Shown: one piece after another, positions 1-64,000 of the stretch
How the letters are laid out: each line of letters starts with the position of its first letter
Position numbering within the stretch: position 1 is the stretch's first letter
DNA from: Oscillospiraceae bacterium
GTDB taxonomy: Bacteria > Bacillota > Clostridia > Oscillospirales > Ruminococcaceae
Assembly (NCBI GenBank): GCA_016291435.1
Contig: JAEEXH010000004.1
Coordinates: 1 to 64,000 of the forward strand
Length of the DNA: 64,000 nucleotides
Reading direction: 5' to 3'
Translations under genes and position numbers: made by a program
Notes under the pieces: model-generated
Seen by the model: the letters and a program-made list of their open reading frames with translations, nothing else
Database searches by the model: none
What the model was told of the DNA's origin: nothing

Positions 1-203
1 ATCATGCACTTCCTGCGTTTTCTGCGGAGCGCCTGTTCAAGCAGCTCCGGGGCATTTTCCTTGACGCCGATGTCCGTAAAATCCCGCTCAAAGCGATAGC
101 ATGCGCTGCGGCTGTCGCAGTAGATGCAGCCGTGCGTGCAGCCGCGGTAAAGATTCATGCCGTTTTCTGCGGAAAGCAATGATTTCGCGTGAATCGGATA
201 CAT
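1..203 (-). CDS. radical SAM protein, SPL-like family (5' part only; gene runs off the left edge)
   Basis: Reading leftward from the ATG at 203, the first 67 codons are open to the edge and encode an N-terminus starting MYPIHAK. Residues 22-26 onward carry the cluster motif CTHGCIYC, the CxxxCxxC ligand set of radical S-adenosylmethionine enzymes, followed by DSRS. An iron-sulfur motif this close to the N-terminus, preceded by a short NLYRGC-type lead-in, fits the SPL/SplB-related group of radical SAM proteins. The start is supported by GGAGG at 211-216 on the minus strand and by a strong promoter at 244-272. The substrate cannot be inferred because the rest of the protein is outside the window. 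It is transcribed divergently from the spoIIIA operon. Confidence 0.8.
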   Translation of the reverse strand, partial: MYPIHAKSLLSAENGMNLYRGCTHGCIYCDSRSACYRFERDFTDIGVKENAPELLEQALRRKRRKCM

Positions 204-243
204 GCTGAACACCTCCGCCGCGGTCTGATTTGTCACATATTAA

Positions 244-272
244 AGTATAGCATATCTGCACGCGTTTGTCAA
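244..272 (-). promoter_or_regulatory. sigma-A type promoter for the leftward radical SAM gene
   Basis: On the minus strand a perfect -35 TTGACA (267-272) and -10 TATACT (244-249) are separated by 17 nt. The expected 5' UTR is about 35-40 nt and contains the GGAGG ribosome binding site. Confidence 0.8.
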
Positions 273-283
273 TTCCGCTGCCG

Positions 284-312
284 TCATATCTTGTCCCGCT
301 GCCGCATAGGAT
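284..312 (+). promoter_or_regulatory. candidate sigma-E type sporulation promoter for spoIIIA
   Basis: TCATATC (284-290) and CATAGGAT (305-312) are separated by 14 nt and resemble the mother-cell sigma-E consensus (ATA-rich -35, CATA-type -10). The spoIIIA operon of Bacillus subtilis is sigma-E dependent, which is established knowledge; the match here is imperfect. No sigma-A pair is visible on this strand in the gap. Confidence 0.4.
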
Positions 313-336
313 GAAACAACGAAAGGCGGGATACAC

Positions 337-1266
337 ATGAGTTCACAGTCCAGCTTCGGTGCGGTGCTGCCGCTGCTCCCCGCGCCCTTACAGGCGCCCC
401 TCTCGCGCCTGAAACCTGCCGAGCAGAATGAGATCACCGAGATCCGGCTGCGCATCGGCAGGGCGATGCATGTCACACGCGGCGGCGCAGAGCGCGTTGT
501 CACAGCAGAGGGTGCGCTTGCCGCAGAGCCCGCATCGGGCGTGCCGGTCACGCGGCAGCTCCTCGACCAGACGCTGCAAAATCTCTGCGCACATTCCCTT
601 CATGCCTGTCAGCATGCGATCCGGCAGGGCTATGTGACGGCGGCAGGCGGCTGCCGTGCGGGTCTCTGCGGCACGGCAGTCATGCAGGGCGGCACGGTCG
701 AGACCGTGCGGGCGCTGAGCGGCATCAATCTCCGCATCGCCTCGGCACGCACAGGCTGCGCGGAGCCGGTCTTCCGCATGTGCCGCGATCTCCCCGGCGG
801 CATCCTCATCTGCGGGGCACCGGCATCCGGCAAAACGACCGTTCTGCGCGACCTTGCACGGCTTTTCGGTGCTGCAAAGCGGGTCTCCGTGATGGACGAG
901 CGGGGCGAGATCGCCGCCGTGCAGAACGGTGTGCCGCAGTTTGATCTCGGCGCACAGACCGATGTATTCGACGGCTATCCGAAGGCAGAGGGCATTGCAG
1001 TCGCCGTGCGCGTCATGTCGCCGCAAATACTGATCTGCGATGAGCTCGGCGGCGCCGCAGAGACCGACGCGCTGCTGCATTCGCTGCACACCGGCGTGCG
1101 GCTGATCGCCTCTGCTCATGCAGAGAGCGTCCCCGCGCTGCGCCGCAGGCCGCAGATCCGGCGGCTGATCGAAGCAGGGGCATTTTCACACGCGGTACTG
1201 CTCGGGAGCGGCGCACAGTGCGGACAGGTTCTTGCGGCGGAAGCACTCGCGCCGGTCTGCGTATGA
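337..1266 (+). CDS. spoIIIAA: stage III sporulation protein AA (secretion-type ATPase)
   Basis: SpoIIIAA is the cytoplasmic ATPase of the SpoIIIA-SpoIIQ channel that joins mother cell and forespore during endospore formation. The 309-residue product has the usual family length. It carries a Walker A motif GAPASGKTT near residue 165, an ERGEI segment, and a Walker B-like ILICDE followed by LGG. The start ATG has an AAAGGCGGG ribosome binding site about 8 nt upstream. It is the first of eight genes in spoIIIA order and overlaps spoIIIAB by an ATGA, suggesting translational coupling. Nothing looks damaged. Confidence 0.95.
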   Translation: MSSQSSFGAVLPLLPAPLQAPLSRLKPAEQNEITEIRLRIGRAMHVTRGGAERVVTAEGALAAEPASGVPVTRQLLDQTLQNLCAHSLHACQHAIRQGYVTAAGGCRAGLCGTAVMQGGTVETVRALSGINLRIASARTGCAEPVFRMCRDLPGGILICGAPASGKTTVLRDLARLFGAAKRVSVMDERGEIAAVQNGVPQFDLGAQTDVFDGYPKAEGIAVAVRVMSPQILICDELGGAAETDALLHSLHTGVRLIASAHAESVPALRRRPQIRRLIEAGAFSHAVLLGSGAQCGQVLAAEALAPVCV

Positions 1267-1760
1267 GCGGGAAGCTGCTCGGCGGAATGCTGCTCCTTGC
1301 GGCGGGCACTGCCCTCGGCTGCCTGCGTGCGGAACGGTATGCCGCGGAGGTGCGGCGGATCCGTCTGCTGCGGGCGCTTGTCTCCGCGATGATCACCGCG
1401 CTCCGCAGCACGCTCCCGCTTGTCTCCGAGCTGCTGCGCGAAACCGCCGCGATGCCGCAGTTTCAGCCGCTCCGCTTTTTGCAGGATGCCGCCCGGCATG
1501 CAGACTGCTTCCCCGCATGCTGGGCGGAAGCCCTCTCGCGGGACAATACCCTCACAGAGCCCGAGCGTGCCGTCATGGAGACTGTCGGGCAGACGCTCGG
1601 CAGCACTGCGCTTGAGGGACAGGTCGCGGCGCTCTCCCTCTGTGCGGAGCAGCTCGCGGCGCTTTCGGCGGAAGCGGAACCCGCAGCAAAGCAAAAGGGC
1701 ACGCTCTGCCGGAGCATGGGCGTGCTGGGCAGCATCTTTCTTGTGATTTTGCTGCTGTAA
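1263..1760 (+). CDS. spoIIIAB: stage III sporulation protein AB
   Basis: This 165-residue membrane protein of the SpoIIIA complex starts at the ATG that overlaps the spoIIIAA stop codon (ATGA at 1263-1266). An N-terminal hydrophobic segment (about residues 4-20) and a C-terminal one ending in FLVILLL bracket a mostly helical, Arg/Glu-rich middle, as is typical for the family. The segment RLLRALVSAMITALRS matches the conserved region after the first membrane span. In the family SpoIIIAB is thought to anchor or regulate the AA ATPase, so its position directly behind spoIIIAA is expected. Confidence 0.92.
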   Translation: MSGKLLGGMLLLAAGTALGCLRAERYAAEVRRIRLLRALVSAMITALRSTLPLVSELLRETAAMPQFQPLRFLQDAARHADCFPACWAEALSRDNTLTEPERAVMETVGQTLGSTALEGQVAALSLCAEQLAALSAEAEPAAKQKGTLCRSMGVLGSIFLVILLL

Positions 1761-1783
1761 CATTTCGGTAAAGAGGATGCAGT

Positions 1784-1981
1784 ATGGACATTGACCTGAT
1801 CTTCAAGGTGGCAGGCATCGGCATCATCGTGGCGGTGCTCAATCTCGTGCTGAAGCGCGCCGAACGCGAGGAGCAGGCGATGCTCACGACCCTCGCCGGG
1901 CTGATCGTCGTGCTCATGCTCATCATCAATGAGATCTCCGATCTCTTTGACACCGTGAAATCGGTGTTCGGACTGTGGTGA
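1784..1981 (+). CDS. spoIIIAC: stage III sporulation protein AC
   Basis: This 65-residue protein is essentially two membrane helices and has exactly the family's usual size. The N-terminus MDIDLIFKVAGIGI and the C-terminal stretch DLFDTVKSVFGL match the conserved ends of SpoIIIAC. It is an integral-membrane component of the SpoIIIA channel and is related to SpoIIIAD. A ribosome binding site GGTAAAGAGG lies just upstream of the ATG, and the stop codon overlaps the GTG start of spoIIIAD. Confidence 0.93.
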   Translation: MDIDLIFKVAGIGIIVAVLNLVLKRAEREEQAMLTTLAGLIVVLMLIINEISDLFDTVKSVFGLW

Positions 1982-2376
1982 CGGCAATGCAGATCGCAGG
2001 GCTGACGGTGACGGCGGTGCTGCTCGCAAAGCTTTTGGAGCGCTATGCAGCGGAGCAGGCACTGCTGCTGACGCTCCTCGGCGGCACACTGGTGACGGCG
2101 CTTTCCGTGCGGATGCTGCTGCCGGTGCTCAATCAGATCGACGCACTGATGCTGCGGAGCGGGCTCAGCGAAACGCATACTGCGCTGCTTGCGAAAGCGG
2201 CAGGTATCTGCTGCGTGACGCAGCTCGCGGCGGATCTCTGCAAAGACGCGGGACATTCCGCGCTCGGGTCTGCCGTGATGCTCGCGGGGAAAGCGGCGCT
2301 TCTGCTGCTCTGCATCCCGCTCATAGACCCGCTGCTGCGGCTGCTGACGGAGGTGATGACATGTATCGGCGGATAA
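1978..2376 (+). CDS. spoIIIAD: stage III sporulation protein AD
   Basis: This multi-span membrane protein (132 residues) of the SpoIIIA channel has three to four hydrophobic helices. I chose the GTG at 1978 because it overlaps the spoIIIAC stop as GTGA, the coupling style used across this operon. A GTG at 1975 and an ATG at 1987 are alternatives differing by one to three residues. The central KLLERYAAEQALLLTLLGG and the downstream MLLPVLNQIDAL segments match the family. The 3' end overlaps the start of spoIIIAE by 16 nt. Confidence 0.92.
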   Translation: MTAMQIAGLTVTAVLLAKLLERYAAEQALLLTLLGGTLVTALSVRMLLPVLNQIDALMLRSGLSETHTALLAKAAGICCVTQLAADLCKDAGHSALGSAVMLAGKAALLLLCIPLIDPLLRLLTEVMTCIGG

Positions 2377-3500
2377 TCCGCGTGCTCTGTGTGATCTGTG
2401 TGTCGCTGCTCTGCGTGCTCGCGTGGGAGCTCCCCTGCCGTGCGGAAAATGATGCGCTGGCGTCGCTCTATGATGCCGCTGATCCCTCAGAATTCGATCT
2501 GCCGGAGTCGGTGCGGGAGCAGCTCTCAGCAGAGGGCGTCTCGCCGGACGCACCGGAAACCGTGCTGCATGTGACGCCCGGCGGCTTTCTGCACACAGTC
2601 ACGGACACGCTGAAAGCGGAAGCTGCAAAGCCCTTGCAGCTCTGCGGCGCACTCCTCACGCTGACGCTCCTCTCCGCGGTGCTCGGCAGCATGACCGACG
2701 CTGCGGCATCGGGCGGCATGCGGCGGCTCACGGACATGCTCTGCGTGCTGATCTGTGCGGGCGGAGCCGCAGAGCCGCTCTGTGCCTGTCTCACGCGGAC
2801 GGCATCGGCGCTCAGGGACGGCAGACTCTTTATGCTGAGCTTTGTACCGGTGTTCTCGGCGTTCATTGCGGCGGGCGGAGCAGTCGCGGGGAGTGCATCC
2901 TATCAGGTGCTCGTGCTTTTTCTCACAGAGGGCATCATGCAGCTCACGGCGGCGGTGCTCTATCCCCTCTTACAGCTGGCGGCAGGGCTCGGCATCGTCG
3001 ATGCGGTGAATCCGTCGCTGCGGCTCGGCGGCTTTGTCACGGCAATGCGCAAAGGCATCACATGGGTGCTCGGCTCGGTGATGGCGCTTTTCTCGGCGCT
3101 GCTCTCGATCCGCGGCATTGTCGCCTCGGCTGCCGACACACTCGGCGCAAAGACAGCCCGCCTGCTGATTTCCGGCATGATCCCGGTGGTCGGCGGGGCT
3201 GTCTCGGATGCCTACGGCACCGTGCAGGGAAGCATCGTGCTGCTGCGAAACGGCGTCGGCGCGTTCGGGATGCTCTCGATCCTCTATCTCACGCTGCCGC
3301 CGCTTCTCTCGCTGACGGTCTACCGTGCGGTCTATGCGCTGGCGGCTGCCGCTGCCGATCTTGCGGGGACGGCATCTCTGGCGGCACTTTTCAGGCATAC
3401 ACAGTCTGTGCTGGCAGCGGCGTTTGCAATGCTTGTCTGCTTCGCCGTCATGCTGATCATATCGAGCGCAGTGATGCTGATGCTGCTCGGGAAGGGATAG
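2361..3500 (+). CDS. spoIIIAE: stage III sporulation protein AE
   Basis: This polytopic membrane protein (379 residues) begins with a cleavable-looking signal segment (RRIIRVLCVICVSLLCVLAW). An extracytoplasmic stretch of about 70 residues follows, then a series of membrane helices. SpoIIIAE is the largest membrane subunit of the SpoIIIA complex and probably forms part of the channel in the mother-cell membrane. Family-like segments include DAVNPSLRLGGF and LISGMIPVVGGAVSDAYGT. The start ATG lies inside the end of spoIIIAD. Confidence 0.93.
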   Translation: MYRRIIRVLCVICVSLLCVLAWELPCRAENDALASLYDAADPSEFDLPESVREQLSAEGVSPDAPETVLHVTPGGFLHTVTDTLKAEAAKPLQLCGALLTLTLLSAVLGSMTDAAASGGMRRLTDMLCVLICAGGAAEPLCACLTRTASALRDGRLFMLSFVPVFSAFIAAGGAVAGSASYQVLVLFLTEGIMQLTAAVLYPLLQLAAGLGIVDAVNPSLRLGGFVTAMRKGITWVLGSVMALFSALLSIRGIVASAADTLGAKTARLLISGMIPVVGGAVSDAYGTVQGSIVLLRNGVGAFGMLSILYLTLPPLLSLTVYRAVYALAAAAADLAGTASLAALFRHTQSVLAAAFAMLVCFAVMLIISSAVMLMLLGKG

Positions 3501-3511
3501 GAGGAACCGCA

Positions 3512-3970
3512 ATGGACACATTCCGTGAAACTGTGCTGGCAGCTTGCTGCGCGGCACTTGCACTGACGCTCGCAGAGGGCGTCCTGCCTGCGGAGAAATT
3601 CGGGCGGCAGCTTCGTCTCTTGCTCTCGCTGCTGCTGATGACGGCGATTCTCGCGCCGCTGACGCAGATACAGCTCGCCCTGCCGGAAACGGATGCCGCG
3701 GCGGGTGAAACCGCGCAGGATCTCACGGCGGCTGCGGCAGAAGCCTACCGGCAGGCATATGCCGAACGCATCACTTCCGCGCTGAACAGTGCACTCGCAG
3801 AGCACCGTGTGAACTGCACGGTGCAGGCGGTCGATGTGCATATTGCGGAGGACGGCAGCATAGTAATCAATGAGGCGGTCATCACCGGGAACACGCTGAC
3901 AGGCACCGTATATCTGCGGGAGTGGCTCGGCGAGACGGTCAGGATCACACGGGAGGAGGATGCAGCATGA
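3512..3970 (+). CDS. spoIIIAF: stage III sporulation protein AF
   Basis: This 152-residue protein has two N-terminal membrane helices followed by a soluble domain facing the intermembrane space. The true start is the ATG at 3512, with GATAGGAGG six to eight nt upstream. An in-frame open stretch further upstream overlaps spoIIIAE and is not credible. The C-terminal half (residues 70-152) has the alternating hydrophobic pattern of the ring-building fold shared with SpoIIIAG and AH. It ends ITREEDAA and overlaps spoIIIAG by an ATGA. Confidence 0.9.
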   Translation: MDTFRETVLAACCAALALTLAEGVLPAEKFGRQLRLLLSLLLMTAILAPLTQIQLALPETDAAAGETAQDLTAAAAEAYRQAYAERITSALNSALAEHRVNCTVQAVDVHIAEDGSIVINEAVITGNTLTGTVYLREWLGETVRITREEDAA

Positions 3971-4509
3971 ACGGCAGGCTCGCAGAACGGCTCCGGCAGA
4001 TGCTCGGACGGGCGGGGGCTGTGCGCGTCATCACGGCGCTGGGGCTGCTCGGCATGGCGCTGATCCTGCTCTCGGGGCTCCGCACGCGCAGTGAACCGGC
4101 AGCATCCGCCGAGGCGCAGCATCTCAGCGAAGAGACCGCTCTGCCGGACGCGGAGCGCTACCGCACGGAGCTGGAGCAGCGGCTCACAGACTGGCTCTCA
4201 CGCATGGACGGCGTCGGCACAGTCACGGTGATGCTGACGGTCAGCGGCAGCGCGGAGCAGATCTACGCAGAGGAGGTGAAGGAAACGGGCAGCGGAAACG
4301 GGATCCGGCGCGAATCGGAAATCGTTGTCACAAAGGGCAGCGGCGGCGAATCTGCACTCATCTCCGAGACACGCTGTCCCGGCATCGCGGGTGCTGCGAT
4401 TCTCTGCACGGGCGGGAATCATGCGGCTGTGCGCGAGCGCGTCACTGCGGCAGTCTCGACCGTTCTGGACCTCCCGCCGGGCCGCATCTATGTCGGCGCA
4501 TGCACATGA
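3967..4509 (+). CDS. spoIIIAG: stage III sporulation protein AG
   Basis: SpoIIIAG forms a large ring in the space between mother cell and forespore, as known from the B. subtilis family. This 180-residue version has one N-terminal membrane helix (GLLGMALILLSGL, near residues 24-37). A linker follows, then the ring-building domain with the conserved MLTVSGSAEQIYAEE and IVVTKGSGGES segments, and the final GAAILCTGG / LPPGRIYVG region. It starts at the ATGA overlap with spoIIIAF. Confidence 0.92.
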   Translation: MNGRLAERLRQMLGRAGAVRVITALGLLGMALILLSGLRTRSEPAASAEAQHLSEETALPDAERYRTELEQRLTDWLSRMDGVGTVTVMLTVSGSAEQIYAEEVKETGSGNGIRRESEIVVTKGSGGESALISETRCPGIAGAAILCTGGNHAAVRERVTAAVSTVLDLPPGRIYVGACT

Positions 4510-4536
4510 GCTATCACTTGAAAGGAGCGCATTATC

Positions 4537-5115
4537 ATGAAAAAACCTACTGTCATCATCGGGAAGAAGCATCTCATCCTGAGCTGCCTGACGCTGATCC
4601 TCGGCGTCGCGGTCTACTTAAACTATGTCCTCGCGGGCGGCACGGGTCTCACAGAGCAGCCCGCAGTGCGCGATGCGGCTGCGAACACCGCAGCGGACGA
4701 TCTCTCGGCTTACGGCACCGCAGAGATGGTCAATGCGTCTGCGAACGGTGCGGATTATTTCGCGCAGGCACGGCTCGACAAGCAGACAAGCCGCGATCAC
4801 GCCGTGCAGACCCTGCAAAGCATCATCGGCGGCGGCGATCTCAGCAATGAGGAAATGGTCACGAACGCGATTGACGCGGTGAACCTCTCGAAGCTGATGG
4901 AGAGCGAGAGCGTGATCGAAACACTGATTCTCTCGCAGGGCTTCACAGACTGCGTTGTGTATCTCGACGACGCCGCGGCAAAGGTCGTGGTCGAGAGCGA
5001 CGGACTCACCGCCGCGCAGGCTGCCGCAATCAAGGAGATCATCCTCACCGAAGCGGATATCCCCGCCGAAGGTATCCGCATCTTCGAGGTCGCAGCAGGC
5101 ACAGCCCCGCAGTAA
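4537..5115 (+). CDS. spoIIIAH: stage III sporulation protein AH
   Basis: SpoIIIAH is the mother-cell membrane protein that pairs with forespore SpoIIQ across the septum. The 192-residue product has a short basic N-terminus, a membrane helix (HLILSCLTLILGVAVYLNYVL), an acidic linker, and a YscJ/FliF-like ring-building domain at about residues 85-185. The linker includes DKQTSRDHAVQTL, a region conserved in the family. GAAAGGAG precedes the ATG at good spacing. It closes the operon; no strong terminator is visible before the next promoter at 5180. Confidence 0.92.
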   Translation: MKKPTVIIGKKHLILSCLTLILGVAVYLNYVLAGGTGLTEQPAVRDAAANTAADDLSAYGTAEMVNASANGADYFAQARLDKQTSRDHAVQTLQSIIGGGDLSNEEMVTNAIDAVNLSKLMESESVIETLILSQGFTDCVVYLDDAAAKVVVESDGLTAAQAAAIKEIILTEADIPAEGIRIFEVAAGTAPQ

Positions 5116-5179
5116 CGGCTGCACGGCAGGTATATCTCCGCTTTTTTTCTCTGCAAAAAAATATTTTTTCAAAAAAAGG

Positions 5180-5208
5180 TTGTACGAATGCAAAAAATCT
5201 GCTATAAT
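5180..5208 (+). promoter_or_regulatory. sigma-A promoter for the asp23-to-recN gene block
   Basis: TTGTAC (5180-5185) and TATAAT (5203-5208) are spaced by 17 nt. The upstream stretch is T/A-rich (5142-5180), an UP-like feature in an otherwise GC-rich region. The implied leader is about 100 nt. Confidence 0.8.
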
Positions 5209-5220
5209 AGTATTTATGAT

Positions 5221-5298
5221 GGCATACCTGTGGGCTGACGCAGCCGGCGTCCCCGCACGGTATGCCGGTATTACACAGATCGGGACATGCCGTTCCCG
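5221..5298 (+). promoter_or_regulatory. structured 5' leader of the asp23 transcript
   Basis: GGCATACC (5221-5228) pairs with GGTATGCC (5259-5266). The stem can continue with TGTGGG (5229-5234) against CCCGCA (5252-5257) across a one-base bulge. A second small hairpin pairs CGGGA (5281-5285) with TCCCG (5294-5298), followed closely by the TGGAGG ribosome binding site. No known riboswitch class was recognised. Confidence 0.5.
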
Positions 5299-5314
5299 AA
5301 TGGAGGTATACACT

Positions 5315-5656
5315 ATGAGCAACACATATCCGAAGAAAGCTGCCGCAGCGGGCGAGGTTCGGATCTCCGAAAATGTCATCCGCTCGATCGCCGGTGTCTC
5401 CGCAAAAGAGATCGAGGGCGTCGCGGATCTCGCATCCGTGCGGACGACTCTGCTCCGTACCGAACCGCCTGTCTCCGTGCAGGTCGTGCGCGACACGGTG
5501 GAGATCACCGTGCGGCTCGTGCTGAAAAACGGCTGCCGTCTCACCGGCGTTGCCGAGCAGGTGCAGCAGAAGATCAAAGAAAACGTGCAGAGCATGACCG
5601 GCGTGATTGTCTCGAAGGTTCATGTCATTGCCGCTGATATTATGTTTGAAGAGTGA
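5315..5656 (+). CDS. Asp23/Gls24 family envelope stress response protein
   Basis: This 113-residue protein has the Asp23/Gls24 fold signature. EVRISENVIRSIAGVSAKE comes near the N-terminus, then GVADL, a VTVRLVL-like strand (EITVRLVLKNG), and the C-terminal V(Q)EKVKE-type helix with MTGVIVSKVHV. Members are cytoplasmic, often membrane-associated, and linked to envelope homeostasis; this paralogue conventionally sits immediately upstream of nusB in clostridia. The start ATG has TGGAGG at 5301-5306. A longer in-frame extension upstream crosses the promoter and is rejected. Confidence 0.88.
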   Translation: MSNTYPKKAAAAGEVRISENVIRSIAGVSAKEIEGVADLASVRTTLLRTEPPVSVQVVRDTVEITVRLVLKNGCRLTGVAEQVQQKIKENVQSMTGVIVSKVHVIAADIMFEE

Positions 5657-5673
5657 CACGAAAGGAATCCTGC

Positions 5674-6105
5674 ATGACAAGAAAAGAAGTACGCGCCAAT
5701 GCGATGAAGCTGCTCTATGCCCTTTCCCTGCGTGACGACACCGTCACCGCGCTCTATGCCATCGCCGAGGAGGATCCCGATGCGGAGATCCTTGTGGACG
5801 ATGCCGTGAAGGAGCTGACCGACGGCACAATCGCACATATGGACGAAATCGACGGGATCATCGGCAGACTGAGCCCCAAGCGCCAGATCACCCGCATCCC
5901 GAAGCTCTGTCTCGCGATCATCCGCCTTGCGATGTATGAGATGCACTGGGATGACGGCACGCCCGTCAACGCGGCAGTCTCGGAGGCGGTGAAGCTCGCG
6001 GAGGAATACACCCCGCAGTCGGAGGATGTCCGCTTCATCAACGGCGTGCTCGGCTCCTATGCGCGTGAGCTCTCCGGCGGCAAAGAGGGCAGCAGCGCAT
6101 CATGA
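5674..6105 (+). CDS. nusB: transcription antitermination factor NusB
   Basis: NusB binds boxA RNA with NusE (ribosomal protein S10) and supports rRNA antitermination. The 143-residue product begins with the typical TRKEVRANAMKLLYAL helix. It contains DGIIGRLSP and the conserved C-terminal signature PVNAAVSEAVKLAEEYTPQ followed by RFINGVLG. I placed the start at the ATG at 5674, which has AAAGGA seven nt upstream, rather than the GTG at 5653 that overlaps the asp23 stop. It ends in an ATGA overlap with the next gene. Confidence 0.93.
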   Translation: MTRKEVRANAMKLLYALSLRDDTVTALYAIAEEDPDAEILVDDAVKELTDGTIAHMDEIDGIIGRLSPKRQITRIPKLCLAIIRLAMYEMHWDDGTPVNAAVSEAVKLAEEYTPQSEDVRFINGVLGSYARELSGGKEGSSAS

Positions 6106-7061
6106 AGCTCCTCGGGCTCGATACCAGCAACTACACAACATCCTGTGCGCTGCTTGACACGGCAACGCACAGCATCACGCAAAAAAAGCAGCTGCTCCCT
6201 GTCCCCGAAGGACAGGCAGGGCTCCGCCAGAGCGACGCGGTGTTCCATCACACGCGGCAGCTCCCCGAGCTCATGGAAGCGCTCTCCGCGGAAGCTGATC
6301 TGAGCGGACTCTCCGCAGTCGGCGTCTCTGCGGCCCCGCGCGGCGAGGCAGGCTCCTATATGCCCTGCTTTCTCGCAGGACACGGCGCGGCGCGCATGCT
6401 CGCTGCGGCTCAGAGGATCCCGCTCTGTGTGACCTCGCACCAGATGGGGCATATTCTCGCGGCGCTCTGGTCGGCAGACTGCCTCTCGTGGCTCGATCTC
6501 ACCCACGCACCGTTTCTCGCGTTTCATGTGAGCGGCGGCACGACCGATCTTCTGCGCTGCACCCCCGACCGCGATGCCGTGCTCCGCATTGAGCCGGTGG
6601 CATCGTCGCTCGACCTCAAGGCGGGACAGGCCGTGGACAGAACGGGGCTCATGCTCGGGCTCAGATTCCCCTGCGGCGCAGCGCTCGAAGAGCTCGCGGT
6701 GCAGAGCGATACAGACGCCGAAATGCGCGTGACGCTCAAAGACGGCTGCTGCTCGCTCTCCGGGCTCCAGAATCAGTGTGAGACCATGCTGAAAAAGGGC
6801 GCCCCGCATGCCGACATTGCGCGGTACTGTCTCAATTCGGTCGGCGCCGCCGTCGAAGCGATGACCCGCGATGCCGCAAAGAAAAACGGCAATCCTGCCG
6901 TCATCTATGCGGGCGGCGTGCTTTCGGACAGGCTCATTCAGACGCGGCTCAGAAAGCTCCCGCTTGAGACCGCATTTGCGGAGCCTGCATTTTCCTGCGA
7001 CAATGCCGCGGGCGTTTCCGTCTATGCAGCAGTGAAGGAGGCGGGCACATGGCAATTCTGA
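6102..7061 (+). CDS. TsaD/Kae1 (M22) family paralogue
   Basis: The 319-residue product has the ASKHA fold of TsaD, the subunit that transfers threonylcarbamoyl to tRNA A37. It begins LGLDTSNYTTS, has the paired metal histidines in SHQMGH, a VSGGTTDL motif, and AGGVLSD near the C-terminus. Relative to canonical TsaD, the Glu of the H-x-E-G-H motif is Met and the His after SGG is Thr. It may therefore be a divergent paralogue rather than the housekeeping enzyme; true tsaD is probably elsewhere. It lies between nusB and xseA with overlaps on both sides. Confidence 0.75.
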   Translation: MKLLGLDTSNYTTSCALLDTATHSITQKKQLLPVPEGQAGLRQSDAVFHHTRQLPELMEALSAEADLSGLSAVGVSAAPRGEAGSYMPCFLAGHGAARMLAAAQRIPLCVTSHQMGHILAALWSADCLSWLDLTHAPFLAFHVSGGTTDLLRCTPDRDAVLRIEPVASSLDLKAGQAVDRTGLMLGLRFPCGAALEELAVQSDTDAEMRVTLKDGCCSLSGLQNQCETMLKKGAPHADIARYCLNSVGAAVEAMTRDAAKKNGNPAVIYAGGVLSDRLIQTRLRKLPLETAFAEPAFSCDNAAGVSVYAAVKEAGTWQF

Positions 7062-8269
7062 CCGTATCGCAGCTCAATCGCTATGTCGCATTCCGCCTGC
7101 ATGAAGACACCAATTTGCAGACGGTCTTTGTGCGCGGCGAAATCGCAAATTTCAAGCGCAATTTCAAATCCGGACACTGCTATTTTTCCGTGAAGGACGA
7201 AGACGCATCCGTGCGGGCGGTGATGTTCCGCATGAACGCCGAGCGGCTCCCGTTTGCGCCGAAGGACGGCATGGATGTCCTTCTTCAGGGCAGAGTCACG
7301 CTCTATGAAAAGGGCGGCGACTATCAGATCCAGGTGCTCGATCTCCAGCCGGACGGCGTCGGCGCACAGGCACTCGCCTTGCAGCAGCGCCGCGAAAAGC
7401 TCGCAAAGCTCGGCTTTTTCGATCCCGCACACAAGCGGCAGCTCCCGAAGCTCCCGCAGAAAATCGGCATCGTCACATCGCGGAGCGGTGCGGCGCTGCA
7501 CGATATGCTGCAAATTCTGGAGCGGCGGTATCCGCTGGCAAAGGTGTGCATCTACCCGGCGATCGTGCAGGGCGATGCAGCCCCCGCATCCATCGCCGAA
7601 GCGCTCCGCACAGCCGGTGCCGACCGATGCGACATTATCCTCATGGGACGCGGCGGCGGCTCGAATGAGGATCTCTCGGCGTTCCAGTCCGAGGCGGTCG
7701 CGGAAGCCGTGTTTCATGCGCCTGTGCCGGTCATCAGCGCCGTCGGGCATGAGACCGATCACTGCATCGCGGACGAGGTCGCCGATCTGCGCGCCCCGAC
7801 GCCCTCTGCTGCGGCAGAGCTTGCTGTTCCCGACAGAGCATCGCTCCTTGCCATGCTCGCGGATTACCGCAGCCGGCTTGACAGCGCGGTCACATCGCAG
7901 CTCACGAAAAAGCAGCAGACCCTCGATGCACTCCTGCACCGCCTGGAACGGCAGTCCCCTGCCCAGCGCGTGCAGCTCAGCGAGGAGAAGCTCGCGGCAC
8001 TCACGGCGCGTCTGACACATGCCGCGGAGAATACCCTGCGCCGCGCAGAGCAGCAGTGGCAGCTCGCGGCAGGCAGACTCGAAGCCGTGAGCCCCGTTGC
8101 GATCTTACAGCGCGGCTATGCACTCGCGTACCGCGGCGATACGCTTGTGCGGCAGGCAGAGAGCCTGCACCCGGGCGACACGCTGAATATCCGCTTCTCA
8201 GAGGGCAGCATCACTGCGACCGTCAATGATGTGACGCCCGATCACGGAGGTGACACAGATGAAATTTGA
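7049..8269 (+). CDS. xseA: exodeoxyribonuclease VII large subunit
   Basis: This is the large subunit of the ssDNA-specific exonuclease VII. Residues 1-100 form the OB-fold that begins TVSQLNRYV and includes VRGEIANFKRN and GHCYFSVKD. The catalytic domain follows, with KIGIVTSRSGAALHD, MGRGGGSNEDLSAF and SAVGHETDHCIADEVADLRAPTPS, all hallmarks of XseA. A helical coiled-coil region (about 260-350) and a C-terminal tail with LQRGYALAY complete it. The 406-residue length is normal. It overlaps the upstream gene by 13 nt and xseB by 11 nt. Confidence 0.96.
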   Translation: MAILTVSQLNRYVAFRLHEDTNLQTVFVRGEIANFKRNFKSGHCYFSVKDEDASVRAVMFRMNAERLPFAPKDGMDVLLQGRVTLYEKGGDYQIQVLDLQPDGVGAQALALQQRREKLAKLGFFDPAHKRQLPKLPQKIGIVTSRSGAALHDMLQILERRYPLAKVCIYPAIVQGDAAPASIAEALRTAGADRCDIILMGRGGGSNEDLSAFQSEAVAEAVFHAPVPVISAVGHETDHCIADEVADLRAPTPSAAAELAVPDRASLLAMLADYRSRLDSAVTSQLTKKQQTLDALLHRLERQSPAQRVQLSEEKLAALTARLTHAAENTLRRAEQQWQLAAGRLEAVSPVAILQRGYALAYRGDTLVRQAESLHPGDTLNIRFSEGSITATVNDVTPDHGGDTDEI

Positions 8270-8456
8270 AGACGGCATGCAGCAGCTTGCGGAGATCACC
8301 GCGAAGCTGGAGGCAGGCGGGCTGCCCCTTGAGGAAGCCGTGACGCTCTACGGACAGGGCGCTCTGCTCGCGGAAGCCTGCAAAAAGGAGCTTGAGAAGG
8401 CAAAGCTCACCGTAACGGAATATGGGCAGAAGCCTGCGGAATCTTCCGCAGAGTGA
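8259..8456 (+). CDS. xseB: exodeoxyribonuclease VII small subunit
   Basis: This 65-residue helical hairpin protein contains the family pattern FEDGMQQLAEITAKLEAGGLPLEEAV and LYGQGALLAEACKKEL. It forms the multi-copy small subunit of exonuclease VII together with XseA. The start is the ATG at 8259, which has GGAGG at 8246-8250; a GTG at 8250 lies inside that site. The family normally has ispA directly downstream, but here a 99-nt gap leads to dxs. Confidence 0.93.
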   Translation: MKFEDGMQQLAEITAKLEAGGLPLEEAVTLYGQGALLAEACKKELEKAKLTVTEYGQKPAESSAE

Positions 8457-8555
8457 TCCCGCTGACAGCCGGCCGGGTTCTCCCGGCTGAGTATATGATA
8501 AGTGACATGCCGCGGCAGGCGCACAGATCTCCCCGCTGCGGCAGCGGAGATACAA

Positions 8556-10475
8556 ATGAGTATAGAACGTGAAATCAGCGTACATAAGATTTATAAGCTG
8601 CGGGAACTGAAACTTCCCGAGCAGCTTCATGATCTCTCCTATGCACAGTGCATCGAGCTCTGTGCGGAGATCCGTGCGCGTCTCATCGGTACCGTGCTCA
8701 GGACAGGCGGACATCTGTCCTCCAATCTCGGCGTTGTCGAGCTGACACTGGCACTGCACCGTAATTTTCATTCACCGCAGGACCGCATCGTCTGGGATGT
8801 CGGTCATCAGGCATATGTGCACAAGCTCCTGACAGGCAGAGCGGATGAATTCGGCTCCCTGCGGCAGGAGAACGGTCTTTCCGGATTCCCGAAGCCCGCG
8901 GAATCCCCGCACGACACCTTCATCACAGGGCACAGCAGCACCGCCGTTTCTGCCGCGTTCGGCATGGCGGAGGCGATGCGCATGGACGGCGACAGCACGC
9001 ATTATGCCGTGGCAGTCGTCGGCGACGGCTCCATGACCGGCGGCATGTTCTACGAAGGCGTCAACAACGCGGGCAAATCCCGCTCGAATATCATTGTCAT
9101 TCTGAACGACAACAACTGCGCCATCTCAAAAAATGTCGGCGCGATTGCAAAATATCTGACGAAGATCCGCAACAGCGAAAGCTATGTCCGCACAAAATGG
9201 CGCGTGGAAAAGGTCGTCGGCAAAACGCCGGTGATCGGCAGTGCGCTCGTGCAGAAGCTCAAGGCGTCGAAGGACAAGTTCCGCCGCGGCATCGTGGAGA
9301 CAACCATTTTCGATGACCTCGGATTTGTCTACCTCGGGCCGGTGGACGGGCATGACATTGCCGCGCTCGATGAGGTGCTGACAGTCGCAAAAAGCTACCG
9401 CAGACCCGTGCTCGTGCATGTGCGCACGATCAAGGGCAAGGGCTATGAGCCCGCAGAGAAAAATCCCGGAGAATATCACGGTGTGCCGAAGGCAAGCGCC
9501 ACGGTGGAGGGCGTCGATCAGATCGAGCTCGCATCGAATAACCCGGAGGTCTCGGTCGATGAATGCTACTCGACCGTCTTCGGCAAAGCGCTCACGGAAT
9601 ACGCCAGACAGGACACTGCGGTCTGTGCGGTCACTGCCGCGATGAAATACGGCACAGGCCTGCAATTCTTTGCACAGGAATTCCCGCAGCGGTTCTATGA
9701 TGTCGGCATCGCAGAGCAGCATGCGGCGACCTTCTGCGCGGGTCTTGCCTCGATGCGGAAGCTGCCGGTTTTTGCAGTGTATTCGACATTTTCGCAGCGT
9801 GCATTTGATCAGCTTATTCATGATGCGGCGATTGCAAAGTATCATCTGGTGCTCGGGATCGACCGCGCGGGCATTGTCGGCGAGGACGGCGAAACACATC
9901 AGGGCATCTTCGATGTGCCGATGCTGAGCGCGATCCCCGGCACGGAGATCTACTCCCCCGCAGGCTACAAGGAGCTGGAGCAGTGTCTGCACCGTGCGCT
10001 CTATGATCACAGCGGACTCGTCGCCGTGCGCTATCCGCGCGGCAAGGAGCCCGAGCGCTGCGCAGACTTCTGCGAGACGGAATTCACACATGACCGGGGC
10101 TGTGCGCTTCTGCTCATCACCTACGGGCGGCTCTCCGCAGATGTTCAGGCAGCAGCCGAAAAGCTCCGCGCAGAGGGCATCTCCTGCGGCGTGCTGCGGC
10201 TCGTGCATATCTACCCGATCCCGGAGGCGGCGCTTGATGCCGTGATGCAGTATCCGAACGCTGTCTTCTTCGAGGAGGGCAGCACGGAGGGCGGCATCGG
10301 CGAAAAGCTGGCAGCGCAGCTCCTGACACGCGGCTGGAAGGGCAATTACCGCCTTTCCGGCATCCACGGATTTGTCCCGCCGGCATCGGTGCCGCGATGT
10401 CTCTCGCAGCTCGGGCTCGATGCAGACGGCATGTATCAGAGCGCAAAGGCGCTCCTCTCGGATGGAACGGCTTGA
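8556..10475 (+). CDS. dxs: 1-deoxy-D-xylulose-5-phosphate synthase
   Basis: Dxs condenses pyruvate and glyceraldehyde 3-phosphate, the first step of the MEP isoprenoid pathway, using thiamine diphosphate. The 639-residue protein has the N-terminal thiamine-binding motif GDGSMTGGMFYEG...N with VILNDNN. It also has DVGHQAYVHKLLTGR and the GHSSTAVSAA segment, and the transketolase pyrimidine domain with GIAEQHAATFCAGLA and VYSTFSQRAFDQ. A transketolase C domain with RYPRG and EEGSTEGGIG closes it. The ATG at 8556 follows CGGAGA. The gap upstream can form hairpins but has no T-run. Confidence 0.96.
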   Translation: MSIEREISVHKIYKLRELKLPEQLHDLSYAQCIELCAEIRARLIGTVLRTGGHLSSNLGVVELTLALHRNFHSPQDRIVWDVGHQAYVHKLLTGRADEFGSLRQENGLSGFPKPAESPHDTFITGHSSTAVSAAFGMAEAMRMDGDSTHYAVAVVGDGSMTGGMFYEGVNNAGKSRSNIIVILNDNNCAISKNVGAIAKYLTKIRNSESYVRTKWRVEKVVGKTPVIGSALVQKLKASKDKFRRGIVETTIFDDLGFVYLGPVDGHDIAALDEVLTVAKSYRRPVLVHVRTIKGKGYEPAEKNPGEYHGVPKASATVEGVDQIELASNNPEVSVDECYSTVFGKALTEYARQDTAVCAVTAAMKYGTGLQFFAQEFPQRFYDVGIAEQHAATFCAGLASMRKLPVFAVYSTFSQRAFDQLIHDAAIAKYHLVLGIDRAGIVGEDGETHQGIFDVPMLSAIPGTEIYSPAGYKELEQCLHRALYDHSGLVAVRYPRGKEPERCADFCETEFTHDRGCALLLITYGRLSADVQAAAEKLRAEGISCGVLRLVHIYPIPEAALDAVMQYPNAVFFEEGSTEGGIGEKLAAQLLTRGWKGNYRLSGIHGFVPPASVPRCLSQLGLDADGMYQSAKALLSDGTA

Positions 10476-11190
10476 CACGGCGCTTGTGGCACGCGGGCTT
10501 TCAAGCTCCCGCACACGCGCACAGGCGTCTATCGAAGAAGGCAATGTCACCGTGAACGGCGCGGTCTGCCTGAAGGCATCGCAGAAGGTCGCGGAGAGCG
10601 ATGTGCTCCGTGTGACCGAGCCGCTGCCCTATGTCGGGCGCGGCGGCTATAAGCTGCGGTTTGCACTCGCGGAATTCGGGCTCAGAGTCGAAGGGCTCCG
10701 CTGTCTCGACATCGGCGCTTCGACCGGCGGCTTCACGGACTGCATGCTGCAAAACGGCGCGGCATCCGTGCTCGCAGTCGATGTCGGGCATGACCAGATG
10801 GCGCCGGAGCTCCGTGCAGACAGCCGCGTGACCGTCTGCGAGGGGACGGATATCCGCACGCTGCCGCCGGATGCACCGGGGCTCCCCGCGGAATTCCTCT
10901 CCTGCGATGTATCCTTTATTTCCCTGAAGCAGATCCTGCCGGTGCTGCCCGGACTGCTCAGCCCTCATGCAAAGGCGGTGCTGCTTGTGAAGCCGCAGTT
11001 TGAGGCGGGGCGTCAGGCGCTCAACAAGCACGGCGTTGTCCGCGACGAAAAGGTGCGCCGTGCAGTTCTGCGCGAGATCCGGGATGCTGCAGCACAGTAC
11101 GGCTTCCTGCCCGTCGGCGAATGCGAATCCCCGATCAAGGGCGGCAGCGGCAACACGGAATATCTGCTCTGTCTGGAGAAGATCACATGA
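10462..11190 (+). CDS. TlyA-family rRNA ribose 2'-O-methyltransferase
   Basis: The product (242 residues) has an N-terminal S4 RNA-binding domain (RLDTALVARGLSSSRTRAQA, residues 2-60). An FtsJ-type SAM methyltransferase domain follows, with CLDIGASTGGFTDC as motif I, AVDVGHDQM, and a catalytic-lysine region VKPQFEAGR. TlyA proteins methylate 16S and/or 23S rRNA; the older annotation is hemolysin. The start overlaps the dxs 3' end by 14 nt. It ends in an ATGA overlap with nadK, matching the clostridial dxs-tlyA-nadK order. Confidence 0.92.
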   Translation: MERLDTALVARGLSSSRTRAQASIEEGNVTVNGAVCLKASQKVAESDVLRVTEPLPYVGRGGYKLRFALAEFGLRVEGLRCLDIGASTGGFTDCMLQNGAASVLAVDVGHDQMAPELRADSRVTVCEGTDIRTLPPDAPGLPAEFLSCDVSFISLKQILPVLPGLLSPHAKAVLLVKPQFEAGRQALNKHGVVRDEKVRRAVLREIRDAAAQYGFLPVGECESPIKGGSGNTEYLLCLEKIT

Positions 11191-12080
11191 AATATGTCAT
11201 TTTTCCGAATCTTTCCAAGAAAGCGGCGCATGATGCCGCATGCACGGTCTGCGCACAGCTTTCGGCATTCGGTGCAGAGATCGTGATGCCGGAGGAGCTG
11301 AAAACGGATTTCGCATCGCTCCACGGAGTGTCGTTTCTCCCCGAAGAGCCGCTGCTCGCAGGTGCCGATTTCGCCGTTGCGATCGGCGGTGACGGCACGA
11401 TCCTGCGCTGCGCCGGGCGGGTGCGCGACCATGCCCTGCTCCACGGCACACAGCCCGCAAAGATCGTCGGCATCAACACCGGCACGCTCGGCTTTCTCGC
11501 AGCGTTTGAGCTCAGTGAGCTGGACCGTCTCGGGCGGCTTCAGTCCGGCGACTACGCCATCAGCAGCCGCATGATGCTCGAAGCCGAAATGACCGGCAGC
11601 GATCATATCTGCTATGCGCTCAACGATATTTATGCCTCGCGCCTGAACGGAAAGATGTGCGATTTCGCCGTGTCGGTTGACGGCAGGCAGATCGGCGTTT
11701 ACCGTGCAGACGGCATCGTCATCTCGACGCCGACAGGCTCCACTGCCTATGCGCTCTCCGCGGGCGGTCCCGTGATGGAGCCGGATCTCCGGCTCATCGA
11801 GATGAATCTCATCTGCCCGCATTCGCTCTTTGCGCGTCCGATGCTTTTTCACCCGCAGCGCCATATCCGCATCACCTACCGCGGCGCCGGACAGGGCGGG
11901 CTCAATGTCCACGCGGACGGCGAGGAAAGCGCCGTGCTCAGCGATCAGGAATCGTTTACCGTCACAGGATCGAAGCTCACGCTCCCGTTTGTAGACTGCA
12001 AGGGCTATGCCTTCTATGACGCGCTGAACGGCAAGCTGATGCAGCCCCTCAAGGGGCTCGGCAGCGTCGGAGGAATCTGA
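11187..12080 (+). CDS. nadK: NAD kinase
   Basis: NadK phosphorylates NAD to NADP. The 297-residue protein has the signature AIGGDGTIL after an N-terminal Rossmann-like strand (YVIFPNLSKK). It also has VGINTGTLGFLA and ALND, and the conserved DGIVISTPTGSTAYALSAGGP block. Start at the ATGA overlap with tlyA is preferred over an in-frame upstream extension inside tlyA. It precedes argR and recN, separated here by two small membrane ORFs. Confidence 0.95.
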   Translation: MKYVIFPNLSKKAAHDAACTVCAQLSAFGAEIVMPEELKTDFASLHGVSFLPEEPLLAGADFAVAIGGDGTILRCAGRVRDHALLHGTQPAKIVGINTGTLGFLAAFELSELDRLGRLQSGDYAISSRMMLEAEMTGSDHICYALNDIYASRLNGKMCDFAVSVDGRQIGVYRADGIVISTPTGSTAYALSAGGPVMEPDLRLIEMNLICPHSLFARPMLFHPQRHIRITYRGAGQGGLNVHADGEESAVLSDQESFTVTGSKLTLPFVDCKGYAFYDALNGKLMQPLKGLGSVGGI

Positions 12081-12081
12081 T

Positions 12082-12456
12082 ATGGTGAAACAGAGTATCC
12101 TTGCTTCGTGCCTGCACCTTCTGATGATCGTGCTCGCGTTTTTCATGATGGAACGCGAGAGCGATGTGTATGTGTTCATCGGGCTCGCAGTCTGGGGCAT
12201 CTATTTCATCGCGTTCTGCATCATGAACCGCAGGCGCTGGATGCCGTGGCTCTCATTTCTGGTATTCACGCTCGGCACAGCGCTGGAGCTTGTGCTGCAA
12301 TGGTTCGGTGTCATCCCCTCGGAGCACAGCGACATTTTCGGCGGCGGCTGGCATCAGGTGTTCTATGTCTTCGGGCTGCTCGCCTTTCATCTTGCGCTCT
12401 TGCTGCTGAATCTGCTGCTCTGGCTCGCACACCGTAAAAAGGAAACGGCAGCATGA
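12082..12456 (+). CDS. small four-helix membrane protein of unknown function
   Basis: This 124-residue, strongly hydrophobic protein has about four predicted membrane helices: SILASCLHLLMIVLAFFMM, VYVFIGLAVWGIYFIAF, WMPWLSFLVFTLGTALEL, and a C-terminal VFGLLAFHLALLLLNLLLWLA. It ends in a charged HRKKE tail. It begins one base after the nadK stop, so it belongs to the same transcript. I do not recognise a named family. It replaces nothing essential in the usual nadK-argR-recN order, so it is probably an accessory insertion. Confidence 0.7.
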   Translation: MVKQSILASCLHLLMIVLAFFMMERESDVYVFIGLAVWGIYFIAFCIMNRRRWMPWLSFLVFTLGTALELVLQWFGVIPSEHSDIFGGGWHQVFYVFGLLAFHLALLLLNLLLWLAHRKKETAA

Positions 12457-12668
12457 AGCAGCGGTGCTTCACAAAAAAGCGTATTCTGCTCTGCCTCGCG
12501 GCGGTGCTGCTGCTTACGGCGGCAGTCGTGCGCTCCAATCTCTCTCCGCGTGAGAGAATCCCCGCAACCGTTGTCGGAATCAAGCTGCTGCAGGAGATGC
12601 AGCAAAGCAGCACGGAAAGGAAGCAAGCCTCATGCCGAACGCAAGACATGACACAATTCTGCGGCTGA
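12453..12668 (+). CDS. possible small single-span membrane protein
   Basis: A 71-codon frame starts at an ATGA overlap with the preceding gene. It encodes a basic N-terminus, one clear hydrophobic helix (ILLCLAAVLLLTAAVV, about residues 11-26) and a polar tail. The last 37 nt overlap argR in another frame, so the tail may not be functionally constrained. The coupled start and membrane segment argue it is translated; the overlap and lack of a family argue for caution. Confidence 0.45.
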   Translation: MKQRCFTKKRILLCLAAVLLLTAAVVRSNLSPRERIPATVVGIKLLQEMQQSSTERKQASCRTQDMTQFCG

Positions 12669-13075
12669 TCGCAGAACATGATGTGACAACACAGGAAATG
12701 CTCTGCGAGCTGCTCCGCGCCGAGGGCTTTTCTGTCACGCAGGCAACGGTTTCGCGTGACATCCGGCAGCTCCGCCTGCACAAGAAGCGCAATGCACGCG
12801 GTGTGAGCTGCTATGCGAAAACAGCCGCGCAGCACGCGGCGCCGGGCAATCTGCTGGAAAGCGCCGTCCTGCGCATCGACTACGCGATGAACACCGTCGT
12901 CGTCACATGCCACCCGGGCTCTGCACAGGCGGCATGCGCCGTGCTCGACCGGCTCTCGCTGGAGTCCGTCGTCGGCACAATCGCAGGCGACGATACGATA
13001 TTTATGCTCACGCGCTCCGAGCAAAGCGCCGTGCAGCTTGTCAATCTGCTCGAAACCCAGATCTGGGGGTCATGA
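12632..13075 (+). CDS. argR: arginine repressor / ArgR-family regulator
   Basis: The protein (147 residues) has the ArgR winged-helix N-terminus (ILRLIAEHDVTTQEMLCELLRAEGF, VTQATVSRDIRQLRL). Its C-terminal oligomerisation/arginine-binding domain contains NTVVVTCHPGSAQAACAVLD and a GTIAGDDTIF motif. In the family the GDDT aspartates contact L-arginine, so that function is inferred. GGAAAGGAAG lies upstream of the ATG. It overlaps recN by ATGA, the standard argR-recN arrangement in Firmicutes. Confidence 0.93.
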   Translation: MPNARHDTILRLIAEHDVTTQEMLCELLRAEGFSVTQATVSRDIRQLRLHKKRNARGVSCYAKTAAQHAAPGNLLESAVLRIDYAMNTVVVTCHPGSAQAACAVLDRLSLESVVGTIAGDDTIFMLTRSEQSAVQLVNLLETQIWGS

Positions 13076-14733
13076 TGTTAAGGGAACTTTCAATCGAAAA
13101 TCTTGCCGTGATCCGGTCGGCGGTCATCCCGCTGGAGCACGGCTTCAATGCGTTTACCGGCGAGACAGGCGCCGGTAAATCCATTCTGATTCACGGCATT
13201 CAGGCAGTGCTCGGTCAGCGCACCAGCCGTGACCTTGTGCGCACCGGCTGCAAGAAAGCGAGCATCACGGCAGTGTTCTCGCCGCTCTCAGAGGAGACAC
13301 GCGCCGTGCTCACGGAATACGGCTTTGACAGCGGGGACGACGAGCTGCTGCTCACCCGCGAGATCTCCGCAGACGGCGGCAGCGTCGGCAGAGTGAACGG
13401 CAGATCTGCGCCGGCAGCGCTGCTCCGTGCGCTCGGCGACACGCTGGTCAACATTCACGGACAGCACGACAATCAGATCCTGCTGCGCCCCGAGCGCCAT
13501 CTCGATGTGCTCGATCAGTTCGGCGGAGACAACACCCTCCGCGACGCCTACACCGCGGAGTTTCAGGCATTACAGACCTGTGCACGGAAGCTCGCCGCCA
13601 TGCAGAAGGCAGAGCAGGAGAAGGTTGCGCGGCTCAGGGAGCTCCGCAGCATCATCGAGGAGATCGGTGAGCTTGATCCGCAGCCGCAGGAGGATACCCT
13701 GCTCGACGAGCAGTTTCAGGCGGCGACCAGAGCGGAGGAATCGGCAGGCCTTGCGGAGGCCGTCTCACAGATGCTGGTCGCAGGCGACGAGAACATCTCG
13801 GATGCGCTCGCTGCGGCATGCGTCGCACTTGATAAGCTCGCGGGCGCCGAGCCCGATGCCGCACCGCTTTCGGACCGTCTCCGTGCGCTGAACATCGAGC
13901 TCAGAGACATCGCCGACGAGGTCTCTGCCTATACCGGCGGACAGCTCTCGCAGGCGGAATTTGAAAAGCTCAACGCCCGCAGAAATGCCGTCAACACGGC
14001 TGCAATCCGCTATCACACCGATGCGGACGGGCTGCGGGAGATCTATGACGATGCCGTGCGCGAGGTCTCTGCGATCGAAAGCGACGCAGACCTGCTCCGG
14101 CAGCTCACCGCTGAGCGCAAGGAGCGTCTGCATAAGGTCACGGAGGCGGCAAAGGCGCTCTCCGCCTACCGGCAGAAGCTCGCGGAGGAATTCTCCCGCA
14201 GAGTCGGCGAGGAGCTGAGCTTCCTCAATATGCCGCGTGTGCAGCTCTCCGTCGCGATGACGCAGGGCAAGCTCACACCGCTCGGCATGGACCGCGCAGA
14301 ATTCCTGATCTCCGCAAATCCCGGCGAGCCGCCGAAGCCCATCGCACAGATCGCCTCGGGCGGCGAGCTCTCCCGCATGATGCTTGCGCTGAAGGCAGTG
14401 CTTGCCGAGCGCGACAGCATCCCGACGCTTATTTTCGATGAAATCGACACCGGCGTCAGCGGCAAGGCAGCGCAGAAGATCGGAAAAAAGCTCCGCGAGC
14501 TCTCCGCGCATCATCAGGTCATCTGTGTGACGCATCTCGCGCAGCTTGCGACACAGGCAAATCATCATCTGCTGATCGAAAAGCACAGCACAGAGGACAG
14601 CACCAGCACCGATGTGACCGTGCTCGACCGCGAACACCGCATCTCCGAGATCGCACGCATCATGGGCGGCGAGGAGGAGTCTGAGCTGCTCCGCAAAACG
14701 GCAGAGGAAGCGCTCAGCGCTGCGGGCAACTGA
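13072..14733 (+). CDS. recN: DNA repair protein RecN
   Basis: RecN is an SMC-like ATPase acting early in double-strand break repair. The 553-residue product has an N-terminal head with LRELSIENLAVI and Walker A GETGAGKSIL. Long helical coiled-coil arms span about residues 150-370. The C-terminal head has the ABC signature SGGELSRMM, Walker B LIFDEIDTGVSG, and VTHLAQLA. The start at the ATGA overlap with argR is chosen; another ATG lies one codon downstream. A hairpin that may terminate the transcript follows at 14752. Confidence 0.96.
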   Translation: MMLRELSIENLAVIRSAVIPLEHGFNAFTGETGAGKSILIHGIQAVLGQRTSRDLVRTGCKKASITAVFSPLSEETRAVLTEYGFDSGDDELLLTREISADGGSVGRVNGRSAPAALLRALGDTLVNIHGQHDNQILLRPERHLDVLDQFGGDNTLRDAYTAEFQALQTCARKLAAMQKAEQEKVARLRELRSIIEEIGELDPQPQEDTLLDEQFQAATRAEESAGLAEAVSQMLVAGDENISDALAAACVALDKLAGAEPDAAPLSDRLRALNIELRDIADEVSAYTGGQLSQAEFEKLNARRNAVNTAAIRYHTDADGLREIYDDAVREVSAIESDADLLRQLTAERKERLHKVTEAAKALSAYRQKLAEEFSRRVGEELSFLNMPRVQLSVAMTQGKLTPLGMDRAEFLISANPGEPPKPIAQIASGGELSRMMLALKAVLAERDSIPTLIFDEIDTGVSGKAAQKIGKKLRELSAHHQVICVTHLAQLATQANHHLLIEKHSTEDSTSTDVTVLDREHRISEIARIMGGEEESELLRKTAEEALSAAGN

Positions 14734-14751
14734 AAACTCAGGCGAAAAAAG

Positions 14752-14799
14752 TGGGGCGTTTCGGCATGTTTGATGCTGAAATGTCCCCTTTCTGCATAT
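14752..14799 (+). terminator. probable terminator after recN
   Basis: GGGGCGTTTCGGCA and TGCTGAAATGTCCCC form an imperfect 14-bp stem around a short loop, followed by a brief T/C tract. The stem includes G-T pairs and the T-run is weak, so efficiency is uncertain. Confidence 0.55.
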
Positions 14800-14843
14800 C
14801 ATGCAGCGAGCCCTGTGCCGGCGTCACTTTCCGTTTTCAGCCA

Positions 14844-14872
14844 TTGCTTTTTTTTAGAATATGTGCTATAAT
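14844..14872 (+). promoter_or_regulatory. sigma-A promoter for the zinc-ribbon/TPM gene pair
   Basis: TTGCTT (14844-14849) and TATAAT (14867-14872) have a 17-nt spacer that is unusually T-rich. The gene start lies about 50 nt downstream behind GAAAGGGGGAG. Confidence 0.75.
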
Positions 14873-14924
14873 GTTTTTGTATGCTGTTCTGCATCATCCG
14901 ACCCGATGAAAGGGGGAGACAATC

Positions 14925-15992
14925 ATGGAATCACTTGCTTATAAATGCCCGAATTGCAGCGCGGATCTGAAATTCGACGCTGCAACACAGACCTTCACCT
15001 GCGATTTCTGCTCCAGCAGCTTCACGAAAGCCGAGATGGACGAAATCGCCGCGAAGCAGGAAGAGCTTGCCGCTGCGGAACGCCCTGAGGAGGAGATCCG
15101 CACAGACGAGGAATTCGCCGAGCACACCTCGGTCTACTCCTGCGACAGCTGCGGCGCGACCATCATGGCGGACGACACCACTGCCGCCACATTCTGCTAT
15201 TACTGCCACAATCCCGTCATCCTGCGCGGAAGGGTCTCCGGCGATTACCGCCCATCCTATGTGCTGCCCTTCCAGATCGACCGCGAACAGGCGATCGGAC
15301 ATTTTCAGGATTGGTGCAAGCGGCATAAGTTTCTGCCGAGCGACTTTCTCTCTGCCGCGCAGCAGGAGAAGATCACCGGGCTCTATGTGCCGTTCTGGGT
15401 CACTGACTGCGACCTCAACGCGGAGATGGACGCCCTCGGCAAAAAGGTGCGCTCCTGGACCTCCGGCGACTATCACTACACCGAAACACGCGAATATGCG
15501 CTGACCAGAAAGGCAAAGGTCGTCCTGCGCGGGCTCCCCGCAGACGGCGCCAGCCACATCGACGATGAGCTCATGGAGGCGGTCGAGCCCTTCGACTACC
15601 GGCAGGTGCAGCCCTTCGCGATGCAGTATTTAAGCGGCTTCCTCGCAGAGCGCTATGACATGAACATGGCGGCGATGTTCCCGCGCATCCAGAAGCGTGC
15701 GGTGCAGGCGAGCGACCAGCTTCTGCGCTCCTCGATGAAGAATTACACCACTGTCTCGGTCACGCGCTCCGATATCAAGGTGATGAGCACGAACTGGGAA
15801 TACATGCTGCTCCCTGTGTGGTTCATGACATACAAATACCGCGACAAGGTCTATGAATTTGCGCTCAACGGGCAGACGGCGAAATTCGTCGGCGAACCGC
15901 CTGTCAGCAGAGGAAAGCTTGCGGCATTCGCAGCGGTGCTCGGCGTGCTCGCAGCCGTAATCACGCTTGTTGTGGGGGTGATGATGAAATGA
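14925..15992 (+). CDS. double zinc-ribbon protein with one C-terminal membrane helix
   Basis: The 355-residue protein opens with a TFIIB-like ribbon (CPNC at residues 9-12, CDFC about 17 residues on). An acidic helix follows, then a second ribbon (CDSC ... CYYCHNP). The middle holds a conserved-looking WVTDCDL and YTETREYAL region. The only clear membrane helix is at the C-terminus (LAAFAAVLGVLAAVITLVVGVMM), so most of the protein should face the cytoplasm. It is coupled by ATGA to a TPM-domain protein. The family is widespread in clostridia without a defined function; a role in membrane protein handling is only a guess. Confidence 0.75.
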   Translation: MESLAYKCPNCSADLKFDAATQTFTCDFCSSSFTKAEMDEIAAKQEELAAAERPEEEIRTDEEFAEHTSVYSCDSCGATIMADDTTAATFCYYCHNPVILRGRVSGDYRPSYVLPFQIDREQAIGHFQDWCKRHKFLPSDFLSAAQQEKITGLYVPFWVTDCDLNAEMDALGKKVRSWTSGDYHYTETREYALTRKAKVVLRGLPADGASHIDDELMEAVEPFDYRQVQPFAMQYLSGFLAERYDMNMAAMFPRIQKRAVQASDQLLRSSMKNYTTVSVTRSDIKVMSTNWEYMLLPVWFMTYKYRDKVYEFALNGQTAKFVGEPPVSRGKLAAFAAVLGVLAAVITLVVGVMMK

Positions 15993-16915
15993 AAAAGCAT
16001 CTGAAACGGATCCTCACTGCCGCCTCGGCGATGCTGATGCTGCTCTGCGTCTTTGCAGTGCCCGTCTCGGCAGACAGAATATTTGAGGATGTCATCGCGA
16101 ATATCGGCCTCTATGACCCGGACAGTGTGTTCGGGGAATCCGACTATTCCGAAGCAAACTCCGCAATTCTCGAGACAAGCAGCAGCATCGACATGTATGT
16201 TGCCGTGCAGGTCACGGGAGAGGATGCGCCTGCATACAGCGACGGCGAGATCGAAGCAATGGCAGATGACATGTATGACGAGCTCTTCAACATCCCGCAT
16301 GGCACGGAGACAGACGGCGTTCTGCTCTATCTCAGCCTTTCGACGCACTATGCCTACATCTCGACCTGCGGCACGGCACAGATCTATTATTACAACGGCG
16401 GCTCGGATGACCGCATTTCCTCCATCGTCAGCGGCATGGGCGACTATCTGCGCAGAGAGGATTATGCCGGCGCGGTCAATTATTTCTGCCGACAGCTCGT
16501 ATATTACAAGGAAAAAGGCGTGCCGAAGGACGGCTACACCGTCAACGATGACAACGGCGAATACGCCTATTATCAGAACGGTGAGCTGGTCCACTCGGAG
16601 ACACTGCCGTGGTGGCTCGGCGTGAGATGGTCCATGATGCTGCCGATCGCAGGCATCATCGGTTTGATCACGGCGCTGATCTCGGTGCTCTGCGTCAAGA
16701 ACAGCTACAAGCTGAAGAAATCGCTTTCGCCGATGAATTATGTCAGCCAGCAGGACACGCATTTCTATGTGCAGGAAGATCTCTTCCTCCGCAAGCATGT
16801 CAGCAAGACGCATATCAGCTCCGACAGCGGCAGAGGCGGCGGCGGGGGCGGCGGCGGACACTCGCACACATCCTCCGGCGGCTTCTCCCACGGCGGCGGC
16901 GGCGGTCACTGGTAA
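15989..16915 (+). CDS. TPM-domain membrane protein with Gly/His-rich tail
   Basis: This 308-residue protein has a signal peptide (ILTAASAMLMLLCVFAVPVSA, cleavage near residue 29). A TPM-like domain follows (about 35-175, including DGVLLYLSLSTHYAYISTCG). Then comes a membrane helix (MMLPIAGIIGLITALISVLCV) and a low-complexity C-terminus with runs of glycine and SHTSS / HGGGGGHW. TPM proteins of the YgcG type share this domain-helix-GGG layout; in plants and some bacteria TPM domains bind metal and act in photosystem or respiratory maintenance. Its partnership with the zinc-ribbon protein is shown by the ATGA overlap. Confidence 0.8.
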   Translation: MKKHLKRILTAASAMLMLLCVFAVPVSADRIFEDVIANIGLYDPDSVFGESDYSEANSAILETSSSIDMYVAVQVTGEDAPAYSDGEIEAMADDMYDELFNIPHGTETDGVLLYLSLSTHYAYISTCGTAQIYYYNGGSDDRISSIVSGMGDYLRREDYAGAVNYFCRQLVYYKEKGVPKDGYTVNDDNGEYAYYQNGELVHSETLPWWLGVRWSMMLPIAGIIGLITALISVLCVKNSYKLKKSLSPMNYVSQQDTHFYVQEDLFLRKHVSKTHISSDSGRGGGGGGGGHSHTSSGGFSHGGGGGHW

Positions 16916-16990
16916 GCGGGTGTGCGGCTTCTTCGGATATATGAGAACCCCGCTGTAATATGAATCAAACAGAAACAGGAGAGTAAACAT

Positions 16991-18631
16991 ATGGATTATC
17001 AGGCACTTGCAGATCTGCTTTTCCCGGAGATCACCGGGACGATCGGCGACTATGAAGCGAAGTATCCCCCGCGCAATCTGCCGGAGGGTGCAGTCGTGAC
17101 GCGCATTGCACCGAGCCCGACCGGCTTTGTGCATCTCGGCAATCTCTACAACGCGATCGGCGAGCGGCTGGCGCATCAGACCGGCGGCGTCTTCTATCTC
17201 CGCATTGAGGATACCGATCAGAAGCGCGAGGTCGAAGGCGCGGTCGAAGCGGTCATCGACGCCATGAACTTCTACGGCGTTCACTTTGACGAGGGCGTCA
17301 CCAAGGACGGCGAATCGGGCGCCTACGGTCCCTACCGGCAGCGTCAGCGCAAGACGCTCTATCAGACCGTTGCGAAAGCACTTCTGCTCCGCGGGCTTGC
17401 CTATCCCTGCTTCTGCACCGAGGAAGACCTCGCGAAAATGCATGAGGAGCAGGAGGCCGCAAAGGAAAATTACGGCTACTACGGCAAATATGCGATCTGG
17501 CGCGACCGTCCCATGGAAGATATCAAGGCAGAGCTTCAGAAGGGCACTGAATGGGTGCTGCGCTTCCGCTCTGAGGGCGATCCCGCAAACATGATTCCCG
17601 TGCAGGACGGCATCCGCGGCGAGCTCAAAGTGCAGGAGAACTACACCGACTTCGTGCTGCTCAAATCCGACGGCATCCCGACCTATCACTTCGCACATGT
17701 CTGCGACGATCATTTCATGCGCACGACCCATGTCATCCGCGACGAGAGCTGGCTTGCGACCCTCCCGATCCATGTGCAGCTTTTCGATACGCTCGGCTGG
17801 CAGCGCCCGGTCTACTGCCACACCGCAACCCTCATGAAGATGGACGGCAGCTCGAAGCGCAAGCTCTCGAAGCGCAAGGATCCCGAGCTTGCCCTCAGCT
17901 ATTACTCTGAGGCGGGCGTGCCGCAGGAAGCGACATGGCTCTATCTGCTCACGGTGCTGAACAGCAATTTCGAGGAGTGGCACATGGCAAACCCCGATGC
18001 GGATTCCCGCGCATTTACCTTCTCGCTTGAGAAGATGAGCACCTCCGGCTCGCTCTTTGACCTCGAAAAGCTCGACAACATCGCGAAGGAATATCTCTCC
18101 CGCCAGAGCGCAGATTTCGTCTATGACGGGCTGCTCACATGGGCAAAGACCTATGACACCGCACTCGCGGAGAGAATGCAGCAGAAGGAAGCGCTGTACC
18201 GCGGTGCAGTCGCAGTCGGCAGAGGCGGCGAAAAGCCCCGCAAGGACTACGGAAGCTGGTCTGCGGCGGCAAAGTTCCTCTCCTTCTATGACGCCGACAC
18301 CTTTGAGATCACCGATGCCTGCCCGGAGAACGCAGACGGCGACAAGCGGAATGCAATCCTCGACGGCTATCTTGAAACGCTCGATTTTGCCGACACGCAG
18401 GAGGAGTGGTTCGCAAAGGTCAAAACGCTGACAGAATCGCTCGGATACGCTGTGCAGCCGAAGAAGTATAAGAAGAATCCCGAGCTTTACTGCGGCAGCA
18501 TCGTCGATGTGACGAATCTGCTGCGTGTCGCCGTGACAGGCAGACAGAATGCGCCGGATCTCTGGGAGATCAGCCATGTGCTCGGCGAGGCAGAGACCCG
18601 CAGACGGCTTAAGGACTACCGCAATGGCTGA
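16991..18631 (+). CDS. gltX: glutamate--tRNA ligase
   Basis: This class I aminoacyl-tRNA synthetase charges tRNA-Glu. The 546-residue product has the HIGH-type signature PSPTGFVHLGNLYNAI, the YLRIEDTDQKREVEGA segment, FCTEEDL, YHFAHVCDDHFM, and the KMSKS-type loop KRKLSKRKDPEL. The C-terminal half is helical and matches the clostridial GluRS variant of about 550 residues rather than the 490-residue form. A clear AGGAGAG site precedes the ATG. Whether it also mischarges tRNA-Gln cannot be read from the sequence alone. It overlaps the next gene by 8 nt. Confidence 0.95.
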   Translation: MDYQALADLLFPEITGTIGDYEAKYPPRNLPEGAVVTRIAPSPTGFVHLGNLYNAIGERLAHQTGGVFYLRIEDTDQKREVEGAVEAVIDAMNFYGVHFDEGVTKDGESGAYGPYRQRQRKTLYQTVAKALLLRGLAYPCFCTEEDLAKMHEEQEAAKENYGYYGKYAIWRDRPMEDIKAELQKGTEWVLRFRSEGDPANMIPVQDGIRGELKVQENYTDFVLLKSDGIPTYHFAHVCDDHFMRTTHVIRDESWLATLPIHVQLFDTLGWQRPVYCHTATLMKMDGSSKRKLSKRKDPELALSYYSEAGVPQEATWLYLLTVLNSNFEEWHMANPDADSRAFTFSLEKMSTSGSLFDLEKLDNIAKEYLSRQSADFVYDGLLTWAKTYDTALAERMQQKEALYRGAVAVGRGGEKPRKDYGSWSAAAKFLSFYDADTFEITDACPENADGDKRNAILDGYLETLDFADTQEEWFAKVKTLTESLGYAVQPKKYKKNPELYCGSIVDVTNLLRVAVTGRQNAPDLWEISHVLGEAETRRRLKDYRNG

Positions 18632-19889
18632 TACCGTACTGCTGGAGGAGCGCCCTGCGGAGCAGCTCCCCGCCGCACCGGTGCAGCCGGAAGCGCCGAA
18701 GGAAAAAAAGAAATTCCGGCTGACGAAATACTGGATCTTCCTGATCGTGCTCATCGCAGTGCTTGCGGCAATTTGGGGTATTTTCCAGATACAGAGCATC
18801 AGCGATTTCTGGCTGAACCGCGTGCATCCCGCCTGCGCTGATCTGATCGGCAGCATCACCGCCAAGATCCCGGTGCCGATCTATGAAATCATGATCGCTG
18901 CGGCTGCGGTGCTCGGCGTGCTGCTCATCGTGTTCCTCATCCTGCTGATCTTTCTCAGAAAGCGTGCGAAATACCGCAGATTTGTCGGCGGCTATTTCAA
19001 GACGCTGCTTGTGATCGCGGTGATTGCGGCTGGCTTCAGCTTCATCTTTGATGCATGGCTGCTGCGGAGCTCAGTGCTCGGCGAAACGGATTACACTGCG
19101 CAGGAGCACACGCTGGAAGAAGTCGTCGCGCTCTGCGACCGCTGGCAGACCGAAGTCAACGGACTGATCGACAAGGTTGACCGCGACAAAAATCACCATT
19201 TCATCCGGCGCACAGAGGAGGAGATCCGCGCAGATCTCATGAAAGCACGCGCAAAGCTCTCCGCGGAATACGGGCGGTTTACGATCGACCCGCCGCCGGA
19301 GAAGCTGTCGTTTGTCTCCCCTGCGCTGCACACCTTCGGCATCGCGGCATATACGACCACGCCGACAATGGAGATCGTGTTCTCCGACCGCTATGAGGCG
19401 GCTGCTGTCTTCCCGAGCGTCTATGCGCATGAGTTCAGCCATTACTGCGGCTACTGGCGCGAGGACGAGGCGAATTATCTCGGCTTCCGTCTCTGCGACC
19501 TGAGCGAGGATCCGAATATCCGCTATGCAGGCTATATTGACATCTGGACAGATCTGATGGACGCGCTCGACAAGGCGTTTTTCGGCGACGCACCCGTCAA
19601 TCATGACGACGAGGGCTATCTTGCCCTCTGCGAGGAACTGGTGCAGTTTGAGGATCAGGAGCATCTGCTCCTGTTCATCTGCGACCGCTCGACCAATTAT
19701 AAGCTCTATCACGAGCTGCGCGGCGAGGAGGACAGCACCCCGCCGAAGCCGGATTACGGCACGCTGCCCGAGGGTGTCGGCGAGATTGTCTCCGATGCGG
19801 GCGAAAAGCATTTTGAGAATCTGCGCGACAAGCTCGGCGCACATTACTATGACGGCGTCGTGCAGCTGATGCTCGACCATATGGAATAA
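18624..19889 (+). CDS. DUF3810-like membrane metalloprotease
   Basis: The 421-residue protein has a proline-rich cytoplasmic N-terminus. Three membrane helices follow (about residues 35-57, 90-115 and 128-150), then a large soluble domain. That domain contains HEFSHYCGYWREDEANYLG, an HExxH zinc motif followed by a downstream Glu in an EDEAN context, as in DUF3810 proteins. It is therefore predicted to be a membrane-anchored zinc peptidase with its active site on the outer face. It starts 8 nt inside gltX and is followed by a good terminator. The substrate is unknown. Confidence 0.8.
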   Translation: MADTVLLEERPAEQLPAAPVQPEAPKEKKKFRLTKYWIFLIVLIAVLAAIWGIFQIQSISDFWLNRVHPACADLIGSITAKIPVPIYEIMIAAAAVLGVLLIVFLILLIFLRKRAKYRRFVGGYFKTLLVIAVIAAGFSFIFDAWLLRSSVLGETDYTAQEHTLEEVVALCDRWQTEVNGLIDKVDRDKNHHFIRRTEEEIRADLMKARAKLSAEYGRFTIDPPPEKLSFVSPALHTFGIAAYTTTPTMEIVFSDRYEAAAVFPSVYAHEFSHYCGYWREDEANYLGFRLCDLSEDPNIRYAGYIDIWTDLMDALDKAFFGDAPVNHDDEGYLALCEELVQFEDQEHLLLFICDRSTNYKLYHELRGEEDSTPPKPDYGTLPEGVGEIVSDAGEKHFENLRDKLGAHYYDGVVQLMLDHME

Positions 19890-19893
19890 CGGG

Positions 19894-19930
19894 AACCGCA
19901 TTCTCCGCGCTCAGGGGGATGCGGTTTTTT
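19894..19930 (+). terminator. rho-independent terminator after the DUF3810-like gene
   Basis: AACCGCAT (19894-19901) pairs with ATGCGGTT (19919-19926) and runs into a six-T tract. Confidence 0.85.
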
Positions 19931-20013
19931 GTATCGCTTCGCGATGTTTTATAATGGGGACTCCGTCCCCATACCCCTGCCGGGGACAGCGGTCCCCGGA
20001 CCCCGTTATTATG
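19931..20013. repeat. palindromic intergenic element (three nested hairpins)
   Basis: The stretch holds ATCGC-TTC-GCGAT (near 19933), GGGGAC-TCC-GTCCCC (19956-19970), and CCGGGGAC (19980-19987) against GTCCCCGG (19992-19999). A loose outer pairing joins ATAATGGGG to the CCCCGTTATTAT side. No coding potential is apparent. A second copy of the small ATCGC hairpin, with TTT as loop, is at 36739-36753. Confidence 0.6.
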
Positions 20014-20090
20014 GAGAGTCATGCAGGCGCAGTCAAAAGCCGCGAACAGCGGCGTCACCGGCGAGCAGACGAGCACGGAACAGTCAGTTG

Positions 20091-20154
20091 ACTTGAGAAA
20101 AACGCCAGCGCGGGCTCCGCGCACTTGAGAAAAATGCCGGCGCGGGCTCCGCGC
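20091..20154. repeat. two tandem copies of a 32-bp unit
   Basis: Units at 20091-20122 and 20123-20154 both begin ACTTGAGAAAAA and end GCGCGGGCTCCGCGC, differing at three or so positions. The GCGCGG-GCT-CCGCGC part of each unit is itself a hairpin. The rest of the gap 20014-20090 shows no gene. Confidence 0.7.
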
Positions 20155-20177
20155 CTGTGCCGGCATTGCATTTTCCA

Positions 20178-20206
20178 TTGACTTTTTCATGCAATTATGG
20201 TATGAT
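20178..20206 (+). promoter_or_regulatory. sigma-A promoter for the SGNH lipoprotein gene
   Basis: TTGACT (20178-20183) and TATGAT (20201-20206) have 17-nt spacing and lie 36 nt before the start codon. Confidence 0.75.
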
Positions 20207-20241
20207 ATATGTGGATTATTCTAATGTGAGGTAGATACAGA

Positions 20242-21444
20242 ATGAAGCATCATATATTCTGCAAATGCGCGGCGGCAGCATCCGCTGCACTGCTCTCGGG
20301 GCTGTGTCTCGCAGGCTGTGCAGGCGGCAGCTCCAAGGCGCCTGAAACGCCCGAGGAATTTCACGCGGCAATGGTCGCGCGCTCTGTCGTCAGCACCGGC
20401 AACACGGCGTGGCTCAATCGGGTATTCGACAAAGCCGAGAGTGGCGGCGATATCACCATCGCCTATGTCGGCGGCTCCATCACCGAGGGCTATGCGCCCG
20501 GTCCGCGCTCCCCGCAGTGCTATGCCTCCGTTTCGGCGGCGGCGTTTCAGGAGACCTACTGCAAGGGCGGCACAGTCACCTGCCAGAACAACGGTCTCTC
20601 CGGCACGCCCTCCGTTCTCGGAAACCTGCGTGTCTCCGATGAGGTGCTGCCCACAGAGCCCGACATCATTTTCCTCGAATTTGCCGTGAATGACGGCATG
20701 GAAATGGATTACAAGGTCTGCTACGAGAGCCTGCTGCGCACCTGTCTCGAAGCGAAAAACGAGCCTGCGGTCATCTGCCTGTTCACCTATATGGAGACCG
20801 GGCACACCTGTCAGGAGCAGCAGCAGGAGATCGGCGCACACTATGATGTCGGCATGATCTCCGTGCGCGATGCGATTTTGCCCGAGATGGAAGCGGGGCG
20901 CATGAAGTGGAGCGACTACGGCGACGATGATGTACACCCGACCGCTGCGGGGCATGCCCTGCTCGGCGAATTCATCGCGGAGTATTTTGCAGAGGCGAAG
21001 GCGAAGAAAGCGGATAAGTCCTATGAGATTCCCGCAGAGACCGTCTATCCTGCGCTTTACACAAACGGCGCGCTGCATGATGCCGCCGATCTCAAATACC
21101 GCGACGGCTCTTGGAATGTCGGCACGAACAATCAGCGCTTCCCCGCAGGCTTTGTCTATCAGAAGGATACCGGGAATGAGGGGCTCAGCTTCACCGTCAC
21201 CGGCAAGACGCTGTTTCTCGTCTACAAGGTATCCAATTCGACGGACTACGGCATGGCAGGCGTCTATATCAACGGCTCGCTTGCCGGCATCGTCAACGGC
21301 TACGGCGTCAACGGCTGGGGCGGACCTGTGCCGAAGCTCATTGAGCACTACGACACGGAGACCGAGATGAATGTGGAGATCCGCATGCTCGACGACCATG
21401 TTGACAAGTCGTTCGAGATCTTTGCGGTCGGAGTGTCGGACTGA
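20242..21444 (+). CDS. SGNH/GDSL hydrolase lipoprotein
   Basis: This 400-residue surface lipoprotein has a type II signal peptide whose lipobox LAGC places the lipidated cysteine at about residue 26. The SGNH domain (about 70-250) has block I GGSITEG, a GLSGTPS region, FLEFAVND as block III, and a DVHPTAAGHALL catalytic Asp-His block. A C-terminal beta-rich domain (about 280-400) resembles a jelly-roll carbohydrate-binding or accessory module. It probably deacylates polysaccharide at the cell surface; the substrate is unproven. It has its own promoter and is coupled by TGATG to the next gene. Confidence 0.85.
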   Translation: MKHHIFCKCAAAASAALLSGLCLAGCAGGSSKAPETPEEFHAAMVARSVVSTGNTAWLNRVFDKAESGGDITIAYVGGSITEGYAPGPRSPQCYASVSAAAFQETYCKGGTVTCQNNGLSGTPSVLGNLRVSDEVLPTEPDIIFLEFAVNDGMEMDYKVCYESLLRTCLEAKNEPAVICLFTYMETGHTCQEQQQEIGAHYDVGMISVRDAILPEMEAGRMKWSDYGDDDVHPTAAGHALLGEFIAEYFAEAKAKKADKSYEIPAETVYPALYTNGALHDAADLKYRDGSWNVGTNNQRFPAGFVYQKDTGNEGLSFTVTGKTLFLVYKVSNSTDYGMAGVYINGSLAGIVNGYGVNGWGGPVPKLIEHYDTETEMNVEIRMLDDHVDKSFEIFAVGVSD

Positions 21445-21977
21445 TGCGCGTGCAGTCAAGCAGCTACCGCGTGGCGCTCGGCGGAATCGTCGCGGCGCTC
21501 TGCGTAGCAATGATGTTTCTGACGGGGATCATCCCCGCGCTCTACATCGCGGCGCCGATGGCAGCGGGCATGCTGATGATCATACTGGTCGAGGAGGTCT
21601 CGGTCGGCTGGGGCTGGCTCACATATATCGCGGTGAGTCTGCTCGCACTGATCGTCACCTTTGACAAGGAAGCCGCGCTGATGTTCATTCTGTTCTTCGG
21701 CTATTACCCCATTCTCCGGCGGAATTTTGAGCGCATCCGGCAGAAATCCCTGAAGCTCCTCTGCAAGCTCCTGATGTTCAACGCATTTCTCGTGCTCGAC
21801 TGGTGGCTGACGGTCTTTGTGCTCGGGCTGCCGAGCTTTGAAGACACCGCACCGTATATGTACGCCGTGCTGATCGTGATGGCGAACGGAATGTTCCTCT
21901 TTTACGATCTGCTGCTCTCGCGCATGGGCTGGTTCTATCACCGGGTCTTCGTGCGGAAGGTGCTGAGAAGGCGGTGA
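21444..21977 (+). CDS. polytopic membrane protein, unknown function
   Basis: The 177-residue protein has five to six predicted membrane helices, starting ALGGIVAALCVAMMFLTGIIPALYIAAPMAAG. The pattern of two long N-terminal helices with a GIIP turn is reminiscent of S-component-like membrane proteins of ECF transporters, but no ligand signature is visible. It ends in a basic tail (RKVLRRR). The start shares one base with the stop of the SGNH lipoprotein gene, so the two are probably co-expressed. The frame continues open for about 41 codons after the TGA, to the edge of the palindromic element. Confidence 0.7.
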   Translation: MRVQSSSYRVALGGIVAALCVAMMFLTGIIPALYIAAPMAAGMLMIILVEEVSVGWGWLTYIAVSLLALIVTFDKEAALMFILFFGYYPILRRNFERIRQKSLKLLCKLLMFNAFLVLDWWLTVFVLGLPSFEDTAPYMYAVLIVMANGMFLFYDLLLSRMGWFYHRVFVRKVLRRR

Positions 21978-22101
21978 CAATATGAAAATGACGGATCGGA
22001 TGCGGTCACACCGGAGCCTGCCGCGCCGTTCTTCCCGTATATCATTTGCGACACCATGATGGCAGGGCTTGCAAGGCTCTTTCTCAGGATGGGGATATTA
22101 T

Positions 22102-22230
22102 AACCCCTCAGTCAGCTTCGCTGACAGCTCCCCTTTCAGGGGAGCCGAGACTGGTTTCATGTTGCAAAAGATCTCTCCGCTTTGCCTCCCCTGAAAGGGG
22201 AGGGGGACCGCCGAAGGCGGTGGAGGGGTT
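22102..22230. mobile_element. MITE-like nested palindromic element, 129 bp
   Basis: Terminal inverted repeats AACCCCTC and GAGGGGTT bound the element. Inside are GTCAGC-TTC-GCTGAC (22111-22125), CTCCCC-TTTCA-GGGGAG (22128-22144), its reverse complement CTCCCC-TGAAA-GGGGAG (22186-22202), and ACCGCC-GAA-GGCGGT (22207-22221). The arms can therefore pair with each other or fold locally. It contains no transposase, as expected for a non-autonomous element. Confidence 0.75.
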
Positions 22231-22243
22231 TCCGAGGAGAACC

Positions 22244-22633
22244 ATGGAAAAAAAATACGATTTTACCGGGTATAACAGTTTCTTAAAACCGGCGGCACGC
22301 GAACTGCGCAAGGCGATGACACCGCAGGAGCGGCGCCTTTGGTATTGCTTTCTCCGCGAATATCCCGTTCGGTTTCGGCGGCAAAGAATCATTGAGCGCT
22401 TCATCGCAGATTTCTACTGCTCCGCGGCAAAGCTTGTAATAGAAATCGACGGCGCTCAGCATTTCACTGTAACTGGAAAAGAGTATGATCAGATCCGCAC
22501 TGACATTCTAAAACGGTACGGTCTGGCTGTTCTGCGGTTTACAAACGCTGAAATTGATCAGCATTTCAGGGAAGTGTGCATGCGCATCGACAATATGGTT
22601 CAGAGGAGAATCCGAAAGGCTCAGCTTCGATAA
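22244..22633 (+). CDS. DUF559 (Vsr-like endonuclease fold) protein
   Basis: This 129-residue basic protein contains LRKAMTPQERRLWYCFL, FRRQRIIERFIADFYC, LVIEIDGAQH and RTDILKRYGLAVLRFTNAEI, the core of the DUF559 family, whose fold relates to very-short-patch repair endonucleases. The IADFYC / EIDG acidic residues would be the metal ligands. The start at 22244 follows GAGGAGA; an upstream in-frame extension would read through the palindromic element and is rejected. It lies between a complete (22102-22230) and a degraded (22652-22702) copy of that element. Nuclease activity is inferred only. Confidence 0.8.
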   Translation: MEKKYDFTGYNSFLKPAARELRKAMTPQERRLWYCFLREYPVRFRRQRIIERFIADFYCSAAKLVIEIDGAQHFTVTGKEYDQIRTDILKRYGLAVLRFTNAEIDQHFREVCMRIDNMVQRRIRKAQLR

Positions 22634-22651
22634 CCTGATTCAGCGTCTTGC

Positions 22652-22702
22652 AATCCCTCAGCCAGCTTCGCGGACAGCTCCGCAGCCCGGCGTGTTCAGG
22701 GG
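22652..22702. repeat. degenerate partial copy of the MITE-like element
   Basis: AATCCCTCAGCCAGCTTCGC is followed by GGACAGCTCC, which aligns with the left half of the element at 22102-22144 with several substitutions. The right half is not present before aspS. Confidence 0.6.
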
Positions 22703-22803
22703 CATCTTCGCAAAACCGTACACTTGTAAAAACTGCGCAGCGCATCATTGCCGCACGGCTTTGATCTCGTGCTTCGCTTTTATAAAAAGGAGTAAACTAA
22801 ACT

Positions 22804-24588
22804 ATGGACAACATGCAAGGAATGAAGCGCACCTGCTACTGCGGCGAGGTGCTGGAAGCGGGCAAGACCGTCACAGTCGGCGGCTTTGTCGATACCGTGC
22901 GCGACAAGGGCGGTATCATTTTCATCGTGCTGAGAGACCGCACGGGCGTTGTGCAGCTCACCTTCGACGACACGACCGACCGCGCCCTCTTTGAGAAGGC
23001 AGCGTCCTGCAAGAGCGAATATGTGCTGCTGGCAAAGGGCGAGGTGCGTGAGCGCGAGAGCAAATCGGACAAGATCGCAACGGGTCATGTCGAGATTCAT
23101 GTCACCGAGCTGCGCATTCTCGCAAAGGCAAAGACCCCGCCCTTCGAGATCACCCCGCAGACGAAGGTCAATGAAGAGCTGCGCCTGAAATACCGCTATC
23201 TCGACCTCCGCAGAGCACCGCTCCAGCAGAATCTCATTCTGCGCCACAAGATCGCGATGTGCGCACGGCAGTATTTCTATGAAAACGGCTTCCTCGAAAT
23301 CGAAACCCCGATGATGATGAAATCCACGCCGGAGGGCGCAAGAGATTATCTCGTCCCCTCCCGTGTGCATCACGGCGAATTCTATGCGCTGCCGCAGTCG
23401 CCGCAGATCTACAAGCAGCTCCTGATGGTCGCGGGCTATGACCGCTACATCCAGCTCGCACGCTGCTTCCGCGACGAGGATCTCCGTGCGGACCGTCAGC
23501 CGGAATTCACGCAGATCGACCTCGAAATGTCCTTTGTCGATGTCGATGACATTCTCGATATTACCGAAGGCTTCCTTGTGCGCCTTTTCCGTGATGTGAT
23601 GGGCAAGGAGCTGAAGACTCCGCTGCCGCGCCTCACCTACACCGAAGCGATGAACCGCTTTGGCTCCGATAAGCCGGATCTGCGCTTTGGCATGGAGATC
23701 ACCGATCTCTCGGAGAACGTGCAGGCTTCGGCGTTCCCGGTTTTTGCAAATGCGCTCGCTGACGGCGGCTCTGTCCGCTGCATCACCGCGAAGAACGCCG
23801 CCCAGACGCTCACCCGCAAGGAGATCGACAAGCTGGTCGAGATGGTCAAGGGCATCGGCGCAAAGGGTCTTGCATACATCCGCTGGGTTGATGCAGAGCC
23901 CTCCTGCTCCTTCGGCAAGTTCCTCAAAGAGGGCGAGCTCGCTGCAATCTGCGAAAAGGCAGGCGCGGAGCAGGGCGATGTCGTGCTGATTGTCGCCGAC
24001 AAGAATTCCGTGACGCTGCCGGTGCTCGGCGCGCTCAGAAATCACCTTGCCCGCAAGCTCGAGCTCATCCCGAAGGGCGAATTCAACTTCCTCTGGATCA
24101 CGCAGTTCCCGTTCTTTGAGAAGGACGAGGAGACCGGCGAGTGGATGGCGATGCACCATCCCTTCACCATGCCGATGGACGAGTGTCTGCAATATCTTGA
24201 CACGGCGCCGGAAAAGGTCTTCGCAAAGGCATATGACCTTGTGCTGAACGGCACAGAGCTCTGCTCCGGATCCATGCGCATCACCGACTATGAGCTGCAG
24301 CAGAAGATGTTTGAGTCGCTGGGGCTGACCGACGAGGAGATTCAGGCAAAATTCGGCTTCCTCGTCGAAGCATACCAGTACGGTGCACCGCCTCACGGCG
24401 GTCTGGGCATCGGTCTTGACAGACTGACGATGACGCTCGCAGAGGCGGAGTCTCTGCGCGATGTGGTCGCCTTCCCGAAGGTGCAGAACGCAAGAGAGCT
24501 GATGAGCGGCTGCCCGTCGCCGGTTGACAAGGAGAGCCTTGACATTCTCGGCATCGCGGCGATCGCAGAAGACGAAGATGAAGCTTGA
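22804..24588 (+). CDS. aspS: aspartate--tRNA ligase
   Basis: This class II synthetase of the bacterial type is 594 residues. The N-terminal OB-fold anticodon domain contains GGFVDTVRDKGGIIFIVLRDRTG. The catalytic core has YRYLDLRR, FLEIETPMM, FYALPQSPQIYKQLLM, FRDEDLRADRQPEFTQIDLEMSF as motif 2, and GLGIGLDRL as motif 3. The bacterial GAD insertion lies between motifs 2 and 3. An AAAAAGGAG site precedes the ATG. It overlaps the next gene by 11 nt. Confidence 0.96.
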   Translation: MDNMQGMKRTCYCGEVLEAGKTVTVGGFVDTVRDKGGIIFIVLRDRTGVVQLTFDDTTDRALFEKAASCKSEYVLLAKGEVRERESKSDKIATGHVEIHVTELRILAKAKTPPFEITPQTKVNEELRLKYRYLDLRRAPLQQNLILRHKIAMCARQYFYENGFLEIETPMMMKSTPEGARDYLVPSRVHHGEFYALPQSPQIYKQLLMVAGYDRYIQLARCFRDEDLRADRQPEFTQIDLEMSFVDVDDILDITEGFLVRLFRDVMGKELKTPLPRLTYTEAMNRFGSDKPDLRFGMEITDLSENVQASAFPVFANALADGGSVRCITAKNAAQTLTRKEIDKLVEMVKGIGAKGLAYIRWVDAEPSCSFGKFLKEGELAAICEKAGAEQGDVVLIVADKNSVTLPVLGALRNHLARKLELIPKGEFNFLWITQFPFFEKDEETGEWMAMHHPFTMPMDECLQYLDTAPEKVFAKAYDLVLNGTELCSGSMRITDYELQQKMFESLGLTDEEIQAKFGFLVEAYQYGAPPHGGLGIGLDRLTMTLAEAESLRDVVAFPKVQNARELMSGCPSPVDKESLDILGIAAIAEDEDEA

Positions 24589-25471
24589 TATTTCACGCGA
24601 GAATTTTCCGCGCAGCACGGCATCGGCGGCGGGCATGATCACCATTGACCCGCCCGCAGATCATCACACGATGCAGATGATCCGCGATATTTCGTTTGTC
24701 CGGCGCGGAGATCTGACGCTCAGTGTGCAGCTTATTCTGCCGGATACGGCGCATGCCCCGCTCATTGTCTATGTGACGGGCTCAGCGTTTCACCGGCAGG
24801 ATATTGCCGGGACGCTCCCGCGTCTCTCGCTGCTTGCAGACAAGGGCTATGCCGTCGCATCGGTGCAGTACCGCGGCGTGGAGGATGCCGTTTTCCCCGC
24901 ACAGGTGCTCGACGCAAAGGCGGCTGTGCATTTTCTGCGGGCGCATGCGGCGAAATACGGCTATGACGCAGAAAACATCTTCCTGATGGGAGACTCCTCC
25001 GGCGGTCACACGGCGCTGCTTGCCGCACTGACAGACGGCATCCCGGCGCTTTCGGAAACGGAAGCCCCCGTTGCTGTCCGCGGTGTGATTGCGCATTACC
25101 CGCCGACGGATATGGCGCGCATGGCAGAGCAGCCCTCGAACACGGATCACGACACGGCAGACTGCCCCGAGGCACTGCTGATCGGCGGCAAGCGCGTCTC
25201 CGAGCACCCGGAGCTGATCGCAAAGACCGCCGTGACGCAGTTTGTCACGGCTGAGCGTGAGATTCCGCCGGTACTGCTGTTTCACGGCACAAACGACGAG
25301 ACTGTGCCCTTCCACCAGAGCTGCCTGCTCTTTGACAGGCTGCGCGATACCGGCAAGGACGCCGCATTCTATGCCGTCGAGGGCGCACACCACGGCGGCA
25401 GGGCGTTCTGGTCGGAGACAGTGCTGCGCATCACCTGTGATTTTGTGCAGAAGCATATCACCGCACGATAA
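24578..25471 (+). CDS. alpha/beta-hydrolase, esterase/lipase (BD-FAE-like)
   Basis: This 297-residue hydrolase has no signal peptide and is likely cytoplasmic. It has the nucleophile elbow GDSSGGHTALL (Ser near residue 140), an Asp in HGTNDETVPF and a catalytic His in EGAHHGG near the C-terminus. The VYVTGSAFHRQ segment replaces the usual HGGG oxyanion motif. Such enzymes cleave esters from small or oligosaccharide substrates; the exact one is unknown. The start overlaps aspS, so expression is probably coupled. Confidence 0.85.
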   Translation: MKLDISRENFPRSTASAAGMITIDPPADHHTMQMIRDISFVRRGDLTLSVQLILPDTAHAPLIVYVTGSAFHRQDIAGTLPRLSLLADKGYAVASVQYRGVEDAVFPAQVLDAKAAVHFLRAHAAKYGYDAENIFLMGDSSGGHTALLAALTDGIPALSETEAPVAVRGVIAHYPPTDMARMAEQPSNTDHDTADCPEALLIGGKRVSEHPELIAKTAVTQFVTAEREIPPVLLFHGTNDETVPFHQSCLLFDRLRDTGKDAAFYAVEGAHHGGRAFWSETVLRITCDFVQKHITAR

Positions 25472-25504
25472 ATATAAAATGAAAAAAGGAGGACATTGTT
25501 CCCC

Positions 25505-26545
25505 ATGACTGTCAATGAACTGATGGAGCGCGTCCGGCAGGAGATGACCGGCGACGCAAAGGCGGATCTCAAGCGCATCAGCGAGATCGCACAGGAATAC
25601 AAGAAAGAGGAGAACGCAGGCGAGCTGATGGAAGCGCTTGCGCAGTTCGCCGTGGAGATGCTGCCGGAGGACACCCGCAGGCAGATGGAGGAGAGCACCT
25701 TTGTACGCGGCGTGCGCATGGACAGAGCCTTTTCCGATGCACTGCAAATGATCCGCGAGAGCAAGACCGCGGAAGCGGAGACGCTGCTCTCCGAGATCGC
25801 ATCGAAAATTCAGACGCATTTTGCGGAGGGCGATAAAAAGTGGTTCAGCTTCCGCAATCCGTTTGAATACCACATGTACCGCCTCTTCTACCCCGAGGAT
25901 ACGCAGTTTGACCGCGCACCCTTTGATTTTGCAAATTACCTCCAGACCTATGCCTATGTGCTGCTGAACAACGGCAGAGGGCTGGCTGCCCTGCAAATGC
26001 TCGACCGCGCAATCGCGTTCAACCCGGTCAGCGTCGATCCGCGCTTTGAGCAGGCGGAGATCTATAAGCTCATGCGGATGCCGGCAAAGCTGCTGGAGGT
26101 CACGCGGGAGACTGCTCGCCTCGGCACGGCGCCGCAGGTCTTTGCGCGCACTGCCGCCAATATGGGCTATTACTGCGTGCTGATGGAGCAGCTTCAGGAT
26201 GCTGCAGTCTTCTATTTTGACAGCCTGCGCTTTGTCTCCGCGCCGGCGATCGAATCGGAGCTTCAGGACACGATTCACAGCATGCAGCTCAGCGGCACGC
26301 TCTTTGCGCCGCCCTCCAAGGGGCAGATCCTCGATGTCTACGAGAAATACAATGTGCAGCAGCCGCCGAACAGCGACCTTGTGAACCTCGCGCTGACGCT
26401 CGCGGGCTCGGCGCATCAGCATGCACGCTTTGAGCTCGAAGGGCTCTTCCTGCGCACAGCCTATGACATGACAAACAGCGACGAGATCAGAGAGAAGATT
26501 GAGCAGCTTGAAAAGGCAATCGAGATCATGAAATCTGCTGACTGA
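25505..26545 (+). CDS. helical tetratricopeptide-like repeat protein
   Basis: A 346-residue soluble, helix-rich protein without signal peptide or membrane spans. Several helix pairs look TPR-like, for example LQTYAYVLLNNGRGLAALQML followed by DRAIAFNPVSVDPRFEQAEI, and ANMGYYCVLMEQLQDAAVFYFD. The family occurs in clostridia without a known role and probably mediates protein contacts. The ATG at 25505 is preferred over a TTG at 25496 because AAGGAGG (25486-25492) is 12 nt away from the ATG and only 3 nt from the TTG. Confidence 0.7.
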   Translation: MTVNELMERVRQEMTGDAKADLKRISEIAQEYKKEENAGELMEALAQFAVEMLPEDTRRQMEESTFVRGVRMDRAFSDALQMIRESKTAEAETLLSEIASKIQTHFAEGDKKWFSFRNPFEYHMYRLFYPEDTQFDRAPFDFANYLQTYAYVLLNNGRGLAALQMLDRAIAFNPVSVDPRFEQAEIYKLMRMPAKLLEVTRETARLGTAPQVFARTAANMGYYCVLMEQLQDAAVFYFDSLRFVSAPAIESELQDTIHSMQLSGTLFAPPSKGQILDVYEKYNVQQPPNSDLVNLALTLAGSAHQHARFELEGLFLRTAYDMTNSDEIREKIEQLEKAIEIMKSAD

Positions 26546-26598
26546 ATCCGCATTTACAAAGAGACAGAGAAATACGAAAGGAATCAGAGGTATCCAAT

Positions 26599-27393
26599 AT
26601 GAAAAAGGGAACGAAGATCGCGCTGATCGTTATCGGCGCTGTTGCTGCTGGCTGCGCGCTGACGCTTGCGTTCGGCGGCATCCCGCTTGTGAAGAAGGCA
26701 GACCAGGAATTTACATTGTATCAGGATTTTGAAATCGCGCCCTACCCCTATGCCGACCGCGGCGTGCCCGATGATTATGTCACGCTGACCTATAATGAGT
26801 GGACAGTCTCCACACCTGTTGAACTGGAATGTCAGTATGCCGGCGAAGACGACGCTGAAGCCAAAAAGCAGCTGTTTCGCGCAGAATACGGTGACGGGAA
26901 ATACGCCGCAGTGTTCTTCCTTCTGCCGGATGAAGATGGTGAGGTGGATCTCACCGGTGCCTCAGAAGGGGACAATCCGATCATGGTGCGGCTGAGGGAT
27001 TATATCATGAACGGCTATGCACGGCAGCACGGATATGACATCAAGGATATGTATACCTTCTGCGACTATATGTACCACATGGACAGGGAGCATCCGGGGA
27101 TCAGTCTGCGCAGCGGGCTTGCGTATTACGGATTTGCAGAATGCCAGGACAATGCAATCCTGTTCAACAAATGGGATTATCACACGGATAACGCGGACGG
27201 CTGGTTCGACATCATGAACAATATCGGCTCCCCAGACAGCTTCTGCGGCTGTCTCAAGCTCTACCCGAAGGATGACCGCAGCATGCGCTATTCTGTGATA
27301 CTCAGAGCATCCGATGAAGAAACGCTCACCTATATGCTCAATTCCGTGAAGTTCGACCCGGGCAAGGCAGAAACAGAAGGAGATATTACATGA
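26599..27393 (+). CDS. hypothetical exported protein with N-terminal membrane anchor
   Basis: The 264-residue product has a short basic N-terminus and one hydrophobic helix (IALIVIGAVAAGCALTLAFG, residues 6-25), then a soluble acidic domain. Aromatic-rich segments (YTFCDYMYHMD, WDYHTDNADGWFDIM) and three cysteines in the C-terminal half are visible. The hydrophobic stretch contains AAGC, which could be a weak lipobox. I do not recognise the family. Base composition is slightly less GC-rich than its neighbours. It overlaps the following esterase by ATGA. Confidence 0.65.
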   Translation: MKKGTKIALIVIGAVAAGCALTLAFGGIPLVKKADQEFTLYQDFEIAPYPYADRGVPDDYVTLTYNEWTVSTPVELECQYAGEDDAEAKKQLFRAEYGDGKYAAVFFLLPDEDGEVDLTGASEGDNPIMVRLRDYIMNGYARQHGYDIKDMYTFCDYMYHMDREHPGISLRSGLAYYGFAECQDNAILFNKWDYHTDNADGWFDIMNNIGSPDSFCGCLKLYPKDDRSMRYSVILRASDEETLTYMLNSVKFDPGKAETEGDIT

Positions 27394-28445
27394 TCACTGT
27401 ACTTCCCTCAGATAAAAACCTGCGCTATATGGGGCGCATTGACTTTGCTGCGCCCGATGCGCCGGAATTCTACTGGCCGGGCTCGCTCGTGCAGTTTCGC
27501 TTCACGGGCAGTGCGCTCAGCTTTCAGATCCGCAATCACAGCTATGATGCGGGCAACGGCAACGGGCTCTCGCTGGGGCTCATCCTCGACGGGAAGCAGC
27601 AGCAGCTCCGGCTCTCCGCAGAAAACGACACCGTGCAGACCGTGACCGTGCCCGTCACAGGAGACGGCGCACACACTGCCGTGCTCTTCAAGCGGCAGGA
27701 CGGCCCGCATTATTATGCGCTCTGCGGCATCACCCTCGCAGACGGCGCGGCGGTCTCACCGCTGGAGCTGCCTTCGCTCAAAATTGAAGCCTACGGCGAC
27801 AGCGTCACCGCAGGCTCATGGGTCGAGATCTGCGACCGCGTCGGGCAGACCGATTATCCCGATTATACCGCAAAGCATGACAACGCATGGCACAGCTATG
27901 CGATGCAGACCGGGCGCCTTCTGAATGCGCAGGTGCATCTCACCGCGCAGGGCGGCATTGCGCTGCTGGACGGCACCGGCTACTACGAAAACGGCGATGT
28001 GGGCATGGAAACCGCCTACACGAAAATGTCCTATCAGCCTGCCTCCGGCAAGCTCACCGACTGGGATTTTTCGCGCTATGTTCCCGATGTGGTCACCTTT
28101 GCGATCGGGCAGAACGATCACCATGTCGGCACAGAGGATAACCTCATTCCCGATGCGGAAAAGCGCGAGCGCTGGCTCGATACCTACTGCCGCATCATCC
28201 GCGATCTCATGGAAAAATATCCGAAGGCGCAGTTTGTGCTGCTGCTGACGGTGCTCATGCACGATGAATACTGGGAGCAGATGCTTGACGAAGCCTGTGC
28301 GCGGATCGGCAGCAGCCGTGTCACGCGGCTCCGCTTCACACGCTCCGGCAAGGCAACGCCCGGGCATCCGCGCATCCCGGAGCAGTGCGAAATGGCATGC
28401 GAGCTGACGGAATACCTCCGCGGGCTGCTGCATCTCAACGGGTAA
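27390..28445 (+). CDS. CE2-like SGNH carbohydrate esterase
   Basis: This 351-residue enzyme has the two-domain layout of carbohydrate esterase family 2. An N-terminal jelly-roll (about 1-125, with WPGSLVQFRFTGSALSF) is followed by an SGNH domain with AYGDSVTAG, a FAIGQNDHH block III, and a candidate catalytic His in PGHPRIPEQ. CE2 enzymes remove acetyl groups from xylan or mannan oligosaccharides. No signal peptide is present, so it is predicted to act on imported oligosaccharides. The ATGA overlap couples it to the upstream anchored protein. Confidence 0.82.
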   Translation: MITVLPSDKNLRYMGRIDFAAPDAPEFYWPGSLVQFRFTGSALSFQIRNHSYDAGNGNGLSLGLILDGKQQQLRLSAENDTVQTVTVPVTGDGAHTAVLFKRQDGPHYYALCGITLADGAAVSPLELPSLKIEAYGDSVTAGSWVEICDRVGQTDYPDYTAKHDNAWHSYAMQTGRLLNAQVHLTAQGGIALLDGTGYYENGDVGMETAYTKMSYQPASGKLTDWDFSRYVPDVVTFAIGQNDHHVGTEDNLIPDAEKRERWLDTYCRIIRDLMEKYPKAQFVLLLTVLMHDEYWEQMLDEACARIGSSRVTRLRFTRSGKATPGHPRIPEQCEMACELTEYLRGLLHLNG

Positions 28446-28451
28446 GCCGTC

Positions 28452-29129
28452 ATGCGGAAGTATCGCCTGAACGGAAGCTATGACGCCGGAATCGGCACGG
28501 TACTCGCCGTGATCATGCTCTGCTTCGGCGGATTTCTCATGTATCAGTGCCACAAATATGCGCCGAAGCAGCCGGAAGTGATGTATGCGATCGGCGGCGT
28601 CGCGCTCCTGCTCGCGATCGTTCTCTCTCTGCTTGACCTGCAAAATGACAAGGCAGCGGAGCAGGCAAAAAAGCACCGTGCGCGGATGCTTTCCATGCCC
28701 GCCGTGACGGGGCATATCACAGCAGTCCGCAAGCGGTGGTATGACCGCAAAGGCAGCGAGCTCCCCGCAGAAACCGCACAGCATGTGCATTCCGACGGGA
28801 TCCGCCCGCGCTGGACAGCGACTGTCACCTTCACCGATCCGGCAGGCAATACCGTCCGCGAGATCGAGTCGCAGCAGTTTACCGAAGATCTGGAAATGAT
28901 GCTCTCGGGCGATCTCTGCGATGTGCACTATTCGCCGGAGGGAGAATATTATGTTGTGCCGCTCGAATACCGGCAGAGCGCAGACGAGGAGCCGGCATTC
29001 TCGCAGCAGACACCGCGCGGAAAGCTGCTGTTCAGCATGCGGCAGCACCCCTATCTTACATTTGCGGTCATTGCCGCCTTTGAGGTGATTGTTGTGCTGA
29101 TTCTTCTGGCGTTTGTGCTCCCGCACTGA
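28452..29129 (+). CDS. membrane protein with extracytoplasmic or cytoplasmic beta domain
   Basis: A 225-residue protein with two N-terminal membrane helices (IGTVLAVIMLCFGGFLMYQ and MYAIGGVALLLAIVLSLL), a soluble middle domain (about 75-190) and a C-terminal helix (LTFAVIAAFEVIVVLILLAFVL). The middle resembles DUF3592-like domains, with WTATVTFTDPAGNTVREI and VHYSPEGEYYVVPL strands. Its last 62 nt are antisense to the end of the leftward gene at 29068-29514. Confidence 0.65.
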   Translation: MRKYRLNGSYDAGIGTVLAVIMLCFGGFLMYQCHKYAPKQPEVMYAIGGVALLLAIVLSLLDLQNDKAAEQAKKHRARMLSMPAVTGHITAVRKRWYDRKGSELPAETAQHVHSDGIRPRWTATVTFTDPAGNTVREIESQQFTEDLEMMLSGDLCDVHYSPEGEYYVVPLEYRQSADEEPAFSQQTPRGKLLFSMRQHPYLTFAVIAAFEVIVVLILLAFVLPH

Positions 29130-29514
29130 CCTCGTGAAAGAGCAGCCAGATGCGGTCGCAGAAGCCGACGGCAAAATAGCAGAGCACACACCAGAGCAGC
29201 GAGAACAGCAGCGAGACCTGCCCGAAAAGCTGAAAGCGCAGACCGCTGTAATCCCAGACCTGCCAGCCCATGATGATATTGTCGAACACCCCGACGGTGA
29301 ACTCCGCCGCCGTGACAAAGAGCCCGCCGAGCAGCGCGCGCGTCAGGCGCGAGGCGCTGAGGCGGTCCTCCATATGATAGAGCACGCTCATCGTGACACC
29401 CGCGGCAATGCCCATCGTCCAGTGTGTATAGCCGCGCCCCATAATCTCCATCATGGTGTAAAGAAAAAATCCCATCAGAAATGCGAAGCCGTATTCGCCG
29501 ATATTCTTTTGCAT
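29068..29514 (-). CDS. CmpB-like (putative type IV ABC-transporter, PF06541 group) membrane protein
   Basis: The leftward 148-residue protein has four membrane helices: YGFAFLMGFFLYTMMEI, HWTMGIAAGVTMSVLY, ALLGGLFVTAAEFTVGV and SLLFSLLWCVLCYFAV. The motif EFTVGVFDN and the closing GFCDRIWLLF match the family described as putative ABC-transporter type IV. Transport is not demonstrated for this family. A GGAGGT ribosome binding site lies upstream of the ATG. The 3' end overlaps the convergent rightward gene by 62 nt. Confidence 0.72.
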   Translation of the reverse strand: MQKNIGEYGFAFLMGFFLYTMMEIMGRGYTHWTMGIAAGVTMSVLYHMEDRLSASRLTRALLGGLFVTAAEFTVGVFDNIIMGWQVWDYSGLRFQLFGQVSLLFSLLWCVLCYFAVGFCDRIWLLFHEVSAGAQTPEESAQQSPQRRQ

Positions 29515-29617
29515 ATGCGCACCTCCGCGGTTATCATATGAAGATTCAGAGAGAATATGCGGGCGGATGCGGATTCTGAACGATTACCGTATCATACAGA
29601 TGTAGGAGGAAACAGAT

Positions 29618-31129
29618 ATGCGTGAAAGCGGGATCCTGCTGCCTGTCTCTGCACTGCCGTCAAAGCACGGCATCGGGAAGCTGGGACAGGCAGCATATGA
29701 ATTTGTCGATTTTCTGAGCGCTGCGGGCTGCCATTACTGGCAGGTGCTGCCGCTCTCGCCGACAGGCTACGGAGATTCGCCGTATCAGTCCTGCTCGGCG
29801 TTTGCGGGCAATCCGTATCTCATCGACCTCGACCGCCTCGCAGCGCGCGGCTGGCTCACGCCTGCCGATTATGAGGGCATCTCTTGGGACACTGACGCTT
29901 CGGAGGTCAATTATTCCCTGCTCTACCGGCATGTGATGCCCGTGCTCTGGGCGGCATTTGCCAATTTCTCACGCAAGAAGCCGACCGATTTCAAGAAATT
30001 CTGTGCGGCGCAGCGCGACTGGCTTTCGGAATATGCGCTCTTCATGGCGCTGAAATCGGCACATGACGGCAAGCCGTGGTATGAATGGGAGTCGGCGCTT
30101 GCGATGCGCGAAAAGGCGGCGATCGCTGAGGCAAAGAAAACCTACGCGATGGAGATCGAATTCTACTGCTTTGTGCAGTATTGCTTCTTTGCGCAGTGGA
30201 ATGCGCTGAAGGCATATGCCAACCGCAAGGGCATCCGCATCATCGGCGATATCCCGATCTACGCGGCCTATGACAGCGCAGAGGTCTGGGCGCAGCCGGA
30301 GCTCTTTCAGCTTGACAAGGACAAGAAGCCGACCGTCGTCGCGGGATGCCCGCCCGATTGCTTTGCCGTCACAGGACAGCTCTGGGGCAACCCCATCTGG
30401 GACTGGGAGGCAATGGCGAAAAACGGCTATGAGTGGTGGCTGGACCGCATCGGCTTCGTGCTGAACATGTACGATGTCGTGCGCATTGACCACTTCCGCG
30501 GCTTCGAGAAATACTATGCGATCCCCTACGGCGCAGAGACTGCCGAGCACGGCAAGTGGGTCAAGGGTCCCGACTACGCGCTCTGGAAGGCGGCAAAGGC
30601 ACGCTTCGGCGAAATGGCAGTCATCGCAGAGGATCTCGGCAACATCACCCCGGCGGTCGAGCGGCTGCTGAAGCGCACTGGCTTCCCCGGCATGAAGGTC
30701 ATGCAGTTTGCATTTGACAGCGGCGCGGAGAATCCCTATCTCCCGCAGAATTTCACGACAAGCAACTGCGTCTGCTACACCGGCACACACGACAACCACA
30801 CCCTGCGCGGCTGGGTCAAGGCGAATGACGCTGAGACCAACGCCTACGCGGAGGCTTATCTCGATGTGAAGAAGCCGAAGAAGCTCCCGAAGGCTGTGCT
30901 CCGTGCGGCATGGAGCAGCATTGCACGCATCGCGATCGCACCGATGCAGGATTTCCTCGGCGCACCGCCCTCTGCGCGCATCAACACGCCCTCGACCCTC
31001 GGCGGCAACTGGGTCTGGCGCACGCAGCGTGCGGATTACACCGAGAAGCTCAAGGCAAAGATCCGGCAGTTCAATATCACCTACGGGCGGCTGAACGCGC
31101 CGGAGGAAGCAGAAAAAAATGCGGAATGA
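29618..31129 (+). CDS. malQ: 4-alpha-glucanotransferase (GH77)
   Basis: MalQ rearranges malto-oligosaccharides during starch and glycogen metabolism. The 503-residue protein starts RESGILLPVSALPSKHGIG and has YWQVLPLSPTGYGDSPYQS, the nucleophile region VVRIDHFRGFEKYYAIP, the acid/base IAEDLGNITP and the third acid GTHDNHTL, all GH77 signatures. No signal peptide, so it acts in the cytoplasm. TGTAGGAGG precedes the ATG. It stands alone, with esterase genes on both sides rather than glycogen genes. Confidence 0.95.
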   Translation: MRESGILLPVSALPSKHGIGKLGQAAYEFVDFLSAAGCHYWQVLPLSPTGYGDSPYQSCSAFAGNPYLIDLDRLAARGWLTPADYEGISWDTDASEVNYSLLYRHVMPVLWAAFANFSRKKPTDFKKFCAAQRDWLSEYALFMALKSAHDGKPWYEWESALAMREKAAIAEAKKTYAMEIEFYCFVQYCFFAQWNALKAYANRKGIRIIGDIPIYAAYDSAEVWAQPELFQLDKDKKPTVVAGCPPDCFAVTGQLWGNPIWDWEAMAKNGYEWWLDRIGFVLNMYDVVRIDHFRGFEKYYAIPYGAETAEHGKWVKGPDYALWKAAKARFGEMAVIAEDLGNITPAVERLLKRTGFPGMKVMQFAFDSGAENPYLPQNFTTSNCVCYTGTHDNHTLRGWVKANDAETNAYAEAYLDVKKPKKLPKAVLRAAWSSIARIAIAPMQDFLGAPPSARINTPSTLGGNWVWRTQRADYTEKLKAKIRQFNITYGRLNAPEEAEKNAE

Positions 31130-31223
31130 TTCTGTCTGTCAGATGAATATTCGCGTATAAATACAGCGGATCATGGCTGCGGATGCAGCATTTGAATTTC
31201 GCATTCAAAAAGAGGTATATCAT

Positions 31224-32732
31224 ATGAGAGCAGCAGCAGTTTTCAGCAATGACATGGTCTTGCAGAGAGAAAAGCCGATCGCCGTCTGGGGCGACGGCAA
31301 AGACGGCACCCGCGTCACCGTCACGCTCGGCGGTCACAGCGCTTCCGGCACTGTCAGGAACGGCAAATGGCGCGTGACGCTCCCCCCGATGCCTGCCGCC
31401 GACAATCTGACGATGGTAATTGCAAGCGGTGCAGTCGAGATCCGCTTCACCGGCGTTGCGGTCGGTGAGGTCTGGCTCTGCGGCGGTCAGTCGAACATGG
31501 AGTTTGAGATCCGCAACGAGAAAAACGGCGCGGCGCTTCTTTCCTCCCTCACGCCCGACTGCGGCGTCCGCTACTACTACACCCCGAAGCAGCGCATCAT
31601 TGACGAGCAGTTTGACAGGGTCGAGCGCAATACCTGCTGGAGCAAGGCATCGCCGGAGACCGCCGGCGCTTGGTCGGCAGTCGGCTTGTATTTCGCGCTG
31701 GAGGTCGCAAAAAAGCTCGGCGTCACGGTCGGTCTCATCGGCGCAAACTGGGGCGGCACCTCGGCGTCGGCATGGGTCTCACGCGATGTGCTCGAATCAA
31801 ATGCAGCGATCAAGCCCTACATCGACGAATATGACGCGGCGACTGCCGGAAAGACCCGCGAGGAGCTGATCGCAGAATTTGACGCATATGCGGCTTATCA
31901 GGACAACTGGTATGTGAAATACAACGCCTATATGGAGGAGCACCCGGAGACTTCCTGGGAGGATGCCCAGAAGATCCTCGGCGAATCGCGCTATCCGGGA
32001 CCCATGAGCCCGAAGAACGAGCTGAGACCTTGCGGCATCTATGAGACCGTTTTGCAGCGCGTCTGCCCCTATACCCTGCGCGGCTTCCTCTATTATCAGG
32101 GCGAATCGGACGACCATCGCCCGGAGACCTATGAGATCCTGCTCGAATCGCTGATCCGCTGCTGGCGGCGCGACTGGGAAGACCCGGAAATGCCGTTTCT
32201 CAATGTGCAGCTTCCGATGTTCCGCTATCTGCACGAGGAGGACAAAAAGCACTGGTGCCTCATCCGTGAGGCGCAGATGCGCGTGTACCGCCGCCTGCGG
32301 AATACGGGTCTTGCCGTGCTGACAGACTGCGGCGAGCTCGACAATATCCATCCGACCGACAAGGCGCCCGTCGGGCACCGCCTTGCATTGCAGGCACTTG
32401 CCGAGGTTTACGGCATGCTCCCGCGGGAGGCAGCTTCTGCACCGATGCTCCGCAGCGCCTATGCATCCGGCAGCGAGATGACCGTGCTGACCGAAAACGC
32501 AGCGGACGGCTTCTCGCTCACAGGTGAACCCTGCGGCTTTGAGCTGGCGGGCGAGGACGGCGTCTGGTATCCCGCGAAGGCGGTGCTGCTGCCAAACCGC
32601 ATTACGCTGACGGCGAAGGAAGTCCCTGCACCGAAGGCAGCGCGCTATGCCTGGACAAACTACATGCAGGTGACGGTCTTCGGCAGAAACGGCCTGCCGC
32701 TTGCCCCCTTCCGCACAGACTGCGGCCTGTAA
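31224..32732 (+). CDS. sialate O-acetylesterase-like SGNH enzyme (SASA domain)
   Basis: The 502-residue product has an N-terminal Ig-like domain (residues 1-90). A SASA/SGNH domain follows, with GGQSNMEFE as block I, GANWGGTSASAW as block II, FLYYQGESDDHR and the DNIHPTDKAPVGHRLA Asp-His block. A C-terminal beta domain completes the usual layout. Family members remove O-acetyl groups from sialic acid or plant-wall oligosaccharides. No signal peptide is present, suggesting intracellular use of imported sugars. The ATG at 31224 follows AGAGGT; an in-frame extension to 31173 lacks a ribosome binding site. Confidence 0.85.
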   Translation: MRAAAVFSNDMVLQREKPIAVWGDGKDGTRVTVTLGGHSASGTVRNGKWRVTLPPMPAADNLTMVIASGAVEIRFTGVAVGEVWLCGGQSNMEFEIRNEKNGAALLSSLTPDCGVRYYYTPKQRIIDEQFDRVERNTCWSKASPETAGAWSAVGLYFALEVAKKLGVTVGLIGANWGGTSASAWVSRDVLESNAAIKPYIDEYDAATAGKTREELIAEFDAYAAYQDNWYVKYNAYMEEHPETSWEDAQKILGESRYPGPMSPKNELRPCGIYETVLQRVCPYTLRGFLYYQGESDDHRPETYEILLESLIRCWRRDWEDPEMPFLNVQLPMFRYLHEEDKKHWCLIREAQMRVYRRLRNTGLAVLTDCGELDNIHPTDKAPVGHRLALQALAEVYGMLPREAASAPMLRSAYASGSEMTVLTENAADGFSLTGEPCGFELAGEDGVWYPAKAVLLPNRITLTAKEVPAPKAARYAWTNYMQVTVFGRNGLPLAPFRTDCGL

Positions 32733-32745
32733 GCGATGACAAGCA

Positions 32746-32779
32746 TGCCCCCGGACGTCATTCGGTCGTTCCGGGGGCA
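32746..32779. terminator. 9-bp GC hairpin after the sialate esterase gene
   Basis: TGCCCCCGG (32746-32754) pairs with CCGGGGGCA (32771-32779). No T-run follows, so this may attenuate or stabilise the 3' end rather than terminate. Confidence 0.45.
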
Positions 32780-32803
32780 ATCTGAAAATAAAGGAGCACA
32801 ACC

Positions 32804-34246
32804 ATGCGATATACCACCCGTCTGATGCGGCTGTGTCTGCTGATTTCCGTACTGATCGCCGCCGTCGGCTTCCTGATCTTCGGGCGGAGCATCACGGTCT
32901 ATATCCCGCTCTTAGAACCGGTGCAGTCCGCAGAGGAGCTGCATCTGCAATGGGATGAAGGGCATATGCAGATCCTGCACAAGGAACTGAAGGGGGATTA
33001 TTTGCAGCTCCGCTTCGCCGCAGAGGCGCCGGACTCACACTGGCTCAGCATCACTGACAGCAGCGGACAAACCCTCTGCATCTACGGCTTCCGGGTCGCA
33101 TCAGGCGGCCTGATTTACGATAAGGTCTGCGGCAGTTTTTCCGGATGCTACGCCCTTTCCGCAGCGCTTCTCTTCTTCTGCATTTCCTTCGCGCTGGTGC
33201 TGTACCGCAGCTTTTTTCGGGAGCGGGGCACGCGGATCTATTCCTTCCGCTCTATCCTGAAATTCGGCATGGCGATCTTTCTCTCCATCTTCGGGCTTGA
33301 CCTTGCACTGACATTCTGCGGGTATCTCATCAAGCCGCAGGAATACAATATGCTGTCATTTTATTCGGCATATTCCGGAGCTGCCAGAACTTTTGTCATG
33401 TTATCTGCTCCGCTTGCACTGTTCTTCGGCATCTCGCTGATCGTGAGCAATTATCACCTTCTGCGGCATGAGGGGAAAGCACTGCACAATCTGCTGAGTG
33501 CAGCCTCCGGCATTCTGATCATCGGCGGGCTCCTCGTGTGCATTCTGATGGAATTCCGTTCATTCGCAGGTTCGGTCACAGAAATGCGAATATACAATAC
33601 TGTCAACAGCGTGATCTGCACTGTCTATGCCTATTTTGAATGTATCCTGTTCAGCTCTGCGGTCAACGGGCTGCGTGCCGCGAAGCATAAACCGCCCTAC
33701 GACCGCGATTTCATCCTGATTCTCGGGTGCAGCTTCCGGAAAGACGGCAGCCTGACGCCGCTCTTGCAGGGGCGCGCCGACGCGGCAATCCGCTTCCGGG
33801 AAGCGCAGCTCGCAGAGACCGGCAAGGCAGCGGTTCTTGTACCCTCCGGCGGGCAGGGCAGCGATGAACCGATGCCCGAAGCGGAAGCGATCGGCCGCTA
33901 CCTGATCGCACAGGGCATCCCGGAGGAGGCGATTCTCAAAGAGACACGCTCGACCACAACGCTTGAGAACATGCAGTTTTCCGGCGCGCTGATCGCAGAG
34001 CGGATGCCCGATGCAAAAATCGCGTTTGCAACCACGAATTACCATGTCTTCCGCAGCGGCATCTGGGCGCAGCTTGCCGGACTCAGAGCAGAGGGCATCG
34101 GCAGCAAAACGAAATGGTGGTTCTGGCCAAACGCCTTCATCCGGGAATGCGCAGGTCTTCTGAAAAAAAATCTGCTGCCCGAGCTGATCGGTCTCGTTGG
34201 GCTGATATGCTTCTTCGGCGCGATCTCCATGCTTGTCCCGATCTGA
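32804..34246 (+). CDS. YdcF-like (DUF218) membrane protein
   Basis: This 480-residue protein has about six membrane helices in its N-terminal 300 residues. A DUF218/YdcF domain at the C-terminus contains LILGCSFRKDGSLTPLLQGRADAA, VPSGGQG, EAEAIGRYLIAQGIPEEAI and TRSTTTLENM. A final membrane helix ends IGLVGLICFFGAISML. YdcF-type domains have been associated with cell-envelope biology, but the reaction is not established. The first extracytoplasmic loop is large (about 40-115). AAAGGAG precedes the ATG. Confidence 0.82.
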   Translation: MRYTTRLMRLCLLISVLIAAVGFLIFGRSITVYIPLLEPVQSAEELHLQWDEGHMQILHKELKGDYLQLRFAAEAPDSHWLSITDSSGQTLCIYGFRVASGGLIYDKVCGSFSGCYALSAALLFFCISFALVLYRSFFRERGTRIYSFRSILKFGMAIFLSIFGLDLALTFCGYLIKPQEYNMLSFYSAYSGAARTFVMLSAPLALFFGISLIVSNYHLLRHEGKALHNLLSAASGILIIGGLLVCILMEFRSFAGSVTEMRIYNTVNSVICTVYAYFECILFSSAVNGLRAAKHKPPYDRDFILILGCSFRKDGSLTPLLQGRADAAIRFREAQLAETGKAAVLVPSGGQGSDEPMPEAEAIGRYLIAQGIPEEAILKETRSTTTLENMQFSGALIAERMPDAKIAFATTNYHVFRSGIWAQLAGLRAEGIGSKTKWWFWPNAFIRECAGLLKKNLLPELIGLVGLICFFGAISMLVPI

Positions 34247-34270
34247 ACGCTGTCTCTCAGCTTATATATG

Positions 34271-34304
34271 TAAAACCGCCCCGGAAGAAATCCGGGGCGG
34301 TCTG
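34271..34304. terminator. convergent terminator (YdcF-like gene / leftward esterase)
   Basis: ACCGCCCCGGA (34275-34285) and TCCGGGGCGGT (34291-34301) form an 11-bp stem with a five-base loop. On the minus strand it is followed by TTTTA, so it best serves the leftward gene but can act on both. Confidence 0.8.
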
Positions 34305-34333
34305 TGCTGCTTCACAGGATTGCGGTGTGCCGA

Positions 34334-36610
34334 TCACGCCTTGAAAATGAAGCGGATGAAATTATACATCAGCGGGGTGACAGTGCTGCTGTCATGATTG
34401 CCGCCCGGGACGGAAAGATAGAGATTCTCCGTACCGTGCTCGGTGAACAGGTTGCTGTACTGCTTCGGATAGGTGCCGACCATGCCGTCGTTCGTGCCGC
34501 CCGCGATCAGCAGCAGATAGGGCGCATACGGCGCGTCGATGCGAATCTCCTCCTTGCTCATGCAGCCCGGGTGATTCATGAACTGATCGACCGTCGGGAA
34601 GATGCCGGGCGCAGGCGCCGCCGCACCGATATAGCCGACCTTCTCTTTGCACATCATGCCGATATAGAGCGACTCTCTGCCGCCCATCGAAAAGCCCGCG
34701 ACTGCCGTGTTCTCGCGCCCGGTCTTCACAGGGTAATGCGATTCGATATACGGCATCAGGCTGTCCGGCAGATCCTCGGCAAAGGCATCGTAAAACGGGA
34801 CATCCGCGGAGCCGCTGCCGCTCTCTGTCATGCGGTCAGGATTGGTATACTGCGCGGTGAAGACAATGATCATCGGCTCCGCATCGCCGGATTTGATGAG
34901 GTTCGTCGCGATCTCGCGGATGCCGTTTCCGTTCACCATCGCGTTCTCATCGCCGCCGTAGCCGTGGTTCACATAGAGCACGGGATATTTCCGGCTGCTG
35001 TCGAACCCGGGCGGGAGCCAGATATTTGCGCCCTTGTCGTGATTCGCCTTTTTCGAGAAATAGGTGATGTGCGTAAGTGTGCCCTCTGCCGATTGCAGCG
35101 CCGAGGAAGGCACGCCGGCAGTGAGCTGACTGCGGATGCTGTTCATATATGCCTTGCCGTCGGGCTCGAGCGGTGTCGGATCGGTCAGAAGCCGCTTCAG
35201 CAGCGTGAGATCCTTCGCATTCAGCTTCCCGTCACCGTTCAGATCGGCGGTGTCAAGAAAGACAGTGCTCTCCTCTGCGAGCAGAAAGCGGAAGAGCGCA
35301 GTGATGTCCGCGACCGTGACACCGCCGTCGTGATCGGCGTCGCCCTTCTGATATGTCTGCTGCGCCGCGCTGCCGTCCGTGACCGTGACTGTGACATCAT
35401 CGAGATAAAAATCGCAGGTGTCGGTGTCCGTTTCAAAATAGAGCACGGGATTCATGCCGCTTTTCACCTTGTAATCGGCGGCGGAAAGCGTCAGCCATTC
35501 GCCCGGTTTCGCATCGCCCTCCGCAAAGGTATCATAGACCGCGCCGTCATCGGTATCATACTGCATTGTCATTTTGAAATGCACGGCTGCATTCGTGTTC
35601 TGCATCACCTGCGCCTGCACGGTGAGATATGTTCCTTCCGGACAGCGGCTGCCCGGAAGCGCATAGGCAATGCCCTGCCACGCCGCCGTGCGCCCGCTGA
35701 CAAGCGCCGACTGCACGCCCTCAAAGGCGCTGCCCTGTGAGACGGCAACACCCGCGCCGCCGCGGTTCTGCCAGCCGGAAAGCCCGCGTTCAAAATCAGA
35801 GTGCAGGATGACAGGGTCATCCGGATCGTAGCTGCTGCTGTTCCGTTCTTCAAGATAATCCCCGATGACGCCTGCCCAGAATTTGCCCATTTTCTCATAG
35901 CCTGCGCCGCTCGGATGCAGATTGTCGCTTTGCAGATCGGCAGTGCCGTTCAGACAGCCGTGCACATCGGCAAAGCGCACATCATCGCCGTAGGATTCCG
36001 CGACCTTCTTCACGGTATTGTTGTAATTCCCGACCCGCTGACTGTTGCCGCCGTATGCAGTAAATTCCGGGATAGAGCCCATGAAGACCGTGCTCCCCTC
36101 CGGCAGATCGCTGCGGATATAGTCGATCAGCGTGTGCAGATCGGTCTCGCAGTCGCTGAGATTACGGTTTGCAGTCATATCATTCGTGCCGATAATCAGC
36201 AGAACAATATCAGGTCTCGCATTTTTGACTGCGTCCTTCGATTTCAGCTTTTCATAGAGTCCGTTTTCACCCCAGCTCGGAATCGGATACTGCTGCTTGA
36301 TTGTGTAGCCGCTGTATCCGGCATGATTGTCGTCGTAGGTGACAGACTGCCCGTTATAACTGAAGCTTGCGGAATTCCTGCCCTCGGGCCCGACCATATC
36401 GAAGCCGATGCCGTCCGCACGGAGCGCATAGTCCAGATACTTGCGGTAGCCGCCGTCCTCGCCGTAGCCGAATGTAATGGAGTCGCCGATCGGCATAATG
36501 CGCACCGGATCTGCGGCATTTGCCGTCATTCCGCCGGCACACACCGCAGCGGAGCACATGGATGACAGCGCCAGCGCTGCGGCTGTCAGCAGCGTTCTCA
36601 TTCGTTTCAT
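34334..36610 (-). CDS. secreted bimodular carbohydrate esterase: SGNH (CE3-like) - CBM - dockerin - CE1-like
   Basis: This 758-residue exported enzyme opens with a signal peptide (about 1-33). The SGNH domain (35-260) has PIGDSITFGYG with Ser near 44, IGTNDMT and DNLHPSGAGYEKM, as in CE3 acetylxylan esterases. A beta-sandwich carbohydrate-binding module similar to CBM22/CBM4 follows (SDFERGLSGWQNRGG). Next is a type I-like dockerin with two calcium loops (DADHDGGVTVADI and DLNGDGKLNAKDL). Last comes a CE1-like esterase with nucleophile GFSMGGRES and His in GGNHDSS. It would remove acetyl and feruloyl-type esters from xylan while docked on a scaffoldin. The ATG at 36610 has AAAGGGGAAAG; a GTG at 36631 does not. 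Confidence 0.88.
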   Translation of the reverse strand: MKRMRTLLTAAALALSSMCSAAVCAGGMTANAADPVRIMPIGDSITFGYGEDGGYRKYLDYALRADGIGFDMVGPEGRNSASFSYNGQSVTYDDNHAGYSGYTIKQQYPIPSWGENGLYEKLKSKDAVKNARPDIVLLIIGTNDMTANRNLSDCETDLHTLIDYIRSDLPEGSTVFMGSIPEFTAYGGNSQRVGNYNNTVKKVAESYGDDVRFADVHGCLNGTADLQSDNLHPSGAGYEKMGKFWAGVIGDYLEERNSSSYDPDDPVILHSDFERGLSGWQNRGGAGVAVSQGSAFEGVQSALVSGRTAAWQGIAYALPGSRCPEGTYLTVQAQVMQNTNAAVHFKMTMQYDTDDGAVYDTFAEGDAKPGEWLTLSAADYKVKSGMNPVLYFETDTDTCDFYLDDVTVTVTDGSAAQQTYQKGDADHDGGVTVADITALFRFLLAEESTVFLDTADLNGDGKLNAKDLTLLKRLLTDPTPLEPDGKAYMNSIRSQLTAGVPSSALQSAEGTLTHITYFSKKANHDKGANIWLPPGFDSSRKYPVLYVNHGYGGDENAMVNGNGIREIATNLIKSGDAEPMIIVFTAQYTNPDRMTESGSGSADVPFYDAFAEDLPDSLMPYIESHYPVKTGRENTAVAGFSMGGRESLYIGMMCKEKVGYIGAAAPAPGIFPTVDQFMNHPGCMSKEEIRIDAPYAPYLLLIAGGTNDGMVGTYPKQYSNLFTEHGTENLYLSVPGGNHDSSTVTPLMYNFIRFIFKA

Positions 36611-36675
36611 ATTCGCTTTCCCCTTTTTCACAGATTGCAGACGGATGATATTTCTATAAAGTCTTCCATATTATC

Positions 36676-36705
36676 ATTGTAGCGCAAGGGGCAGCGCACC
36701 GTCAA
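36676..36705 (-). promoter_or_regulatory. sigma-A promoter for the leftward bimodular esterase
   Basis: On the minus strand TTGACG (36700-36705) and TACAAT (36676-36681) are separated by 18 nt, about 65 nt before the start codon. Confidence 0.7.
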
Positions 36706-36787
36706 TCTACATTCCGCAGAAAAAGTGTAAAAAAGGTATCGCTTTGCGATGATTTGGAACGGGTGATGCGTCATACTGCCAAAACAG

Positions 36788-36816
36788 TAGACAAACGCCC
36801 CGAAATCTGGTATAAT
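36788..36816 (+). promoter_or_regulatory. sigma-A promoter for the flavodoxin gene
   Basis: TAGACA (36788-36793) and TATAAT (36811-36816) are spaced by 17 nt, 35 nt upstream of the start. A GATTTGG/TATCGC hairpin patch lies further upstream at 36739-36753. Confidence 0.75.
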
Positions 36817-36850
36817 AGGAATCACATAACATCAAGAAGGAGAATTCGCT

Positions 36851-37327
36851 ATGAATACTGTCATTGTTTATTATTCGCTGGAAGGCAACACCGAAATGAC
36901 CGCAAAGGCGATTGCCGCGGAGCTGGGCGCAGAGCTGCTCCCGCTGATTCCCGTCAAAGCATATCCGACCGGCAAGGTCAGCAAGTTTGTCTGGGGCGGC
37001 AAGAGCGCCATGATGTCCGAAGCACCGAAGCTCCAGCCCTATACCTTTGATGCAGACTGTGAGCGCGTCATCTTCGGCTTCCCGGTCTGGGCAAGCAACA
37101 TCGCACCCCCGCTGCGCACGTTCATCCGCGAAAACAATCTGAACGGCAAGCACATTGCTGCCTTTGCCTGCCAGACTGCCGCCGGTGCCGACAAGGCATT
37201 TCTCAAGCTGAAGGGTGAGCTCGGCATCGACAGCTTTGAAGCAGAGCTGACGCTGCTCGACCCGAAGACCAAGCCGGATGCCGGAAACGATGCAAAGATC
37301 CGTGCATTCTGTGATGCGCTGAAATAA
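36851..37327 (+). CDS. flavodoxin-family protein
   Basis: This 158-residue cytoplasmic protein has the flavodoxin phosphate-binding loop YYSLEGNTEMTAKAIA at its N-terminus. The FMN-edge region FGFPVWASNIAPPLRTF and an AAFACQTAAGADKA strand-loop follow. It is a low-molecular-weight redox carrier or quinone-reductase-like flavoprotein; the partner is unknown. AAGAAGGAG precedes the ATG. It is monocistronic, with its own promoter and a strong bidirectional terminator downstream. Confidence 0.88.
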   Translation: MNTVIVYYSLEGNTEMTAKAIAAELGAELLPLIPVKAYPTGKVSKFVWGGKSAMMSEAPKLQPYTFDADCERVIFGFPVWASNIAPPLRTFIRENNLNGKHIAAFACQTAAGADKAFLKLKGELGIDSFEAELTLLDPKTKPDAGNDAKIRAFCDALK

Positions 37328-37384
37328 CGGGATCCGCCGACTCCGGCGGAGCTTCGCGAAGCGTGCAGGAAGCCCTCCCGCGCA

Positions 37385-37448
37385 ATCCGTCGGAGACATG
37401 TTCATGACAAGCAAAGCTGAGCTCCCCGCACGCACGGGGAGCTCAGCT
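37385..37448. terminator. bidirectional terminator, copy A of a duplicated 3' flank
   Basis: AGCTGAGCTCCCCG (37415-37428) and CGGGGAGCTCAGCT (37435-37448) form a perfect 14-bp stem with a six-base loop. On the plus strand CGTTTTC follows. It is preceded by ATCCGTCGGAGACA (37385-37398), which recurs at 39572-39585 with a related hairpin. Confidence 0.8.
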
Positions 37449-37462
37449 CGTTTTCATCGTAT

Positions 37463-39220
37463 TTACGCCTTTTGCAGCGTCAGCGTCAGACAGTTCAGCC
37501 CGAGCGAATTGACATATTCCGCATCCTTTGTCAGAGCCATCACCATCCGCAGACCGATGTGCTTGGTCAGATCTTCCTCCTTCTGATGCCGCGTGTATTC
37601 CACAGGATCGAATCCCGCACAGTTGTCGCGGATGCGCAGGATGACCGATTCCTCCTGTATCACAAGACGAATGTCAATTTCATGTGTGTTTCTGCCAGCA
37701 AAGCCGTATTCGACGATATTCATGCCCATTTCCTCGATGCAGAGCGAGACTGCCATGCTGCACTGCTCGCTGAGGGAATGAGCGCGGCAGAATTCCGCAG
37801 CTTCCTCCGATGCCGCAAGAACCTGCTCACGCTCCGATGCACGGGTCTCCAGCAGGCTGTCCGGCGCTGCACCGAAGGTCTCGGGCAGCAGCGAAAATGC
37901 CTCCGCGGTGAAGGAAGGCTTTCCGTACTGCACGAACACATAGGCCGTGATGAGCAGCAGCGTGAGTCCCTCGCCGCAGAGATAGCCGAGCCAGATGCCT
38001 GTCACGCCGAGGAAGCGGCTCAGCACGAACGCAGAGAGCGCTGTCAGCACAAAATTCTGACAGACGGAGATCGCGCAGGTCAGGCGCACCCGCTCGATCC
38101 CCTGATCGTAATTCTTGAAGCAGGTATTCAGCCCGCAGGGAACCAGAGAGAGCACAAACAGCCGCAGACCCGTGACGGTCATATCCTTTGCTGCGGGATT
38201 TTCAAGGAAGAGCGTCGCGAGCGGCGCTGCCAGCAGGATCACAGCAATCGTCACGGCAGCGCAGATCGCGGCACAGTACCGCGTCATGATGCCGACGAGC
38301 TCCTTGAGTGCGCTGCGGTCGCTGTCGGTGTAGAACAGCGAGGAAAGTGTCAGCACGACCGCAGCAGGGCCGGAGCTGAATGAATAGCAGATATTGCCGA
38401 CCGTCGAAATGACCGAATAGGAAGCGACTGCAAGATCGCTGCCGACGGAGAGCAGCAGCTTGTTCAGCGTGAAGGTCAGCAGCACAAGGCTCACCTGATT
38501 GATCATGGTCGGCACGCCTGCGCGGAGCATCCGTGCACAGACCTTCCATGTGTAGAGCTTCGGGCGCAGCTTGAAAATGCAGCTTTTGCGCAGAAAATAC
38601 ACGATGCCGATGACGAATGCGATATAGTAGCTGACGCTGGAGGCAAGCCCCATGCCGAAGGTGCCCTGTTTCAGCACAAAGACGTTCAGGAGATCCATGA
38701 CCACATCGCCGGCGGTCATGGCAAGCACCGCCGCGACAAGGCGCGTCCGGCTGCCTGCAATCTGCAAAAACGGCACCATGATCTGTGAGAGAATAAATGC
38801 CGGTGCGCCGATGATGAAGCCGCGGAGATAATCCCGCGTCAGTCGGAACACCTCATTGTCGGGAGAGGGAGTTCCCGCGCCGAGCAGCGTGCAGATCGGA
38901 TCGGTGAACAGCAGCACCGCTGCCATGCCGGCAAGGGCGATGCCTGCCGATGTCATGACCGACACGGTATAGCAGGCGTTCGTGCCTTCTGTGTCACCGC
39001 TTGCGATTGTGCGCCCGCAGATCACCTGCACGCCCGCCGCGATCATGCTGCCGAGTGCCGCGAAGACGAGCAGCACCGGTGTCGCGAGACCGTAGGCGGT
39101 CATTGAGGGCAGTCCGAGAAAGCGCCCGATCATAATGCTGTCGATCAGCATGCAGAGCATCACGGTCATCGCAGAGACGATCTGCGTGACCAGCATTTGC
39201 CGGAACAGTTTTTTTATCAT
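37463..39220 (-). CDS. MATE-family transporter fused to a C-terminal anti-sigma-type ATPase (HATPase_c) domain
   Basis: The leftward 585-residue protein is a fusion. Residues 1 to about 440 form twelve membrane helices of the MATE multidrug/metabolite exporter family (LFRQMLVTQIVSAMTVMLCMLIDSIMIGRFLG, then the paired half with VRLTCAISVCQNFVLTALSAF). Residues about 452-585 form a GHKL ATPase domain like RsbW/SpoIIAB. It has N-box EEMGMNIVEYG, G1-like RIRDNCAGFDP and G2-like HIGLRMVMAL, so ATP binding is plausible. The start at 39220 follows CAGGAG; an extension to 39274 lacks a ribosome binding site. The substrate is unknown. How the two halves interact cannot be read from sequence. Confidence 0.88.
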   Translation of the reverse strand: MIKKLFRQMLVTQIVSAMTVMLCMLIDSIMIGRFLGLPSMTAYGLATPVLLVFAALGSMIAAGVQVICGRTIASGDTEGTNACYTVSVMTSAGIALAGMAAVLLFTDPICTLLGAGTPSPDNEVFRLTRDYLRGFIIGAPAFILSQIMVPFLQIAGSRTRLVAAVLAMTAGDVVMDLLNVFVLKQGTFGMGLASSVSYYIAFVIGIVYFLRKSCIFKLRPKLYTWKVCARMLRAGVPTMINQVSLVLLTFTLNKLLLSVGSDLAVASYSVISTVGNICYSFSSGPAAVVLTLSSLFYTDSDRSALKELVGIMTRYCAAICAAVTIAVILLAAPLATLFLENPAAKDMTVTGLRLFVLSLVPCGLNTCFKNYDQGIERVRLTCAISVCQNFVLTALSAFVLSRFLGVTGIWLGYLCGEGLTLLLITAYVFVQYGKPSFTAEAFSLLPETFGAAPDSLLETRASEREQVLAASEEAAEFCRAHSLSEQCSMAVSLCIEEMGMNIVEYGFAGRNTHEIDIRLVIQEESVILRIRDNCAGFDPVEYTRHQKEEDLTKHIGLRMVMALTKDAEYVNSLGLNCLTLTLQKA

Positions 39221-39241
39221 GAGATCACTCCTGTTGTTTTT

Positions 39242-39264
39242 GCCGCAGATATGCTTCTCTGCGG
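39242..39264 (-). promoter_or_regulatory. 5' UTR hairpin of the MATE fusion gene
   Basis: CCGCAGA and TCTGCGG form a seven-base-pair stem around a short loop in the leader, between the promoter at 39283-39311 and the ribosome binding site. Confidence 0.5.
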
Positions 39265-39282
39265 CGGATGTCACACTGTATT

Positions 39283-39311
39283 ATTATAGCACAGCGGGCA
39301 GTATTTTTCAA
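39283..39311 (-). promoter_or_regulatory. sigma-A promoter for the MATE fusion gene
   Basis: On the minus strand TTGAAA (39306-39311) and TATAAT (39283-39288) are separated by 17 nt. Confidence 0.75.
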
Positions 39312-39379
39312 GCATTTGCGCGTGATGAAAGGATAAATCTGTTCCGCCGCGGCATCCTGCGGCTTCAGGACATTGCATT

Positions 39380-39499
39380 ATGACAGAGGAAGACAAGATC
39401 ATTCAGCTCTATCACGAGATGTATGAAGCAACGGTGCAGAAGGAAAGGGCAGTGCCCCTTAAGCATCCCATGATGTTCCGGCATTGCGCATTTACATGA
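39380..39499 (+). pseudogene. truncated NTF2-like (SnoaL/DUF4440-type) N-terminal fragment
   Basis: An open stretch of 39 codons encodes MTEEDKIIQLYHEMYEATVQKERAV before diverging and ending at TGA. The first 25 residues look like the opening helix of NTF2-like proteins, which usually continue for about 100 more residues; here the rest is missing. A remnant is therefore more likely than a real short gene. It lies between the MATE promoter and a duplicated terminator. Confidence 0.5.
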
Positions 39500-39571
39500 T
39501 TTTCCTGTATCGGGATGCCGAAGGAACATTTGTCCCTTCGGCAGGAGCTTTAGAGGGAGCTCCCAATATCC

Positions 39572-39631
39572 ATCCGTCGGAGACACTTTATCTGCAAACT
39601 GAGCTCCCCGTGCATGCGGAGAGCTCAGTTT
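39572..39631. terminator. bidirectional terminator, copy B of the duplicated 3' flank
   Basis: AAACTGAGCTC (39596-39606) and GAGCTCAGTTT (39621-39631) form an 11-bp stem. ATCCGTCGGAGACA (39572-39585) upstream is identical to the 14 bases at 37385-37398, and CTGAGCTCCCCG is also shared. Confidence 0.75.
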
Positions 39632-39642
39632 GTTCTGTTCGC

Positions 39643-39912
39643 TTATTTATCCACGGCAATCACCGTGATCGTCTTGCCGGATGCGGTCTTTTGCAGCGTA
39701 TCCATGCCGATCACATAGCCTGCATAGCGCTTGCTGTCCACACCGAGCGCGGCATATTCCGCCGATTCAATATGCCTGAAGCCGAGCGGCGTGCCGTTTT
39801 CATCAAACGCAGTGTACTGATACGTGTCGGGATAGAACAGATACAGCTTCGTGCTGCCGGCTGTTTCGCCGGACTGATCGCTGTATTCCCCGTCTGCGGA
39901 GAGCAGGATCAG
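39643..39912 (-). pseudogene. 3' remnant of a leftward gene, N-terminus missing
   Basis: The leftward frame encodes a plausible C-terminus of about 90 residues, including LYLFYPDTYQYTAFDENGTPLGF, YAALGVDSKRYAGYVIGMDTL and SGKTITVIAVDK, ending at a stop just before a terminator. Upstream of about 39912 the frame stays open but becomes Cys/His/Arg-rich shadow sequence opposite the next feature, with no ribosome binding site. I infer that the 5' part was lost. No family recognised. Confidence 0.55.
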
Positions 39913-39918
39913 CGGCGG

Positions 39919-40479
39919 ATCCTCTACGATCTCCACAATACCAAAAAGGATGACTGCGTGTTCATCGGCATTACAAAATATCAGCCTCTGACACGCACCG
40001 ATATGACGGCAAAAGCCTCGGCAGTGCGCGATATCCGCATCGTGACGGAAAGCGGCTTCGATCTTGTCAAGCGCATCGACGGCAGGCATTATCAGCGTGC
40101 AATCGACAAATACAGCTTCAACAACGATTTTTCACAGGCGGTCTGTCTCAATGATGCCGACGGCGCATATCTCTATTTCTCCAGCGCAGGCAGTGAGACA
40201 CCGATCGACCGCATCGGCATTGCGGAAAAGGACAGGGTTCCGCCGACAGAAAACGGCATGCAGGTCTGGGAAAATGTGCTGACTGAAAGCGGCATCCGCT
40301 ATAATCTCAACAATTCATTCATCACCTTCTCGTCATCCGACAGCGACATTGTCTGCGATAACCGCGTGTATCTGTTCGCAAGGCGGCTTGACGGCTCCGT
40401 GAAATTCGGCGCGGAGATCGTCGGCGGACACTGCGACGAGATGCAGCAGTACGGCGAGCTGAAATATGTCAGAAACTGA
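39919..40479 (+). pseudogene. 3' remnant of a rightward gene, N-terminus missing
   Basis: From about ILYDLHNTKKDDCVFIGITKY onward the rightward frame reads as normal protein for some 186 residues, to GELKYVRN and a stop with a terminator behind it. Before 39919 the same frame is antisense to the leftward remnant and looks non-coding. The first in-frame ATG (40003) has no ribosome binding site. It is most simply the C-terminal part of a gene whose 5' end was deleted. Family unknown. Confidence 0.55.
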
Positions 40480-40501
40480 ACCGTGCGCATCTGCACAAAA
40501 A

Positions 40502-40541
40502 GGGAGCACCGGGGTCTTTTCCCGGTGCTCCCGCTGTTTTT
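40502..40541 (+). terminator. terminator after the rightward remnant
   Basis: GGGAGCACCGGG (40502-40513) pairs with CCCGGTGCTCCC (40521-40532), followed by GCTGTTTTT. The stem is perfect over 12 bp. Confidence 0.85.
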
Positions 40542-40574
40542 CCGGAAAGAACCGCTTCGCCGCGGATTCAGAAT

Positions 40575-40598
40575 GAGGGGCTCCCGGCGGAGCCCCTC
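40575..40598 (-). terminator. hairpin downstream of the metal ATPase gene
   Basis: GAGGGGCTCC (40575-40584) and GGAGCCCCTC (40589-40598) form a 10-bp stem with a four-base loop, just past the leftward stop at 40610. The T-run on the minus strand is weak. Confidence 0.6.
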
Positions 40599-40609
40599 CC
40601 GTTTCCGAT

Positions 40610-42739
40610 TTAGTTTTCCGCATCATTCCTGAGCATGCGCATCGCATTCAGCACCGCCAGCACCGTCACGCCGACATCGCCGAAGACCGCCGACCACATG
40701 CCTGCCAGTCCCAGGGCACCGAGCGCCAGCAGCAGCAGCTTCACGCCGAGCACGAACACCAGATTCTGCGTGACGATCTGCTTTGTGCGCCGTGCAGTGT
40801 CAAGTGCATCACAGAGCCGCATCGGCTCATCCGTCATCAGCACAACATCTGCCGCCTCAATCGCGGCATCCGCACCGAGCGCACCCATCGCGATGCCCAC
40901 GTCGGCACGCGCCAGCACCGGTGCGTCATTGATGCCGTCGCCGACAAATGCCAGCTTGTCACCGCCCGTGAGCGCTGCCTCCAGCTTCTCGATCTCCGCG
41001 ACCTTGTCGCCCGGCAGCAGCTCCGCGTGTACCTCATCAATGCCGAGCTCCGCCGCAATGCGCTCTGCGGTCTCGCGGTTGTCGCCCGTGAGCATGACCG
41101 TGCGCTTGATGCCCGCCTGCCGCATCGCCTCGACCGCCTGCTTCGCATCGGGGCGCAGCGTATCGGAAATGACAATGCAGCCTGCGAATTTTCCGTCTGC
41201 CGCCGCATAGACCTTTGTGCCGATGCTGTCACAGGGCGTATACGCGATGTGTGCCTGCTCCATCAGTCTTGCATTGCCGAGCAGCACCGTCTGCCCGCCG
41301 ACCTCTGCACGGATGCCGCAGCCTGCGATCTCCTCCACAGCGCCGGTCTCCATGTCATATTTGCCGGTGTATGCCGCACAGACCGACTGCGCAATCGGGT
41401 GACCCGTGTGCTGCTCGCCGTGTGCCGCAAGCCGCAGCAGCCGGGCGCTGTCATAGCCCTCTGCGGGCAGGAGCTCCGTGACGCGGAAGCTCCCCTCTGT
41501 CAGCGTGCCGGTCTTGTCAAATGCCATCACCGTGACGCGGCTCAGCGATTCGAGATAATTGCTGCCCTTCACGAGCACGCCGCGCCTTGATGCCGCACCG
41601 ATTCCGCCGAAGAAGGTCAGCGGCACGGAAAGCACGACCGCGCACGGGCAGGAGATGATCAGGAAAACGCACGCTCTGCGGATCCACGCAGACCATTCCG
41701 CATGCAGCAGCAGCGGCGGCACGAGCCCCAGCAGCACAGCGCAGATCACAACGACCGGCGTATAATACCGCGCAAATTTCGTGATAAACTGCTCGGCAGG
41801 CGCCTTTCTTGCGGCGGCGTTTTCGACCATGTCGATCACGCGGGAAGCGGTCGAGTCGCGGAAGCCTCTGGTCACCGTGACCGTCAGCGGCGCATTCAGA
41901 TTGATCGCGCCGGAAAGCACCTCATCGCCCGCTTCTGCCTTCCGCGGCACGGATTCGCCCGTCAGCGCGGCGGTGTCGAGCATCGAGCTGCCCGCGCACA
42001 CCTTACCGTCAAGCGGCACTCGCTCCCCCGCACGAATCTCGATCACATCGCCGGGTCTGACTTCCTCTGCACGCACCTCGCGGCTGCTGCCGTTTTCAAG
42101 AAGTCTTGCGGTATCCGGGCGGATATCCAGCAGCGCAGAGATCGTTCTGCGGGAGCGCTGCACAGCCATATTCTGAAACCACTCGCCGACCTGATAGAGC
42201 AGCATGATCGCCGCCGCCTCCGGGTATTCGCCGATGCAGAACGCACCGACCGTCGAGACAGTCATCAGAAAATGCTCGTCGAAGATCCTGCCGTGCAGAA
42301 TATTCCGCGCAGCGTTCAGGATCACATCATATCCTGCAATCAGATAGGCGATGAAAAACGCGATTGCAGATGCCTTCTCCTGCTGCATGGCATGCAGAAG
42401 CAGCAGCCCCGCGAAGAAGCATGCCGCCGCTACAAACAGCCGCCACGGGAGCAGCTGCTCCGCTGCTTCACTGTGCGTGTGACCTTGCTCCTGCGCATGA
42501 TCCTGTTCGTGTGCCGCATCCTGCGCGATGACCTTCACATCGGGCTCGTGATGCTTCACAATCGCCTCGACCTGCGGTGTCAGATGCTCCGCTGTGAGGC
42601 TGTCGCTGCGGACGGTAAGCGTCTGCTGCATGAGATTGACCGCAGAATGCGTGACGCCCTCAAGCTCTGCAACGGCGCGTTCGATCTCCGCCGAGCAGTG
42701 CGGGCAGTCAAGCCCCTGCAATGTATAGACAAGTTCCAT
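40610..42739 (-). CDS. cadA: heavy-metal translocating P-type ATPase (Zn/Cd/Pb type)
   Basis: This 709-residue P1B-type pump has an N-terminal metal-binding domain with GLDCPHC (Cys12, Cys15) and a His-rich linker (HEQDHAQEQGHTHSE). The membrane CPC motif is in SCPCAVVLS, the phosphorylation site in DKTGTLTEG, and the hinge GDGINDAPVLARADVGIAMG. The plain CPC with a His-rich linker and its CadC-like regulator indicate export of Zn(II), Cd(II) or Pb(II) rather than copper. The start ATG at 42739 has GGAGG at 42745-42750; a longer frame to 42763 is rejected. A palindromic operator lies just upstream at 42765-42786. Confidence 0.93.
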   Translation of the reverse strand: MELVYTLQGLDCPHCSAEIERAVAELEGVTHSAVNLMQQTLTVRSDSLTAEHLTPQVEAIVKHHEPDVKVIAQDAAHEQDHAQEQGHTHSEAAEQLLPWRLFVAAACFFAGLLLLHAMQQEKASAIAFFIAYLIAGYDVILNAARNILHGRIFDEHFLMTVSTVGAFCIGEYPEAAAIMLLYQVGEWFQNMAVQRSRRTISALLDIRPDTARLLENGSSREVRAEEVRPGDVIEIRAGERVPLDGKVCAGSSMLDTAALTGESVPRKAEAGDEVLSGAINLNAPLTVTVTRGFRDSTASRVIDMVENAAARKAPAEQFITKFARYYTPVVVICAVLLGLVPPLLLHAEWSAWIRRACVFLIISCPCAVVLSVPLTFFGGIGAASRRGVLVKGSNYLESLSRVTVMAFDKTGTLTEGSFRVTELLPAEGYDSARLLRLAAHGEQHTGHPIAQSVCAAYTGKYDMETGAVEEIAGCGIRAEVGGQTVLLGNARLMEQAHIAYTPCDSIGTKVYAAADGKFAGCIVISDTLRPDAKQAVEAMRQAGIKRTVMLTGDNRETAERIAAELGIDEVHAELLPGDKVAEIEKLEAALTGGDKLAFVGDGINDAPVLARADVGIAMGALGADAAIEAADVVLMTDEPMRLCDALDTARRTKQIVTQNLVFVLGVKLLLLALGALGLAGMWSAVFGDVGVTVLAVLNAMRMLRNDAEN

Positions 42740-42764
42740 GATGTGACCTCCGTACAGTTTCAAT

Positions 42765-42786
42765 CAGTTGAACAACCGTTCAACTG
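42765..42786. promoter_or_regulatory. ArsR/CadC-type operator, 22-bp perfect palindrome (cadA side)
   Basis: CAGTTGAAC-AACC-GTTCAACTG: nine base pairs on each side of a four-base centre. It lies between the repressor gene and the pump gene, 26 nt upstream of the pump start. The core resembles known SmtB/ArsR-family operators with TGAA/TTCA arms. Confidence 0.75.
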
Positions 42787-42820
42787 CCAGAGCGCAGAAG
42801 ACGGCGGTTTTGCTCCGCCC

Positions 42821-43174
42821 TCATTCTGCGATATGCTCATATCCCATATCAATGATCTTTTTCACATGATCATCCGCGAGGGAGTAATAAACGATCTGCC
42901 CCTCCTTGCGGTATTTCACAAGCCGCGCAAGCCGCAGCGATTTCAGCTGATGCGACACCGCCGATTTTGTCACACCGAGCAGCGCCGCAAGATCGCAGAC
43001 GCACATCTCCTCCTGCTCCAGCGCATGCAGGAGCTTCACGCGGGTAGCATCGCCGAACAGCTTGAAGAGCAGGGCAAGATCGGCATAGGCTTCATCGGCA
43101 AGCATTGCTTCACGCACGGCTCTGACGGTATCCTCATGAATGACTTCACAGTCACAGACAGGCTGATGCTCCAT
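42821..43174 (-). CDS. cadC: CadC-like metal-sensing ArsR-family repressor
   Basis: This 117-residue winged-helix regulator has the recognition helix in LLGVTKSAVSHQLKSLRLARLVKYRKEGQIVYYSL. Both metal sites of CadC appear at matching positions: Cys7, Cys9, Cys58 and Cys60 (CDCE; EMCVCDL) for the alpha3N site, and Asp101, His103, His114 and Glu117 for the alpha5 site. CadC of Staphylococcus has Cys7, Cys11, Cys58, Cys60, so only the second cysteine is shifted. It should derepress on Cd, Pb or Zn. Start ATG at 43174 follows GGAG; an upstream ATG at 43192 would overlap that site. Confidence 0.9.
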   Translation of the reverse strand: MEHQPVCDCEVIHEDTVRAVREAMLADEAYADLALLFKLFGDATRVKLLHALEQEEMCVCDLAALLGVTKSAVSHQLKSLRLARLVKYRKEGQIVYYSLADDHVKKIIDMGYEHIAE

Positions 43175-43194
43175 ACGGATCGCTCCTTTCATAT

Positions 43195-43214
43195 AGTTGA
43201 ATAACCATTCAACT
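43195..43214. promoter_or_regulatory. ArsR/CadC-type operator, 20-bp perfect palindrome (repressor promoter)
   Basis: AGTTGAAT-AACC-ATTCAACT: eight base pairs on each side of the same AACC centre as the operator at 42765. It lies just downstream of the -10 box at 43229, where bound repressor would block transcription. Confidence 0.8.
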
Positions 43215-43228
43215 GCTCATCTGAGAAC

Positions 43229-43257
43229 AGTATACCACTTTCACAGCAGAATGTCAA
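43229..43257 (-). promoter_or_regulatory. sigma-A promoter for the cadC-cadA operon
   Basis: On the minus strand TTGACA (43252-43257) and TATACT (43229-43234) have a 17-nt spacer. The operator palindrome follows within the initially transcribed region. Confidence 0.8.
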
Positions 43258-43316
43258 GCGCTCTGCGAATTTTTTAGAACAGGAAACGATTAAACATATT
43301 TAATGCACAAAAACGC

Positions 43317-43345
43317 TGTACATCGGGCACGATAAATGTTATAAT
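43317..43345 (+). promoter_or_regulatory. sigma-A promoter for the pectinesterase gene
   Basis: TGTACA (43317-43322) and TATAAT (43340-43345) are separated by 17 nt, about 55 nt before the start codon. Confidence 0.65.
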
Positions 43346-43400
43346 TATGCTGTACCGGTATAAAAGAAGAGAGCCGGTACGGGAATCAGGAGGGATTATT

Positions 43401-45776
43401 ATGAAATCATCTATTCGTTTCACAGCAACAGGCATCGCAGCAGCACTCATGCTCACGGCAATGCCCGCTGTGCCGCAGGTCTCTGCGGCGGGCACAACAC
43501 TCACCGTCGGACCGAGCGGCACCTACAAAACCGTCGGCGCGGCAGTGCAGGCGGCGGCATCGCTGAATCCGAACAGCGAGGCAAACCGCGTCACCATCAG
43601 CATCGCGCCGGGCACCTACCGCGAGCAGCTCCAGATCAACACGCCGTATCTGAGCTTCGTCAACAGCAACCCGGGCGGCGGCGAGGTGCTCATCACATGG
43701 TATTACGGCATCGGCTATAAGTATTATTCCTCTGCGTCTTCCGGATATTACAAGGCATCGGATGCGCAGTCGAAATCCGCAAAGGGTGTTGCACAGCGCT
43801 GGGGCACTGCCGTGCGGCTGCAAAGCGGCGCAAAGTATTTCCGTGCAGAGAACATCACCTTTGAAAACAGCTTCAACCGCTACATCACCGACGAGGAGAT
43901 CGCAGACGGCGTGGAAGCCACCGGCGAGACGCTCACCGTGCAGCGCAAAAAGGGGCTCGACGTCAAAGCGAAATCCGCGACCGAGCGTGCAGCGGCAATG
44001 TGTACGGAGGCGGACGGCTGCGAATTCTATAAGTGCACCTTCCTCAGCAGCCAGGATACGCTCTACACTTCAAATTCCGCATATTTCCGCGAATGCGTCA
44101 TCTCCGGCAACACGGACTACATCTTCGGCAGCGGCAATATCGTCTTTGACCGCTGCGAGCTGCGGTTTGCGGGATACACCGACAATGCGGTCGGCGGCTA
44201 TATCACCGCAGCGCGTGAGCAGACGCTCGGCTACCTCTTCTGGGAGTGCAACGTCACCGCAGCTTCCGGCATGAAGGCAGGCGCCGGCTACTTCGGCAGA
44301 CCGTGGCGCGATACGGCGCATGTCCTCTTCTATAATACCACATTGCAGTCGGAAAGCCTCATTCAGTCGGCAGGCTGGACGAAGATGAGCGGCGTTGAGC
44401 CCTCGCAGGCGACCTTCCGCGAATACGGCACCGTGAACGCCTCGGGCGGAAAAGTCAACACAAGCGGGCGCGTCAGCGGCACCGTGCTCTCCTCCTGCAA
44501 TGCGACACGGGAGCAGTATTTCGGAAACTGGACACCATACTATTTCAATTTCTCCGGCAGCGGCAGCACACTGAAGCAGGCGGCAGATTTCATCGAGTCG
44601 CAGCGCTTCCGTCTCCGCAATGTGAACAGCGGGCTCTATCTCTCCGCGGATGCTTCCGGCAATGCCGTGCAGAGCAGCAGAGCAGACGCGCTGATCTTTG
44701 TGAACAACCCGGTGCTTGAGGAGCAGAATCAGTACAACACCTTTACCGCAGAATCGGGCGGCGCCCTCTCGCTGGATACCGGCAGCGGCACGAACGGCGA
44801 AAAGATCGTCGTGCGCAGCGGCGGCGACAGGGAAAGCCTCTTCTTCAAGCTGGTCTATGCAGGCGGCGGCAGCTATATGCTCACAGCCAAGCGCTCGGAG
44901 GATGCAGCATGCATCGGCGTCTCCGGCGGCGCAAAAGAAGCAGGCGCACCGGCAATCCTCTGGGAATGCAACGGCGAGAAGGATCAGCAGTGGATTCCGG
45001 AATTTGAAGGCAGATTCATCACAGGGCTGCGTGTGCTCGATGAGGAGCACCTCGGCAGCTGGACGATGATGCGCCATGTGCAGGACGGCGTGCTGGTCTA
45101 CGGCGACCGCGATGTGACATTTGCAAATCTCCCCGCTGAACTCATTGATTCCGAATCCGTCACCGCAGCATGCGATGCGAAATACACCGCAGGCGATCTT
45201 GCATCCTTCACCGCATCCACGGATGTGACCGTCTATGTCGGCATGGATACCCGTGTCTCGCCGCTTCCCGCATGGCTCTCCGGCTGGAGCGAGACCGCAC
45301 TCCGCTTCCAGAACAGCGGCGGCGTTGAGTATCTCTGCTATGCAAAGGACTTCTCCGCAGGCGAATCGGTCACGCTCGGCACAAACGGGCAGTCGGCAAG
45401 CTGTGTGAACTATGCAGTCTTCATCGCGGAGAAGCCGCAGGAGACCACCACCACTACAACCACTACAACCACAGAGACAACCACAACCACCACAGAGACC
45501 ACGACCACCACAGAGGAAACCACCACAACGACCGCCGAAGCCTCAACCGCTTCCTCCGACACGCCGCAGCGTGCCCTCAAGGGCGATGCGGACTGCGACG
45601 GCTATGTGGATCTCAGCGACGCCGTGCTGCTCGCAAAGGCAACGGCAGGTGTCGGAGACGGGCTCTCTGTGCAGGGCATGCGGAACGCTGACTGCGACGG
45701 CACCGCCGGCATCGACGGAGGCGATCTGCGCATTCTTCTGCTCTACCTCTGCGGCGCGATAGATTCCCTCCCGTAA
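43401..45776 (+). CDS. secreted pectinesterase: CE8 - ricin-like domain - beta domain - Thr-rich linker - dockerin
   Basis: The 791-residue exported protein has a signal peptide (ATGIAAALMLTAMPAVPQVSA). A CE8 pectin methylesterase domain (about 35-390) has SSQDTLYT, SGNTDYIFGSG (catalytic Asp) and AGYFGRPWRDT, the family signature. Next is a ricin/CBM13-like trefoil (about 410-570: RLRNVNSGLYLS, QQW). A beta domain (about 585-695) and a threonine/glutamate linker (about 700-735) follow. A C-terminal dockerin ends it, with loops DADCDGYVDLSDA and DCDGTAGIDGGDL. It would demethylate pectin while bound to a scaffoldin. GGAGG precedes the ATG at 43401. The second calcium loop has an odd GTAG sequence. 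Confidence 0.9.
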   Translation: MKSSIRFTATGIAAALMLTAMPAVPQVSAAGTTLTVGPSGTYKTVGAAVQAAASLNPNSEANRVTISIAPGTYREQLQINTPYLSFVNSNPGGGEVLITWYYGIGYKYYSSASSGYYKASDAQSKSAKGVAQRWGTAVRLQSGAKYFRAENITFENSFNRYITDEEIADGVEATGETLTVQRKKGLDVKAKSATERAAAMCTEADGCEFYKCTFLSSQDTLYTSNSAYFRECVISGNTDYIFGSGNIVFDRCELRFAGYTDNAVGGYITAAREQTLGYLFWECNVTAASGMKAGAGYFGRPWRDTAHVLFYNTTLQSESLIQSAGWTKMSGVEPSQATFREYGTVNASGGKVNTSGRVSGTVLSSCNATREQYFGNWTPYYFNFSGSGSTLKQAADFIESQRFRLRNVNSGLYLSADASGNAVQSSRADALIFVNNPVLEEQNQYNTFTAESGGALSLDTGSGTNGEKIVVRSGGDRESLFFKLVYAGGGSYMLTAKRSEDAACIGVSGGAKEAGAPAILWECNGEKDQQWIPEFEGRFITGLRVLDEEHLGSWTMMRHVQDGVLVYGDRDVTFANLPAELIDSESVTAACDAKYTAGDLASFTASTDVTVYVGMDTRVSPLPAWLSGWSETALRFQNSGGVEYLCYAKDFSAGESVTLGTNGQSASCVNYAVFIAEKPQETTTTTTTTTTETTTTTTETTTTTEETTTTTAEASTASSDTPQRALKGDADCDGYVDLSDAVLLAKATAGVGDGLSVQGMRNADCDGTAGIDGGDLRILLLYLCGAIDSLP

Positions 45777-45824
45777 GGCAAGGGGGAAATCTTTGTACGA
45801 AATGTCAAAAGTAGGCTCATTTAC

Positions 45825-45853
45825 TTGACAAATCGCACAAATCGGAGTATAAT
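45825..45853 (+). promoter_or_regulatory. consensus sigma-A promoter for the V-ATPase operon
   Basis: TTGACA (45825-45830) and TATAAT (45848-45853) match the consensus perfectly with a 17-nt spacer, implying strong transcription. Confidence 0.9.
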
Positions 45854-45870
45854 ATATAGGATTATATGAA

Positions 45871-45946
45871 GCATGACAGGCAGCATGTTATCCGGCTACG
45901 GATGCCGGATCCTGCGCACGGCAGATTTGCGCAGTGCCTGTCGTGC
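45871..45946 (+). promoter_or_regulatory. three-way-junction leader RNA upstream of the V-ATPase operon
   Basis: By hand folding, GCATGACAGGCA (45871-45882) pairs with TGCCTGTCGTGC (45935-45946) over 12 bp, including one T-G pair. Inside are two perfect 7-bp hairpins: ATCCGGC/GCCGGAT (45890-45896 with 45904-45910) and CTGCGCA/TGCGCAG (45912-45918 with 45928-45934). The last hairpin abuts the outer stem directly. The structure ends about 34 nt before the first start codon. No known riboswitch class was recognised. Confidence 0.6.
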
Positions 45947-45980
45947 TTTCTGTGTTGTTACAGAGAAAGGAGCCGTCGGA

Positions 45981-46301
45981 ATGGATCAGACGATTCGCAA
46001 GATTCTGGAGCTCGATGCAGAGACCGAGGAGCGGCTCGCAGCCTCGCAGGAGGAATGCCGCAGGCTGGTCGATGAAGCGCGTGCACGCGCTGCTGCCCTC
46101 GCCGAAGCGGAGGGGCGCAGAACCCGCGATACCATTGAAGAATTTGAGGAGCAGACGCAGGCGGAAAGCGAACAGCGCAGTGCGGAGCTCCGTGAAAAAT
46201 ATGACCGCAGCGCCGAGCAGATGACAGCGCAGTTCTCCGCGCAGCATGATGCGCTGCTTGAGGCGCTCTTTGCCGAAACGCTGGCAGAAGCGGAGCGCTG
46301 A
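45981..46301 (+). CDS. ntpF: V-type ATPase peripheral-stalk subunit (G/H type)
   Basis: This 106-residue highly charged helix runs almost without breaks from LELDAETEERLAASQEECRRL to EALFAETLAEAER. It forms the long coiled coil expected of the G/H-type stator subunit that pairs with subunit E. The ATG at 45981 is preceded by GAAAGGAG; an upstream in-frame stretch lies within the structured leader and is rejected. It opens the nine-gene operon, two bases before the next gene. Confidence 0.82.
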   Translation: MDQTIRKILELDAETEERLAASQEECRRLVDEARARAAALAEAEGRRTRDTIEEFEEQTQAESEQRSAELREKYDRSAEQMTAQFSAQHDALLEALFAETLAEAER

Positions 46302-46303
46302 GC

Positions 46304-47347
46304 ATGGCGAAGGAATACCGCGCAACGGTCGCCGCGATCCGCTCGGTCTACGGCAAGCGTCTCACCGCTGCCGATTACCGCGATCTGCTGAACCTGCATT
46401 CTTTGCAGGAGATCGTTGCGTTTCTGAAGGATACAGAGCGATACGGGGAGCTCCTGCGCGGCATTGATCCCGCGTTCACGCACCGCGGCTATCTTGAGAT
46501 GCTGCTGCAGCGTTACCCGTTTATCCAATGCCTGCATTTCTGCCGGCTGGAACAGCTCCGGAAGGTGCCGTTCTTCCGCTTCTTTATTTACGACCGCGAG
46601 ATCCGCGAGCTCGTGAAGGCGATCCGCCTGCTGCCGAATGCGCCGCAGGGCTATATCTCCGCGATGGACGCCTGGATCGCACCCTATCTTGATATTTCCA
46701 CGGAGGCGATTGCGCGGGCGACCGATGCAGAAGGCCTCATCGCCGCACTTGCACACACCCCCTACGCGGCGGTGCTGAAAAAGCAGCTCCAGCCCGACGG
46801 CACGCTGCCCTATACCGCCTCGGAGATCGCGCTGCGTGTCTGCTATCTCCAGCGGATGCGCGACGACGCCAGGGCTGCCTTCAAGCCCGCCGAGATTGCT
46901 ATGCTGCACAACCTGATCGGCGAGCAGATCGACCTCATCAACATCATCAACGCCTACCGCATGAAGAGTGTCTTCCATGCGGACGAGGAGACCCTCCGCA
47001 GCATGCTGCTGCCCATCAGCGGCAAGCTCCCGCAGCGCTTCTGCGAGGAGCTCTACACCACCCCGGACGCCTCCGCGTTTCTCACGGCGCTCCGTAATAC
47101 GCGCTACGGCAGACAGCTCCCCGATCTTCCGGGCGAGGAGGAATCCGTGCGCATGGAGCACGCCTTCCAGACGCTCCGCTGCCGCACCGCGCAGAACGCA
47201 CTCCACTTCTCCGAACACGCCGCCGTCAGCCTCTATGCCATGCATGTGCTCGACGAGGCGGAGGTACGCAATATCATCACTGTCATCGAGGGCATTCGCT
47301 ATGAGAAGCCCGTATCCTATCTGCAGTCGCTGCTGATCCTCACCTGA
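46304..47347 (+). CDS. ntpC: V-type ATPase subunit C (central-stalk cap, d-like)
   Basis: Subunit C caps the membrane rotor and connects it to the D-F axle. The 347-residue helical protein begins YRATVAAIRSVYGKRLTAADYRDLLN, contains FFRFFIYDREIRELVKAIR, LINIINAYRMK and YMK-like segments, and ends with an ENIITVIEGIRY-type helix (NIITVIEGIRYEKP), as in bacterial/archaeal C subunits. It is in the expected position between the H/G and I subunits. Confidence 0.85.
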   Translation: MAKEYRATVAAIRSVYGKRLTAADYRDLLNLHSLQEIVAFLKDTERYGELLRGIDPAFTHRGYLEMLLQRYPFIQCLHFCRLEQLRKVPFFRFFIYDREIRELVKAIRLLPNAPQGYISAMDAWIAPYLDISTEAIARATDAEGLIAALAHTPYAAVLKKQLQPDGTLPYTASEIALRVCYLQRMRDDARAAFKPAEIAMLHNLIGEQIDLINIINAYRMKSVFHADEETLRSMLLPISGKLPQRFCEELYTTPDASAFLTALRNTRYGRQLPDLPGEEESVRMEHAFQTLRCRTAQNALHFSEHAAVSLYAMHVLDEAEVRNIITVIEGIRYEKPVSYLQSLLILT

Positions 47348-47386
47348 TCCGCACACCGGGCTGCATCCCATATGGGAGGTGTTATC

Positions 47387-49366
47387 TTGTCCATTGAAAA
47401 GCTGGAGCTTGTCAGCATCGTCGGCGAGCTTCCACATCTCAACGACGCGATCGTCGCCTGCCTGCAAAGCAAAACCTTTCACCTCGAAAATGCCGCAAAG
47501 CTGCTCGGCAGCAGCGGCAGCGAGGAGCAGGACGGGAGCCGCACGCCGGAGGTGAACCCCTACGCAGAGCCGCTGAAGCGGCTCACTGAGCTTGATCTCA
47601 GGAGAATCGCAATCGACGTCACCAAGGAGCCGATGCCCGCGGAATTCACCCCTGAGCAGATCAGCGCCGGGGCAGACCGCATCGCCGGAGACCTGCGTTC
47701 CGTGCAGGAAAAGCTCCGCACGGCGCGGCAGCAGGCGGCGGAATATGAAAGCGCCGCGATTCATCTGAAGTATCTGCAAAAGAGCGACCTCGACCTCGGG
47801 GAGCTCCGCAAATGCAAACACATCCTCTACCGCTTCGGCAGAATGCCGGAGGAAAGCGTGCAGAAGCTCGATTTTTACAGCGACCAGGGCTTCATCTTCC
47901 AGATCTACCACACCGAATCCGAATATGTCTGGGGATTCTATTTCGCCAAACAGGAACGGATCCTCGCCGTCGATGCGATCATGAAGGGACTGCTCTTTGA
48001 ACAGTTCCAGCTCCCCGAGGAGCTCTCCGGCACCCCGCAGGAGGCGCTGCAGGAGCTTCAGATCCTCATGACGGAGCGCAAGGCGGAGATCGAAAAGCTC
48101 GAGCAGGCGGAAAAAGCCATCTACGAGCGTGAAGCGGATCTGATCGGCAGAATGTACCGCTTCGCAAAATATCAGAGCGAGGTCTGGAAGCTCCGCGGGC
48201 AGAGCGTCATCATGCGCGACCGCTTCAACCTGATGGGCTATATCCCCGTCGCGGAGAAGGACAGGTTCAGGAAGTATATCGACAAGGTGCCGGGGCTCTC
48301 GGTCACCTATGAGGCACCGTGGACCGATTCCAAGGTGCAGCCGCCGGTGAGACTGAAAAGCGGGTGGTTCTCAAGGCCGTTCGCGATGTTCGTCGAGATG
48401 TACGGGCTGCCCTCCTATCACGGCTACAACCCGACGGTGCTGCTGGCAATCACCTACACGCTGCTCTTCGGCATCATGTTCGGCGACCTCGGACAGGGAC
48501 TTGTGCTCGCGCTGATCGGCGCCTTCCTGCACAAGAAGAAAGGCGTGGAGCTCGGCGCAATCATGGCGCGCATCGGCGTCTCAGCCGCGATATTCGGCGC
48601 ACTGTTCGGCTCGGTCTTCGGCTTTGAGGAAGCGCTCGATCCCGTCTATGAAAGCCTCGGGATCTCCTTCCTGCCGCTGAAAGCAATGGACAGCGCCAAT
48701 ACGAACCTGATCATCTTCGGTGCGGTCGGCATCGGCGCCGCAATCATCATCATCTCAATCCTTGTGAACATCATCGTGCGGCTCCGGCGGCACAATTACG
48801 AGGAAGCGGTCTTCGGCAACAACGGCATTGCAGGTCTCATCTTCTTCTCCGCAATGCTCATCGTCATCGTCGGCATCCTCACAGGGCATTCGGTGCTTAC
48901 AAAACCGTTTGTGATCGGATTCATCGTCGTGCCGCTCCTTTTGATGTTCTTCCGGGAGCCGCTCGGCGCACTGCTCTCGAAGAAGCATTACGAATTCCCG
49001 CCGATCGGCGACTTCATCGCATCCAATTTCTTTGAGTGCTTTGAATTCTTCCTCGGCTACGCAACCAACACCCTGTCGTTCATCCGTGTCGGCGGCTTTG
49101 TCTTCTCGCACGCGGGTCTGATGAGCGTGGTCATGCTGCTCTCGGATATGATCGGCAACGGACACACCTCATGGATCACCGTGATCATCGGCAATGCGTT
49201 TGTCATGTGTCTCGAGGGTCTGATCGTCGGCATTCAGGTGCTGCGACTGGAATTCTACGAGATCTTCTCCCGCTGCTATGACGGCGACGGCAAGCCCTTT
49301 ACCCCGATCTCGGTCACATTTGACGATTTCTCGGATACGCAGCAGGATTCCGGCACCGCTGCATAA
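47387..49366 (+). CDS. ntpI: V-type ATPase subunit I (a-type membrane stator)
   Basis: The 659-residue subunit forms the stator ion half-channels. Its N-terminal half (about 1-320) is soluble and helical with coiled-coil arms. Its C-terminal half has seven to eight membrane helices, with PSYHGYNPTVLLAITYTLLFGIMFGDLGQGL and the ion-path helix NTLSFIRVGGFVFSHAGLM containing the conserved Arg. I chose the TTG at 47387 because GGGAGG (47374-47379) sits seven nt away; the ATG at 47372 overlaps that site. The protein length is typical. Confidence 0.92.
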   Translation: MSIEKLELVSIVGELPHLNDAIVACLQSKTFHLENAAKLLGSSGSEEQDGSRTPEVNPYAEPLKRLTELDLRRIAIDVTKEPMPAEFTPEQISAGADRIAGDLRSVQEKLRTARQQAAEYESAAIHLKYLQKSDLDLGELRKCKHILYRFGRMPEESVQKLDFYSDQGFIFQIYHTESEYVWGFYFAKQERILAVDAIMKGLLFEQFQLPEELSGTPQEALQELQILMTERKAEIEKLEQAEKAIYEREADLIGRMYRFAKYQSEVWKLRGQSVIMRDRFNLMGYIPVAEKDRFRKYIDKVPGLSVTYEAPWTDSKVQPPVRLKSGWFSRPFAMFVEMYGLPSYHGYNPTVLLAITYTLLFGIMFGDLGQGLVLALIGAFLHKKKGVELGAIMARIGVSAAIFGALFGSVFGFEEALDPVYESLGISFLPLKAMDSANTNLIIFGAVGIGAAIIIISILVNIIVRLRRHNYEEAVFGNNGIAGLIFFSAMLIVIVGILTGHSVLTKPFVIGFIVVPLLLMFFREPLGALLSKKHYEFPPIGDFIASNFFECFEFFLGYATNTLSFIRVGGFVFSHAGLMSVVMLLSDMIGNGHTSWITVIIGNAFVMCLEGLIVGIQVLRLEFYEIFSRCYDGDGKPFTPISVTFDDFSDTQQDSGTAA

Positions 49367-49389
49367 CAATGAAAACGGAGGATACACTT

Positions 49390-49839
49390 ATGTCTGCTAT
49401 TGAAATTACGGAGATCATTCTGCTGCCGCTGGCTGTTGTGGCACTGCTCGCACTGCCCGTCTATGCGGCAATCGCAAGAAAAAAGAGCGGCAAGTCCATG
49501 CGCCGCGCCATGCTCGTGAACATCTGCGCATTTGCGGCTGTGATGCTCTGCGCAATCGCACTCCCGCTCGGCGGCTTCGTCTCTGCGGATGAAACCGCGG
49601 AGGCTACTGCGGCTGTCAGCAATTCTGCGGCAGGTCTTGGCTATCTCGCCGCGGCACTCGCCGTCGGCATCGGCTCCATCGGCTGCGGCATCGCGGTCGG
49701 CAATGCAGCCCCTGCTGCAATCGGTGCGATTGCAGAGGAGCCGAAGGCATTTGCAAAGGCGCTGATCTTTGTTGCGCTCGGCGAAGGTGTCGCAATCTAC
49801 GGCCTGCTGATCGCAATTATGATCCTCGGCAAGCTCTGA
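49390..49839 (+). CDS. ntpK: V-type ATPase rotor subunit K (c-type proteolipid)
   Basis: The 149-residue proteolipid has an extra N-terminal hydrophobic helix and charged loop (ARKKSGKSMRR), then three further helices. The ion-binding Glu sits in the last helix (FVALGEGVAIYGL), and the repeat-like GIGSIGCGIAVGNAAPAAIGAIAEEP forms the preceding one. Only one helix pair has the carboxylate, so each subunit should carry one ion site. The whole sequence contains no Gln. The ATG at 49390 follows GGAGG. Confidence 0.9.
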   Translation: MSAIEITEIILLPLAVVALLALPVYAAIARKKSGKSMRRAMLVNICAFAAVMLCAIALPLGGFVSADETAEATAAVSNSAAGLGYLAAALAVGIGSIGCGIAVGNAAPAAIGAIAEEPKAFAKALIFVALGEGVAIYGLLIAIMILGKL

Positions 49840-50147
49840 TGCGCGGCTTTCTCATCAGCGACAACCGCGATACGCTCATCGGGATGCGTCTGGCAGGCAC
49901 CGAGGGCGTGATCGCGCATGAGCCGCAGGAGGTGCTCGACGCACTGCGGCAGGCAATGCACGAGACGGATATCGCTGTCATCTATCTCACGGAGAAGCTC
50001 GCAAATCTCTGCGCCGCAGAGGTACAGGAGATCAAGGAGCGCGGCTCCGTGCCGCTGCTGGTCATCATCCCCGACCGCCACGGCAAGTCGGATATGACCG
50101 GCGCAATCTCCCGCTATCTGGCGGAAACTGTCGGAATTCACATTTGA
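49839..50147 (+). CDS. ntpG: V-type ATPase subunit F (central axle)
   Basis: The 102-residue protein has the alternating alpha/beta fold of subunit F: FLISDNRDTLIGMRLAGTEGV, then DIAVIYLTEKLA and SVPLLVIIPD. It binds subunit D to form the rotary axle. Its start overlaps the ntpK stop by one base (TGATG). The gene symbol follows Enterococcus naming, where this subunit is NtpG. Confidence 0.9.
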   Translation: MRGFLISDNRDTLIGMRLAGTEGVIAHEPQEVLDALRQAMHETDIAVIYLTEKLANLCAAEVQEIKERGSVPLLVIIPDRHGKSDMTGAISRYLAETVGIHI

Positions 50148-50161
50148 TAGGACTGATATAA

Positions 50162-50773
50162 ATGGATGCTACACAAAAGCTCAGCCGCTTCATGGAAGAG
50201 GTGACAGCCGGCACCGATGCACAGATCGCAGCGGCGCGAGAAGCTGCGCAGCGCGAGGCAGATGAGATCCTGCGGGAAGCAGAGGCTCGCTGCCGTGCAG
50301 ATGCGGAGATCACGCTCAGCGCGGCAAAGGCGAAGGTCAAAGCAAAATATCAGAAGCGCGTCTCGCAGGTCGGCTACCGCGGCAAGACCGCGCTGCTGAG
50401 CGCACGGCAGATGCTGCTCATGCGGCTGTTTGCCGATCTGCGCGAGAAGCTCGCGGCATTTACCGGGACAGAGGCGTATATCGCGTGGATGACAGGGCTC
50501 GTGAAGGCATATGCCGCCTCTGAGGAGGCTGAGGAACATGCAGTCATTCTCATGCGGAAGCAGGATATGCACATGCAGGATGCACTCTTAAAAGCAATCG
50601 GCGTGCCGTGCAGCTTCCGGGAGGATGCTGCCATCCTGCTCGGCGGGCTCTCGATCGTCTCCGCAGACGGCAGACGCTGCGAGAACCACACGCTTGATGA
50701 GGCGTTTTCGTCGCAGCTCCGCAATTTTTATCGCAGCCACAAAATCGGTGAGGAAACAGGGGGAGAGGCATGA
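50162..50773 (+). CDS. ntpE: V-type ATPase subunit E (peripheral stalk)
   Basis: This 203-residue stator protein has a long charged N-terminal helix (AREAAQREADEILREAEARCRADAEI and onward). A globular C-terminal domain with a conserved VDG-like turn (GGLSIVSADGRRCENHTLDEAF) follows. It pairs with the G/H-type subunit at the head of the operon. It overlaps ntpA by ATGA. Confidence 0.88.
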   Translation: MDATQKLSRFMEEVTAGTDAQIAAAREAAQREADEILREAEARCRADAEITLSAAKAKVKAKYQKRVSQVGYRGKTALLSARQMLLMRLFADLREKLAAFTGTEAYIAWMTGLVKAYAASEEAEEHAVILMRKQDMHMQDALLKAIGVPCSFREDAAILLGGLSIVSADGRRCENHTLDEAFSSQLRNFYRSHKIGEETGGEA

Positions 50774-52551
50774 TGCAGCAGCAACCGGTCATTTTCAGCG
50801 TCAACGGCCCTGTTGTCAAAGTCCGCAATCAGAATATCTTTTCGATGATGGAGATGGTCTATGTCGGCAGCCGCCGCCTGATCGGTGAGGTCATCGGTCT
50901 GACGGACACCGAAACGACCATCCAGGTCTATGAAAGCACCTCGGGGCTGCGCACCGGCGAGCCGGTCGAACCCACGGGTGCCCCGATGTCGGTCACACTG
51001 GGTCCCGGCATCATGACAAATATCTTTGACGGCATCGAACGCCCGCTCCGCGCACTGGAATCCGCTTCCGGCGCATTCATCGGAGACGGGCTCGATGTGC
51101 CGATTCTCGATACCGAAAAGCAGTATGATGTCACCGTCAAGGTACGGGTCGGCACGATGCTTCAGGGCGGCGAGGTCTATGCCTCCTGCCCCGAGACCTC
51201 TGTGATTCTGCACCTCTGCATGATCCCGCCGAACCTTTCCGGCAAGGTGGTCTATGCAGCGCCGGACGGCAAATACTGCATCAATGATGAAATTCTGCGG
51301 CTGGAGGATGCCGCCGGCAGAGTCCATTCCCTGACGCTCTGCCAGAAGTGGCCGATCCGCCGCGCAAGACCCGCCGCAAGGCGCCTTGCCCCCTCCCGCC
51401 CGATGATCACCGGGCAGCGTGTGCTCGACACGCTTTTCCCGATTGCACGCGGCGGCACAGCGGCGATCCCCGGCGGCTTCGGCACCGGCAAGACCATGAC
51501 GCAGCACCAGATTGCAAAGTGGTGCGATGCGGATATCATCGTCTATATCGGATGCGGCGAGCGCGGCAATGAGATGACGCAGGTGCTTGAGGAATTCACC
51601 GCGCTGAAGGACCCGCGCACGGGCAAATCCCTGATGGAGCGCACCGTGCTCATCGCAAACACCTCCAATATGCCGGTGGCAGCGCGTGAAGCGTCCATCT
51701 ACACAGGCATCACCCTCGCGGAGTATTACCGTGACATGGGCTATCATATCGCAATCATGGCAGACTCGACCTCCCGCTGGGCGGAAGCGCTCCGCGAAAT
51801 CTCCGGCCGTCTGGAGGAGATGCCTGCCGAGGAAGGCTATCCGGCATATCTCCCCTCCCGCCTCTCCGAATTCTATGAGCGCACCGGCGCCTATGAGGTG
51901 CTCTCCGGCAGAGAGGGCAGCGTCACGGTCATCGGCGCAGTCTCCCCGCAGGGCTCCGATTTCTCCGAGCCGGTCACACAGAACACCAAGCGCTTCGTGC
52001 GCTGCTTCTGGGGGCTCGATAAGGCGCTTGCCTATGCCAGACACTATCCCGCAATCAACTGGACAATGAGTTACAGCGAATATATGGACGATCTCGCGCA
52101 GTATTATGAGCGGGAGGTTGACCGGCGCTTCATCCCCGACCGCACAGAGATCAGCGGTCTGCTGAAAGAGGAGCAGACGCTCATGGATATCGTGCGGCTG
52201 ATCGGCTCCGATGTGCTGCCCGACGACCAGAAGCTCGTCATCGAGATCGCGCGCGTGATCCGCGTGGGATTCTTGCAGCAGAATGCCTATCACGCAGAGG
52301 ATACCTATGTCCCGCTGAAAAAGCAGTTCCGCATGATGGAGCTGATCCTGCATGTCTATCACCGTGCCAAGGATCTCATCGCTGAGCGTGTCCCGCTCGA
52401 TGCGATCACCGGCAGCGGCATCTTTGAGCAGATCATCAAGGTGAAATATGACATTCCGAACCGCGAGCTGCAAAAGTTTGATACCCTGACGCGCAGCATC
52501 GACCGCAAGCTGGACGCACTGCGGGCACAGAGGAAGGAGGCAGCGCTGTGA
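50770..52551 (+). CDS. ntpA: V-type ATPase catalytic subunit A
   Basis: Subunit A carries the catalytic nucleotide sites. The 593-residue product has the Walker A loop GGFGTGKT in the context [19 protein letters not shown]. It also has [47 protein letters not shown] and the A-type insertion region after residue 110. It starts [11 protein letters not shown]. An ATG one codon downstream is an alternative start. The GTG of ntpB overlaps its stop. Confidence 0.97.
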
Positions 52552-53957
52552 GCTTACAGTATATCGGGCTGCACAGCATCAGCGGCTCTCTGGTCGTGCT
52601 CGACCATGTGAAGGGCGTGCAGTTTGACGAAATGGCGCGCATTGTGCTGGACGACGGCACCGAGCGCACCGGCAGAGTGGCGATGCTTGAGGGCGACAAG
52701 GCGATTTTACAGGTCTTTGAGGGCACAAACGGTCTCTCGCTCAGCAATTCCCGCACACAGTTCACCGGGCGTCCGATGGAAATGCCCCTCTCCGGCGACC
52801 TGCTGGGGCGCGTCTTCACGGGCGCCGGCAGACCGAGCGACGGGCTCGGCGAGGTCATGCCCGAGACCTTCCGCGATATCAACGGACAGCCGCTGAATCC
52901 TGTCTCGCGGCAGTATCCGAGAAACTATATCCAGACCGGCATCTCGTCGATCGACTGCCTGATGACGCTGATCCGCGGACAGAAGCTGCCGATCTTCTCC
53001 GGCACCGGTCTCTCGCACAACAAGCTCGCCGTGCAGATCGTGCAGCAGGCGAAAATCGCGAAGGAGCAGGGCGGCGAGTTCGCCGTGGTCTTCGCGGCAA
53101 TGGGCATCCAGAACGACGTCGCGGATTATTTCCGCCGCAGCTTCGCCGAAAGCGGCGTGCTGCAAAATGTCGTCATGTTCTTAAACCTCGCAAACGACCC
53201 GATCGTCGAGCGTATCATCACCCCGCGCTGTGCACTGACCGCTGCGGAGTATCTCGCTTACGAAAAGCATATGCACATCCTCGTTGTCATGACCGACATG
53301 ACGGCGTATGCCGAGGCGCTGCGTGAGTTTTCGTCCTCAAAGGGCGAGATTCCCGGGCGCAAGGGCTATCCCGGATACCTCTACTCCGATCTGGCATCGC
53401 TCTATGAGCGTGCGGGCATCATCGAGGGCAGGGAGGGCAGCGTCACGCAGCTCCCGATCCTCACGATGCCGAACGATGACATCACGCACCCTGTCCCCGA
53501 CCTCACGGGCTATATCACTGAGGGACAGATCGTGCTTGACAGAGGTCTGGAGCAGTCGGGCGTCTATCCGCCGATCTCCGTGCTGCCGTCGCTCTCCCGT
53601 CTGATGAAGGACGGCATCGGCGAGGGCTACACCAGGGCTGACCACGCCGCCGTCGCGAACCAGCTCTTTGCGGCCTATGCGCAGGTGCAGGATGCGCGTT
53701 CGCTGGCATCGGTCATTGGCGAGGAGGAGCTCTCCCCGCTCGACCGCAAGTATCTCGAATTCGGCAAATACTTTGAAAAATGCTTCCTCTCGCAGGGCTT
53801 CGATGAGAACCGCTCGATGGAGGAAACGCTTGATCTCGGCTGGACACTGCTTTCGCTGCTGCCGGAATCCGCGCTTGACCGCGTGGACGATCAGGTGCTC
53901 AAGGCACACTATGATCCCGAAAAGGCACAGGCGCTCGTGGAGAAAGTGAGGGAGTAA
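52548..53957 (+). CDS. ntpB: V-type ATPase regulatory subunit B
   Basis: The 469-residue non-catalytic subunit has the usual degenerate P-loop ([16 protein letters not shown]), [19 protein letters not shown], the [36 protein letters not shown] signature and a C-terminal helical domain. It starts at GTG with AGGAAGGAGG nearby, overlapping ntpA. Nothing looks altered relative to the family. Confidence 0.97.
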
Positions 53958-53958
53958 G

Positions 53959-54570
53959 GTGGCAAATCAGGTATTCCCGACGAAAGGAAATCTGATTGCG
54001 GCAAAGCGCTCGCTCGCCCTCTCCAAGATGGGCTATGACCTCATGGACCGCAAGCGCAATGTGCTGATCCGCGAGCTGATGCAGCTTGTGGACCGTGCAA
54101 AGCAGCTCCGCGGCAGCATTGAGCAGACCTATGAGCATGCCTATGCCTGCCTGCAAAGCGCAAATATCACGCTCGGCGTCATCGACCGCTTTGCGGAAAC
54201 CGTGCCGATCGACCACAGCATTTCACTCGATACACGCACGGTCATGGGCGTAGTAATCCCGATCGTCACGCATCCCGACGATGCTGCCCCGCTGATGCCC
54301 TACGGCTTCCTCGACACAAACACGCAGCTCGACGAGGCGTATGCGGCGTTCTGCAAGGCACGCGATATGACGCTGATGCTGGCGGAGGTTGATAACGGCG
54401 TCTTCCGGCTGGCGACTGCAATCGGTGCGACACAGCGCCGTGCAAACGCGCTGAAGAATGTGCTGATCCCGCGCTACACGGAGATCATCCGCACGATCTC
54501 GGATGCGCTGGAAGACAAGGAGCGCGAGGAATTCACCCGCATGAAGATCATCAAGGCAACGAAGAAATAA
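53959..54570 (+). CDS. ntpD: V-type ATPase subunit D (rotary axle)
   Basis: The 203-residue helical hairpin forms the central axle with subunit F. It begins PTKGNLIAAKRSLALSKMGYDLMDRKRNVL, the conserved D-subunit N-terminus, and ends with RRANALKNVLIPRYTEIIRTISDALEDKEREEFTRMKIIK. The start is GTG, two bases after the ntpB stop. It closes the operon ahead of a strong terminator. Confidence 0.95.
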   Translation: MANQVFPTKGNLIAAKRSLALSKMGYDLMDRKRNVLIRELMQLVDRAKQLRGSIEQTYEHAYACLQSANITLGVIDRFAETVPIDHSISLDTRTVMGVVIPIVTHPDDAAPLMPYGFLDTNTQLDEAYAAFCKARDMTLMLAEVDNGVFRLATAIGATQRRANALKNVLIPRYTEIIRTISDALEDKEREEFTRMKIIKATKK

Positions 54571-54573
54571 CAG

Positions 54574-54616
54574 ACGCCCCCGGTACACTTTCACATGTAC
54601 CGGGGGCGTTTGCTTT
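54574..54616. terminator. terminator of the V-ATPase operon (bidirectional)
   Basis: ACGCCCCCGGTACA (54574-54587) and TGTACCGGGGGCGT (54596-54609) form a perfect 14-bp stem with an eight-base loop, followed by TTGCTTT. It also faces the leftward flavoprotein gene. Confidence 0.85.
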
Positions 54617-54635
54617 CCGAATATACAGTTCTCTG

Positions 54636-55844
54636 TCAGTCTTTCGCCGCGTTCCTGCCCGCCGTCTCCCCGGAGCTCCACGCCCACGCGAGATTATAGC
54701 CGCCGCAGTCGCCGTCAAGATCAAGCAGCTCCCCGCAGAAATAAAGCCCCTTGTGCAGCTTCGATTCGAGCGTGTTCCGCACGCAGCGCCCGTGAACGCC
54801 GCCCGCCGTGACCTGTGCCTGCGAGAATGCCGCCTGCCCCGCGACCGGGAATTCCCAGTGCCGGAGCAGATGCAGCAGCATGTGTTTCTGCGCAGCATCG
54901 CGCAAAGCCGCATCCGCCTGCACATTCGCGCTCCCAAACATCTGCTTGCAGAGCTGCTCCCCGATGCGCTTCGGCAGCACACCCGTCAGAAGCTCGCCGC
55001 AGGGCATGCCGCCCCGCACCGAAAGCAGGTCATCGAGCATCTGTGCCGCCTGTGCTTCCGTGAAGTCCGGCAGCAGGTCAACGGAGAGCCGCAGCTCCTT
55101 GCCGTGCATCGCCGCCAGCCGCGAAAGATTGAACACGCAGATGCCGGAGAGCGCCTGCTCTGTGAATTGCAGCTCGCCGGTCTCCGTCTTCATGGCGCCC
55201 CGGCTTCCGACCGCAGAGACCGCCGCGCGCACGCGGATGCCCTTCAGCGCACGCACCCGCTGCGGATCCGTCGGGACAGGGCAGAGCGCGGGCTTCGGCT
55301 CCGTGATGTCATAGCCCATCTTGCGGAGCACAGGCAGCAGATTGCCGTCTGTGCCGCAGTTCGGCGCCGCAGAGCCGCCTGCCGCGAGCACAACCGCATC
55401 CGCGTCAAAGCTCTGCGCCCCCGCAAGGACACGGTATCCCCTGCCCGTCTGCGTCAGCCCCGTCACGCGGGTGTCGCAGACCGTCTGCACGCTGCAGCGC
55501 TCTGCCGTCATGCGCAGGGCATCCAGCACCGCTGACGCCGCATTGCTCATCGGATAGAGCCTGCCGTCACTGTCCTCGCGGATATAGAGCCCCATGCGTG
55601 AAAAATACGCATCTGCACTGAACTTCTGCAAAATCTCCGCTGCCTGCGGGAGCGTTCCGTGGTAGCGTTCCGCCTCGAAGCCCGCATGCCCGAGATTGCA
55701 CCTGCCGTTGCCTGTCAGCAAAATCTTCTTCCCGACGCGCGGATTCCGCTCCAGCAGCGTCACCGCTGCGCCGTTCTCTGCCGCTGCGATCGCCGCTGCA
55801 AGACCCGATGCCCCGCCGCCGACGACCGTCACGCGGCGTTTCAT
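54636..55844 (-). CDS. HI0933/BaiN-family FAD-dependent oxidoreductase
   Basis: The leftward 402-residue flavoprotein begins RRVTVVGGGASGLAAAIAAAENGAAVTLLERNP, the FAD-binding dinucleotide motif. GKKILLTGNGRCNLGHAG follows, typical of the HI0933 family. The C-terminal region has VTAGGVHGRCVRNTLESKLHKGLYFCGELLDLDGDCGGYNLAWAWSSG, the family's closing FAD loop. Some members reduce bile-acid intermediates, but most have unknown substrates, so no specific reaction is assigned. It overlaps the upstream leftward gene by ATGA. Confidence 0.9.
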   Translation of the reverse strand: MKRRVTVVGGGASGLAAAIAAAENGAAVTLLERNPRVGKKILLTGNGRCNLGHAGFEAERYHGTLPQAAEILQKFSADAYFSRMGLYIREDSDGRLYPMSNAASAVLDALRMTAERCSVQTVCDTRVTGLTQTGRGYRVLAGAQSFDADAVVLAAGGSAAPNCGTDGNLLPVLRKMGYDITEPKPALCPVPTDPQRVRALKGIRVRAAVSAVGSRGAMKTETGELQFTEQALSGICVFNLSRLAAMHGKELRLSVDLLPDFTEAQAAQMLDDLLSVRGGMPCGELLTGVLPKRIGEQLCKQMFGSANVQADAALRDAAQKHMLLHLLRHWEFPVAGQAAFSQAQVTAGGVHGRCVRNTLESKLHKGLYFCGELLDLDGDCGGYNLAWAWSSGETAGRNAAKD

Positions 55845-56944
55845 ATGCCGAGTCTCCGCAGCTTGTGGATGCCGCCGCTCTCACGGAGCATCGCAGGGAG
55901 TGTCACCGCGCTGCCGATGATGATGAAGAGCACACCCCAGAGGATGCACTTGATGACCTCGCTGTGAACATCGGAGTAGAGATCATTCTTCCAGAGCTTC
56001 GGGAAATCCTTGATGACGCTGCCGGTCGTTGTGTGCTCCATCGCCTCTGTGTACTGCACATGACGGCTCTCCAGCTCTGCGAAGGAGGTGCCGAGAATCT
56101 TCTCCGCTTCCTGCCGCTCCTCAGCGGTCAGATCCGCAGAGGATTCCTTCAGCTCGGAATATGTCATATTGAACTGTGCAAAAGACGAGTAGTTTTCCTG
56201 ATTGAAATCCGCAATATCCTTTGAAATGTCGATCACCGGCGTCACGGCTGCAACAGCAAGCCCGCAGAGCACCGCAACGATTGCAGACGGAATTGTGATC
56301 TTCTTGCCGAATTTCTTCATGCAGACAAAGCCGACGAACATTCCGAGATAGCCGGTCAGATAAGAGACAAAGCCCATGCGCAGCACGATATAGGTCGCGA
56401 GGAAGACGGTCACTGCGCCGATGAGGATGCCGAGGATCAGGCCGGGCACATTGGCGCGTTCCTGCGATTTTTCCTCGCGGATATCCGCCATATTGCGTTC
56501 TGTGTAGGAGCGGCAGTCATCGCAGATCACAACGCCCTGTCCGTCAAGCGCATAGAAATCCCAGCCGTAATCTGCGCCGCAGCCCTCGCAGCAGGGCTCC
56601 AGCCCGAGATGTGCTGCCAGCTCTGTCATCGCACGGAGCATCTCTGCGGCGCCCTCATTCGACTGCCGCGAGGGAATCGCGACGGCAGCCGCCAGCTCGC
56701 GGTTCTGATAGCTGAGCTGCACGATGCCGGTGCGCGCCATGCGGAAATTGTCGAGCTCCGCCTGGATTTCCGAAGCAGACCGTCCGAGCGGATCCTTGCC
56801 GGTGACACGGCAGATCAGCAGGCTCCTGCGGGCGTTATACTGTGCGGTGACGGGGTAGGTCGCGTAGAGCCCGTAGAAGAGCGAATCGGACTTGTCGAAG
56901 GTCAGGCCCGTAAGGGCAGCGAATTTTTTTGTGTTGAATCCCAT
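55841..56944 (-). CDS. membrane protein with central zinc-ribbon (CxxC...CxxC), unknown function
   Basis: The 367-residue protein has a soluble N-terminal domain (about 1-165). It ends in a treble-clef-like motif CCEGCG...ICDDC (about 114-136). Several membrane helices follow (VPGLILGILIGAVTVFLATYIVL, VSYLTGYLGMFVGFVCM, IPSAIVAVLCGLAVAAVTPVI), then a helical loop and a last helix (CILWGVLFIIIGSAVTLPAML). The ATG at 56944 follows GGGAGA. It is transcribed from its own promoter together with the flavoprotein gene. I know of no assigned function. Confidence 0.72.
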   Translation of the reverse strand: MGFNTKKFAALTGLTFDKSDSLFYGLYATYPVTAQYNARRSLLICRVTGKDPLGRSASEIQAELDNFRMARTGIVQLSYQNRELAAAVAIPSRQSNEGAAEMLRAMTELAAHLGLEPCCEGCGADYGWDFYALDGQGVVICDDCRSYTERNMADIREEKSQERANVPGLILGILIGAVTVFLATYIVLRMGFVSYLTGYLGMFVGFVCMKKFGKKITIPSAIVAVLCGLAVAAVTPVIDISKDIADFNQENYSSFAQFNMTYSELKESSADLTAEERQEAEKILGTSFAELESRHVQYTEAMEHTTTGSVIKDFPKLWKNDLYSDVHSEVIKCILWGVLFIIIGSAVTLPAMLRESGGIHKLRRLGI

Positions 56945-56998
56945 GATGCTTCTCCCTATTATGTAATTTATCTGCGTCTTCTTCGCAAAGACAGACTT

Positions 56999-57027
56999 AT
57001 TATACCATAGCCGGCAAAAAAAAGCAA
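56999..57027 (-). promoter_or_regulatory. sigma-A promoter for the zinc-ribbon membrane protein and flavoprotein genes
   Basis: On the minus strand TTGCTT (57022-57027) and TATAAT (56999-57004) are separated by 17 nt. Confidence 0.75.
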
Positions 57028-57044
57028 TAGAGAACCGGCATATC

Positions 57045-57073
57045 AAAAACAGGGCACCCTTGCGGATGCCCTG
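57045..57073 (-). terminator. terminator after the GH25 gene
   Basis: On the minus strand CAGGGCA and TGCCCTG (57067-57073 with 57050-57056) form a hairpin followed by TTTTTG. Confidence 0.8.
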
Positions 57074-57085
57074 TCTCTTTGCGGT

Positions 57086-58357
57086 TCAGTTGTTGTTGAG
57101 CTTCGTGCGTGCCATAATCGCGGGATAATCGCAGTAGCAGTAATCCATGTCCACATTGCCGGAGATGCCGCTCACAGAGCCGTAAGGCGTATACTGCCAC
57201 ATGTTGTAGCTGCCGTTGTACGCGGGCTTGTTGGTGTTATAGTGTGCGACCCATACATCGTATCTGTCCCGCACGGCCTTACTGATATAGTTGTTGAGAT
57301 AATACGCCGAGCAGTAAATGCTGACATAGTAGCCGCCCGCCTCCATCTCGGAGCAGAATGCGTCCACGATCGCCGATACGCGGTCGATGCCCAGCGCAAA
57401 CTGGCTCTTCTCCTCAATGTCAAACGCGATCGGATACTGGAATTTCCTTCCGCCGAGCACCTGCATGCAGACACGCGCCTCCAGACGCGCCTCCTCGGGA
57501 GAAAGTGCATAGGAATACCAGTATGCACCGACCGGAATGCCCGCAGCGACCGCCTTGTTGTAGTTGTTGACAAACTGCTTGTCCGTCTGCGAGACATATC
57601 TGCCGTAGCCGGCACGCATCATGACAAACGAAATATCCTCCGGGAGCTTCGTGAAGTCCACATTGCCCTGCCACACCGAAATATCAATGCCCGTGCGGAT
57701 ATAGGGCGTCACAGGCGGCTCGGTCACGATCGGCTCCGTGACCGGAGGCGCCGTCGTCACGACCGGTGCCGCGACGGTGATCCTGCCGCGTCCGGTCAAC
57801 ATGGAAAGCTGGGAATTATCCGTGGCGTAAATATCATGCCGCGAGAGCGTCATCGTGTAGGATGTACCCGGAAGCGCATCCTCCGGGATCTGAAACGCCG
57901 CAGTGAACAGCGTGCCGTTGTCATAGCAGGACTTGAAGCCTGTGGTCTCATAGCTGATGCGGTGGCTCTCCGCAAACAGATTGACGACCGGATGGAGCTT
58001 TGAGAAGCTGTCCGAATCCACAGTGATATTGTTGGATTCATCCTCCGGGATGACCGGGATGAGCTCCGGCGAATAATCCATGATCAGCGCCATGCTGATG
58101 CAGCCGGGATTATCGGAGAGCTCCACGGAGACCTCGACAGTCTCTCCGGCAACCGCCTCCGCATCGGAGATGATCAGCTTGAGCGGTTCGGCATCCTCGA
58201 TCGCGCTGCGCTTTGCGAGGATATAGTCAAATACGTCGATCACGCCGTCGCCGTTGAGATCGGTCTCGGCGGCGAACGCGGGCACGGATGAGAGCAGTGC
58301 TGCGCCCATCATAGCAGAAAGCAGTGCAGATACCATTCTTCTGCCGGTAGATTTCAT
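57086..58357 (-). CDS. secreted GH25 lysozyme with a dockerin-like half-repeat and a cohesin-like domain
   Basis: This 423-residue exported protein has a signal peptide (ALLSAMMGAALLSSVPAFA). A single calcium-loop repeat follows (DLNGDGVIDVFDYILAKRSA). Then comes a beta-sandwich of about 140 residues with cohesin features (AVAGETVEVSVELSDNPGCISMALIMDYSP; NGTLFTAAFQIPEDALPGTSYTMTL). After a Pro/Thr linker comes a GH25 domain beginning TGIDISVWQG, with AFDIEEKS carrying acidic catalytic residues and IYCSAYYLNNY. GH25 enzymes cut peptidoglycan. The ATG at 58357 is preceded by GGGGGAACC. A 5' extension of 78 codons is unsupported. Confidence 0.85.
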   Translation of the reverse strand: MKSTGRRMVSALLSAMMGAALLSSVPAFAAETDLNGDGVIDVFDYILAKRSAIEDAEPLKLIISDAEAVAGETVEVSVELSDNPGCISMALIMDYSPELIPVIPEDESNNITVDSDSFSKLHPVVNLFAESHRISYETTGFKSCYDNGTLFTAAFQIPEDALPGTSYTMTLSRHDIYATDNSQLSMLTGRGRITVAAPVVTTAPPVTEPIVTEPPVTPYIRTGIDISVWQGNVDFTKLPEDISFVMMRAGYGRYVSQTDKQFVNNYNKAVAAGIPVGAYWYSYALSPEEARLEARVCMQVLGGRKFQYPIAFDIEEKSQFALGIDRVSAIVDAFCSEMEAGGYYVSIYCSAYYLNNYISKAVRDRYDVWVAHYNTNKPAYNGSYNMWQYTPYGSVSGISGNVDMDYCYCDYPAIMARTKLNNN

Positions 58358-58499
58358 GGAAATGGTTCCCCCTTCATGTAAATACCTTTGCTGTGCGTAC
58401 CGTATCTCTTTTTTCCGGCACACAAATAGCGCTGTGGTTTTTGCAGCCCCTATGTTCGTATTCCCCAATTTCTTTCTGCAAAACCCAATTCTTATTTCC

Positions 58500-58528
58500 A
58501 TTTTATCATAAAGCGCACGGGATTGCAA
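58500..58528 (-). promoter_or_regulatory. candidate sigma-A promoter for the GH25 gene
   Basis: On the minus strand TTGCAA (58523-58528) and TAAAAT (58500-58505) have 17-nt spacing, giving a leader of roughly 135 nt. Confidence 0.55.
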
Positions 58529-58635
58529 GTAGTTTCGGAAACTTTCGGCAGAACGACCAGAAAATATGCATAAGTCAACATTTCGCCGCATACTTTATGC
58601 AATTCACCGAATTCTGCATTTTTCCGATAATTCGC

Positions 58636-58664
58636 TTGACATTTCCGCCGGTTTGCGGTATAAT
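58636..58664 (+). promoter_or_regulatory. promoter of the tRNA-Thr gene
   Basis: TTGACA (58636-58641) and TATAAT (58659-58664), spacer 17 nt: full consensus. The mature tRNA begins 23 nt after the -10. Confidence 0.9.
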
Positions 58665-58687
58665 AATAAAGCAGTTGTGAAACAGAT

Positions 58688-58760
58688 GCTGTTTTAGCTC
58701 AGTTGGTAGAGCACATCCTTGGTAAGGATGAGGTCGCTGGTTCGACTCCAGTAAACAGCT
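58688..58760 (+). tRNA. tRNA-Thr (anticodon GGT)
   Basis: The 73-nt cloverleaf is complete: acceptor GCTGTTT/AAACAGC, D-arm GCTC/GAGC, anticodon stem CATCC/GGATG with loop TTGGTAA (anticodon GGT), T-arm GCTGG/CCAGT with loop TTCGACT, discriminator T. CCA is not encoded; the next bases are CGCG. Confidence 0.95.
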
Positions 58761-58764
58761 CGCG

Positions 58765-58798
58765 AAAGGGTACGCCATGTGCGTACCCTTTCTTTTTT
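58765..58798 (+). terminator. terminator of tRNA-Thr
   Basis: AAAGGGTACGC (58765-58775) and GCGTACCCTTT (58781-58791) form an 11-bp stem followed by CTTTTTT. Confidence 0.9.
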
Positions 58799-58809
58799 CT
58801 GCGAAGGTC

Positions 58810-58838
58810 TTGACATTTCTTCTGAAATGTGCTATAAT
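58810..58838 (+). promoter_or_regulatory. promoter of the tRNA-Pro gene
   Basis: TTGACA (58810-58815) and TATAAT (58833-58838), spacer 17 nt: full consensus, 11 nt before the tRNA. Confidence 0.9.
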
Positions 58839-58849
58839 ATGTCTGTTGT

Positions 58850-58925
58850 CTGGGTGTGGCGCAGTTGGTAGCGCGCTACCTTGGGGTGGTAGAGGCCGCC
58901 CGTTCAAGTCGGGTCACTCAGACCA
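58850..58925 (+). tRNA. tRNA-Pro (anticodon GGG)
   Basis: The 76-nt gene includes an encoded CCA end. Acceptor CTGGGTG/CACTCAG (one G-T pair, C1-G72 as usual for proline), D-arm GCGC/GCGC, anticodon stem CTACC/GGTAG with loop TTGGGGT (anticodon GGG), T-arm GCCCG/CGGGT with loop TTCAAGT, discriminator A. Confidence 0.95.
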
Positions 58926-58949
58926 GGCCGGCACAGCCGGCATTCACCG

Positions 58950-58985
58950 CAGTGCTCCGGGAGTTCCCGGGGCACTGTTTTTATG
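58950..58985 (+). terminator. terminator of tRNA-Pro
   Basis: CAGTGCTCCGGG (58950-58961) pairs with CCCGGGGCACTG (58966-58977), one T-G pair, followed by TTTTTA. Confidence 0.85.
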
Positions 58986-58989
58986 CAGC

Positions 58990-59024
58990 AAAAAAGCCGA
59001 TGCTCTTTCCGCGTCGGCTTTTTC
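58990..59024 (-). terminator. terminator of the leftward lipoprotein gene
   Basis: AAAAAGCCGA (58991-59000) and TCGGCTTTTT (59014-59023) form a stem with T-runs on both strands. Confidence 0.8.
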
Positions 59025-59038
59025 TGTTTGTTCTGCAA

Positions 59039-59806
59039 TCACATCAGCAGATCGTTGTTGCTTGCGGTGATGCCGAAGATCTTGCCGTCATCATGCACAG
59101 AGATGGTGAAATACAGACTGCCCTCTGTGATGCTGTATGCAAAATCATATTCTGAATTCGATTCTCCCATGATGCGCACGGCGTCATCCTGCGTCATGCC
59201 GAGCGCAAGCCCGCCGACGGTCTGTGCGCTGTTGCCCTCGTCGAAGTCATGGCCAAGATAAACCTCGCAGATCACGCCGGCTTCATTGGTGTCGATCACC
59301 ATGCCGGGATAGTAGTAATGGATGATCTCACCGGCGCCCGGGATGCAGGGCTGCGAGCGGTCAGAGGGGCGCGTCTGGCTGACCAGCCGATCGGAAATAT
59401 CCGCGAACTTGTCGCCGATGCCGAAGGTCACGCCGTTGCTGACAAATCTTGCCTTCTCAGAGAGCGGTGCGCTGCTGTCAGGACCGGCAGGCTGCTCCGG
59501 CGCGGCAGGCTGTGTCTGCGTCTCCTCTGCGGCCTTTGTCTCCGCAGTTGCAGATGCAGCGGAAGTCTCTGCGTCGGTCTCCTCTGCCGCAGATGCGGTG
59601 GTGTCGGCGGCAGCCGTCGTTGTCTCCGCAGACGCGGTGGTGTCTGCTGCTGCCGTTGTGGTCTCAGCAGCCGTGGTATCCGCCGCAGAGGAAGCGCTGT
59701 TTTCCAGCGAAAGCGTACCGCTGCCGGCGCTGTCGCCCGTGCTGCCGCATGCTGTCAGGCAGAGCGCACTGAGCGCTGCCGCAATCCAAAGATGATTCTG
59801 TTTCAT
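59039..59806 (-). CDS. lipoprotein with Ala/Thr-rich spacer and C-terminal globular domain
   Basis: This 255-residue lipoprotein has a type II signal ending CLTAC (lipid Cys near residue 20). A long low-complexity spacer (about 35-110) is built of repeated TTTAAADTTASAE-like units. A globular C-terminal domain (about 115-255) includes FGIGDKFADIS and a LGMTQDDAVRIMGES segment, similar to small lipoprotein domains that open with LGMT. The spacer probably lifts the domain through the cell wall. It is the last gene of the leftward cassette with the DHHW and MBOAT proteins; the gap to the DHHW gene is 14 nt. Confidence 0.72.
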   Translation of the reverse strand: MKQNHLWIAAALSALCLTACGSTGDSAGSGTLSLENSASSAADTTAAETTTAAADTTASAETTTAAADTTASAAEETDAETSAASATAETKAAEETQTQPAAPEQPAGPDSSAPLSEKARFVSNGVTFGIGDKFADISDRLVSQTRPSDRSQPCIPGAGEIIHYYYPGMVIDTNEAGVICEVYLGHDFDEGNSAQTVGGLALGMTQDDAVRIMGESNSEYDFAYSITEGSLYFTISVHDDGKIFGITASNNDLLM

Positions 59807-59820
59807 GTCCGTATACTCCT

Positions 59821-61281
59821 TTATTCTTGCAATATTCTGATCGGGGCAGCGCTGTATGCGCGCCCTCCCGTCACAACCGTCAGTTCATAGTCCCCCGCGA
59901 GCCCGAGCTGCGGGTCAAGGAACGCCGAGAAGCCGGGATGCTCACCCTCGCCGAGCTGCTCTGCCTCATAGATCGGAAACGCCTCAAACACCTGCGTACC
60001 CGTCTCATTTTTCAGGACAAGATACACTCTGCCGTCACCCGGCTCTGACTCCGCGGGAAGTGTGCCGCAGATCTGAACGGCAAAGCCCTTGTTCTCGCAG
60101 ACCGCCTTTGCGGTGCCGTCCGCCGGCGATGCACCCCGCACGGCATCCTCCGTGCGCTGCGGTGCCGTCATAAAGGGCGCCGTTTCGGTCACATTCCGCA
60201 GGTTGCGCTCCACGATCTCATAGACCATATTTGCCCCGCCTGATGCCCGCGAGAGATCGGGGCGGTTCGTGCGGACAAATTCCGCCGACTTGAAGTTGTC
60301 GGTCATCAGCGGGAGTAGTGCGCGCCCGAAGGAATCGCGCACCATGTAGAGCTTGCCGTTTGCCGGGTTTCCGCGGTTCTCGAGTGCAATGTTCATATCG
60401 CCGCGCTCTCTGTCGCTCATGAACTCCGCCATCTGCGCCTCCTGATCCTTCACGCCGCGCGGATTCAGAAAGCGGTAGGGCTGATAGGCGATGTCGAACT
60501 GATACTGATAATCCTTGAAGCCGCCCGCAGGATAGAGCAGCTTTTCGAGGTCGCCGTCCCATGTCTGATCATAGGTGTAGTTCACGCCGTCATAGGTCTC
60601 GTGCGGGAGCCCCAGCGCATCCATGATCGCATTGTAGCCGATCAGTGCGCCGAGATAGTTCCAGTGGGTATCCCGCCGGTGATAGAGCCCCTTGTCCTTC
60701 TGCGCCGTCATGACAGACAGCATATCGGTGTAATTGACGCCGTATTCCCTGAGCACCGCGCTGAGCCGCGTGAGATTGTTTTCTGCGGCATGCCGGTAAC
60801 ACGCAGGCATCTGCTCAGGATACACGGAGGATTTGTTCGGCATCGGCACAAAGGTGAAGCGGCCGCCCTCCGCGGTCACACGCTCCTGTATGAGTGAGAG
60901 CGTCACCGCCGCCGCACGGAGCTCGCGGTCGGTCATGGCGTTCGTGTCCATGAAATCCGCCTGCTCGTCACGGAAAAAGAGCCAGCCGTCCTTTCCGCAG
61001 ATGACATTGGAGGACGGCGAATGCAGCAGCTCGCCCTTGACAAATCCTGCCGCCGTGAGCAGTTCGGCGCGGAGCGGGAGCTGCTCATTCGCATAGGATT
61101 CAAACTCCGTTGAAAAATCGTTGTTGATGCCGCCGTCTTCGCGAAGGAAGGACGGAAGCTGCTCCTCCTCCGCCTTCTTCTCAAGATCCGCATTTTTGCC
61201 GGTAAACGGTTTCAGCGCGAGCGGAAGCGCGCAGACTGCGAGAAACACCGCCGCATAGGCGATCTGGAATGCCTTTTTCAA
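59821..61281 (-). CDS. DHHW/AlgJ-like SGNH-type acetylation protein
   Basis: This 486-residue protein has an N-terminal membrane anchor (IAYAAVFLAVCALPLAL) and a large extracytoplasmic domain. That domain has ICGKDGWLFF, TFVPMPNKSSVYPE, the paired RRDTHWNYLGALIGYN motif and VRDSFGRALLPLM, matching AlgJ/AlgX-like members of the DHHW family. Such proteins hand acetyl groups from an MBOAT partner to a surface polysaccharide, an inference supported by the adjacent MBOAT gene. The start is 17 nt after the MBOAT stop. Confidence 0.87.
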   Translation of the reverse strand: MKKAFQIAYAAVFLAVCALPLALKPFTGKNADLEKKAEEEQLPSFLREDGGINNDFSTEFESYANEQLPLRAELLTAAGFVKGELLHSPSSNVICGKDGWLFFRDEQADFMDTNAMTDRELRAAAVTLSLIQERVTAEGGRFTFVPMPNKSSVYPEQMPACYRHAAENNLTRLSAVLREYGVNYTDMLSVMTAQKDKGLYHRRDTHWNYLGALIGYNAIMDALGLPHETYDGVNYTYDQTWDGDLEKLLYPAGGFKDYQYQFDIAYQPYRFLNPRGVKDQEAQMAEFMSDRERGDMNIALENRGNPANGKLYMVRDSFGRALLPLMTDNFKSAEFVRTNRPDLSRASGGANMVYEIVERNLRNVTETAPFMTAPQRTEDAVRGASPADGTAKAVCENKGFAVQICGTLPAESEPGDGRVYLVLKNETGTQVFEAFPIYEAEQLGEGEHPGFSAFLDPQLGLAGDYELTVVTGGRAYSAAPIRILQE

Positions 61282-61298
61282 GTGACGCGCCTCCTTTC

Positions 61299-62705
61299 TC
61301 AGAACCGGAAGTAGATAAACGGATTATAGCTGCCCGAGACCAGCGAGAGGATGCTGAGCCCGAAGATCACGAGCGAGATGAGATAGCTGCCGTGCTCATA
61401 CACCGCACACAGCTTTCCGGCGGATGCCTTTTTCCGCAGCATCGGGAAGACCGGCATCGAGAGCAGCAGTGCAAAGAAAAATGCGATGACGAACATCAGC
61501 GAGGCGCCCGAGAGGATCTCCGCATTCACGGCAGCATCGCCCGCAGAGAAGCAGAACATCCTGCCGATCAGCCGGAAGCCCTGTGTGAGCGTATCCGCAC
61601 GGAAGAGCACAAACGCCAGCACAACCACCAGCAGCGTATAGACATGTCCGAGCGGTCTGAACCACTTTTTCTTCGTCGGGATGATCTGATAGGTCTCCAG
61701 CATCTGGCAGAGACCGTGAAGCATGCCCCAGACGATGAAGGTGAAATTCGCGCCGTGCCAGAGCCCCGTCAGGAAGAAAACAATCAGCTTGTTGACCGTC
61801 GTGCGTGCATTGCCTTTGCGGTTGCCGCCGAGCGGAATATAGACATATTCCCTGAACCATGTCGAGAGCGAGATATGCCAGCGGCGCCAGAACTCCTGGA
61901 TGCTGCCCGAGAGATAAGGGTAATTGAAGTTTTCGAGGAAATCAAAGCCGAAGACGCAGCCGAGCCCGATCGCCATATCGCTGTATCCCGAGAAATCGAA
62001 GAAGATCTGGAGGCTGTAACAGAGTGCGCCGAGCCACGCAGACCCCATGCCGACAGCCGCGGGGTCATAGCCGAAGACGGTGTCTGCAAAACGTCCCATC
62101 TGATTGGCGATCAGCACCTTCTTGCCGAGCCCGAAGAGAAATCTGCGGAAGCCGCGTGCGACTCTGTCCGCGCTGAATTCCCGCTTGCCGAGCTGCGCCG
62201 AAATGTCCTCATAGCGCACGATCGGTCCGGCAATCAGCTGCGGGAAGAAGGAGATATAGAGCAGCACGGAAAACAGATTCTTCTGCACACATTCCTTCTT
62301 GCGGTAAACGTCGATCACATAGCTGAGCCCCTGGAAGGTGAAGAAGGAAATGCCGATCGGCAGACGGATCTGCGGCACGGGAATCGCCATGCCGGTGATG
62401 CTGTTCCAGGTCTCTGCAAGGAAGCCTGTATATTTATAGGCAATCAGCAGGCCGATATTGAGCAGCACCGCGCAGAACACCGCGAGCCGATCGAGCCGCC
62501 TGCCCGAAGCCCAGAGCCCGAAGAGATAATTGCAGATGATCGAGACGATCATGATAACAACCGCGACCGGCTCACCGAACGCATAGAACACAAGGCTCGC
62601 GGCTGCCAGAATGAGATTGCGCAGGGTCTTCTGCGGGCAGACTGCATAGAGCAGGAAGGTCACCGGCAGAAAGAGAAATAAAAATGTAACGGAACTGAAT
62701 GTCAT
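61299..62705 (-). CDS. MBOAT family O-acyltransferase (AlgI/DltB-like)
   Basis: This 468-residue polytopic enzyme begins MTFSSVTFLFLFLPVTFLLY. It contains the family segments ILIAYKYTGFLAET, GISFFTFQGLSYVIDVYR, FFPQLIAGPIVRYEDI, YCLQIFFDFSGYSDMAIGLG-like sequence and FWRRWHISLSTWFREYVYIPLGGNRKG. The catalytic His is in TGLWHGANFTFIVWG. It transfers acetyl across the membrane for O-acetylation of a surface glycan together with the DHHW protein. The ATG at 62705 follows GGGAGAA; a TTG at 62711 is the alternative. Confidence 0.93.
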   Translation of the reverse strand: MTFSSVTFLFLFLPVTFLLYAVCPQKTLRNLILAAASLVFYAFGEPVAVVIMIVSIICNYLFGLWASGRRLDRLAVFCAVLLNIGLLIAYKYTGFLAETWNSITGMAIPVPQIRLPIGISFFTFQGLSYVIDVYRKKECVQKNLFSVLLYISFFPQLIAGPIVRYEDISAQLGKREFSADRVARGFRRFLFGLGKKVLIANQMGRFADTVFGYDPAAVGMGSAWLGALCYSLQIFFDFSGYSDMAIGLGCVFGFDFLENFNYPYLSGSIQEFWRRWHISLSTWFREYVYIPLGGNRKGNARTTVNKLIVFFLTGLWHGANFTFIVWGMLHGLCQMLETYQIIPTKKKWFRPLGHVYTLLVVVLAFVLFRADTLTQGFRLIGRMFCFSAGDAAVNAEILSGASLMFVIAFFFALLLSMPVFPMLRKKASAGKLCAVYEHGSYLISLVIFGLSILSLVSGSYNPFIYFRF

Positions 62706-62741
62706 GTTCAATTCTCCCTGTACTGGATTTGATACTGTAAT

Positions 62742-62770
62742 ATTGTATCACCCGTGCTGCGGATTGTCAA
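62742..62770 (-). promoter_or_regulatory. sigma-A promoter for the MBOAT-DHHW-lipoprotein cassette
   Basis: On the minus strand TTGACA (62765-62770) and TACAAT (62742-62747) have 17-nt spacing. Confidence 0.8.
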
Positions 62771-62923
62771 GGGCACAGTGCGTTTTTTCAGCATATTCGC
62801 GTATTTCTGTGAGAGGCAGATTCCGATTTCCTACATCTTCCACAGTGCATGCAGGCATGTCCAAAGCACGCACAGGCATGCGGAAATATATTCATTTTGT
62901 ATAGTATTTCTTGATATTGTGTA

Positions 62924-62952
62924 TATACAAATAGAGAGAAGTGATGTATAAT
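62924..62952 (+). promoter_or_regulatory. candidate sigma-A promoter for the terminal esterase gene
   Basis: TATACA (62924-62929) and TATAAT (62947-62952) are spaced by 17 nt, about 95 nt before the start. The rest of the gap 62771-62923 shows no gene; it is AT-richer than its surroundings with a few GGCATG repeats. Confidence 0.55.
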
Positions 62953-63047
62953 ACAGAATAGACAGATATGCTCTTGCGCAGATCAGACAAATAGACACGC
63001 AATTCTTTCATTTCAGGGGGATAAAAAAATGAAAGGAAGTATCTGTT

Positions 63048-64000
63048 ATGAAAAAGAACACCCTCTCAGCATGGCTCGCCGCACTCACCGCAGCGGGCGT
63101 CCTCTCTCTCTGCCCGGTCTCGGCCGCCACAGCGCCGCTGCTGACCGGCGATTTTGAAACCGGTCTCGACGGCTGGACGGCACGCGGCACAGCGACTGTC
63201 TCTCAAACAGACGCAGCCGCAATCAACGGCGTCTCCTCTGCCGCTGTCACCGGCCGCTCAGACAGCTGGTGCGGCATCTCGCACACGCTCGACCCTGAGC
63301 GGTTTCTCCCGGGCTCTCAGTATTTCTTCCGGGCAGCCGTCATGCAGAACACGACACCGATGGCAGTGCATTTCAAGCTCTCCCTGCAATACAACACCGG
63401 CGGCTTCGGCGGCGATGTCTATGACTGCATTGCCGAGGGAGACGCCGCCTCCGGCATGTGGCTGACGCTCACAAACCGGTCGTACACCATCCCGGAGAAT
63501 GCGCAGAACATGTCGCTCTATCTGGAGACAGAGGATTCCAAAGCGGATTTCTACGCCGACGATATTCTCGCGGCCGATGCAAACAGCTCGCTCCAGGAAA
63601 TTCTGACCGGCGATGTGAACAGCAGCGGCAGCGTTGACAAGGACGATGTGTATGCCCTGCGGGATTACCTCTTCGGCGACCCGAAAAGCGATATCTTCTC
63701 AAGAGCTGCCGACATGAACAACGACGGCAAGCTGAACGCCGCTGACTACACGCTGCTGAAACGCCTGCTGCTTACGCATCCCACCGTCACGACAACGGCC
63801 ACAACCTCATCAAGCGTTTCCTCCGAAACGACTGCCACGACAACGACGCAGAGCGGAAACCATGCAGAACCGAAGGCTTATATGGACAAGGTACGCAGCG
63901 AAATGACCGACAAAGTCCCTGCAAATGTGCAGAGCGGAAACACCGGCACGATCACACACTTCACCTATTTCTCGAAGAAGGCAAACCGCAGCAAGGGCGC
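63048..64000 (+). CDS. secreted CBM - dockerin - CE1-like esterase (5' part; runs off the right edge)
   Basis: The first 317 residues are present. A signal peptide (about 1-26, LSAWLAALTAAGVLSLCPVSA) comes first. A CBM22/CBM4-like beta sandwich follows (about 30-180; GDFETGLDGWTARG, VHFKLSLQYN). Then a dockerin (about 185-245; loops DVNSSGSVDKDDV and DMNNDGKLNAADY), a Thr/Ser linker, and the opening of a CE1-like domain (KAYMDKVRSEMTDKVP ... ITHFTYFSKKANRSKG). The order and sequence match the last three modules of the 34334-36610 esterase, so the two are paralogues. GAAAGGAAG precedes the ATG at 63048. The catalytic part is outside the window. Confidence 0.88.
   Translation, partial: MKKNTLSAWLAALTAAGVLSLCPVSAATAPLLTGDFETGLDGWTARGTATVSQTDAAAINGVSSAAVTGRSDSWCGISHTLDPERFLPGSQYFFRAAVMQNTTPMAVHFKLSLQYNTGGFGGDVYDCIAEGDAASGMWLTLTNRSYTIPENAQNMSLYLETEDSKADFYADDILAADANSSLQEILTGDVNSSGSVDKDDVYALRDYLFGDPKSDIFSRAADMNNDGKLNAADYTLLKRLLLTHPTVTTTATTSSSVSSETTATTTTQSGNHAEPKAYMDKVRSEMTDKVPANVQSGNTGTITHFTYFSKKANRSKG

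Follow-up and report, generated by a model that had tools for sequence, protein, structure and literature searches.

The Oscillospiraceae bacterium studied here carries a gene in which a MATE exporter continues in frame into a C-terminal GHKL domain with the fold of RsbW and SpoIIAB. In this study, the fusion of the two parts was confirmed as real in the window, by which is meant the whole stretch of 64,000 nucleotides that was analysed. On the minus strand, a single stop-free open reading frame of 585 amino acids runs from the ATG at 39220 to the stop at 37463. Comparison with related loci suggested that the product may be a MATE exporter whose repurposed RsbW/SpoIIAB-like C-terminal domain stands at the receiving end of a partner switch, a reading to which we give an even chance. 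The features of the gene were as follows:

37463 to 39220, minus strand: MATE-GHKL fusion gene, 585 amino acids (open frame; Pfam MatE and HATPase_c_2; same architecture in 79 of 80 relatives, the best 80 of 189)
39227 to 39232, minus strand: likely ribosome-binding sequence AGGAGT (sequence reading)
39283 to 39311, minus strand: promoter-like TTGAAA-17-TATAAT, 11 of 12 positions (consensus match only)
37415 to 37448, no strand assigned: 14-pair hairpin between the fusion gene and a convergent flavodoxin-like gene (a score for its T-rich tail came from the plus strand only)
37925 to 39220, minus strand: MATE exporter part, residues 1-432, twelve helices (model; Foldseek; profile match to PfMATE and DinF-BH)
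39140 to 39142, minus strand: D27, aligned with D41 of PfMATE (profile alignment; invariant in 51 sequences)
38693 to 38695, minus strand: D176, aligned with D184 of PfMATE (profile alignment; at least 90% in 51 sequences)
37856 to 37924, minus strand: linker, residues 433-455 (AlphaFold model)
37466 to 37855, minus strand: GHKL (RsbW/SpoIIAB-fold) domain, residues 456-585 (Pfam, models, Foldseek)

The preliminary description of this DNA had proposed that a MATE protein reads on into a GHKL part without a stop, and the open 585-residue frame bore this out. The GHKL profile match on which that proposal hung was also found, as Pfam placed both MatE (1.7e-25, in two stretches) and HATPase_c_2 (5.8e-15, residues 462-581) above their cut-offs. 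In the MatE test, PF01554 passed with 90 bits at a cut-off of 24.9. The NCBIfam scores were low, with the matE model TIGR00797 at 126.2, below its cut-off of 147.4, and with weak matches of the RsbW and SpoIIAB models (E 0.013 and 0.093, respectively), which indicated that both halves of the fusion are divergent. The AlphaFold model of the whole protein, built with 51 sequences, had a mean pLDDT of 86.7. Its twelve long helices extend to residue 432 and are followed by a linker and, from residue 456, by a separate alpha/beta domain; residues 541-560 were the least certain (block pLDDT 55-60). Moreover, the survey for the same fusion in other genomes, which had been suggested as a check, returned it in 79 of the best 80 of 189 relatives and in 41 open reading frames longer than 540 amino acids, the window included. 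A frameshift or assembly error is unlikely given this recurrence, and an artefact of sequencing or assembly was rejected as the source of the continuous frame.

Each half of the protein was assigned by structure as well as by profile. Foldseek with the whole chain matched MATE structures (3wbn with a TM score of 0.84 by target length). D27 and D176 of the exporter half correspond to D41 and D184 of PfMATE, which we take to have a role in cation coupling, and their retention suggested that the exporter half is probably active. The alignment used for residue conservation took 50 of the 80 relatives kept (the best 80 of 189), and a further alignment took 36 of them. For the C-terminal half, a search of PDB sequences with the single GHKL domain found only an unrelated ribosomal protein (E 0.58), and a search with a 37-row profile placed RsbW first, weakly (E 0.13). 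After these weak sequence searches, fold comparison settled the assignment: the isolated domain was modelled with a pLDDT of 80.2, and its first 15 Foldseek matches were all SpoIIAB, RsbW and UsfX/anti-SigF entries.

Several searches pointed to a MATE-GHKL fusion family that appears widespread across Clostridia and some relatives. A search at E 1e-20 through 148 genomes of the window's family gave a full-length match in 10 of them, with 13 proteins between them, and the remaining listed matches covered the MATE part only, except for one fragment at a contig edge (G080). Fusion profiles made from the alignment of these 13 proteins were used, and 24 of 391 genomes of the class (the window's included) had fusion frames confirmed by both profiles. 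The family and class genomes combined gave the 41 fusion frames above 540 amino acids; frames of 540 amino acids or fewer (L046, L087 and L107) were excluded from the counts. At the level of the phylum (299 genomes), open frames of 584-623 amino acids were seen at the GHKL match in four genomes from outside the class, as judged by frame length and GHKL match only. In addition, a scan with 54-62% identical orthologs as queries found 189 stretches encoding relatives, of which the best 80 were kept. The 79 fusions among these best 80 of 189 were 54-65% identical to the window protein and came from Ruminococcus, Oscillospiraceae, Ruminococcaceae, Lachnospiraceae, Blautia, Clostridia, Clostridiales and Bacillota, all of them metagenome-assembled or uncultured except one from Ruminococcus sp. 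FC2018 (L149). Rumen or gut sample names were attached to many of these 79 (from the best 80 of 189). In one locus (L087:8617-10298), the MATE part and a MATE-end/GHKL part were read as two adjacent frames, which may be a split fusion or an assembly error.

The surroundings of these relatives linked the family to partner switching. Neighbours were called with context profiles from one to five seeds of the family loci; counts at the seed loci are circular, and the 79 scan loci gave no seeds. A STAS, RsbW-like or PP2C gene lay within 5 kb of 40 of the 79 fusions (from the best 80 of 189 relatives), with at least two of the three at 31 loci and all three at 16. Among fusions of this set flanked by 8 kb or more on each side, 23 of 32 had such a gene within 8 kb. 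At L145, the STAS, RsbW and sigma genes were grouped like spoIIA, and owing to this resemblance the counts were used as 39 of 79 and 22 of 32. In the same 79 fusions, STAS genes were within 5 kb of 36 (L145 included; none at the window locus) and canonical RsbW genes within 5 kb of 31; 74 of the 79 partner-switch neighbour frames of the best 80 of 189 relatives were on the same strand as the fusion. In the set of 41 frames, 23 had STAS, RsbW or PP2C genes within 8 kb. Plain MATE genes of the window's family served as controls, and none of 20 had STAS, RsbW or PP2C genes beside them (L116, L117, L119 and L131 with shortened flanks). The Fisher test against these controls gave 2.6e-7 for 22 of 32, 1.4e-5 for 39 of 79 and 8.4e-6 for 23 of 41. 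A SpoIIE-type PP2C was also found 1.5-2.6 kb from the match in all four genomes outside the class, whose matches are defined by the GHKL part and the frame length.

The SSAGL phosphosite context was present in 53 of 56 small STAS proteins of the fusion loci. At the locus of a 54% identical ortholog of the window protein (L094), the order was STAS, PP2C, fusion and a 529-residue STAS-APH-HATPase_c_2 protein. Pfam analysis of four PP2Cs beside window-type fusions found dCache_1 in L136 and L184, the latter also with HAMP, and the phosphatase only in L094 and L207. Sigma-factor genes were found at 3 of 131 loci, one of them beside a spoIIA-like pair; the search used a single SigG-like query, which distant (ECF) types could escape. 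A sigma factor beside the fusion as the output was not supported by this count. Taken together, these findings make a tie between the family and partner switching highly probable, and this tie is firmer than the direction of control. The link to a partner-switching pathway made in the preliminary description is thus well supported, by the STAS, RsbW and PP2C neighbours of relatives set against 0 of 20 plain-MATE controls and not by the window locus itself. The same account had stressed a single leftward gene; the gene does stand alone in the window, but this wording hides the operon present in many relatives. Its term anti-sigma-type ATPase held for the SpoIIAB/RsbW fold but fitted less well otherwise, with lid and glycine motifs shortened or lost and sigma genes found at only 3 of 131 loci by one SigG-like query. 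The three motifs that it had named were located at the following positions:

37703 to 37735, minus strand: N-box EEMGMNIVEYG, residues 496-506, with E497 and N501 (all 117 fused domains have E497, and 107 have N501)
37604 to 37636, minus strand: G1-like RIRDNCAGFDP, residues 529-539, with D532 kept and C534 at the usual glycine (Cys in 79 of 81 window-type domains; Gly in 53 of 53 RsbW-type domains)
37541 to 37561, minus strand: G2-like HIGLRMV, residues 554-560, with one glycine left of GGxG (GGxG in 0 of 81 window-type domains)

Motifs were counted in 117 distinct fused domains (81 window-type and 36 other fused) and in 53 distinct RsbW-type domains from the family loci, with identical domains counted once. 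D532 was present in 111 of 117 fused domains, and E497, N501 and D532 occurred together in 80 of 81 window-type domains and in the window protein. N501 or D532 was absent from 9 of 36 other fusions and from one window-type domain (L192); all four fusions linked to GH3/ATP-grasp genes (L041, L045, L080 and L082) were among those without N501 or D532. At the G1 glycine position, 14 of 36 other fused domains also had Cys, and Gly was found in 2 of 81 window-type and 16 of 36 other fused domains. The stretch from FDP to the G2 glycine (the ATP lid) had 20 residues in all 53 RsbW-type domains and 16 in 71 of the 81 window-type ones; in other fused domains it varied (11-26). GGxG was kept in 52 of 53 RsbW-type domains versus 2 of 36 other fused domains, that is, 2 of 117 fused domains overall. 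Compared with RsbW/SpoIIAB kinases, the window domain has the nearest fold and E497, N501 and D532, and it does not have the G1 glycine, the 20-residue lid or GGxG. From this pattern we read the fused domain as a putative binding module common to several export systems, one that may have passed beyond using ATP. The latter view may be wrong for the window copy, which keeps the Glu, Asn and Asp and may still bind nucleotide. Separately, C478, C534 and H554 were near-invariant in window-type domains (81, 79 and 78 of 81) and rare in RsbW-type domains (1, 0 and 0 of 53), and Cys 478 was found in 113 of 117 fused domains; a redox or metal role of these residues is possible.

A quick tree took in 16 of the 81 window-type domains, all 36 other fused domains and 30 of the 53 RsbW domains. 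The 52 fused rows were placed opposite the 30 RsbW rows across one branch with an SH-aLRT of 93 (not starred) and several long branches, which is compatible with a single origin of the fused domain. The fused subclades broadly tracked their neighbours, namely GH3/ATP-grasp genes, NRPS genes, five rows whose neighbours are PP2C and RsbW genes, and the group of the window.

The mechanism that we propose on the basis of the operonic relatives begins with a sensor PP2C phosphatase, in some loci with dCache and HAMP parts, which would dephosphorylate the small STAS protein, and a separate canonical RsbW-type kinase would restore the phosphate. The STAS protein, in one of these two forms, would then bind the GHKL domain of the exporter, and this binding would set the activity of the exporter, so that the output of the switch would be transport and not the release of a sigma factor. 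An alternative is that the exporter acts as the sensor and that the fused domain is a switch kinase, tethered to the membrane and still active; its phosphorylation of STAS would be governed by cargo or by the state of transport, and the output would be transcriptional, by way of a sigma factor or another target elsewhere. The three residues kept together in 80 of 81 window-type domains speak for such a kinase, as do the same partner-switch neighbourhood and one fusion (L044) with a kinase-like lid and G2 motif resembling those of the locus kinases. We nevertheless consider it unlikely, since GGxG persists in 2 of 117 fused domains, the lid is below 20 residues in most, a second kinase is unneeded where a canonical RsbW lies within 5 kb (31 of 79 loci in the best 80 of 189 relatives), and sigma genes occur at 3 of 131 loci (one SigG-like query). 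Transport gated by the domain appears to fit the data better than cargo reporting to a sigma factor, and the loci suggest a signalling cascade that may act on a transporter instead of on gene expression.

The domain could also gate the exporter alone, as a nucleotide or energy sensor with no protein partner, while the partner-switch genes serve something else. The retained N-box and G1 Asp would suit such a sensor, as would the persistence of the domain in orphan loci, where the GHKL part evolved no faster than in operonic ones (19 versus 40, p = 0.75). This explanation is quite improbable in our judgement, given that 9 of 36 fusions outside the window type, including 4 of 4 linked to GH3/ATP-grasp genes, are without N501 or D532 yet keep the domain, and that the partner-switch neighbourhood, at 0 of 20 controls, would have to be coincidence.

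The receiving-end reading has to account for the window locus, where no STAS, RsbW or PP2C partner genes were found within 8 kb. Upstream of the fusion gene are a metal P-type ATPase gene and an ArsR regulator gene, and downstream are the convergent flavodoxin-like gene and then a gene for a GDSL-lipase/dockerin protein. The P-type ATPase (40610-43192) is of the heavy-metal type with the ArsR-type regulator gene just upstream of it, and the product of 34334-36631 combines GDSL lipase, CBM_4_9, dockerin and esterase parts in one protein. Also counting against this reading, 10 of the 41 loci had no partner-switch gene and no biosynthetic gene within 8 kb. Elsewhere in the genome of the window, contig C16 (L047:4397-8060) carries a STAS gene, an RsbW-type domain, a dCache-PP2C and a short GHKL protein together, and the orphan window copy could work in trans with this module. 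PP2C, STAS and RsbW-type genes were likewise found together, off the fusion contig, in the orphan genomes G035 (C46) and G071 (C103). In G065, listed as 99% complete and with a 62% identical ortholog, the matches outside the fusion came to one PP2C of the SpoIIE type, one STAS and one strong HATPase_c_2; these look like the sporulation set, which left no evident dedicated partner in that genome. Possible trans partners are therefore present in three of four orphan genomes and not evidently in the fourth; the case of G065 is a further point against the receiving-end reading. In the C16 module, the start of the STAS frame may change frame near an A-run, and the beginning of the short GHKL protein resembles, by eye, the first and last helices of a MATE, with HATPase_c_2 as its only Pfam match.

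The nearest relative among the best 80 of 189 (L158:8938-10377) also weighs against the receiving-end reading. It shares 77% identity across residues 1-455. Past the linker its frame stops, and no GHKL domain was readable in any of the three downstream frames. This relative favours the view that the domain is a leftover in the lineage of the window and that the protein is an ordinary MATE pump with an idle GHKL part, a view to which the absence of partner genes at the window locus and the long terminal branch of the window GHKL domain (0.89 versus 0.32 for the MATE part, a ratio that ranks 8th of 83) also lend weight. However, the window deviates at 1 of 24 strongly conserved GHKL columns, no stop interrupts its frame, the switch module is present elsewhere in the same genome, and the orphans as a group evolve no faster, all of which make an idle domain very unlikely. 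In the comparison of 19 orphan with 40 operonic loci (24 undecided), no faster GHKL evolution was detected in orphans (p = 0.75 for the ratio and 0.47 for the branch), and relaxed evolution in orphan loci as a class was not supported.

Clades of the fusion family other than that of the window adjoin NRPS or GH3/ATP-grasp genes. In the set of 41 frames, 14 had NRPS, GH3 or ATP-grasp genes within 8 kb, and 31 had partner-switch or biosynthetic genes; the 10 with neither include the window and several with short flanks. If the receiving-end reading is widened to the family, a partner-switch cascade would end at a MATE pump through a catalytically degenerate RsbW-like domain in Clostridia and some relatives, and would serve several cargo classes, namely NRPS-reductase products, GH3/ATP-grasp products and another class in the window's clade. 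We put this wider proposal forward tentatively, at a little under even confidence. NRPS products, and aldehydes among them, are plausible cargo for the clade that flanks NRPS genes. NRPS-adjoining fusions were observed at L043, L081, L085, L092, L093, L103, L105 and L111 (also L040 and L042), eight of them with a reductase-type end, which presumably points to peptide-aldehyde chemistry; the fusion may serve in these loci as the dedicated exporter of a peptide-aldehyde pathway. GH3 genes lay beside the fusions L041, L045, L080 and L082, with ATP-grasp genes in L045 and L082, and L045 also had phosphopantetheinyl transferase and LuxR-type genes.

The known system nearest in each half differs from the fusion in a definite way. 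PfMATE (3vvn/3wbn/6fhz) and DinF-BH (4lz6) share the twelve-helix fold and the D41/D184-type residues, and their chains of about 440-500 residues match the fusion to about residue 435, whereas the fusion carries about 130 further residues as a GHKL domain. The RsbW/SpoIIAB kinases (6m36, 1til and 1th8) share the fold, the N-box Glu and Asn and the G1 Asp, and relatives of the fusion have STAS/PP2C neighbours; unlike these kinases, the fused domain is carried on a transporter, its G1 glycine is replaced, its lid is shorter, GGxG is lost, and few sigma genes are near. The SulP/SLC26 carriers have a C-terminal STAS domain as a cytosolic tail. They are the nearest analogy, being carriers with a partner-switch-type cytosolic tail, but they fuse the STAS partner, while the MATE fusion carries the RsbW-like partner and has other switch genes adjacent in many relatives.

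Partner switching is known mainly as a means of freeing sigma factors. In the SypA/SypE system, STAS and RsbW-like parts serve something other than a cognate sigma factor. To our knowledge, SypA/SypE is not a transporter fusion. Both it and, in the proposed reading, the MATE fusion would use STAS/RsbW-like parts apart from a cognate sigma factor, the latter in a transporter. SypA and SypE are a STAS protein and a serine kinase of Vibrio fischeri (PMC10120452). The titles and abstract openings returned by full-text searches contained no MATE-GHKL fusion and no partner switch on a MATE exporter; each half belongs to a known family, and the combination and its operons were not found described in those titles and openings. 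If the proposed mechanism is true, the fusion would represent a post-translational switch for secretion, with an RsbW-like partner on the exporter and seldom near a sigma gene, and it would offer a handle on the timing of nonribosomal peptide export by gut and rumen Clostridia. The fusion operons make the idea of an exporter switch directly testable.

Further unusual proteins were observed in the fusion loci. A STAS-APH(choline-kinase-like)-HATPase_c_2 protein of about 530 amino acids was found beside window-type fusions at L094:10452-12041, L095:7139-8701 and L102:12702-14309, and a STAS-APH form without the kinase, of about 394 amino acids, was found beside another window-type fusion (L151:4495-5679). 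A protein of about 460 amino acids lies between the STAS gene and the fusion at L039:10778-12166 and L044:7680-9047, of which the L039 copy had no Pfam match. L039:7016-9004 encodes a PP2C phosphatase with a match to the QueT transporter family in its N-terminal part.
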